NCBI GenBank assembly: GCA_013416795.1
Contig: RQSC01000020.1
Span: forward strand, 1-40,546
Length of the DNA: 40,546 nucleotides
Direction of reading: 5' to 3'
From: Prasinococcaceae sp. CCMP 1430
Lineage: Eukaryota; Prasinodermophyta; Palmophyllophyceae; Prasinococcales; Prasinococcaceae
Under the pieces are notes generated by a model. The model was not told the DNA's origin and searched no databases. It saw only the letters and a list, made by a program, of their open reading frames with translations. Numbering within the stretch: position 1 is the stretch's first letter; every line of letters begins with the position of its first letter. Positions 1 to 40,546 of the stretch are shown here, in pieces. The translations under genes were made by a program, and so were the position numbers.

Positions 1-225
1 GCGCCCGCTCCCACCACGCAACAGTTCGCCGCGCATGCCAGCCGCCGCCGATCTCCCACCAATTGAAACCCTTACACCCCACCCCAAACCTCCAAACATT
101 ATTTCATCACCGTACACTGCTCGAGGACCATGGGTACAACCACATAATAAAAGTATTTTATCACCCCAAAAAGACGTTATGAAAGAAATTGGAGAGTGGA
201 ACTGCAAACCTGTACGAGGCGCCCG
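1..225. other. AT-richer left edge without a recognisable gene
   Basis: This stretch is clearly poorer in GC than the rest of the window, with A-rich and C-rich patches around 60-200. I see no coding exon in it. It adjoins the broken end of the ABC-F-like frame at about 225, where homology to that family stops without a stop codon or the usual Walker B segment. It may be a further chimeric piece. Confidence 0.4.
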
Positions 226-563
226 CGGTGCCGGCGCGTCCCCCGGCGAGCGCGGCGCGGCGCCGTTCCCCGCCGCTGGCGGTTGTGGCCGGACGGTCTA
301 GGTCGATGCCGATCTGGTCGGCCAGCGCGGCCACTGCATGGGGGGCTGGCGCGTCGGGTCCCGCCAGAGCAAAGTCACGCAGCGTCGCATGCCCGGCAAA
401 GCTCGGTTCCTGTTCCAGCATGACGACACGGGTACCCGGCACGATGGTGCGTTTGCCGCTGTCGGCCTCTATCCGGTCGGCGAGCAAGCGCAGCAGCGTC
501 GATTTGCCGGCGCCATTGCGGCCGATGAGCGCGAGCCGTTCACGCGCGCCGATATAAATATCC
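226..563 (-). CDS. partial ABC-F family ATPase, bacterial-looking fragment
   Basis: The minus-strand frame reads into an ABC-F nucleotide-binding domain (cytosolic, ribosome-associated ATPases of the Uup/EttA type). Visible are the Walker A segment LIGRNGAGKSTLLRLL, a conserved LEQEP segment and the ABC signature SGGERRRAAL. The Walker B aspartate and second ATPase domain are absent, because similarity stops near 225. The start is missing because an N at 564 cuts the frame. The wording resembles alphaproteobacterial (sphingomonad-like) homologues more than algal ones. There is no stop codon and no splice signal at either edge. The simplest reading is a bacterial contig end joined to algal sequence; a transferred gene fragment is the alternative. 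Confidence 0.6.
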
Positions 564-564
564 N

Positions 565-1178
565 AGCCCTCGGGGCGCTGCTCGTGCCACTTGCGGCGGA
601 GCACCTCGGCGTCAATCACGGCGTCCCAGTCGGTCTCGCCGTCGTCCTTCTTGAACTGGGAGAAGTCCCAGGTGCCGCCCTTCCACTGCGAAGGCATTGG
701 GGGCGGGGGCGGGGGGAGGACGGGCACGGCAGCAGGGCGCAGCGGCGGCGCGCGCGGTGCGTGCGCGGAGTGCGCGTCGGGCGAACGAGGCGAACGTGTC
801 AGCCAAACGTGGCAAAGGCGACGGATCCCCGCGGTGCACGAAGGCACCGGCGTGGCAAGCCTGCCGCATGGCACGCGCGCGGCACACGCTCGCGCCCCGC
901 ACGTGTACGCGTCCGCGTGGGTTTCGCGCGGTCCTGCGCGCGGCCTCCCCCGCGCCTGCTGCGTTCGCGCGTACCCTCGCGTCCTTGAAGTCGCTGGTGA
1001 ACTGGATGATGTTGCCCTGGCTGGCCGCGTCCTTGCCACGCGCCTTGTCGCCCTTGAGCGTGCCACCCGTCTCGAGCGGCCCCGCCTTCTTCTCGGTCGC
1101 GACGGCCATCGCGCGGGCGCCGCGGCGGCGCTGCGCGGGGAGCGCGACGCGCGCGGCCGCGCGCGACACGCACTGCAT
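565..1178 (-). CDS. small unrecognised algal protein with a WKGGTWD motif, two exons, truncated by a gap
   Basis: Exon 1 runs from ATG at 1178 to 975. The intron is 974-686 (donor GGTACGCG, acceptor TTCGCAG), and exon 2 starts at 685. Splicing joins FKDAR to [13 protein letters not shown] without a frame change and continues through [16 protein letters not shown]. The reading frame is lost at the N at 564. The start at 1178 gives an Arg/Ala-rich leader ([19 protein letters not shown]) that resembles an organelle presequence; a second ATG at 1109 would remove it. I believe short proteins with this tryptophan-rich motif occur in other algae, but I cannot name a function. Upstream (to the right) is a long gene-free stretch. 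Confidence 0.6.
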
Positions 1179-2640
1179 CCTCGCTGGCGGGGGGGGGGGG
1201 GGGCGAGGGGAGAGTCGAGCTCGGCGGAAGGGGAAGGGGAAGGAGAGCGAGGCTGCGAGCCGCGCGCACAGTGGCACGTCCGCCCGAGAGCCCACGCCAC
1301 CCTTCCCTCCCAAGCCCCCCAACCCCCGCCCCACCCCCGCCCCGACCTCCCCACCCCCGCACGCACGCGCGTCGCAAACCGCCGCCGCAGAGCTTAGCCG
1401 CGCCCGCGCGCGCGCCGCGCGGAACCCCTCTTTTCCTACGTCAGATCTGAGGAATCCACCCGGCCACTTTACGTGTTCATTACCATTTCATCCCCCTTTT
1501 GGATTCCGCACGAATCCGCGGCATGCGCCGTCGCGTTCCGCCGCCGCCCCGCGGCCGCGGCCGAGATCTCCTCTTATCTTGTTTCCGAGATCTCCGCCGG
1601 CCGGGCCGGCCCGGCGGCGGGACCCTCCCAACAGGGTCTGCGCGCGGGGGATTTAAAAAAAAAAAAGCGCGCCAAGCGCCAGGCCAAATCGCACCTCGAA
1701 AGGGGGCGCGGCACGAGCTGCACGGAAAATAAATAGAAATAAAAATAAAAAATAAAAATAAAAATCTGCGCCGTGTGCGCGCGCGCGTGCGCGGCAAAGA
1801 AACAAAAAGTAAATAAATAAATAAATGATCTGCTGTGTTTGTTGCGCGCGCGCGCCCGCGGGCGGACGACGACGCGGGAGGAATTCGGGCCGGGCGGCGC
1901 CGGCGTAGAAAAAAAAAGGCGCGCCCGCCCTCCGCGTCCCTCCGATCTCCTTCGGGCCTTTTTTTTTTTTTTTGGTCGGTCGGTCGGTCGGAGGTCCGCG
2001 CGCGCGCGCGGGGCGACGCCGCCGAGGCATCACCCCATCAAATCGCATGCCGTTTTTCCGCCTCGTTTGTTTCGCTGTCTGCCGAAGGATAGATATTTAC
2101 CTGTCGCACCATCAGTCCGGTCGCATTGGCGTCCCTCAGCATCTCCTTTTGTTGCGGGGTTTTTCCCCATTTTTTTTTTCCGCGCCCCGGGCGTCGGAGC
2201 TTGAGTTTAGGTTTGGGGTTGGGGTTCGGCCCGCGCGCGGCCCCCCCGCCCGGCGGAGGCGGCCAAGGGCCCCGCTTACCGACCGCATGCATTTTCGGCT
2301 GAGGGCGGGATCTCGCCCGGGCGGCGGCGGCGACGGCGGGGGCCGCCAGCGCGGCTCGCGCCGAGGGGGGGGGAGGCTTCGGTTTGGGTTGGGTTGCGTC
2401 GAGCGAGCGAGCCGTCAGCGCGCGGTGGTGGACGACGATGACGGCGTCGATCGACGCGACGCGCGCAGTTGGTGTACACACATGGCGCGCGGGTCACCTC
2501 CGCCAAGGGCGTTGGGGTGGTTGGGGTAGGAACCCTCCCTCTCTAGTCTAGTGGGAAGGTACTGCAGTGTTGGTGCTGAGGTCCGACCGAGGACTGCTGA
2601 ACTGGCCGGGGCGTGTGCCGGCCGCGCGCCTGCGTGCAGG
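1179..2640. other. gene-poor intergenic region with homopolymer tracts
   Basis: I find no exon I would defend here. The region holds an A12 run near 1656, a (T/A)AAAT-rich block at 1725-1825, a T15 run near 1962 followed by four GGTC units, and several alternating CG tracts. It lies upstream of the small minus-strand gene and probably upstream of RAF1, so it may contain the promoters of both. The many long open frames in it are what 70% GC sequence gives by chance. Confidence 0.5.
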
Positions 2641-2898
2641 CCGATGCCCTGCTCCTGCTCCTGCTCCTGCTCCGCCCCCGCGCGCGCCGCGCAATCCACA
2701 CCCCGGCCGGGTACGCCCTCCCTGCCGGCCGGCGACGGCGACGGCAACGCGCAGCGCCCCCCACAGCCCGGCCCTCGACCCGACAGGGGAGGGGCACTGC
2801 TGCCGCACGCGGGTCCCGCGCGCAGCGACCCGCGGCTGGGTCGGCTGCGGGCTCCGGTCCCCGCCGCAGGCCTCGCTCGCTGCTCTGCCCCGGCCAAG

Positions 2899-3021
2899 GT
2901 GAGAGAGACGTAGTTGAGGGTTTAGGGGCCGCCGCCGCGCGCCCCGCCGCGGGCGTCAAATCTCGTACCCCACCCCCCAACTCCCCAAATACAAACCCTG
3001 TCCAACTTTCTTTCATCACAG
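2899..3021 (+). other. candidate 5' intron upstream of RAF1
   Basis: A strong donor (AAG|GTGAGA) at 2899 and a strong acceptor with a pyrimidine tract (TTTCTTTCATCACAG) ending at 3021 bound 123 bases. That is close to the lengths of the introns I can prove elsewhere in the window. It would place one or more upstream exons of RAF1 before 2899 and after 3021. I could not settle which reading frame is used, and no upstream ATG gives a convincing transit peptide. Confidence 0.4.
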
Positions 3022-3490
3022 AAGCTTACAAGAGACACAAACCGTAATTGCGGTTCCGCGCGCGACTTCGGCGGCGGCGCGGTGCCGCTGCGCGGCGCCG
3101 GGCCGCCGCGCGGCCGGGGTTGGCCCCAGGGGGATCCGGAGGCGGCGCTGGGTCGGTGGGGCGCAGCCTCGATCGAGGGCGCCTGCCGGTCCTCGCCACG
3201 CCGAAGTGCCGCCCGCCAAGTCAGCTAGGTCTGAGTGAGAGGCTGCAGGCTGGCTCGGCGCGGCGCGCGAGCGCATGCGAACGGTGCGGGTTTGCGTCGG
3301 GTGACAGTGGTGCGCACCGCCTCCCCTCTCCCCCCCAGCACACGCACACGCACACGCACGCGCCCTGGGCCACAGCGCGGACGTGCGCGGCGACGCTGCG
3401 GGCTCGGGCGGCAGGCGCCGGGGAGGGGGCTCTCGCGGGAGGGCTCGGCCGGCGGCGGCGTCATGATCGTTCGGCTCGGCGGGCGAGCAG

Positions 3491-4819
3491 CGCACGCCCG
3501 GCGGCCTCATCCTGCCCGGGCAGCGCCCGGACCCGACGGCCGACCCGCGCGACGCGCAGTTCGGCGGCGGCGGGATGGCCGGCGGCGGCATGACCAACAT
3601 GGAGGCCAAGGCGGCGCAGACGGCAGCGTCGTTCCGCCCCCCGCCGAGCTTCGTCGAGGAGGTCAACGACGGCTGCGAGAACGACCAGGAGCGCCTGCAG
3701 CGACTCACCATGCGCATGGGCACGTGGTCGGAGCTCGCGAAGCTGCTGCCCACGCTGCGCCGCGGCGGCGTGGACGCCAAGACCGTCGAGATCGCCACGG
3801 GGCTCACGTGCGCGGAGCAGAACGAGATGGAGGGCGCGCTCGCCGTGCGCAGCTCCATGGAGGCCGCCGGCGCCGACGAGATGCTGCTGCGCCAGTTCGA
3901 CAACGAGGACGGCTTCCAGGTCCTCTACCGCATGGTGCGCATCCCGGCCAACCTGCGCCTCCCGTCCGCGGAGTGGGTGCTCGCAGTGGGCGGCGGGAAC
4001 GAGACCGTCAAGGAGCTCTCCGACGCCATCACCAAGTTCGAGCGCTACAAGGGCAGGGCGAAGGGCTTCGAGGAGCTTCCGGGGGATTGCATGGCCTTCA
4101 ACCTGTGGCGCACCGTCGACACGGCGGTCGTCAAGAAGACCGAGGCGCTGGAGACGCTCGGGCGCGCGATGGAGCTCTGCCAGTCGGAGAGGGCGCTCGA
4201 CACGATCCAGGCCACGCTCGACCAGTACGGCGACGTCCAGGCCGAGGATGACACCTCCAAGGACACCACCGCCGACATGGTCGCGCGGCTCCCGTCGTCG
4301 CGCATGCGCGAGGACGAGGCCGCGGGCGTGCTGGTGCCCGTGGCGGGCTCGCTCGCTGATCAGGGCATCGCCGCGCTCGTGCGCGCGTGCGCCGCGGCGT
4401 CGCCCTCGCCCGCCGCCAAGCCCTTCGGTGTCATCGAGGCGCCTGCCTCCAAGTACATTTTCGTCCCCGGCGGCTGGGCTATTTCCAAGAGGATCACCAA
4501 CCCGGTCGCCATCTTCGTACCCAATCGCACGACGCTGCCCGAGCAGACCAAGGCGTCTGCTGAGCCCGCCATGCTGGTGATCGACGCAGCCGACGCGCGC
4601 GGCGAGCCGGGCGCGTACTACGCCATGGACACCGGCAGCGGAATTCAGCTGATCGCCGGCGGGTCGGAGCAAGCCATGAGCGCCGCCGCCGGCGGCTACC
4701 TCCTCGGTGCGGGCGTGATGGTGCTGTTGGTGCCCCAGAGGGGCTCGGACTCGGCGTTCGACTCCCCGCCCGACGGTGATGAAGTGGTGGCGCAGGCGCT
4801 GGGCGGGAGCGGCTTCTAG
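3491..4819 (+). CDS. RAF1: RuBisCO accumulation factor 1 (RAF1)
   Basis: RAF1 is a plastid-stroma chaperone that brings Rubisco large subunits together during assembly of the green-type enzyme. The protein shows family landmarks in order: FRPPPSF, the helical segment RLTMRMGTWSELAKLLPTL, ATGLTCAEQNEMEGA, and LPGDCMAFNLWR. A C-terminal beta-rich half begins near PFGVIEAPASKY. The first ATG in frame is at 3575, but the frame is already open and protein-like (PGGLILPGQRPDPTADPRD) back to about 3491, where CAG could be an acceptor. A TGA at 3464 closes the frame further up. The transit peptide should therefore lie on an upstream exon. The stop is TAG at 4817. The neighbour at 4928 is convergent. 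No introns are visible inside the body. Confidence 0.88.
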   Translation, partial: RTPGGLILPGQRPDPTADPRDAQFGGGGMAGGGMTNMEAKAAQTAASFRPPPSFVEEVNDGCENDQERLQRLTMRMGTWSELAKLLPTLRRGGVDAKTVEIATGLTCAEQNEMEGALAVRSSMEAAGADEMLLRQFDNEDGFQVLYRMVRIPANLRLPSAEWVLAVGGGNETVKELSDAITKFERYKGRAKGFEELPGDCMAFNLWRTVDTAVVKKTEALETLGRAMELCQSERALDTIQATLDQYGDVQAEDDTSKDTTADMVARLPSSRMREDEAAGVLVPVAGSLADQGIAALVRACAAASPSPAAKPFGVIEAPASKYIFVPGGWAISKRITNPVAIFVPNRTTLPEQTKASAEPAMLVIDAADARGEPGAYYAMDTGSGIQLIAGGSEQAMSAAAGGYLLGAGVMVLLVPQRGSDSAFDSPPDGDEVVAQALGGSGF

Positions 4820-4927
4820 GCCACCGAGCGCGAGCGGCATGGCGCGCCTGCCCCCAGAGGTGAGTATGTAACATTATGAATACAAGCAGCGCACGTTCGC
4901 GCGCGCGATGACGAACGTCGGCGCGCG

Positions 4928-6945
4928 CTAGAGCCTGCTGCGTGGCGGCTGCTGAGGCCGACTCCGCACATCCGCGGGTTGCTCTCTCCATGCGAGCTCA
5001 GCGATGACCACGCGCCGCACATCCGCCTTCACCACCTTGCGCGAGGCGTTGCGCGGCAGCGGGGCGCGCGTCAGGACAAGCCGGCGCGGCAGCTTGTACC
5101 GTGCGAGCCCCCGCGCCGCGCAATGGTCGACAAGTTCGCGCGCCAGGGCCGCCTCCGACGCTGTCTCGGCGCCGTGCGCAGCCCCGTCCGTCGCCTCGAC
5201 GGCGCGATCGCCGGCGACCACGACGAGCGCGGCGACGGTCTCGCCGAGGCGCGCGTCGGGCACGGCCACCACCGCCGCCTCCTTCACCGCCGCGTGGGAC
5301 TCAAGCGCGGCGCCCACCTCGGCGGCCATCACCCACTCGCCTCCAGTGCGAATGGAATCCGACGCGCGCCCAAGCACCCACAGCGCTCCCGAGCTGTCCA
5401 ATCTGCACAGGTCGCCAGAGGTGTACCAGCCATCGGCGTCCAGCACCGCGCGCGTCTCCCGCGGCATCCCCCAGTAGCCAAGCATCACGTGCGGCCCGCG
5501 CGTCTGGGAGAGCCGCCCGACTGCATCGAGCTCGTTTCCATCGCCCCCCCCGTCGCCGTTGCCACTGCGCGGCGTCGCCCTCTGATCGAGGCGCAACTCG
5601 ACGTGCGGCGGCGCCCACCCAACGCACGTCCCAGCAAACGCTGCGCACTCGCTCGTGCGTTCAAGAGCGCGCGCGCGCGCGCGCGCGCTCGCCTCGGTGA
5701 CGGGTACGCCCGTGCTGGCACTCGTAGTGCACGCCTCGCCAGCGGCGAGCCACGTGGCATGGTCCGCGCCGGCATGCAGGGCGGCGGCAACGGGGGCCTC
5801 AATGAACGTCACGGACGAGCACGCCTCGGTCATTCCGTACGTGTAGACGATGCGCGCGGCGTCAAACAGGCGCATCGCCCCGTGTGTCGCGGCTTGAGTG
5901 GGTGCACCGCCACCTACGAGCACTGCACGCACGCGCGCCGCGGCACGCGCCGTACGATGCGGATGCGCGCGCGCAAATGCGAGCAGATCCTCAAGCATTG
6001 CGGGCACCGCTATGAGCGCATTGACGCCTTCGTTCTCAATGGCCTCGATGACGCCCTGGGCACTGTATCCAACCGCCGCGCGCGCGGGCCACACGTGACG
6101 CGCGCCAGCCATGAGGCACGCCACTGCGCTCGAGAGCCCGCCCACGTGACTCAGCGGCGCAGACTGCAGCAGTGCCGTCTCCGCGGTGAACCCGCAGTGC
6201 GTCAGCTTGGCGAGGCCCTGCGCGCCGAGCGCGCCCAGAGACAACGCGACGCCCTTCGGCGCGCCAGTCGTGCCAGAGGTGAAGCACACCATCGATGCTC
6301 GCTCGCCACTGGGCCATAGCTGCGCCGTCTGTACCGGCACACGGACTTCCCCTGCCATGTGGCCGCTCGAGGGCACGGGCACGGTTGGCTCCTCGTGCGC
6401 GCGGGCGACGGCGAAAGCGACCACGTGCAGCCCGCATGACCTGCACAAAAGGGGTCAGAGGCCTGGCAAGCGCGCACGCGCAGGGACAGAGGTGCGAGAG
6501 GAAGCGCTGTGGGACACGCGGAACACGCCACTCCGCGCTCGTGCGCTCGCGGGCACCCCCGTGCTGCGCACGGGAGGCGACAGCGCGCTCGCGCGCTCTC
6601 ACCTGCCGGCTGCTGCCGCTGCTGCGCTCGCGGCGGTGCCAGCGTCCGCGGCGCCGACGACCACGACGACCGCCCCGACCGTACGCATTGCCACACTCGC
6701 TTCCCGCTCAGTCCACCGCGGGTTGAGCGCCGCCACCACCGCGCCCGCCTCCCACAGCGCCATGTAGAGCTCGAGCGTCTCCGCGCAGTTGGGCGCGCAC
6801 ACGCACACCACGCCGCCGCCGCCCCCGCCGAGCGCCGCGCGCCATGCGGCGGCGGCACCGCGTCCGCCGGCGCCCGCCGGCGCGCGCGCTCGCGCGCTCG
6901 CGCGCTCGCGCACACCCCCACCGCTGGAGCTCTCGTCGACACATA
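4928..6945 (-). CDS. AMP-dependent acyl-CoA synthetase/ligase (MenE/ACSF3-like), 5' end unresolved
   Basis: A member of the adenylate-forming family, which activates a carboxylic acid as acyl-AMP and then makes the CoA thioester. Two exons are supported: up to 6603 and from 6440, with the intron at 6441-6602 (donor CAG|GTGAGA, acceptor TTTTGTGCAG, codon split 2+1). Motifs are VCVCAPNCAETLELYMALWE on exon 1 and, on exon 2, FTSGTTGAPKGV (ATP loop), YGMTEACSS, GWYTSGDL and LPRNASRKVVK. In the last motif the usual Gly before the catalytic Lys is Arg. Exon 1 may begin at an acceptor near 6946, so the N-terminus and targeting are not resolved. An Arg-Ala stretch near 5670 comes from an expanded GC dinucleotide tract. 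The substrate cannot be inferred. Confidence 0.82.
5667..5688. repeat. (GC)n tract inside the acyl-CoA synthetase gene
   Basis: About eleven GC dinucleotides in a row lie inside coding sequence. On the coding strand they encode an alternating Ala/Arg run in a loop between the A5 and A7 motifs. Such tracts are prone to slippage and can form left-handed DNA. Confidence 0.7.
6881..6913. repeat. tandem 8-base GCGCGCTC repeat
   Basis: Three to four near-perfect copies of an 8-base unit lie at the start of the readable acyl-CoA synthetase exon. There they encode a low-complexity Arg/Ala/Ser leader. Confidence 0.6.
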
Positions 6946-6949
6946 CTGT

Positions 6950-6963
6950 AAACCCTACCCTAA
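6950..6963. promoter_or_regulatory. telobox-like motif in the divergent uL2m/acyl-CoA synthetase promoter
   Basis: The sequence AAACCCTACCCTAA lies in the 300-base interval between two divergent genes, and a second CCCTAA occurs at 7124-7129. In land plants, telobox elements (AAACCCTAA) occur in promoters of translation genes. Here one lies upstream of a ribosomal protein gene. Function is inference. Confidence 0.3.
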
Positions 6964-7249
6964 TTCGGATTCAACCTGGTGAATGACTCGAGGATCGGGA
7001 CATGAACCCGTTCTGACGGCCGGCAGACCGCGCTTAGACCTGGTTGATCGAGATAAGACCGGGGATGGCGCAATGCACACGGCCGCGGGTCGGCACGACC
7101 GCGGCGTGGAGCAGGCGGTGATACCCTAACGGAGAGGGGTGCGCGGCACACGGCGCAGGGGCCGCGGGCGCGACCCCGCCCCTCGCACCCCTCACCCCCC
7201 ACACACACCCACCCACCCACCCGCCACCACATCCCCCCTGCCGCGGGTG

Positions 7250-8495
7250 ATGCTTCGGCGCGCGGGCGCGGCGGCGGGGCTTGCGGGACGTGCACATGGG
7301 CCTCAGCGTCATCGCTGGTGCGGCTGGGACGCGGGGGCGGCGGCGCGCGGGAGCGGCGGGCATGAGGGCGGCGCGCGGGCCTACGCGACGTCGGAGCAGA
7401 TGCGCGGCATGAAGAAGTACAAGCCGACCACGCCGGGCTTCCGCGGCCGCCAGATCACGTCCCGCGAAGCCCTCTGGAAGGGTGGGCCGTACAAGCCGCT
7501 GACGGTCGGCATGCGCAAGACCGGCGGCCGCAACAACAAGGGTCGCATCACCATGTGGCACCGCGGCGGCGGCCACAAGCGCAAGTACCGCATGGTCGAT
7601 TTCAAGCGCGCGCCACGCACAGACGAGGAGGTCAAGGCTGAGCAAGAGGCTGCACAGGAGAATCCCAACGCGGGTGCCGCTCCCGTGGTGACGGGCGGTG
7701 GCGGCGGTCTCGGCCAGGCCTCGGCGGCGCTCATGCAGCTGGGGTCGCGAAACTTGAACGGCGTTGTCGAGCGCATCGAATACGACCCCAACCGCTCAGC
7801 GCGCATCGCGTTGGTGGGGTACCAGCGCTCGTCGGGCGACCACTTCAAGCGGTACATCCTTGCGCCGGAGGGCCTGGCGCCGGGCGACTCAGTGACGAAC
7901 TCGCCTGTGGGCGGTGGCGTTGGCGTGAGCGTCGGCAACGCCATGCCACTGCGCGACATCCCTGTGGGCATTCAAATCTGCAACGTCGAGCTGCGCCCTG
8001 GGCGCGGTGGCCAGGTCGCGCGCGCCGCTGGCACCTTCGCCACCCTCGTCAAGCTGGACGAGGCCACCGGATACGCGACCATCAAGCTCGCGAGCGGCGA
8101 GCAGCGCTACGTGCTCGACTCGTGCATGGCCACTATCGGGCAGGTGTCCAACTCAAAGCACAACCAGCGCAACCTGGGCAAGGCTGGCGCGAAGCGATGG
8201 ATCGGTCGCAGGCCCATCGTGCGAGGCGTGGCTATGGTGCGTGCGCTCGCGCGCGCGCGTTTCGCGCCGCGATGCCCGCACGGGGTGCGTTTGCTGACAC
8301 GCGCGTGCGCTGGCGCACACGCAGAACCCGGTGGACCACCCGCACGGCGGCGGCGAAGGCAAGACTTCCGGTGGCAGGCCCTCTGTCACTCCATGGTCCA
8401 AGCCTACGAAGGGCTCCAAGACACGCAAGAAGAACAAGCCTTCGGGCAAGTTCATCAGGGTCACCAGGCACCAGGCCAGGGAGGGCCAGCGGTGA
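7250..8495 (+). CDS. mitochondrial ribosomal protein uL2m, two exons
   Basis: A 385-residue nuclear-encoded large-subunit protein of the organelle ribosome, at the peptidyl transferase centre. Exon 1 is 7250-8236 and exon 2 is 8325-8495; the 88-base intron has GTGCGT and CACACGCAG ends. The spliced protein restores [13 protein letters not shown], which holds the histidine conserved in bacterial L2. The ATG at 7250 gives an Arg-rich presequence with a likely cleavage around RAYATSEQ just before [10 protein letters not shown], so mitochondrial targeting is likely. Residues about 121-168 are an insertion, absent from bacterial L2, between MVDFKR and [14 protein letters not shown]. The protein ends [15 protein letters not shown]. 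It is divergent from the acyl-CoA synthetase and convergent with acetolactate synthase. Confidence 0.93.
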
Positions 8496-8713
8496 GCTGC
8501 GCCTCGAGCGCGGCCCATTCCTAATACACATTCTTTTTTGGCGCACCGGACGGACGGGGAGGGAGGCGGGGAAGACGGGGCGGCTACGCGGGGGGCGATT
8601 GCACGCGTGCGTGAAACTTGCGAACGAGAGTTTAACACCCTGAAAACAGGTGAACGCGTTGCCGGCACGCGCACGTCGGCCGGCTGTCGCGGGCTGCCCT
8701 CGCGCGCCGCCAC

Positions 8714-10813
8714 TCACAGCCCCCTGCTATCCATGCTCTCGAGATCCTCCCACCCGCCGCCCGTGGTGATGATTTCGGTGAAGGACCCGCCGCCGGGGAT
8801 CATGGGCAACACGTGCTCCTGGTGGGGCACGACGACGTCCAGCAGGTAGGGGCCGGGCGTGTCACACATGGCCCTGATGGCGTCCTCGAGGTCGGCCATG
8901 CGGCTCACGCGCGCGGCCGGCACATTAAAAGACTCGGCGCACTTCACGAAGTCGGGGTAAATGTCGGCCTCCTCGAAGACGGTCGTGTGCGACTTGTCCG
9001 GATCACCGATGTAGGTGTGCCCGCGGTTCTTCTTGTAAAACCTGTCCTCCCACTGCACCACCATGCCCAGGTGTTGGTTGTTGAGGATCATCATCTTCAC
9101 CGGGATCTTCTCCGCGAAGAGCGTGGCGAGCTCCTGGATGTTCATGACGAACGAGCCGTCGCCGTCGATGTCAACCACCAGCCGGTCGGGGCACGCGGCC
9201 GCCGCGCCGATTGCGCTGGGCAGGCCGAAGCCCATCGAGCCCAGCCCGCCGCTGGTGATCCACGAGCGCGGCTGGTCGAACTTGTACCACTGCGCGGCGA
9301 ACATCTGGTGCTGGCCAACGCCCGTGGACACGATGGCCTCGCCCTTGGTCACCTCGAAGAGCTTTTCGATGGCGGCCTGCGGAGGAATGAGGTCGTTCGG
9401 CGGCAGCGAGTAGCGCATCGGGAACTCGTTCTGCTGCTGCTTGACGGTGTCGCGCCACTCGTCGATGGCCAGCGACACGTTCCGCTCCTTAATCATCGCG
9501 TTCATGGCCTTGAGCGTCTCCATCACGTCGGCGTTGATCGAGACGAAGGGCGTCTTGTTCTTGCCGATCTCCGCCGGGTCGATGTCGACGTGCACGATGG
9601 AGGCGCCGGGCGCGAAGGCCTCCAGCTTGCCCGTCACGCGGTCGTCGAAGCGCACGCCGAGCGCGATGAGCAGGTCGCACTCGTGCACGGCGAAGTTTGC
9701 GGCGACAGTGCCGTGCATGCCCAGCATCTGCAGCGCACGCTCGTCCGTCTCCGGGAAGGCGCCCAGGCCCATGAGCGTCTGTGACACCGGGATGTTGGTG
9801 AGCTCGACGAACTCCTTGAGCTCATCCGGGCAGTGGTTGCAGCCGCCGCCGACGTACAGCGCGGGCTTGCGCGCCGTCTGCACGGCGCGCAGGAACTGCT
9901 CGAGACCCTCCTGGGCGGGAGGCGCCGGCAGCCGGCTCATGTACGTGTTGAGGCGCAGCGGCTGATCCCACTTGGGCACCATCATGGTCTGCTGGACGTC
10001 CTTGGGGATGTCCACCAGCACGGGGCCTGGCCGGCCTGTGGAGGCGAGCACGAAGGCCTCCTCCATCACGCGCGGGATTTCCTCCGCCGACATGATGAGG
10101 AAGTTGTGCTTGGTGATGGTGCGCGTGATCTCCACGATGGGCGTTTCCTGGAAGGCGTCCGACCCGATCAGCGCGCGGGGCACCTGCCCCGTGATGGCCA
10201 CCACCGGCACGCTGTCGAGCATCGCGTCCGCCAGGCCCGTCACCAGATTGGTCGCGCCGGGCCCCGAGGTGGCGATGCACACGCCAACGCGGCCGGAGGC
10301 CTGGGGAGAGGGCCGGGGCGGATGGCCAGGAATGCGCGCGCGGGGGGGGGGGGTGCGGGCGGGCGAGGCGCTGCGGTCAGCGCTTGCGCTGCATGCGCCC
10401 CTTTCCCCCTGCCCTACCATCGCATTCGCCGCAGCACGCCCGCATCCACGCGATACGAGCAAAGACTGTGCGTGTGCGTGCGCGTGTGCGCGTGCGCGCG
10501 CGTACGCCTGTGTGCGCGTGTGCGTCGCGCCGGCGCACCTTGGCGTAGCCCTCCGCAGCGAAGATCTCGCCCTGCTCGTGTCTGCAGAGGATGTTGCGGA
10601 TGTTGCTCTCGGCGCGCGTGAGCGCCTGGTGGATCTCCATCGACGCACCGCCCGGGTACGCGAACACCGTGTCCACGCCCTGCCGCTCGAGCGCCTCGAC
10701 GAGCACATCGCAGCCCTTGCGCGGCTCGTCGTCACCGAAGCGCGACACGAACGCCTTGCCGTCGGCGGCCGAGCCCGCCGCGGGCGCCGACACCGACGCC
10801 GCGGCGCGCGGCG
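8714..10813 (-). CDS. acetolactate synthase (acetohydroxyacid synthase) catalytic subunit, start lost at a gap
   Basis: A thiamine-diphosphate enzyme of branched-chain amino acid synthesis: it makes 2-acetolactate from pyruvate, or acetohydroxybutyrate with 2-ketobutyrate. It is probably plastidial. Exon 2 is 8714-10300 and exon 1 is 10539-10813 (N-terminal side). The 238-base intron joins EGYAK to [18 protein letters not shown] exactly as in the family. Visible are the [15 protein letters not shown] segment, the catalytic Glu in [23 protein letters not shown], the FDDRVTGK segment, the diphosphate-binding GDGSF...NN motif and MVVQWEDRF near the active-site entrance. The C-terminal loop reads IPGGGSF. 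The frame runs into the N at 10814, and no ATG exists on this strand from 10815 to about 11189. The transit peptide and start are therefore missing. The stop is at 8714. Confidence 0.93.
10468..10529. repeat. alternating GT/GC tract in the acetolactate synthase intron
   Basis: About 60 bases of alternating purine and pyrimidine (GTGTGCG and GCGC units) sit in the intron. The tract has no coding content. It is a candidate for left-handed DNA and for replication slippage. Confidence 0.6.
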
Positions 10814-11107
10814 NCGCCTGGGGCTGGGGTGGGGTGTCGATCGGCCCGCCGCCGCCGCCGCCAGCCGCCGCGTGCGCGCGCGCGCCGAAACCGCGCTTCC
10901 GAAACTCCCGCCAACCGCCCCCGCAAAGCACGCGCGCCCTCCAACAAAACCGCGTATCGACGGATCGAAACCCCTCCGGAAACGAATCCGAACGCCCGCG
11001 CGCGGCGCGGGCGCGCCCGCGCGCGCGCGAAAAACCCCGCGCCGCGCGCGCGAACCCACGTCAAAACGAGACCGAAACGCACAAAGGTTCAGACCCTATA
11101 GAAGCTG

Positions 11108-11116
11108 AAACCCTAA
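11108..11116. promoter_or_regulatory. exact telobox AAACCCTAA
   Basis: This is a perfect match to the plant telobox, in the divergent promoter interval between acetolactate synthase and the tetraspanin-like gene. It is the third telomere-repeat-like motif in a promoter-like place in this window, after 2918-2927 and 6950-6963. Regulatory function is inference. Confidence 0.3.
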
Positions 11117-11239
11117 AAAGGGGGGCGGGGGGCGCCTGTGATGCACGTGCTCTCGTGGCTGGCGCCCGGAACGCGTTCGAAACCAACCGAGTCATTTGGT
11201 TCGTTTTGATCTACCGGCAGGTCCATACCTCAAAGTCGC

Positions 11240-11287
11240 ATACGTACGCACTCTTTTTGGATACGTCATCTCTACTCTAGATACGTT
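11240..11287. promoter_or_regulatory. cluster of TACGT cores
   Basis: CATACGTACG, GATACGTCAT and GATACGTTGG occur within about 50 bases, with a further ATTACGTAAA at about 11446. The ACGT core is bound by bZIP factors in plants and algae. The clustering in a divergent promoter suggests regulatory sites, but nothing here proves binding. Confidence 0.25.
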
Positions 11288-11744
11288 GGGGGTATGTCCA
11301 AACCTCAACTCGAACCTGGGCAATTAGGGTCTGCGACGGGGCGGTCCGAGTCGTCTTCCGGGCTCTTTTTGACGTGGCCGGCGGGGTGCCCCTGGAAGCG
11401 CATCATCGCGCACGTGCGCGCGAGCACCAAATCAGACCCTGAATATTACGTAAACCTCATATCGAAAACCTCAACCTCCGCGCGGGCGTCGCCCCGGCCG
11501 CCTCGCTGGCGCTGCTGGGCCGGGGCGGCGCGCCCCGAACCCGGTCTGATCGCGGACTTTCGCTGGTCACGCCAACGAAAGACCCGCATTCGCACTCGAA
11601 TTCTTTGGCACAGACCGGGTTGGGGCGGGCCGTCCCCCACGGTTTTCGCGCGCTGGCGGCGCTGCTGCCGCGCGCCACAGCGCGGACACAGCAGGGGCGG
11701 CGCCTCGCCGCCCCGCCGCGGGGCGGTGGCGCCCGGTGCCGGCC

Positions 11745-12617
11745 ATGGCGGCGAGCTGCACGCGCACCTCTCTGAAGCTGCTGCTCTGGTTGCAGCTCCT
11801 CCTCGGCCTCGCCGTCGCGTGCTATGGCGCGTACCTCGTGCACCAGGCTGGCGCGTTCGCGCCGGACGCGCCTCCCGCCGCGGGGAGCTCGCCGCCGCCG
11901 CTGGCGCCCGCGCCCCCCCCGCCGCCGTGCGACTCGCCGAAGGCAGAGCAGTGGTTTGTGCGCGCCATCTTCGCCGTCGGCGGCATCACAGTCATCACGC
12001 AGCTCGCGGGGCTGCTCGGCACGCGCTACAGGTGCTGCATGACGGTCTTCATCGCCTTGCAGTGTGCGTCGCTGCTCACCCAGGCGGGCTTCGTGGCGAG
12101 CGTGTACGTGGGCACGGCGTGGGTGGGAAAGGTGCCTTGTCCAGGCGAGGCGGAACGCATCGAGCATTTTCTGAAAACGAACGTGCGCATCGGGCAGTGC
12201 GCCGTCGGCGGGCTCCTCGCGTTGGAGCTCGTGGCGCTCGTGCTCGCTTGCTGCGTGCGTCGCAACAACAGAGAGCATGAAAGGACGGGCAGCTGGGACT
12301 TCTCGGACGACGAGGAGATGCGCCGCCGGCCGCTGATCGATTCGCCCTCGCCGTCGCAGCGCAGCACGCCGCTCAGCCCCTCCCCTTACGGCACGCCGAT
12401 GGGGTCCACACCCGCTCGAGCCGGCCCCAGCGCGACACCCGCGTCGGCGGCGGCGGCTGCAGACGAGAGGTGGTCGCAGCGCATGCGCGAGATGTACGGC
12501 CTGGACACCACGCAGTACTCGTACGTCCCGAGAGACGAAGCACCCGGGCGGGCGGAGGAGGGCGGGCACACCGATGGAGGGCGCGGGGCGGGCCGGGCCG
12601 GCTGCGCGGTCATGTAA
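11745..12617 (+). CDS. tetraspanin-like four-helix membrane protein with a C-terminal CaaX box
   Basis: A single open frame of 290 residues. Four hydrophobic segments lie at about 10-32, 71-93, 98-122 and 151-171. The first extracellular loop is Pro/Ala-rich (residues 38-68). The second loop is short, about 28 residues, with one Cys (VPCPGEAER). The arrangement resembles tetraspanins, but the CCG motif and large disulphide-bonded loop are missing, so the family call is tentative. The cytoplasmic tail of about 118 residues contains acidic, Ser/Pro-rich stretches and a Tyr-rich patch (DTTQYSYVPRDE). It ends in GCAVM, a CaaX box with Met as last residue, which favours farnesylation. The ATG at 11745 follows a G-rich leader. 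It would act at a membrane facing the cytosol with its tail. Confidence 0.75.
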   Translation: MAASCTRTSLKLLLWLQLLLGLAVACYGAYLVHQAGAFAPDAPPAAGSSPPPLAPAPPPPPCDSPKAEQWFVRAIFAVGGITVITQLAGLLGTRYRCCMTVFIALQCASLLTQAGFVASVYVGTAWVGKVPCPGEAERIEHFLKTNVRIGQCAVGGLLALELVALVLACCVRRNNREHERTGSWDFSDDEEMRRRPLIDSPSPSQRSTPLSPSPYGTPMGSTPARAGPSATPASAAAAADERWSQRMREMYGLDTTQYSYVPRDEAPGRAEEGGHTDGGRGAGRAGCAVM

Positions 12618-13241
12618 GAGACAGGATGCAACCACCCCACACCCACCAACCACCTTTTTTTGTTTTTGTTTTTTGCCTTGCAGGCGCTTTTTTTTGTGCG
12701 CGCGCGTCGGTCGCGTGCGTTCTGATGGCGGGCCTCCACCGCGCATGGGCATTGATGGCGGCGCGTTCCCCGCGCACAACCCGGCCGGTCGGGTGCCTCG
12801 CGCCGGATGCGGAAACGCGCCCCGCCGCCGCGGCCGTAACCGTCGCCGCTGCTGCTAGGGAAGCCGCGGGTCGGCGCGCGCGACGCGCGGGCGCGCGCGC
12901 GCGCTGACGCGGTGCCCGCGTATGACGGGGCGCGCGCGGTGGAAGAGGGTGTCGGACGGGGATGGTGGGGGCGGGGGGGATGGAGAGTGGATGGAGGGGG
13001 CTAGAGGCCGAAGCTTCACCCTCTAGCCGCAGAGGCCGTGGCACTCTGTGCGCGCCGCGCGCGCGGCGTGTGCGGGCACGCTGAAACGGCTGGAGGCAAC
13101 AGCGCGGTTGCGCTCGCGGGGCGGGGTGAGCGCACGCGCGCACACACGCGTGCGTGCCCGCCGTTGCCCCAACGCACATCTGCGCGTGCTCACGTGCGCG
13201 CCGCCCGCCCACCGAACTAGTTCCGCCCCACGACGCTCGCC
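12618..13241. other. intergenic region between the tetraspanin-like gene and kinesin-9
   Basis: The first part holds T-rich blocks at 12652-12695 and is probably 3' untranslated sequence. A 7-base inverted repeat (CTAGAGG...CCTCTAG) lies at about 13000-13026. Alternating CG/CA tracts follow at 13130-13160, just before the kinesin start. I see no exon. Confidence 0.45.
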
Positions 13242-15575
13242 ATGGGGAAGGCGCCCGTGCGCGTGTACGTGCGCATGCGCCCGACAGCTGGGGCCTCCGA
13301 GCGCGTCGAGGTGTTGCCCGACCGCAAGTCGATCGCGGTGCACTTCGGCAAGGATGCGGCCGCAGGCACTGTCAACAACCAGGTGGACAAACTGCGCTTC
13401 TCCGCCGACGGCGTGCTGGTGTCGGCATCACAGGAGGACGTGTACTCGACGTGCTGCTCGGGCGTGGTGGACGACGTCATGGCAGGCTACAACGGCACGG
13501 TGTTTGCATACGGCCAGACCGGCGCTGGAAAGACGTATTCCATGAGCGGCGACCCGCAGGCGTACCGCCAACGCGGCATGATTCCGCGCGCACTGCACAC
13601 CATCTTCAGCGTGGCAGACCGCCGTGCGGACCGTGAGTATGCCATTCGCGTCTCCTACCTCGAGATATACAACGAGGTGCTCTACGACCTGCTCTCGGAT
13701 AGCCCCGCAACAGCAGAGAAGCTCACCATCGTCGACGGGCCGACCGGCGGCGTCGAAGTCCGCGGCATGGCGCAGCATGTCGTCGGGTCCGAGGAAGAGG
13801 CGCTGAGTCTCTTCTTCCGCGGCGAGGCGTCGCGCGCCACGGCGTCGCACACGCTCAACTCCGCGTCGTCTCGCTCGCACGCGATTTTCACCGTCCACGT
13901 GGAGGCGCGCGTGGGCAGCGGCACCGATGAGCGCGCGACGACCTCCAAGCTCAACTTGGTGGATCTCGGCGGCTCGGAGCGCACCAAGAAGACGGGCGTC
14001 ACTGGACAGTCGCTGCGTGAGGCCATGTACATCAACACGAGCCTCACCTTCCTCGAGCAGACCGTCAACGCGCTCTCCAAGCGCGGGCGCGAGCACGTGC
14101 CCTTTCGCCAGTCCAAGCTCACCGCCGTCCTTCGCGACGGACTCGGAGGCAGCTCGAAGACAGTGATGCTCGCCAACGTGTGGCCCGAAGACTCGAACTT
14201 GGAAGAGACGGTGTCCACTCTTCGATTTGCGCAGCGTGTGCGCATGCTCGTCACCGATGCGGTCATCAATGAGTCTACCGACCCAGCACTGCTCTGCCGC
14301 AGATACGAGCGCCGCATTGCCGAGCTCAAACAGGAGCTCGCCATGCGCGACACTTTCGCGGGGCGCGGCAAGGTCTCGTATGATGACTTCGACGAGGCGC
14401 AGCGTGGCGAGCTACGCGCCACCGTAGAGCGCTTTCTGCGCTCCGAGGCCAACGTGTACACGGTGCCCGTCGATAGCCTCAAGATGGTGCGCGAGGCGTT
14501 CATGGCGATGCGCGCAGCCTACGCCGACCTGGACAAGCGTATGGCCGACGCTTTGGCGAGCGCAGCCACCGCGTCGGCAGCGGCGGCGGCGGGCGGCACA
14601 GGCGCAGCAAGCGGTGCGGCACCAGCGGGCGGCGACCCCGGCGGGGCGGGCGGCGGGGCGGGTGGCGGGGATGGCGGCGATGGCACCGACGCCGACGGCG
14701 CTCCAGCGCTTGTCGGCGATCTGGACGCAACATCAGGTGGTTTTGACGCGGGCGAAGCGCCCTCTGGCGCGCGCCCGCCGCGGCTCGACGCGCCCACTAG
14801 CACCGGAGGCGGTGCCGGCGAAGACGTCGAGGGCCCTGCGGATGCCACAGAGGGCGCCGTGGGCGAGGGTGGCGCAGGGAGCGAGGGAGGCGCAGGCAGG
14901 GCCGCCGACAAAGCAGCGGCCTTCGAGGCGTACAAGGCGGGGGCGGGAGCTGCGCTGGCTGTGGCGGCGCGCGAGGCGCGCGGTGCGGCGGTACGCGCGC
15001 GCAAGGACTTGGCAGCTGCCGGCGCGCGCGTGAACGCCGCAAAGCGCGCGATCGACGCGGCCAAGAATTCCGCCGAGATGAAGCAAGGAGGTGCAGACGA
15101 CCGAGGCGAGGATGACGTACTCGACGAGGAGGAGTTCTTGCTGCTGGTTGCGCTGCGAAATGCGAAGGCCGAGTATCGCGCAGCCTTCGATGACGTGCGC
15201 GAGGCACGAGAGCGCGCCGGGCCGGCAAGTGCAGCCGAGCGTCGGACGAAGCGCGCGCTGCTCGACGCGTTTGCGGAGTGGCACAGCGCGGGGGGATACG
15301 AGAGCGCGCTCGCGGAGGATCGCAACGCGGTCGACGCAGTGGCTGATGGGGACGCAGGCGCGCCGCTGGATGCCGCCGAGGAGTTTGACGCTGTGTTCAT
15401 GGCCCGCGTGCTGCACGAGGATCCCGAGAGCTCTGCCTTCCATGCTGCGCGCAAAATCGTGCGCAAGGCGAAAGCGACTGCCGCGGGGCGCGTCCCGGCC
15501 GCTGCGTACAAGGGCGCCAAGGGCTCGGCGCTCATTAACCGCAAGCATGAGATGCTCGCCGCCAGGATGGGCTGA
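13242..15575 (+). CDS. kinesin-9 family motor (KIF9/KIF6/KLP1 type)
   Basis: An intronless 777-residue microtubule motor. The motor domain fills about residues 1-345, with the ATP loop GQTGAGKT (91-98), switch I SASSRSH and switch II DLGGSER, where most kinesins have DLAGSE. The neck region DAVINESTDPALLCRRYERRIAELKQELAMRD is, in my reading, diagnostic of kinesin-9. After it comes a Gly/Ala/Asp-rich linker (about 435-580), then a helical tail with EYRAAFDDVREARE and ALLDAFAEWH that resembles the conserved KIF9 C-terminal domain. Kinesin-9 members (KLP1 in Chlamydomonas) work in cilia and flagella, on the central pair or in the axoneme. The start at 13242 places MGKAPVRVYVRMRP directly at the domain edge. 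It is convergent with the ZIP gene. Confidence 0.88.
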   Translation: MGKAPVRVYVRMRPTAGASERVEVLPDRKSIAVHFGKDAAAGTVNNQVDKLRFSADGVLVSASQEDVYSTCCSGVVDDVMAGYNGTVFAYGQTGAGKTYSMSGDPQAYRQRGMIPRALHTIFSVADRRADREYAIRVSYLEIYNEVLYDLLSDSPATAEKLTIVDGPTGGVEVRGMAQHVVGSEEEALSLFFRGEASRATASHTLNSASSRSHAIFTVHVEARVGSGTDERATTSKLNLVDLGGSERTKKTGVTGQSLREAMYINTSLTFLEQTVNALSKRGREHVPFRQSKLTAVLRDGLGGSSKTVMLANVWPEDSNLEETVSTLRFAQRVRMLVTDAVINESTDPALLCRRYERRIAELKQELAMRDTFAGRGKVSYDDFDEAQRGELRATVERFLRSEANVYTVPVDSLKMVREAFMAMRAAYADLDKRMADALASAATASAAAAAGGTGAASGAAPAGGDPGGAGGGAGGGDGGDGTDADGAPALVGDLDATSGGFDAGEAPSGARPPRLDAPTSTGGGAGEDVEGPADATEGAVGEGGAGSEGGAGRAADKAAAFEAYKAGAGAALAVAAREARGAAVRARKDLAAAGARVNAAKRAIDAAKNSAEMKQGGADDRGEDDVLDEEEFLLLVALRNAKAEYRAAFDDVREARERAGPASAAERRTKRALLDAFAEWHSAGGYESALAEDRNAVDAVADGDAGAPLDAAEEFDAVFMARVLHEDPESSAFHAARKIVRKAKATAAGRVPAAAYKGAKGSALINRKHEMLAARMG

Positions 15576-15847
15576 GCTGGCGTGGAGCCGCTGCGCGTAC
15601 GGCTAGAAGGAGGCACGCGCGCGACAGCACGTAACAAGCACTCTGAGGAGACCATTCGGCAATGCGGCCACTTTCCGGCGAGTCGAGCGCGCGTGCGGCT
15701 CGTGCGGCGTCGCCAGGTGGAACGGCGAGCCTGAACAGGCCTTCTTCTCATAAGCGACAAAATTTAATATTAGGGGGCGCAAGGGAAGTGTGGAACGTCG
15801 AACTGGCTCTTGAATTCCCGAGGGCGCCGTGCCGGACAGCGGTTTCA

Positions 15848-16948
15848 TCACACGTCCAGCTTGCGCCCATCCATGCTCTTGTTTCGCAGCAGGCGCTTGG
15901 ACGCGCCTTGCAGACGGGCGATGGCCCACAGCGTCAGCAAGGTGGCCGCTCCCACCGACGCGTTGGCCAGGGCGTTCACCAGGGCCGACGTGTGCACCGG
16001 CGTCGCTACGGGGGCCGCGCCAGGCGCATCGCTGCCGTAGTAGGCGTCCACAGCTACGCGGAACACCTCGAAGGCGCAGATGCTGCCGACCGTCGCAACA
16101 CCTATTGTCTCGGCCCCTGCCTTCTCGACGGCCTCCGGCACCATGTCGGAGATGACCAGGTAGATCATGGTGCCTGCCGCGAAGCCCATGCACAGCGGCA
16201 GCAGGTGCATGATGGCCGACGCAAAGACGAAGGCGGGCACCGCCACGACGACCTGTGGCAGCGCGGCGATCGTCGACCACGCCAGCGCGTCGCGCGCGCT
16301 CACGCCGCGCGCGGCCAGCACGAGGGCCAGCGCCGCCCCCTCCGGTATGTTGTGGATGCCTATCGCGGCGGCCACGCCCACGCCCTGGCGCCACCCGTCC
16401 GCGCCCGCGAAGCTCACCCCCACCCCGCTGCCTTCGCCGAATGCGTGCAGGGTCATCACGCCCAAGAAGAGCACCGTTTTTCGCATGGCGCTCGCACCGC
16501 CCTGCTCGCCGCTGACCAGCGCCCCGGCCGCGTCTGTGCCCTCCAAGAACCGCGCGCACTGCCGCACGAACGCCGCCCCGAGCGCCACTCCCAGCGCGGT
16601 GAGCACGCCCGAGGCGTACGCGGCGCCTCCGCCGGCCCCGCCCCCCACATCCTGCCCCTCGTGAATGAGTCCGAAGCTCGCGGCGAGCATGACGCCGCAC
16701 GCGAGCGCGTGCGCGACCCCCTCCAGCCAGTCCCCGAGCGCTCGCCCCCGGTTGAACAGCAGCGGCAGCGCGCCGAGGCCGGACGCCGCAGCCATCACGA
16801 GCGAGCACTTCAGCACGAACCACGCGTCGCAGCCGTCGGCGGCGGGCGGCATGACCGCGCGACGCGCGGCGGCGAGCGCTGCATCCGCGCCCACGGCGGC
16901 GACGTCAGCCGTCAGCCCGCCCCCAGCGCCCACCCCCGGCTCCGCCAT
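15848..16948 (-). CDS. ZIP family metal transporter (plant At3g08650-like)
   Basis: A multi-pass membrane protein of 366 residues that would move Zn or another divalent metal into the cytosol. The paired metal-binding helices are clear: MTLHAFGEGSGVGVSF and AIGIHNIPEGAALALVLA, followed by ALAWSTIAALPQ and GFAAGTMIYLVISDMVPEA. That series matches the plant branch represented by At3g08650 better than the classical IRT/ZRT branch. About eight hydrophobic segments are visible. The ATG at 16948 gives a short hydrophilic N-terminus. Upstream in-frame sequence lacks conserved features and runs into a gap at 17160. The stop is TGA at 15848. It is divergent from the long coiled-coil gene. Confidence 0.85.
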   Translation of the reverse strand: MAEPGVGAGGGLTADVAAVGADAALAAARRAVMPPAADGCDAWFVLKCSLVMAAASGLGALPLLFNRGRALGDWLEGVAHALACGVMLAASFGLIHEGQDVGGGAGGGAAYASGVLTALGVALGAAFVRQCARFLEGTDAAGALVSGEQGGASAMRKTVLFLGVMTLHAFGEGSGVGVSFAGADGWRQGVGVAAAIGIHNIPEGAALALVLAARGVSARDALAWSTIAALPQVVVAVPAFVFASAIMHLLPLCMGFAAGTMIYLVISDMVPEAVEKAGAETIGVATVGSICAFEVFRVAVDAYYGSDAPGAAPVATPVHTSALVNALANASVGAATLLTLWAIARLQGASKRLLRNKSMDGRKLDV

Positions 16949-16999
16949 GGCGCGCCGCTTTTTTGCGCGCGTGCGATCGCGCGCGCACCACTCGGGCCG

Positions 17000-17159
17000 T
17001 ACGCGAACCACCTCGCGTTTGCTGGGTAGACCTGCGCGCTCAAGTAGTCGTCGTGCTTGATCGTGAAGCGCAGCGTGGGGACGCCGTCCACGTCCGAGCG
17101 CTCGCCATCGACGTTGACTAGGGTGGACGAGCGATTGACCTCCTCCGCCCATACGACGA
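17000..17159 (-). CDS. orphan coding-like fragment next to a gap, possibly a GMC oxidoreductase C-terminal piece
   Basis: Reading leftwards from the N at 17160, the minus strand encodes a protein-like segment containing EEVNRSSTLVNVDGERSD and GVPTLRFTIKHDDYLSAQ. It has much less Arg/Ala noise than other random frames here. The pattern NR..L.....D..GVP..R resembles the C-terminal domain of GMC oxidoreductases, but the match is short and from memory. A possible donor (CAG|GTCTAC) follows SAQ. It is not in frame with the ZIP gene that starts at 16948. It is probably part of another gene cut by the gap. Confidence 0.3.
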
Positions 17160-17160
17160 N

Positions 17161-17952
17161 GTGAACGCGGGCGGCGTCGGCGGCGGCGTTGACAGCGCGC
17201 GCGCCCGCGGACCGCATGCCGTTTGATATAGAGCCTCGCAACGCACCGACACCTTCGATGTGTTTTTTTTTTCCCTCTGTTTTTTTCGCCTGCATGCCTT
17301 CCCGGGAAGGCAAAAGAAGGTGCGTTCGCGCCGCGCGCAGCCGGGGGGAAAAAAACGGCGAAGGTTGCGCGAAACCGCGCGGGCGAAAACGCGGTGACCG
17401 GTGCCGCCGCGCGGGGATCCCGCCGAGCGCCGCAGGAAAAGATGCTGGCGAATGCAGAATATGCGCGCATCGATCCGCAATTCACGGGGCGCGTTACGTA
17501 AATTGAGCACCCGGCGGAAAATCCGTTTTACGGACGCAACGCGCCCGCGCGACTGCAGGTTTTTTTTTTTTTTTGGTGAGAGCCGTTCCCGCGGCCCGCA
17601 CGCCCGTTAACGAGGCCGCGGGGGTCCCATCGTGTCGCGCGCGTTGAAGAAGGCGGCCGTGGGTGTATTTGATTTATTTTTGCACATGATATGTGGCGCG
17701 ATGCGGCACGCGCGCAGTGGCGGGGCGGGTTCAAAGTTCCCCCTGGCGCGCGCGCGCGTGCGCCCCCACGGGCGGAGGGGGGGCACCACGCCACTGGGCG
17801 CGGCGGCGCCGCGAGGAGAGGCGGGGCGGAGAGCGCTGGCGCGCCGCGGGCGCCCTTGCCTGCGCGGGCGGCAACAGGCGGTGGCGGCGGCGGCGCGGGA
17901 AGCGTCGAGTGGTGTGCGAGGGAGAGCCGCCTCGAGACAGGGGTAGGCCGCG
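17161..17952. other. intergenic region upstream of the coiled-coil gene
   Basis: The region holds homopolymer runs (T9 near 17262, T16 near 17560) and CG-rich blocks but no exon I can support. The stretch at 17500-17700 is AT-richer and may contain the promoter of the coiled-coil gene. The start codon context is GGTAGGCCGCGATGTCAG, with ATG at 17953. Confidence 0.4.
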
Positions 17953-20900
17953 ATGTCAGCGACCTTGGCCTCGATCGGCGCGGCGGCCGATGCCCTCGAG
18001 GGTCAGCTGGCGGCGCTGAAGATTCTCGACGGCAACGCAGGGCAGTGGCCCGGCGTCACCGAGGCCGCCGAGGCGCTGCGGGCCGCCGCCGAGGCAGCCG
18101 CCGCCGAGGCGCAGCGCGAAGCGCTCGCCGCGCAGCAAGCGGTCGCAACGGCCGGCCAGGATCACGCGGACGCCGAGGCGAGCCGCGCAGATGCTGGCGA
18201 GGCTCGAGCGCAGGCGCGCGCGGCCGAAGAGCGCGCGGAGGCCGCGCGTGCCGATGCCGCCTCCGCGCGGCAGGAGCGCGACGCCGCGCGAGCGGAGGCG
18301 AGCGACCTCGCCGAGGCCCTCGAAGTCACGCGCCAGCAATTCGCTGATGAGGAGGCTCGCTCGGGCGAGCTCGAGAAACAGCTGGCGTACTCCGAGGGCG
18401 AGCTGGAGGGGCTGCGGCAGGCCGCGGCCGAGGCCGCTGCCGCGGCCAAGGCCGCCGAGGAAGAGTCAGAGCGCTGCCGAGCGGCGGTCGACGCGTCGGC
18501 CGCGGTGGCGAGCAGCGGGCAGGAGCGCGTGGAAGAACTGCTTGAGGAGCGCGCGCGCCTTGATTCTGAGCTCGAGGCCGCCAGGAAGCGCGACCAAGTG
18601 CATGCGGCGCAGGTGGCGGCGCTCAAGAAAAGCCTGGGCGACGCGACCAACGCGTCGGCGTCGAGCACCGCGCGCTGGTCCAAGGATCTGGAAGCCACAC
18701 AAATCAAGCTCGCTGCGGCGCTCGAGCGTGCCACCAAGGCGGAGGAGCGCGCGGAACACTTTGCCTTCGAAGCGGACAAGTCCAACGCCGCCGCGCTGGC
18801 CGCCGCCAACACCACCGAGCGGCTGCGGCGCGAGGACGCCGACAAGGTCAAGCGCTGGGGGGAGACGGTCGCTGGCCTGCGCGAGGCGCAGGGCGGGCAT
18901 AAGGCCGAGATAGCAAAGCTCAAGGTCGAGCTCTCCACCGCGCAGAAAGCCGCCTCGGAGGCGGTGACCGTACGCAAGGAGCGCGACGACCACTCGCTGC
19001 GCATCAAGGCGCTCGCCATCGACCTGCGCTCGTCCAGGGCGGACGAGCAGCGCGTTGCTGCGGATGCGGAGAGCCTGAAGGTCGCGCTCGACCGCGCGCA
19101 GAGCGATTCGTCCGCTGCGGCCAAGCGCTGGAACGAGGAGATCGACGCGCTGCGCGCGTCATGCGCCGACGCCACGAAGCGCGCCTCGCTGGCCGAAGAG
19201 GCGCTGGCATCGCAGCGTTCGGCAGCGAAGAAGGCCAACCTCGAGGCGCACGCGAAGAGCAAGGCGCTCGCGAGCTTGCAGACGGATGTGGCGTCAACCA
19301 CCAAGCGCTGGTCGACCGACGTGAGTCGTCTCAAGCTGCGCTCAAGGCCGCCGAGGCCAAGCGGGACACGGCAACTGCCGAGGCGATGCGGTCGATGGAG
19401 GCAGAAAAGGAGGCGCTCCGAGCGAAGGAGGCGGCCGAGCAGGCGCTGGCGCTTGCCCAGGCGGCGAATGCGCAGGCGACTCGACGGTGGCACGCGGACG
19501 TCCGGCGCGCCAAGGACGACACGGCCAAGAAGACCGCCTCCGTGGCAGGCCTGGAGGCGGAGCTCGCGGCGGCCGCGAAGACCCTCTCGCAGGCAGAGGC
19601 CGACAAGGTGAAATCCCTGCTGCAGGCAGAGACCGGCAAGGAGGCCGCGCTTGGGAAGCTCAAGGCCGACATAGAGATGCTCAAAGGCGCGCTCGCACGC
19701 CAGCACAGCGACCACGCGGTGTCTGTCAAGCGTTGGGGAGACGACGTGGAGCGCCTCAAGCGTGAGCTCGCCAGCGCGCGGGGCGAGGTCACCGACGCAG
19801 AGAAGCGTGTGGCGGCGGCACAGCACGCCATGCGACAGGCTGGCGACTCGCGCGCCGCAAAGGAGAGGGCTCTGGCACAGATTCAGGCTGAGTCGGCGGC
19901 AGCGATCAAGCGCTGGTCAGGGGAGAATGTGGCGCTCAAGAAGAAGCTTGCTGCCGCGGAGACCTCACTCGCAAGGCAGCGTCAGCTCGCTGCAGCAGCG
20001 GACAAAAAGGCGGCAACGGCAACATCAGGTTTCGAAAAGGTGAAGCAGGCGCACGAGGAGGCCACCAGCACCGCCGCCGCGCGCACCGCGAGGTGGGGGA
20101 AGGAGGTCCATTCCGCAAAGGCGCAGGTCGCCGGTTTGCGTGAGCGCCTGTCCTCCGCCGAACGCGAGCGAGACGCGCTGCGCGAGGCTGCCTCTGAGCT
20201 GCGCGCTAGATTGGCCGCGTCGGATCAGGCCAAGGCGTCCGCGCAGGACACGCAGGTGAGCGCGAGCGCCCAGTGGTCGGAGCAGCTCAGCCAAGCCACC
20301 GGGCGGTGCGCGTCGCTCGAGTCGCAGCTGAAGGCGTACACCGCCGAGGCAAAGGAGCGCGACTATGAGCTGCAGGTGGCAAAGGAGGCGCTCGCGGCGC
20401 GCGATCGCGAGCTCGCCAATGAGCGCGCGGTTGCCGAGGGCCTCATGGTCGACATGCGCGCAGAGCAGGCCAAGGTGAGTGCCCTGCAATCCGAGCTCAG
20501 GGAGCAGGCCGCCGAGGCGCGGGTGCACGCCGCTCGCTACGAAAGGGATGCCGCGGTGCAGGCCGCGATGGCTGGCAGCTGGGAGCGAGAGCTCGCCAAG
20601 TCGGAGGCCGAGCGGCGGGCGATGCGAGAGCGCGTCGACCGCGCAGAGGCGGAGATGGCCGAGTTTCGTCGGGTAGCGACCAAGGGCATCGAAGCGGCGG
20701 CAGTGACGCACATGCACGCCGCGAGGGGGCGCACGCCAGGCAGCGCGAAGTGGCCCTCGAAGCCCCAACGAGCAGAGAAAGGCGCGCAGCCGCTCGCTGT
20801 CGCCGACGCCAACGCGATGGCCGGCGTGGGCGGCGCCAAGGGCAGGCTAAGCACAAAGGGGGCGCAGGCCGGCGCAAATGCAGCCTGGGCCGACGACGGC

Positions 20901-21131
20901 GAAGACTGGGGCAACGCCGCGATGGTGTCGTTGGCGAGCACGCGCGACGCCATCTTGCCGCCCATCCAGGAGGCGCGCGCCCGGGACCCTGCAGTCACGG
21001 CGGCGGCACGCAGGCGGCCGGCGCGGCGCGTGTCGTCGGCGCCATCTGAGGCGAGGCGTTTCGGCTACCAGCGCGGCGGCCTCACGCCAAGTCTGCCACC
21101 TGAAGAGCCCTTACAGCCGCGCTGGCAATAA
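17953..21131 (+). CDS. long coiled-coil protein with a 60-residue Arg-Trp period, one apparent frameshift
   Basis: An almost entirely helical protein of about 1,059 residues if one base is restored. The first frame (from ATG at 17953) leads into KRWSTDVSRLK at about 19309-19335. The frame continuing with QAALKAAEAKRDTA runs to TAA at 21131. Ala, Glu, Arg, Lys and Gln dominate in heptad-like order. A motif (A/K)RW followed by a polar helix recurs, with tryptophans often exactly 60 residues apart. The C-terminal 150 residues are non-helical and basic, including GRTPGSAKWPSKPQ and PARRVSSAPSEARRFGY. I do not recognise the family. A cytoskeletal, basal body or flagellar scaffold is possible. No introns are evident, and a 15-base intron at the frame change is too short to be real. 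Confidence 0.75.
18676..20276 (+). repeat. protein-level repeat: Trp codons spaced by 180 bases
   Basis: Trp codons following Arg (Gln in the last) start at 18676, 18856, 19129, 19309, 19488, 19734, 19914, 20094 and 20274. Intervals are 180, 273, 180, 179, 246, 180, 180 and 180 bases. Five of eight are exactly 60 codons. The 179-base interval spans the frame change, so it reads as 60 codons minus one base. The sequence between the tryptophans is not repeated at DNA level, so this is an old, selected period and not a recent duplication. Confidence 0.8.
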
Positions 21132-21241
21132 TACAAACATAATACAGCAAGGCAGCTCGGCGCTGCGCTGCCACTGCCACTGCGAGGAGCGCGGCCGCTT
21201 GGCAGCAGCGCCACGCTCGCCGCGGCGGCGGGGCGCATGCG

Positions 21242-21440
21242 TCATCGCTCAGCGAGCAGCGCGGCGCGTGCTCGTGCCGCGCGTGCGTTCAACTCCGCGA
21301 CGTAGGCACGCAGCACGCCGTCGCTCTCAGCGACCTCCTCAAATCTGCCTCGCCACGCGCCCGCGTTCCCGTGCTCGAGCCACTCCGCCTCCCCGCACCC
21401 CGCGCCAGCGCCCGCGGTGCATCCAGCGGCAGCCGCGGCG
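21242..21440 (-). CDS. possible C-terminal exon of an unrecognised small protein
   Basis: The minus frame ending at TGA 21242 reads EAEWLEHGNAGAWRGRFEEV, ESDGVLRAYVAELNARAARA and ALLAER. It is helical, with a balanced acidic and basic composition unlike the Arg/Pro-rich noise frames around it. The frame stays open to the right, but the part beyond about 21440 becomes low complexity. I cannot identify a start, an acceptor or a family. It could still be chance. Confidence 0.3.
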
Positions 21441-21900
21441 GCCGCCGACGCAGCTGCGCCCGCGGCGGGGTGCGTTGCGGAGTGGAGGTCCGCCTTTTTT
21501 CTCCTCGCGCTGTTTTTAGCGAGCGAGGCGTGGTGAGACACGCACGCGAGTGGGCGGTGGCAGAGAGCGCGCCCTCCGCGCAGGCAATGGTGCTCGTGCT
21601 GGTGGTGCACGCGCCGGTGGCGGGTGCGGGTGGTGGAGGGCCTGTCGAGGCGGCGGGCGCCTTGCGCGCCGCCGCCGAGGCCGCGGACGCCGGGAGCGCC
21701 GCGGGCTGCGAACGTGCGGCGGCAATGGGCCTCCGCGGCGTCGACAGCGGCGACCACCTCTGCCGCCGGGGCGCCCATTGCCGCCGCACGTGCGGGTTGT
21801 GGCGCGGCGCCCGAGCGCCTCTCGCACGTTGCCCTTGCAAACACCCGCGAAAACAACGTCCACGGGTGCGGGACCGGCAGAGGCGCCACAGAGCACGCCG

Positions 21901-21953
21901 CCGCACGCGCGCGCGCGCGTGCGCGCGCGCGCACGCGCGCACGTGCGTGCGGA
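21901..21953. repeat. alternating purine-pyrimidine CG/CA tract
   Basis: About 50 bases of nearly uninterrupted alternation (CGCGCG, GTGCGC, CACGCG units) lie 75 bases before the presenilin start codon. Such tracts favour left-handed DNA under negative supercoiling, and this one sits where a promoter or 5' leader is expected. Confidence 0.6.
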
Positions 21954-22027
21954 GGAGGTTGGGCCGTCATTGGCGGTGGCGGTGGCCGTGGCAGTGGTGC
22001 GGACGCGGCGCGCCGTAGGCGCGCGCC

Positions 22028-23494
22028 ATGGCGGGCACCGTGCGCCCGTCTGTGCTCGACCGCGTGGGCGAGGAGATCCAGAGTGTCGTCGTGCCCGTGT
22101 CGATATGCATGGCGATGACGGTCGCGCTCGTGCGCTACTTGATGCCGCACGGTGCGGCGGGCGCCAGCGGTGTGGCCATTGCCACGGTGTACTACCACGA
22201 GAAGGCCTCGGACTCGGCGGGTACCAAGTTCGAGGGGTCGCTCATCAACAGCCTCATCTTCATTGGAATCATCGGCTCGATGACCTTCGTGCTCTTCCTC
22301 CTCTTCAAGTACCGCTGCACCAAGGTCATATATGGCTATTTCGGCTTCGCGGGCTTCTCCATCTTTGCTGTGCTCGGGGGCAGCGTAGCCCTTGGCGTGC
22401 TCATCAAGGCGGGCGTTGCCATCGACGTCTACACGTTTGCGCTCGTGCTGTACAACTTCTCTGTGGGAGGCGTGCTCTTCACGTTCTACCTGCCGGGACC
22501 ACTGGTTGTCAAGCAGGGCTACCTGGTCTTCGTTGGCACCATAGTGGCCTTTTGGTTCACCAAGATTCCCGAGTGGACGACGTGGATGCTGCTGGCGGCC
22601 ATGTCGCTGTACGACTTGTGCGCGGTGCTGCTACCAGGAGGGCCGCTCAAGGTACTCGTCGAGCTCGCCGAGGAGCGCGACGAGGACATTCCTGCTCTCG
22701 TATATGAGGCGCGCCCGACGTCGTCCACGCGCTCGACCGCCGAACTTCGCCAACAGAGAGAGCACGCAGAGAGACGCAGGCAACAACAGCGGCGGGCGCG
22801 ACAACAGGGCGGGCACACAGGCGGTGCGAGACGAAATGCGAGTGTGGGTGTAGAGGAGGAGGACGGTGTGGGTGCAGAGAATTCTAGGACGGTGCGCCCA
22901 GACGTTTCTGGTGAGGGTGCTCCGGCGGGCGGCGCGGAGGGTGCTTGGACAGCGCCAACGGCCCTCGGTGATGCGGCTGCTGGAGGGAGCGCTTCGCCAC
23001 CGCCGTCGCCACCATCGGAGGCCGAGGACGCGCAGGATGAAGAGACGCGCCTGCTCCCACCAGCCGACGAGGGAGCGGACGCCGACGCCGGCACGCTCAC
23101 GCCCCCCGCGCGAGTTTCTGCCCGGGGGAGAGGACCGTCGCGGCACGGCCGCGAGCAACAGCGGCGGTCGCAGGATTTGCAGGAAGAGGGCGACGACGAC
23201 GACGACGACGACGACATGATGCTGCCGGACGCAATCAAGCTCGGCCTGGGAGACTTCATATTCTATTCTGTCCTGGTCGGCCGCGCCGCCATGTACGACC
23301 TGTCGACGGTCGTCGCGAGCTACCTGGCGATCGTGGCCGGCCTGGGCGCCACCCTGCTGCTTCTGGCCGTGTACCAGAAGGCGCTGCCGGCGCTGCCCAT
23401 CTCCATCGCGCTGGGGATGGCCTTCTACTTCATCACCCGCTTCGTCCTCGAGCCGTTCACGACCAGCATGTCCACCAGCTTGGTGTGGGCGTGA
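22028..23494 (+). CDS. PSEN: presenilin, catalytic aspartyl protease of gamma-secretase
   Basis: An intronless 488-residue membrane protease. The two catalytic aspartates are in the expected motifs: SLYDLCAVLLPGGPLKVLVE (Asp196, transmembrane helix 6) and LGLGDFIFYSVL (Asp409, helix 7). The PALP motif (ALPALPIS) follows about 45 residues later, near the C-terminus. The N-terminal helices (SVVVPVSICMAMTVALVRYL and others) align with the family without gaps. The segment after helix 6, ELAEERDEDIPALVYEAR, matches the animal and plant forms closely. The hydrophilic loop between the catalytic helices is about 165 residues, Arg/Gln- and Glu/Asp-rich, and ends in a run of seven Asp. In animals this loop is where the enzyme cuts itself. 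It would act in endomembranes with nicastrin, APH1 and PEN2, none of which is in the window. Confidence 0.95.
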   Translation: MAGTVRPSVLDRVGEEIQSVVVPVSICMAMTVALVRYLMPHGAAGASGVAIATVYYHEKASDSAGTKFEGSLINSLIFIGIIGSMTFVLFLLFKYRCTKVIYGYFGFAGFSIFAVLGGSVALGVLIKAGVAIDVYTFALVLYNFSVGGVLFTFYLPGPLVVKQGYLVFVGTIVAFWFTKIPEWTTWMLLAAMSLYDLCAVLLPGGPLKVLVELAEERDEDIPALVYEARPTSSTRSTAELRQQREHAERRRQQQRRARQQGGHTGGARRNASVGVEEEDGVGAENSRTVRPDVSGEGAPAGGAEGAWTAPTALGDAAAGGSASPPPSPPSEAEDAQDEETRLLPPADEGADADAGTLTPPARVSARGRGPSRHGREQQRRSQDLQEEGDDDDDDDDMMLPDAIKLGLGDFIFYSVLVGRAAMYDLSTVVASYLAIVAGLGATLLLLAVYQKALPALPISIALGMAFYFITRFVLEPFTTSMSTSLVWA

Positions 23495-23711
23495 AAAACA
23501 AAAAGGCAAAAAATGATTTTTTAATAATGAATTTAGGGCACCTCTAGAGACCGGACACAGGCGCACCACGCCCCTGCCCAGCGCCTCGTGCGCGCCCTGG
23601 GGTACCGCGAGCGGGCCGCGGGGGCTCACCCGCGCGCTCGCGATCCCTCATATTATGCGGTGGATGGTACAAGTACATGCGCAGCGGCCGCCGTCACGAG
23701 CACGCCTCCGG

Positions 23712-24019
23712 TCACTTGGCGCCGCCGGCTGCCCACGGCCTCAGCGCGCCCTCCGGTGCGGGCCCGCGCTGCACGTACGGCTTGAGCGCGAAGCCCTCCA
23801 GGTCTGGCACGACGTAGTCCGGCAGCTTCTTGGGATTGACCCTGAACCCGCCTTTCTTCGTGGTGGAGCCCACCGACTTCACGCCCTTGCCCTTGTAGTA
23901 GCCCTTGGGACCCGTCTTGCCCGTGAGCTGCGTGCGCGTGCGCCGCACAAAGTGGCGCCCGCGCGCGAGCAGCGCCGACGCGGCGCCGCCGAGCAGGCCG
24001 GCGTACTCGCGCGGCGCCC
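23712..24019 (-). CDS. mitochondrial ribosomal protein mL41, start lost at a gap
   Basis: The minus-strand frame ends at TGA 23712 and encodes about 100 residues. Key segments are TGKTGPKGYYKGKGVKS, KKGGFRVNPKKLPDYVVPDL and EGFALKPYVQ. The VVPDLxGFxLKPYV core is the signature of mL41 (MRPL41 in animals), a large-subunit protein of the mitochondrial ribosome. The N-terminal part (LLGGAASALLARGRHFVRR) looks like the end of a presequence. The frame is open up to the N at 24020, where sequence of an unrelated gene begins, so the ATG is missing. The 3' side is convergent with presenilin, with about 220 bases of AT-rich sequence between them. Confidence 0.85.
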
Positions 24020-24020
24020 N

Positions 24021-24165
24021 TATCATGACGAGGCTGAACTTGTCTCGCTTCCACCTCGGGAGCATCGCCTGCGCGGCCTCTGGCGAATCGTCGAGCCCCG
24101 TGAGCGTGCCATCCACTCGCAGCTTGCTCCCGACCTTGGTGATAGCATACGTGTCGTGCGGCGCG
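24021..24165 (-). CDS. partial exon resembling the ANKRD13/GPCR-chaperone domain
   Basis: To the right of the N, the same minus frame reads DTYAITKVGSKLRVDGTLTG, LDDSPE and RWKRDKFSLVMI. The series YxIxKxGxxLRVDxTLxGxD followed by WKR..FSxV matches the domain of ANKRD13-like proteins (PF11904) in plants and animals, which follows ankyrin repeats. It does not belong to mL41, whose body starts on the other side of the gap. No clear acceptor is visible at the right edge; CACCAAG before GTCGGGAGC is one option. The rest of the gene is not in the window. Confidence 0.5.
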
Positions 24166-24436
24166 TGAGCAGCGCAGGGCGGCGTGGCGCCGCGCGCGCG
24201 GGTGCGTGGGTGGGTCGGTGGGGCATGTGCGCGCGCTGCGTTCGGTCGGCGGCGGCGGGAAGCGGCGCAGCGCATCTCAGCGCGGCGTGGCGCGGCGCGG
24301 ACCCGTGCTCCGTCAGGCCTTCCTCCGCGCCTGGAGGCGCCATTGGTGGAGTGAGGGACGCCTGCTGACTCAATCTCGCTCGTGCGTGCCCGCCTGCGCT
24401 CTGCGCGCGCACATGCGCTGCGTCGCGCGCCTGCAG
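24166..24436. other. region upstream of the XRN1 body
   Basis: This region is GC-rich and I see no conserved exon in it. XRN1 proteins begin MGVPKFYRW, and PKFYRW starts at 24438, right after a CTGCAG acceptor. A very small first exon encoding Met-Gly-Val is therefore expected somewhere upstream. I found no ATGGGNGT followed by a donor between 24166 and 24436, so it may lie further away or in sequence missing at the gap. Confidence 0.4.
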
Positions 24437-27400
24437 TCCGAAGTTCTACCGATGGGTGAGCGAGCGGTACCCGCTGCTCAACCAGCCCCTAACTCGACTG
24501 GGCGCTCCCGAGGTCGACAACTTTTACCTCGATATGAACGGCATCGTCCACAACTGCACGCACGGCCCCGACACCGACATCAACAGCCGGCTGACGGAGG
24601 AGCAGATGATGCTGAAGATCTTCGCATACCTTGAGCGCATGTTCGACCTCATTCGTCCCAAGAAGCTCGTGTACATGGCCATCGACGGCTGCGCGCCGCG
24701 CGCCAAGATGAATCAACAGCGCTCGCGTCGCTTTCGCTCGGCTAAGGACGCCGCGGAGGCGGCCGAGGCGCAGCGGCGCAGCGGCGAGGCTGTGCCCGAG
24801 GGCCAGCCTTTCGACAGCAACTGCATCACGCCGGGCACGGACTTCATGGTGAGGCTAAACGCACACCTCAAGTGGTTCATCCGCAAGAAGGTCGGCAGCG
24901 ACCCGCTGTGGCAGTCGCCGCAGATTATCCTGTCAGGCCACGACGTGCCTGGCGAGGGCGAGCACAAAATCATGGAACACATCCGCTGCGCGCGCGCGTC
25001 GCCGCACTGGAAGCCAAACCAGCGCCACTGCCTGTACGGTCTCGACGCGGACCTCATCATGCTCGGCCTCGTCACGCACGAGCCTCACTTCTGCCTGCTG
25101 CGCGAGAAGGTGCGCTTCGGAGGCGGCTTCAGGGGACAGCCCAATAGGGAGATCTTCGATGCGTCGACCGATCCGGGCGACTCCTTCGTGTTGCTACAGG
25201 TTGGCCTGCTCCGCGACTACCTTGACGGCGAGATGCGCAATGGCCTGGCGTTGGATGCGCTGCCCATGGAGTACAACCTCGAGCACGTCATCGACGACTT
25301 CGTGTTCCTGTGCTACCTTGTCGGAAATGACTTCGTGCCATCACTGCCCACGTTCGACATCAATGAGGGCGCGCTCAACAACCTCATCGACCTCTACGTC
25401 GAGATGCTCCCGTCGCTCGGGGGATACCTCGTCGAGGACGGGGACGTGAAGCTCGAGCGGCTCGAGATGATTCTTGCGCAGCTGGGCGCGCAAGAGGAAG
25501 ACATCCTGGCGGCGCGCGCGAGGGATGCCGAGGCGTTCGCCAACAAACAGGACAGGCGCTCGGGGAGGCGCAGGCCGAAAGAGGTGTCCGACATGACAAT
25601 CGACGAGGAGGCGGACACGAGCGCGATGAAGGACTTCTCCGAGATGTCGAAGGTGCTGATGCCCCGCGCGGAAAACGATGGCAGCGGGGGCGACCTGTCA
25701 GGGGCTGAGAGCGACGGGGTCTCAGACTCGGACATGTCGGACGCGTCCATCTCGCGCATTGCGAGCGAGCCCACCATGATGTCTGAGAATTTTCGCCGGA
25801 TCTTTCTGGAGGGCGGCGAGGGCGAGGGAGGCAAAGGTGCTGTTGACATGTACAAGGAGCACTACTACTCGCAAAAGCTGGGGATCGATCCAAACAACCC
25901 GGAGGAGGTCGCACAAGTGGCGCACGACTACCTGGAGGGGCTCATTTGGGTGTTCAAGTACTACTACTGCGGATGCGCGAGTTGGCAGTACTTTTATCCC
26001 CACCACTACGCTCCCCTGGCGTCCGATCTGAAGAATCTCACCGCGCGCAAGATCGAGTACGTCAAGTCGGAGCCGTTCTACCCCTTTCAGCAGCTGCTCA
26101 GCGTGATGCCAGCCGGCAGCGCGCACCTTCTGCCGCGCGCGTATCGCCCACTGATGTGCGAGGAGAGCAGCCCCATTAGAGACTTCTACCCCGAGGACTT
26201 TCCGATCGACTTCGAAGGCAAGCGGAACGACTGGGAGGGCGTGTGCCTCGTCCCCTTCATCGACGCCTCCAGGCTCCTCGAGGCGGAGCGCACAATTGAT
26301 CCCTCGCTGCTGTCAGCTGCCGAGAAGGAGCGAAACGTGCGCTCGCTGCCGCAGCTCTTCCAGTACGACGAGTCTGTCACGAGCGACGTCTGCCCGTCGC
26401 CGTCCACGGACGGCGCGTCCAAGTACATGCCCGCCATCCACGGCAGCAAGTGCGCCGTCTTCACGCTGCCCCCGTACCCCGCCGAACAGCCGCCTTTGCG
26501 CCCGATGCTCGCCAAAGGCACGTCTGTCGGCGTGCGCTCACCGGCGGGCTATCCGACGCTGCGCACGCTGCAGTGCGACATGCGGCGTGAGATGGCCGCG
26601 GTCAATGTGCTCGGGACTGCCAGCAAGAAGGACAGCGTAATCGTGCGCCTTGACCAGGTGGCCGAAAGCCTGAAGGTTGCGACAGCCGAGGCGGTGGCGC
26701 AGGCGACAATGGGTCAGCGCTGCTTCGTTGAGTGGCCGTACCTGCGCGAGGCGCTCGTGGTGGCCGTGAGCGATGCCACGCAGAAGATCACACCCGCGGG
26801 CAAGCAGGTTTTCTCTCACGAGCAGGCCATTCAGTGGAAGAAAGACTGCCAGGGCATCCACCGGGACTTCCGGGTGGGGCGCGGCACCGATGTGGGCGTG
26901 ATCAGTGTGATGCTTCACGTGCGCACCTGCGTTGGGCTCAAGACGCAGCTCGATGGCAGCCAGGTGAAGACGTTCGACGACGCTGAGGGGCTCTTCCCGC
27001 TCCAGGTCACGCTGCGCAAGCACCCAGCCCCTGACATGCGGCGCAGCGAGCGCGCACAGCCGACCGAGGAAGAGGCCAAGCAGGCGCTCCCAACGGGCAC
27101 CAATGTGGTTTTCCTAGGCGAGTCGCACTTCGGTTGCTCGGCCACAGTCACTGACAGCCCGGATGCCACGAGGCAGAGTGCGACCACCCTGACCGTTGCC
27201 ATCCAGCCACCGGCTATCGCGCTGCCGAAGAAGGGCGCTACGCAGCGCCTGGCCAAGTCGATCGAGACCAGGTTTGAACCTGCCCACGTCGCGAGCAAGC
27301 GCGCCAAGTGCAATGGCATGGAGTTTGGGCGCGTGACTTCGACCATCTTCGTCCAGCTTGCGGAGGATCCAGACGAGAGCGGCAATTCCTTTGGTGGCAA

Positions 27401-29048
27401 GCGCGTAGACCTGGGCCTGGGCCTGAAGCACGGCGCCAAGCAGGCATACGTGCCCGGATATGTGAGGCCAAAGCCAGGCACTGGCCTTGACGGGGAGAAG
27501 ATGCAATGGGAATACTCGGACAAGGCCGTGCAGCTCGTGGCGGCGTACAAGCGTGCCTACCCGTGGCTCTTCAACGCGCTCTGCGCGTCGGACGACCTGA
27601 AAATGAGCGCCGAGGACCTGTTCCCTGGCATGGACCCCTTGATGGCCAATGCGCAGGTTCAGAACGCGCAGAAGTGGGTCAAGGCCCAGCCTGTCAATCG
27701 CCGCAAGCTTGTGGGTCTCGAGGTCAAGCTGGCATCAGACGAGGCCATCGCGGCGATCGAGGCGTCCATTCCGCAGTCGCCGTTGCTGCCCCCACCGGTA
27801 CTGGTTGAGAACGTCAAACCCAAGCTGCTCCTATGCGCTCCAGAGAAGGGCAAGGCCGACACGGTCGCCGCCGGTGGGGCGATGGGCCTAGGCGACCGCG
27901 TGGTCTTCGTCGGTGGGCTCTCCGACACGGGTAGCGTGTCGATTCCCTTCGGTGCCTGCGGCACTGTGGTGGGCCTGTATGGGGACAAGCACGTCGATCT
28001 GCTACTTGACGTGCCGGTAGCAGGTGCGAGCGACCTGTCGGGGCGCTGCTCGAAGGGGAGGGGCTTGCTCGTTTCGAGCTCATGCCTCCTGAATGTGTCG
28101 CGGCCTGCCTTCGCTGTGACATCGGCGAACGCGCATTTGAAATCAGGGGGCCAGGCGCCCACCATCGCCCCGGCCGCGTCGCAGTGGGTGGCACGCCAGG
28201 CGCGGCAGGCGGCGAGCGTGTCCACGGCTGCGGCAGCCGCAGTTGAAATGGCCGCGGCCGTCGCGCCAAACGCGATGGCAGCGGCGGCTGCCGCTGCTGC
28301 CGCGGCCTCGGCGGCGACACAGGCAAACGCCAAATCCTCTGCGCCGGCGCAGAAGGTTAAGGGTGCGGGAGCGAAGGGCACCAAAAGCGAAGTCGAGGAC
28401 GCCAAGACGGCGGCGGCAGCGGCCATCATGGGTAGCCTCATGGGGGGTGCCAACGGCGCCAAGGGCGCAGCGCCCGCCGATGCGGCGAACTTCTGGAAGA
28501 ACCTGCAGACGCAGGCGGGCGCTGCGCCGACCGCCCCCGCAGCGCCCGCTCCTTCCGCGGCGACCACCGAGGCTGACGCCTTTTGGAAGTCGTTGCAGGC
28601 GCAAAACGATGGCGCGGGCGCGCCCGCCTCTGCGCCGGTGCCCTCCCCCGCGCCGCCTCCGAAGCCCTCGGCTGCACTGCTGAAACCGCAGGTGATCACC
28701 GGCGCGGCGCGGCCAGCGCCACCGCCGAAGCGCACCGCAAAGCCTGCTCAGCGCGGCGGATTCCAAGGCGACTCGAGGAAGCTCGATGCTGGGGAGCACC
28801 CCAGCGGCGAGGACGTGGAAACGCGCGCCGAGCGCTTGGAGGACATCGACTCGGAATGGATGCAACCTACCGAGCACAACCCGGCCAACCCGAAACTCGG
28901 GGAGGGTGCCAGCATGAGCTGGCAGCAGGAGCACCTCATGGAGGGTAAGTCGGAGACCGACTTCCACGCCGAGATGGATGCGCGCCGCGGTGGCGGGCGC
29001 GGGAGGGGACGCAGCGGTGGGCGTGGCAAGGGGGGCGACCGTTCGTAA
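24437..29048 (+). CDS. XRN1: 5'-3' exoribonuclease of the XRN1 type
   Basis: Degrades decapped mRNA from the 5' end, normally in the cytoplasm. About 1,536 residues are present in one exon. The N-terminal nuclease domain is nearly complete: PKFYRWVSERYP, FYLDMNGIVHNC, AIDGCAPRAKMNQQRSRRFR, SGHDVPGEGEHKIMEHIR, LDADLIMLGLVTHE and YLVGNDFVPSLPTFDI hold the expected acidic catalytic residues. The helical domain follows, including GLIWVFKYYYCGCASWQYFY and PFQQLLSVMP. Beta-rich regions typical of XRN1 extend to about residue 1250. Their presence, and the length, favour XRN1 over nuclear XRN2/RAT1. The tail is Ala/Pro-rich with two copies of an FWK(N/S)LQ motif and ends in RGGGRGRGRSGGRGKGG. The first residues (MGV) must come from an upstream exon. 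The stop is TAA at 29046. Confidence 0.93.
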
Positions 29049-29061
29049 TATTAAGACCCAC

Positions 29062-32000
29062 TCACTTCCAGCTGCGCGGGCCGCCGCGCCTGCCCCTGTG
29101 GTGTGGGCGCACGAGGGGGGCACCGCCGCGCTCTGTCGCCCAGTTGTTGACGGTCCGCGCCGGTAGCGCATCGCTGCCGTGCCGTCCATCGCCGCTGGTG
29201 CTGCGTTGGGACTGCGAGCCCAAGGTGATATCGGACACATCGTCGTCCGTGTTGTCGTTGTGAGTCGTGCTCGATAGCAACGGCTCCTCGTCCATGTACA
29301 CCTCGCCCTGCCCCAGGTGTACAGAGGGGCCGTGCACGCCACGCTGCGTCGACACGCCGCCGCGCGGCGCGCGGACGACGTGCTCGTGCGGCACAGCCAA
29401 AGTCTTGAACCTCTGCAACCTGGCCGTGGGGTCAGTCATCTTTTCCCTTTTGGCGATCGCCCTGGACGCGCGCGTGCGCCTCGACTGCGCCCTGTAGAAA
29501 GCCTCGGCGGTGGCTTGAGAGGTAAAGCCCCACTCGCTCTGCACCTTCTCAACCTTCTTGTCGCGCCGATCGCTGAGTAGACGCTGGCGCTCCTGATAGG
29601 CCTCTGTGGCGGGGACGCCAAACGCCTGCGTGAGGCGCAGCGGCGATGCGCCGCTCGCATCCGAGGGAGCGTACGAAGCCGACGGCCCTAGCGACGACGC
29701 GTCGCTGTCCCCAACTTGTGCCACACCAGGCACATCGGGTGCGCCCTCCGGACGGGCCTCATCGATCCATGCCTTCGCGGCGCGGCGTGTCTCCTCTCTG
29801 CGCGCGAAAACACCCGCTTCGATGGCCGCGGAGCGTTCGGCCTCAAGGATGACATCAGACGTGGCGCCCATCGCGCGCGCGGAGATCGACGAGACTGCGG
29901 AGGGCTCCTGGGGCTGCGCTTGCGCGAGCTGGAGGGTGGGGAGCGTGACCATGCCGCTCGCAAGTGGCGATAGGGCGGCGTGCTGATCCGCTTCAGTGTC
30001 CGGTCCGAAGTCGAAGCCCTCTGGCGGCATGTACATGGCCTCGTCCACCTCGTCGTAGGCGAACTCGTCCTCGTCTACGAACTTGGCCGCCTCCAAGGCA
30101 TGGGCGATGCGCCTGCGCACCGCGCGGCCTCTGATTGCCGCCTGTATCCGCCTCGCGGCCGAGTGCTGGCGCAATACAGCCTCGTGTCGTAGTGCACAAA
30201 GCGCTTGCGATCGCCGCGTTGTCGTGCCGCGCCAGTGTGCCTGGATGGTCGCTGCGGCGTGGTGCAGGCGCTGGCGAGACGCGAGCAACGCGCGCCAAGC
30301 GCGCTGCACTCGTGCTGCGGCCAGCGAGCGCACGCGCAACACTCGCGCGGCGTACGCGCATCCCGCATCGCCACCTGTACGAATCAGCCTCGCCTGGACA
30401 TCGGCGAAGCGCACACCGCCGACCGCGCCCTCCGCTATGTCGCCCAACGTGCGAGCCTGCACGTGCAGCACCTCGCGAGCAGCTGTGCATTCTGCCGCCT
30501 GCGCTGCCAGCGGGCCAAAGCCCTCAAGCAGGCGCGAACCACGCGCAGCAACCGCTGCTACACCACGCTCGCGCGCTCGAGCGCACTCAGAGCGCTGGAC
30601 GCGCACCAGTCCGCGGAAGCTCGTGGCGTGCCAGTGTTCAGACACAGCGCGCCGCCACGCGCATGCAGCGGACGCCCTCTCCATGCTCGCGCCGGGCTCG
30701 CAGTACTCGGCGAAATCCGCGCAATCCGCGGGTGCGCTAGTGAAACCGCATCCCTCAGGCGCCAGTGCACGCTCGGCGCCTGTGAGCGCCCATCCTGCGC
30801 GCGACACGGCCGCCACTGCACCCGTGCCGCCACACACGCTCAGATTCAACGCTGGGGTGTGCGTGTCGGCCAGTGTCACTCCGACTCCTGCCATTCCCTT
30901 GCCGGCATTGACGCCTGCAAGAGCCTCGGCGCCGGCAAGGAGTTCGTTGTCGAGTTCTTCTAGCTGAGGAAGCAGTGCGCGGGCAACCGCGCGATACCCT
31001 GCCTCGCCCGCCACCGGATTGTCGCCCAGATGCAGTACACGGAGGGCAGCGCACGGTGCGAGGCGCGCGAACGCGCACACCGCGCCCTCTGAGAGCGCGT
31101 TGAAGGAAGCGTCCAATTCGCGCAGGCATGGCAGGCGCTCGGCGAACCGCAGCGAGCTCAACGAGTTGTCGCTCACTCGCAGCACTTCCAGTCGTGGTAG
31201 TGGCGGCAGCGTGAGAGCGCCCGACAGGCGGTTGCCGGTTAGGCGCGCCTCGCACAGCACCGAGTGCGCCCCGCAGGCGAGCGCTGCTGGCAGCTCTGCC
31301 AGCGCGTTGTGGCTCGCGTCGAGGTACGTCAACATGGGTGGGAGGCCTTCGCCCAAGTCCGCCAGTCGGTTGAGCGAGACGTCCAGATGCTGCAGGCGCC
31401 GAAGCTTGTCGAGGCGCGCACTCCGAAGTGTGGTGAGTGCGTTGCCGCTCGCGACGAGCCGCTCGAGGGCCGCGCAGCGCTCCGCTCCAGCCATCGAGGA
31501 CAGCGCGTTCCCAGAGGCGCTTAGCACGCGCAGATTGGGCAGGGTACCCAGCCCGTCGAGGTTCGTGAGAGAGTTGTTGTCGAGGCAGAGCACCTGCAGG
31601 TTGGCCAGTGGCGCGAGCGGCTCCGCCGAGGTAATGCGGTTGTCCTTGAGCGAGAGCTCTCGCAGGGCCACGCAGCGCCCCAATCCACGCAGTGCGTTGG
31701 ACGTGAGCATGTTCACATTGAGGATGAGACTCTCCAGCGACGTGCACGCCCGCAGCGCAGACACGCCACAGAGCGATTCGAGGCCCAAATCGAGCGCGAT
31801 GACGCCGCCAACGGCGCCCGCGCCACCCGCCGCACGAGCAAGCGCATCGGGGCTTAACTCAATGCCGCCGGTGATCGCGCCGGCGCTCCCTGCACTCTTT
31901 TTCGCATCATTCGAGTGCGTGCGCGCGGGGGGGCATTCAAATGCGGGGCTTGGCGGGCGAGCAGTGGCTGCGTTCGATCGCGCGTGCAGCACCTCGTCGC

Positions 32001-34982
32001 GCGCAGCAGCGAAGCGCGTGAACGCGGCCGCCGGGGCAGGTGTCACGACCAGGCCTGGCGCAACGGATGGCAACGTCACGGGTGCGCCTTTGTCACTGCA
32101 CACATCGATGGACTTCGACACCGCGAGCGCCTCATGGAGCAGGAGCCCGCCCGCTTCATCCACGCAGCCGACATTTGCATCGCCCACACCGGCCCGTGCG
32201 CCGCACGTGATCGCGGGCGCAGGCATGCCGAACGCATCCACGTTCGCTACCACCGCCATGGACGGTGCGAACTCAGGTCGCAAATCGAGCGCTTGCCGCG
32301 CAGCTGCACGCGCCACGTCCGCCGCGTCAGCCTGCTCCCGCAGGTTGAGCGCTCGCGCTGCTGCCTGCGCCTTTCCGAGCGCGCTCTCCGCTGCGCGTAA
32401 GTCTTGCCCGACGGCGGAGGAGGTGGCCACTGGCAGCAGCCGCGTAGCAGCATCTGCAAGCGCACGTGCAGCTGACGCGCGACGATCGCCCAAAATGTCC
32501 TGTGCGCTGCGCACGGCGTCGCCGAGCCCGAGCGCTGCCGCGCGCCGGCAGGCTCGCGCGGCCTCGTGTGCGGTGCCGCTGCGCGCCGCGCCGCGCAGAG
32601 AGCGCTCCACTTCTGTGCAGAGTGCTGCTAGCTCCGTCTCGGCCTTCTCCGCCTCGCCATCGAGCCCCAGCGTGCGCAACTCGACACACGCCACCCCGAC
32701 CCTGGCGACCACCAAGCCACCCTGTGCTCCAGACACATGCGCGTCTCCATCACCCGACTCGTGGGTTGAATCCTCCACGGCCGTCCTTTCGCGATCCCCA
32801 CCAGCGATCTTGGCATGCTCGAGTGCGTCGTCCGTGGCCGCGCGTGCGCGCTGGCGTCGCTCGTCGAACGCGCCCGTGACACGTGCGAGCGCATCCGCGC
32901 CGCATCCGAGTGCCTGCGCGGCCTCGCACGCCGCCTGGAAGTCCTTGACGCCAGCGTGCACCGCCGCCTCACGCGCAGCCTCCACTGCGCGCCGTCGTCG
33001 CGCCTCTAGAGTCTGCTCGGCAATGCGAGCTTCCTGCGCGAGCCCGAGTCGGGCCGCTTGTTCGCAGAGCGAGCGCACCTCCGCCTGCGCACCAGTCTCA
33101 GCCGCCGCTGTCAGCTGGGCCTTCAGCCGTTCGTCGCGCACCTCTGCCGAGGCGCGCAGTGTATCCACCTCCGATGCCAGGACCCCCAGCGAGAGCGCCG
33201 CCGCAGCAAGTGCGCTCACCTCCGAGGTCGGCGCGTGCGCACCAGCTGCGGCCGCGAGTGCCGCGAGTGCCGCCCGCTGTCGTGCCTCGAACGTAGCGCG
33301 CGCAGACGCTACGATCGAAACAAACCCAGAGCTTGGCGCAGCGACGTCGAAAGCACGTACAACGTCCGCCGCCGCTGTGGCTTTCTCGTACTGCGCCGCG
33401 TCGGCGCTCGCGGCCGCACGCGCGAGCGCCTCGCCACAGTCGCCCATCGCGCGTTCGCAGCGCGCGACGACGGCTGCCACGCGCGAGCGCTCACAGCCGG
33501 CGGTTGTTGCCCCCGACAACAGCGACTGCACACTCGGCCGCGCGCCCTCGTTTGCCACCCCACCGGCGCCACCGCCCGCGCCTGGATCGGCGCCATGCGA
33601 GCCAACTGGCGCACCATTCTGTGCGGCGGCTACCTCGGCGAGCATTGCTTCGGCGGCGGAGCGCAGAGCACGCAAAGCTTGCGCGCGGCGACTAACCACG
33701 GCCGCCTCGCGCCGGCCGAGCGCGCCGCGCCAGTGCCGCTGAATGAGCGCCGCCGCTGCCCTGCGTGCGGCCCATGCAGGCCCCTTCAGGTGCGTGCGGT
33801 ATGCCCGCGCCAGCTTGGAGGCAGCAAGCACGCGCCGCGCGTCCGCAACGGCGGCATCAGCGCGTTGCTGCTCGCGCCGCGCACGCGCCGCTTCGCGCTC
33901 GGCGTCCGCGGCTTCGAAGGTGGCCTGTCGCGCAGCGACCTCCCTCTGGCGGCGTTCGGCCTCCTCGGCCTCGAAAGCGAGGCGCGCCCGCTCCTCCTGC
34001 TCCTCGCGAGACAACCGCTGGTACTCTGCGCGTGTTCGAGCGAGGCGAAGAGTGGGAGTGGGAGACCACCGTGGTGTGTGCCCGAGGCACGGTCAGCGCG
34101 CGTCAGGGATGCGGGACGCGCGTGGGCCGGCGCGTGTGAGAACGTACCCTCTTCCATCGCCGCTTCGAGCGCCTCCGCTGCCTCCGCTGCGTGCCTCTCC
34201 GCCTCGGCGTTAGCGCGCTCGAGCTCCTCTCGCACCCGTGCCTCCTCAGCGGCCGCAGCTGCTGCCGCCTGCGCGCGCGCCTCCTCGCGCTCGCGTGCCT
34301 CCTCTGCCTCGGCTTCAGCGCGCCGTCTGCGCTCCTCTGCGAGTTCGGCCGCGGCGGCGTTGGCCTCGGCGATAGACGCGTCGTCGAGTGTGTGTGCATC
34401 GCTGCCCGCGCCCGCTTGGTCGCGTGCGCTGCCAGCCGCAGCTCGCTCGGCGGCGGCGGCCCTCGCGCCCATCGCCTTGACGGCCGCGCGCGCGGTCGCG
34501 AGCTCGGACTCGATCCTCGCGACCGCCATGGCTTCGAGCGCCGCGTCCACATCGTCGCCCTCCCCGGCCTCCCCCTCGCCCTTCGCGCCACCGCTGCCGC
34601 CCGCGCTGCCACCCGCGTGTGCATGCGCCTGCTCGACCGCCGGTCGCTCGACCGCCGACGCAACGGCGGCCTCGATCTGCGCGATGAGCTCCGCCTCGGC
34701 GCCGCTGGCCGCGGCGGCCAGAGCGTCCGACCGCTCGTCCCAGCGCCGCGCGAGCGCCGCCAGCGCGTCGCCCGCGCCGCCGCTCGCCCCGTCGCCATCG
34801 TCGCTGTCGCCCTCGCCGTCGCTGTCGCTCAGGCTGAACGCCGCCGCCCCGTCGCGTCCTGTTGTCGCACGCGGCGAGGCGGACGCCACGGACTCGCCCT
34901 CGCCGTCCGAGCCGTCGGAGAGCGCGGCGAGCTCTCGCGCGAGCTCCGCCTCCGCCTCGGCGTCGAGCTCCTCCCCTCCCAT
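29062..34982 (-). CDS. very large LRR and IQ-motif protein (LRRIQ1-like), two exons
   Basis: Exon 1 is 34982-34148 (ATG at 34982) and exon 2 is 34025-29062. The 122-base intron (GTACGT to ACGCGCAG) joins AAMEE to YQRLSREEQEERARL. The product is about 1,932 residues: an acidic N-terminus (MGGEELDAEAEAELAREL), a long coiled coil, an IQ motif (ALIQRHWRGALGRREA), Ala-rich helical repeats, then about ten leucine-rich repeats between 31800 and 30950 (SLILNVNMLTS, LRELSLKDNRIT, LQVLCLDNNSLTN). Three further IQ-like segments follow (TIQAHWRGTTTRR, RIQAAIRGRAVRRR), then an acidic FVDEDEFAYDEVDEAM. The EWGFTSQATAEAFYRAQ region near the C-terminus matches my memory of animal LRRIQ1. LRRIQ1 is associated with cilia. 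IQ motifs bind calmodulin. It is convergent with XRN1, only 13 bases apart. Confidence 0.82.
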
Positions 34983-35621
34983 CGCCGCGGCACCACCGCG
35001 GCTCCGGCGGCCCCACCGCGGCCGCGCGGCCGCGACGCGCCCCGTCGGGGAACCGCGCCCGACCCCCGCGCCGAGCCCAGGAACCGATCCGGTTTCGCGC
35101 GCGCGCCAGCGCCCGCGAAAGCCTCGATTGAAAAAGATGCGGCCGCCGCGAACGAAACCGCGCGCGCCCAGGAATCGAACCTGGCGAGCGCGCGATGCGC
35201 CCGCGCGCGCCCCCGCGCGCGCGGTGCGAGCCACGTGACAAATCCGGAGTGCGCGGCCCACTCCTGTTTTTGTTTTGTTGTTGTTGGTTGGTTGGTGGGT
35301 TGGCAGGAAGCAGCAGCCGAGCGCGAGCGCGCGCTCGCCCGCGCGCGCTCTTTGGGGGGGGCTGGAGTAATCACCGGGGTCAGCGAGAGTTGAAACGGGG
35401 TATACAGACGCCACTCCGCGTAAGCTCGGGGTAGTCCGCTACTTACCCCGGGTCATCCGTGGCGGGAGACGTCAACCCGGGTGCGGTGCGGCAGTGGGTG
35501 CTCGCGCTGGTGGGCCCCCCGAGGCGCCGCTCGGTGCGCGCAGCACGCGGCAGGAAGCCGCGACGACCAGCACGGCGGAGCGCGCGGACGCACGCGCGGG
35601 TGGACTCACGCACGAGATGTA
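34983..35621. other. intergenic region with a tRNA T-arm-like hairpin
   Basis: This lies upstream of the LRRIQ1-like gene and downstream of the MOC1-like gene, so it probably holds the promoter of the former and the 3' end of the latter. Near 35168-35184 the minus strand has a perfect T-arm (CCAGG, TTCGATT, CCTGG) without the rest of a tRNA. A (TTG)n-like block lies at 35270-35300. No exon is supported. Confidence 0.45.
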
Positions 35622-36550
35622 TTATGATTTGCCGCCCTCCTTGGCCTCGGCCTCGGCCTTCTCCTTCGCCGCGCGCTTCTTCCTCGCGGCCGCCTCGGCC
35701 TTGGCGGCCTTCGCCTCGAGCGCCTTCTCCTCGGCGTCTGCCCCCCTGCGCACCGAGACTCCGAGGCCGTAGGCGGCGATGAGCGCGGCCTCGGCGCGGC
35801 CGTGGTGCTTCTTCAGCCGAAGGTTGTCCTTGAGCGCCGGAAATGTGCGGGAGGCCGCCTCGCGGCTGTCGTCCTTGGTGTATTGCTTTCCCGCGAGTTT
35901 GACTCCCTTCTTCCACGTCGCAGGCGTCACCGTCTGCACGTCGAAGCCCATCGCGGTCAGCGCGCCCATCCACACGCCGTAGCCATACCCTGCGGATCAC
36001 CCGCGCGCGCGGCGCAGTCAGCGCGCGAGCGGTGGGCGCGCGTGTCGAGCGGGGCGATGCGGGACCGCGCCTGGGCAGCCACGTACCGCTCCCGAAGAGG
36101 CTCTGCGAGCCGTTCATCGGCCGCGGCCCCGGCTGCTCGAGGAACGCGAGCGAGCCCGGGGGCGCGTGCAGCCCGCGCAGGAGCTCGGCGATCGCACGTG
36201 CGTCGTGCCTCCGCCGCATGGTCTTGCCGTATTTGATGCGCACGACGGGCGTGTCGTACACCGCGGCCGTCAGTGCGCCGTTGTGCACGTCGCTGAGCGA
36301 GTGGTCCGCCGCGGCGGACACCGCGGCCGCGGCCGCCTCCGCGAACGCGTCCGCAGGCGCGCCGGCATCGCCGAGGCCACCGCTCGTGGCGCCGGCGCTG
36401 GCGCATGCTCTGCCGTCGTCGTCGCCATCATCGACCTCGACGTCATCACACGAGGCGCCACCCTCTGCTCGAGGGGCGCCCTCAGTCGAGGCGGCCGCCG
36501 CGCACCGGCCGCACCGCCGTCGATGACGAGGCGCGCGCGCCGGCCGCCCC
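35622..36550 (-). CDS. MOC1: MOC1-like chloroplast Holliday junction resolvase, 5' end unresolved
   Basis: RuvC-fold nuclease. MOC1 resolves four-way junctions in plastid DNA so that nucleoids can segregate. Exon 2 is 35989-35622; the exon before it ends at 36087; the 97-base intron is 36086-35990 (GTACGT to CCGCAG). Conserved segments are VYDTPVVRIKYGKTMRRRHD, LAFLEQPGPRPMNGSQSLFG, GSG joined to YGYGVWMGALTAMGF, TPATWKKGV, YTKDDSREAASRTFP and KKHHGRAEAALIAAYG. They track plant MOC1 closely, including the Glu of FLEQ and the acidic TKDDSR. The C-terminus has an extra Lys/Ala/Glu-rich helix. The first catalytic motif (IDPDxxGA in plants) is not clearly in frame; an acidic, Ala-rich stretch occupies its place. 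No in-frame ATG lies upstream of the conserved region. The start coordinate is therefore open. Confidence 0.8.
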
Positions 36551-36639
36551 ACCGCCGCTTCAATGGCGGCGCTCGGAGCTGCGCGCGCCGATCCGTGTCA
36601 AAGTACTGTACGGTCTCGCTCGCGGTTGTCGCCGCCGCC

Positions 36640-37152
36640 TCACCACCTGGCGAGTTCTGCGTGTTTCTCGTCGAGCTCCTTCTGCACCTTCTTGCGCCGG
36701 TAGAAAATAGCGCAATCCCTGTTGCTGCACAGCACATCCTGGTGAAGCGTACCCGAACAGCTCTGACATTGCGTCCACAGGCGAGAGAATTGCTCTTCGA
36801 GGTCGTTAGCGGCGCTCAGGCTCTTGTAGTAGATCTCCCCCGCGCGCGGCGAGCAGTTGGGACAGAGCGCGCCCTTGGCCGCAGCGCCCGACAGCGGCGC
36901 CTTGCAGCCGAGGCATTTGGCCTGCACCTTGGCGAACCGCATGATCCCACCGCCGGACATGCTCGGCGTCGAGATGGTGATGGCGCGCGTGTGATCGCCG
37001 GTGAGCAAGCTCTGCGCGTTTTTGAGACAAGGGTCGAAGATGCGAAGGAGGGGCGCCTTGAGCATTTCCAGGTAGTGCCGCGTATCGAGCGGCAGGTTGT
37101 GCTCGAGCGCATAGATGGGGTCCTCGGCTTTCTCGTACGCCTTGGCGCCCTT
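36640..37152 (-). CDS. POLD1: DNA polymerase delta catalytic subunit, C-terminal part only
   Basis: The last 170 residues of the B-family replicative polymerase. KAYEKAEDPIYALEHNLPLD, YLEMLKAPLLRIFDP and LLTGDHTRAI match the end of the polymerase domain. After them come both metal-binding modules: CysA (CLGCKAPLS ... CPNC) and CysB (CQSCSGTL ... CSNRDC), with FSRLWTQCQ and IFYRRKKVQKELDE between and after. CysB carries an iron-sulphur cluster and contacts accessory subunits in characterised enzymes. The stop is TGA at 36640. The frame is cut at the N at 37153, and the sequence beyond does not continue the polymerase. It lies immediately upstream of the MOC1-like gene on the same strand. Confidence 0.92.
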   Translation of the reverse strand, partial: KGAKAYEKAEDPIYALEHNLPLDTRHYLEMLKAPLLRIFDPCLKNAQSLLTGDHTRAITISTPSMSGGGIMRFAKVQAKCLGCKAPLSGAAAKGALCPNCSPRAGEIYYKSLSAANDLEEQFSRLWTQCQSCSGTLHQDVLCSNRDCAIFYRRKKVQKELDEKHAELARW

Positions 37153-37153
37153 N

Positions 37154-37794
37154 CCCCCCGCCCCCGCCGCCGCCGCGCGGGCCGGACCGCAGGTGGCCGG
37201 CGCGCCGCGCCGGGTCACTCGCCAAGAGACCGGGTCTACCCTCGAGCTACCCGTGGCTACCACCGCGACTGCGACGAGAGAGACCCGCTCCCATCGCGCA
37301 TTGCCCCGGTCCATCCCGCGATCGATCCGAGCGCCGCTCCCATCATCTCCTTCCTTACCGTTGGTGCCCAGCCAGCAGATACGCAGAGCATGTGCCATGC
37401 AGACAGGCCCCCAGCCAGCCCTGCAGGCAGCATGCCGTTGGTGGGGGTGTGGGCGGACGGGAGCCTCCGTCGAGGCGGCCCGCCGGACGTCCGTGCGCCG
37501 TTTCGTGGGCCGTCGCCCCTCCTCGCGCCGGCCGCCTTGGTGTCTGCACGCTGTCGCGCGCTCCTCAGACGCCTCATTGACGGCAAGGCTTCCAACACAT
37601 GGCGAGCGGATCTTTCGACAAAGCTCCTCGATGCCATTCGCAATGACCTCAAGCTGCAGCAAATCCCTCGCTGGGACGCTCTTAGCGCCCAGGCTCGCAG
37701 CAAGCTGCAGTTCAGGACCGGCGGCACCTTGCTGCTTTCGTGCCGACGATACGAGGCACGCAGCGAAAATGAGTTGGCGACGCGTCGCGCGAAN
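37154..37794 (+). CDS. unrecognised open frame isolated between two gaps
   Basis: This 641-base island is less GC-rich than its surroundings and fits neither the polymerase delta gene on its left nor the FAM98 gene on its right. The plus-strand frame contains VGVWADGSLRRGG, LLRRLIDGKASNTWRADLST, KLLDAIRNDLKLQQIPRWDA and KLQFRTGGTLLLSCRRYEAR, with a more natural residue mix than noise frames nearby. In-frame ATGs occur at about 37391 and 37432. I recognise no family. It may be an inserted contig, a mobile-element fragment or part of an unrelated gene. Confidence 0.3.
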
Positions 37795-37795
37795 C

Positions 37796-38353
37796 GGCGG
37801 CCGCGCGTATCAAATCGCGGCGCCGCGCGCGATCGGTGCGATCCGCACGCGCGCGCGCGCGCCAAGTGCGCGCGCGCGTCTGCGCCCAGTTAGGGCTGAA
37901 GACAGGGTTCGTACCCACCGTCCCGACCCCACGCACATGCACCGTGCGGGTGGTGTGCCGTGCGCCGAGTCGCGGGTGCGTCGGCGTCGCCCTCACGCCC
38001 TGCCCAGGCAACCAAGGCGCAAGGGCGCGTGTCTCCCTCTGCGTGTGCGCGTGCGGGTGCGGGTGTGTCTCCGCGTGCGGGTGCGGGTGTGGGTGTGGGT
38101 GTGGGCGCGGGCGTGCGCCCGCCCGTGGGTCCGCGCGCCTGGCTCTGTCGGTCGGTCGGGGTCGTCGTCGCCTCCCCTGGCTGGGTGGTGCTGGCTGGCT
38201 GGCTCCCCCCGGGGGTGGCGTGGCGTGGCGGGGGGTTTGGGTTGGCGGGTGCGCCGCGCGCGCGCCACGCGCGGGCCAAACACACGCTGTGTCAGCGCCG
38301 TGCGCTGGCAGAAGCGCCAGCTGACTCGGAGGCCCACAGGCAGGCGCGCGCAC
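37796..38353. repeat. GT/GC-rich low-complexity stretch within the FAM98 gene
   Basis: Between the FAM98 donor at 38353 and the N at 37795 lies sequence rich in GTGCGG, GTGTGG and GGTCGG units, strongest at 38040-38160. It is probably intron, because the next expected FAM98 exon is not present before the gap. The G-rich strand could form quadruplexes. Confidence 0.5.
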
Positions 38354-39076
38354 CTTGATGACCATCTCGCGCCGCACCCGGTACTCGCTAGTGAGTGCGG
38401 CGTGCACCTCGCCGAGGAGCGCCGTCTGCGCGTCCGAGAGCGCCGTCGGATCCACGAGCCGCCGCATCGCGCCGCTCTCCTCGGCGCGAGCTGCGGCGCC
38501 CGCCGTCGTGTCGGCTGCCGCGCGCAGCGCGGCGGCCGCGCTGGTGTTCAGGGTCTGGTCGACACCCGCCGCGGCCGCCACGCGGCGCACGCACTCGGCG
38601 GCCATCGCCGACTCGCTGGTGTCCCCCGACGAGCCCGTGCGCACGGACGCCGCCTGCGCGAGCATTCTGCGTGCCTGCATGGCCGCGACGAGCTCCTCGA
38701 TGGCGGTGATGGGCACGGGCTCGTTCGCCGCTATCGATTCCGGCACTCCCGCCTTGACAGCGGCCGCGATGAGCTCCGCGCGCATCTCCGCCGGCGTCAT
38801 GACTTCGACCATCTCCTTGAAAGACACGCCCGCCGACACCGTCTCCTCGGAAGACACCGCCGACACCATCTCCTTGGAAGACGCGCCCGCCGACACCAGC
38901 AGGGCGACTGCCATCCTGCGGAACGCGCGGCTCCCAGGGCCGGCGAGGTCGGCAAGCTCAGGCCCGGTGCACGGTATGTCGCAGTCGGACAGCCGCTCGG
39001 CGAGCTCGGCGAGGCGGTCGTCCGCAGACACCGCGGGCGACATCGCAGGCGGTGCCATCGCTGACACCGATGCCAT
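38354..39076 (-). CDS. FAM98 family protein, N-terminal exon
   Basis: A first exon of exactly 241 codons from ATG 39076 (MASVSAMAPPAMSPAV) to a donor AAG|GTGCGC at 38353. The C-terminal segment ALLGEVHAALTSEYRVRREM followed by VIK matches the FAM98 core in animals (AINQAIANEYEVRRKLLIK). Earlier parts (LAERLSDCDIPCTGPELADL, ITAIEELVAAMQARRMLAQ) fit its helical N-terminal domain. FAM98 proteins associate with the tRNA ligase complex and with DDX1/RTCB in animals; whether that holds here is unknown. The following exons are missing because the gap at 37795 intervenes. The frame contains a short tandem repeat of SAG(A/V)S(S/F)KEMV type. It is divergent from the repeat protein to the right. Confidence 0.72.
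38812..38899 (-). repeat. three tandem 27-30-base units inside FAM98
   Basis: Three adjacent units encode SAGASSKEMV, SAVSSEETV and SAGVSFKEMV. The DNA units share CGCCGACACC...TCTCCTTGGAAGA-like sequence. They are probably a recent slippage product within a helical region. Confidence 0.6.
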
Positions 39077-39290
39077 CGCGCGCGGCCACGCCACACCAAG
39101 CACAGGCTATGCTCGCTATGCCCCCGACCCCCACCCCCTCTTCCCCGCGCGCACGCTCCCCAGCTCCCCGCACGCGCAGCCCGACCCCCGCCGCAGCTCA
39201 CCCCGCCTGTGCGGGGACGAACGCCCCCCCGGCGCGGGCGCCGCGCGCGGCCCCCTCCTCGCCCGCCCGCCCACCCACCCGCCCGTNNNN

Positions 39291-39950
39291 AAGGTGCCGG
39301 GCCACATCGCCCGCATGGAGGCCGCGCGCGCCAAGGCGAACGGCGTGGACCCCCGCGCGGCCGCCGCGCGCAACGCGAGGCCGTCGTTCAACTCGGCGCC
39401 GTCGTCCGCGCCCGCATACACCCCGCCGCCCGCCTCGCCCACTCCGGCGGCCCGTTCCTACGAGCCCGCCCCCCAGCGCAGCGGACGGAAGGTGCCGGGC
39501 CACATCGCCCGCATGGAGGCCGCGCGCGCCAAGGCCAACGGCGTGGACCCCCGCGCGGCCGCCGCGCGCAACGCGAGGCCGTCGTTCAACTCGGCCCCGG
39601 CGGCCCCGCCCGCATACACCCCGCCGGCCCGGCCTACGCCCACTCGCGCCCCCGAGCGGAGCTACCAGGCCGCGCCCCGCCCGACCGGCGGCAAGGTGCC
39701 CGGCCACATCGCCCGCATGCAGGCCGCCGCCGCCAAGGCCGCCAGCCCGGACCCGCGTGCGGCTGCGGCTCGCAACGCCAGGCCGTCGTTCAACGCCGCG
39801 CCCTCGCAGGCCTCGTACACCCCCCCGCCGCGCTCGACTGAGAACGAGTTCGCGGCCCGCGCTGCGTCCGTGTCCTCGCCCGCCCCCTCGGGCGCCAAGG
39901 TCCCGGCGCACATCCGTCGCATGGAGGCTGCCCGCGCCAAGGCCCTCGCC
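39291..39950 (+). repeat. tandem 198/204/204-base repeat
   Basis: The AAGGTGCC start of each unit lies at 39291, 39489, 39693 and, as AAGGTCCC, at 39897, giving periods of 198, 204 and 204 bases (66, 68 and 68 codons). Units one and two are almost identical over about 120 bases and unit three is more divergent, so copies may have been gained recently. The four Ns just before unit one suggest that further copies collapsed in assembly. Confidence 0.85.
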
Positions 39951-39953
39951 TAA
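39291..39953 (+). CDS. KVPxHIxRM repeat protein, candidate intrinsically disordered scaffold (EPYC1-like architecture)
   Basis: The frame leaves a gap of four N at 39287 and runs 220 residues to TAA at 39951. It holds three long units and a fourth truncated one. Each starts KVPGHIARM(E/Q)AA.AKA (KVPAHIRRMEAARAKALA in the last), continues DPRAAAARNARPSFN, then a Pro/Ala/Ser/Tyr linker (such as AYTPPARPTPTRAPERSYQ). The helix-forming part has many Arg and Lys; the linker has almost no acidic residues, so the protein is strongly basic and mostly disordered. I recognise no named family. The layout resembles pyrenoid Rubisco linkers (EPYC1 of Chlamydomonas: about 60-residue repeats, one helix each, basic, disordered), which bind Rubisco multivalently. 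That function is inference. The N-terminus, any targeting peptide and possibly more repeats are lost in the gap. Confidence 0.7.
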   Translation, partial: KVPGHIARMEAARAKANGVDPRAAAARNARPSFNSAPSSAPAYTPPPASPTPAARSYEPAPQRSGRKVPGHIARMEAARAKANGVDPRAAAARNARPSFNSAPAAPPAYTPPARPTPTRAPERSYQAAPRPTGGKVPGHIARMQAAAAKAASPDPRAAAARNARPSFNAAPSQASYTPPPRSTENEFAARAASVSSPAPSGAKVPAHIRRMEAARAKALA

Positions 39954-40546
39954 GGAGCACCAGGCAGTGAGTGAGTGGCTCGGACGGGGGATGGGCCCGA
40001 CCGTTGCTTCACGCAGTTTTCACACGTAAGCATGTCATGACGTGTAAATTAGTCTCTCGCTTCCCTCGCACCTCGCAGCGTCTCCTCGCCCGCGCCCACG
40101 GCGAGGGCCGGCTCGCAGGCGACGCCCGCGCCCGGCACCACTCAGGGGCCACTGGCGCGTGACGCCAAGTGCTCGGCCCAATGCGCGTGCGCCCCCTGTG
40201 CGATGCCGGCCGTTGTTCTCAGGCCAACAGGCTGCAGGGGGGTTCGCCCGGGCTGGAGGCAGCCTCTGCACCAGCCGAGGGGAGAGCGGGAGGCGCACGC
40301 GCCGCTGCCCTCGCCTCCGCCGCCTCCTCCTGGTCCCAATCGCGGCCGATGCCGCGCAGGTGCGCTGGCACTCGCCCCTCCCCCCCCCCCCCTCCCTGGG
40401 GGGCGCGCCCGCCTCCGCCTCGGCCTCGGCCTCGGCCTCGGCCGCGCTGCGCCCGTCGCCCCTGTGCCCGCACCAAAACCGCGGAAGGCGCCGTCTCGCG
40501 CGCACGGAACCGCACAAACGCCGCCCCGCGCGCGGCTCGCGCGGCA
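39954..40546. other. right edge, 3' sequence of the repeat gene and a possible minus-strand exon
   Basis: The first 200 bases after the stop are likely 3' untranslated sequence. On the minus strand, a frame closing with TGA at 40219 reads HLRGIGRDWDQEEAAEARAA then Pro/Ala/Ser-rich residues and PGEPPCSLLA. It is preceded by a possible GTGCCAG acceptor near 40362. It may be the last exon of a gene that extends beyond the window. I do not recognise it. Confidence 0.3.

Follow-up and report, generated by a model that had tools for sequence, protein, structure and literature searches.

The 40,546-nucleotide stretch of DNA analysed here (the window; C62:1-40546 of a 24.5 Mb, 145-contig assembly with a GC content of mostly 68-73%) contains an open frame in which one short basic peptide recurs at almost even distances up to the stop codon. 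The question raised by this locus is what such a protein binds. A first-pass annotation had proposed a Rubisco linker of the pyrenoid, based on repeat length, basic charge, one helix per unit and long disorder, and on RAF1, the gene of a Rubisco assembly chaperone, in the same window. By analogy with known linkers, we consider it rather probable that the gene encodes a chloroplast-targeted, disordered, basic and multivalent Rubisco cross-linker, and that a sister protein ties in the starch sheath.

Repeat array and reading frame

From 39291 to 39953 on the plus strand, 220 residues are read in one frame, followed by a stop codon ending at 39953. KVP[GA]HI occurs at residues 1, 67, 135 and 203, resulting in spacings of 66, 68 and 68 residues and leaving 18 residues in the last copy. 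The parts of the array, with the database relatives P0001 to P0004 described below, are as follows:

39291..39488, plus strand: repeat unit 1, 66 aa, identical to unit 1 of P0001
39489..39692, plus strand: repeat unit 2, 68 aa, its tail also found at the start of P0002
39693..39896, plus strand: repeat unit 3, 68 aa, its first 54 residues equal to unit 2 of P0003
39897..39953, plus strand: C-terminal motif copy KVPAHIRRMEAARAKALA, 18 aa, and stop codon
Candidate Rubisco-binding peptide of the repeat protein: KVPGHIARMEAARAKA

The three units and the partial fourth, already described in the annotation, were found in frame to the stop and form the strongest array in the window. Tandem Repeats Finder placed it at the top of 31 rows (period 198, 2.6 copies, score 709), and the best ungapped self-match reached 265 compared to a maximum of 97 in 100 shuffles. 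The GC3 of the array is 0.93, and the relatives keep their repeat units in the same frame. Units 1 and 2 show two base differences over 36 codons, both synonymous. Units 1 and 3 show 19 differences, nine in synonymous and ten in non-synonymous codons, which may be taken as a weak sign of constraint.

The motif consensus comprises 16 residues, K-V-P-[GA]-H-I-x-R-M-x-A-x-x-x-K-A, of which ten are invariant across the six distinct copies known. The 16-residue head of the unit showed a mean pairwise identity of 0.86 (55 pairs, 11 distinct units) and the spacer a similarity ratio of 0.59 (28 pairs, 8 units), a contrast that is only indicative since two different measures are compared. A head more conserved than its spacer is expected where the head is the working part. 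The invariant positions also bear on the possibility that this is an ordinary low-complexity basic repeat protein of the mitochondrion, nucleus or cytosol, whose CBM20 relative has an unrelated function. A GC content of 70% by itself predicts Ala/Pro/Arg-rich sequence, as such a protein would have, but ten fixed positions in six distinct copies of a 16-residue motif argue against it, and we regard this explanation as unlikely.

Directly before unit 1 lies an assembly gap of four Ns (39287..39290), which is real, as the annotation had stated, and whose true size may differ. This gap probably conceals the start codon and the N-terminus, and perhaps additional units. On the other strand, the first in-frame ATG of the divergent open reading frame lies at 39076 (the true start may differ), and the promoter and N-terminus of the repeat gene would be located between this position and the gap or inside the gap. 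The position of the gap, exactly at the first unit, could point to an artefact of assembly or reading, with two genes collapsed or fused into one chimeric array and a protein nonexistent as read. Since relatives from other data sets contain such units in frame and with the same ending, we consider an artefact very improbable.

Several other genes were observed in the window. The divergent neighbour (37715-39076, minus strand) showed a DUF2465 match, presumably FAM98-like, below the cut-off (23.8 bits compared to 30.5), and contains a 30-base repeat at 38808-38898. An XRN1-type 5'-3' exonuclease with D1, D2/D3 and SH3-like domains is encoded at 24369-29045 (plus strand); land plants are not known to have kept any but XRN2-like enzymes. 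Furthermore, presenilin (22019-23491), ribosomal protein L2 (7130-8521) and the C-terminal zinc finger of DNA polymerase delta (36643-37809) were identified.

Charge, disorder and predicted helices

The repeat protein has a pI of 11.8 and a charge of about +23.6, in agreement with the basic character claimed before. It is predicted to be disordered by two rough measures, charge-hydropathy and TOP-IDP (93% of positions above a rough threshold). The low scores of the AlphaFold2 model, which was built on a five-row alignment (mean pLDDT of 57, pTM of 0.15), accord with the long disorder of the annotation and render the following helices tentative, the last one least so:

39300..39338, plus strand: predicted helix of unit 1, residues 4-16, low confidence
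39498..39536, plus strand: predicted helix of unit 2, residues 70-82, low confidence
39702..39743, plus strand: predicted helix of unit 3, residues 138-151, low to moderate confidence
39906..39947, plus strand: predicted C-terminal helix, residues 206-219, block pLDDT of 78-83

Accordingly, a helix of 13-14 residues is predicted at each motif copy, to which the claim of a single helix per unit comes close. Every full unit of the model contains a second helix of lesser length (21-28, 87-94 and 155-162), and another is placed at 184-193, so that full units may comprise two. None of the six helix peptides exceeded its own shuffles in amphipathicity at the 5% level; a classically amphipathic motif helix is therefore unsupported, a result that counts against the linker reading.

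Relatives of the repeat protein

Searches with the repeat protein yielded only matches below the cut-off in Pfam (best E of 0.024, no stretch passing alone) and nothing in the PDB at E up to 10, and thus no credible match in either. The PDB search included 8q05, the linker fragment of which may be too short to be listed. Two candidates obtained with the motif profile were rejected. Designed TPR proteins matched with E down to 3.8e-23, again with no stretch passing alone, and were ascribed to Ala-rich pieces, and Sp17 matched at chance level (E of 1). No description of such a protein was found among the open-licence papers listed.

Among 5.8 billion proteins, four of the 7996 scored candidates were retained at E up to 10, namely P0001 (8.5e-70), P0002 (1.3e-56), P0003 (3.9e-45) and P0004 (9.3e-32). 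Since the candidate list was full, probably owing to Ala-rich words, more distant relatives may have been missed. A search for longer homologues, with the whole open reading frame as length guide and the repeats as region, left no hit at E up to 10 among 7997 scored candidates, and residues 22-110 of P0001 as query retained only P0001, P0004 and P0002 from 56 candidates. The end of the protein is shared: a motif copy forms the very C-terminus of the window protein, P0001, P0002 and P0004, with KVPAHILRMQAQAAKAHA as the matching end of the three relatives, and P0003 is cut before its end.

P0003, whose source label (merc) we take to denote a marine eukaryote metatranscriptome catalogue, opens with MVVSKAACARAAALAPATRRVAVRAA, immediately followed by its first KVPGHIARM. 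Of its 26 N-terminal residues, 11 are Ala and 4 are Arg, and none is acidic; this stretch is also rich in Val and ends in V-R-A-A, a chloroplast cleavage pattern of green algae. Judged by inspection, this N-terminus resembles a chloroplast transit peptide ahead of a linker. The assembled part of the repeat protein, which begins after the gap, contains no transit peptide, and P0003 could be a wrong assembly at the protein level. Chloroplast and mitochondrial presequences of green algae are moreover hard to distinguish, which counts in favour of a protein in another compartment.

Within the assembly, the repeat protein matched the window locus only (E up to 0.001). With P0003 as query (E up to 10), three places in this locus and, outside it, four weak matches were obtained (C79, 0.15; C73, 0.33; C2, 2.7; C10, 5.5). 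Two degenerate motif patterns revealed no motif-bearing places in the assembly beyond the four sites of the window; for the second pattern, the reversed control gave one match. In Chlamydomonas, several motif-bearing proteins are described in the part of the literature available to us (PMC10473226), and the single locus found here counts against a Rubisco linker.

Probable half CBM20 domain of the sister proteins

In P0001 and P0004, the repeats are preceded by '...LPAGEATEYKYVHMDSESGHVHAWQPGYNQEI...CDVW'. We read this region as half of a starch-binding domain of the CBM20 family, namely its C-terminal part, on the basis of the following comparisons. The Pfam profile CBM_20 (97 positions) matched P0001 at positions 53-86 (E of 0.031) and P0004 at positions 56-86 (E of 0.033), both under the curated cut-off, as is expected of half a domain. 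In the PDB, the top two of five rows are glucoamylases (1ac0, E of 0.039; 6frv, 0.5), aligned through the closing D-x-W, and the other three are ferulic acid esterase (E of 0.81-0.87). A Lys and a Trp of P0001 align to chain positions 70 and 82 of 1ac0, which we take to be the starch-site residues K578 and W590. A profile built from five of the six CBM20 places in the genome (L014 was left out, and L013, included, lacks the second half) gave 16.6 bits for the N-terminus of P0001 (single-comparison E of 3.7e-7), 13.5 bits for whole P0001 and 13.3 bits for P0004, compared to a best value of 8.1 bits among 2000 shuffles (1924 reported). None of the database scores is strong individually; they agree in family, register and end point. 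The fusion of this domain with the repeats occurs in two sequences of unequal repeat number, four in P0001, an incomplete protein of 294 residues, and three in P0004.

The sister was not found in the assembly, which counts against the linker reading: whole P0001 matched the window locus only (E up to 10), and its N-terminal part one weak place (C23, E of 0.65, 32% identity). No KVP motif was found within about 1.5 kb of the six CBM20 loci, of which L014 contains 603 Ns. L014 also contains the first half of a CBM20 domain (L014:1501-1644; C72:369108-369251, minus strand), which ends before a splice-donor-like GTGAGT and runs antisense in an open reading frame that, by inspection, encodes EF-hand-like repeats. 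The CBM20 half of P0001 starts at a point that matches the end of this piece. Joined on paper, both halves gave 57.7 bits over profile positions 3-86, with a W-to-P spacing as in L009, L011 and L012. Since any two compatible halves might score so and the piece stands alone inside another open reading frame, this half is a lead only.

As green algae store their starch in the plastid, the fusion points to this compartment and thereby away from mitochondrion, nucleus or cytosol. The only folded domain linked to the repeats being a starch-binding one, a starch-granule scaffold without Rubisco has to be considered: the partner of the repeats would be a starch synthase, a different starch protein or the repeats themselves, and their recruitment to starch would fall to the CBM20 sister, in a manner similar to PTST2 of plants. 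However, a multivalent version with even spacing in which no CBM20 was observed (P0003 and window units 3-4) is more in keeping with a linker that condenses Rubisco than with a protein that initiates granules, and the plan of helix and spacer is like that of EPYC1 and CsLinker, an argument by likeness. We consider a scaffold of this kind rather unlikely.

Mosaic units and mixed assembly

Window units 1 and 2 resemble the CBM20 sister, and units 3 and 4 go with P0003. P0002 combines the tail of window unit 2 at its start with the ending of the CBM20 sister. This pattern would be explained either by genes that exchange units by gene conversion or by an assembly that merged them, and in the latter case speaks for an artefact.

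The same holds true for scaffold C136, which mixes two kinds of plastid DNA with nuclear-like DNA. It was sampled in 20 stretches (196,838 of 476,838 bases), five of which consist of Ns only. The remainder comprised nuclear-like DNA (65-71% GC) and two blocks of plastid DNA, one with the RbcL gene L004 (32-42% GC by stretch) and one with the RbcL gene L003 (41-44% GC) and ndh-type genes (ndhE, ndhG and ndhH by inspection). Thus, two green-type plastid DNAs with different RbcLs stand beside nuclear-like DNA on C136 (L026-L028, L030-L035, L003-L005), which could originate from contamination, mis-scaffolding or two algae in culture.

Rubisco genes

The assembly contains green-type RbcL, one exon of RbcS, and RAF1. 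A search with RuBisCO_large resulted in four places (L003, L004, L005 and a weak one on C81). L005 is cut by Ns and reads as L004 as far as it goes, and the full-length RbcLs L003 and L004 are identical at 423 of 475 positions. The weak match (L006; C81:34468-35181, 65.6 bits) lies in an open frame of 779 residues; it may represent a Rubisco-like protein or belong to an unrelated member of the bin. RbcS was represented by one partial match only (profile positions 66-97) near a run of Ns. In the PDB, the L004 RbcL scored highest (1045 bits) with the Chlorella protein from the CsLinker complex, 8q04, closely followed by 1gk8 (1042.9 bits), which we take to be the Chlamydomonas protein. According to the available part of the published description, CsLinker contacts RbcL via E51, D86, I87 and Y97 (PMC11570498). 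These four residues are kept in both full-length RbcLs, which permits binding of the candidate linker at this site without showing it. The site hardly discriminates, since it is probably widespread in green Rubiscos.

RAF1, annotated before in the window, was confirmed with all three Pfam domains at 3467-4813 (plus strand); no other place in the assembly matched the family of its C-terminal domain. Since it lies about 34 kb away from the repeats in a nuclear genome, where neighbourhood says little, it is weak evidence for the function of the repeat protein, and an assembly chaperone gene by itself says little. A search of the assembly for LCIB gave no match, with an equally silent control, and bestrophin was represented by one marginal match (25.7 bits compared to a cut-off of 24.2).

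Proposed function and comparison with known linkers

The repeat protein would be imported into the chloroplast, largely disordered and strongly basic. Each motif copy would form a short helix of basic character with weak affinity for a patch on the holoenzyme of green-type Rubisco, and the Pro/Ala/Ser/Tyr spacers of about 50 residues would let one chain bridge several holoenzymes. Rubisco bridged in this way would condense into the pyrenoid matrix, and in P0001 and P0004, the CBM20 domain before the same motif would tie the starch sheath to this matrix, as SAGA1/SAGA2 do in Chlamydomonas. Plastid import, Rubisco as partner, condensation and starch tethering are the steps that we infer.

The spacings of 66, 68 and 68 residues lie within the published range of 20-120 residues for repeated helices. 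Architecture alone is a weak argument, since a feature search in Chlorella, as far as the available part of the report goes, yielded 13 proteins with these general traits, only one of which was common to the Rubisco pull-down (PMC11570498). The other 12 speak for an ordinary repeat protein of another compartment. Had the CBM20 sister and the N-terminus of P0003 not been found, we would have judged a Rubisco linker to be unlikely. The idea of the first-pass annotation thus gains from these two, from the green Rubisco genes and from the spacing, whereas architecture alone and the neighbourhood of RAF1 contribute little.

In the accessible portions of two papers, one Rubisco-binding motif is common to EPYC1 and SAGA1/SAGA2 of Chlamydomonas, and the latter also bear starch-binding CBM20 domains (PMC13167743; PMC10473226). 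The present pair fits this one-motif description, which leads to the proposal of a linker and a starch tether. Like EPYC1, the repeat protein comprises predicted disordered repeats with evenly spaced candidate sticker helices, the sticker being common to CBM20 starch proteins of the same organism in the case of EPYC1. While EPYC1 has five stickers and binds the small subunit, four motif copies are visible here, and the likeness is one of description. P0001 and P0004 would be alike to SAGA1/SAGA2, which in the available descriptions combine CBM20 with the Rubisco-binding motif of Chlamydomonas, if the motif of P0001 and P0004 binds Rubisco. The SAGA proteins are described there as coiled-coil, and P0001 and P0004 are likened to them by domain plan, with no sequence relation claimed.

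CsLinker of Chlorella, as far as covered by the available text, shares a 66-residue spacing (Leu174/Met240) and basic plus hydrophobic contacts, and comprises helices of about 10 residues and a predicted transit peptide (PMC11570498). Its motif consists of Phe, Leu/Met, Arg and Lys, compared to Ile, Met, Arg and Lys after a leading KVPGH here. The same portion of the paper mentions no CBM20 sister of CsLinker (PMC11570498), in contrast to P0001 and P0004. PYCO1 of diatoms also shows disordered repeats, sticker motifs and Tyr-containing spacers, but differs in its KWSPR sticker, a red-type Rubisco and uneven spacing. Altogether, the repeat protein can be grouped with the known linkers by its presumed working mode; membership in their sequence families is not claimed.

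The chances are about even that a green alga from beyond the groups studied so far has acquired a Rubisco-binding motif of its own and employs it in a linker as well as in a CBM20 tether, the plan of EPYC1 and SAGA having been reinvented independently. A 2026 paper speculates, in its available part, that other algae possess such proteins and build their starch sheath likewise (PMC13167743), and a second pair of linker and starch tether with a common motif would directly test this speculation. Such a pair would also supply plant engineers with matched parts. If the proposed function is true, the organisation of pyrenoid layers by one sticker motif would be a general rule and not a peculiarity of Chlamydomonas.
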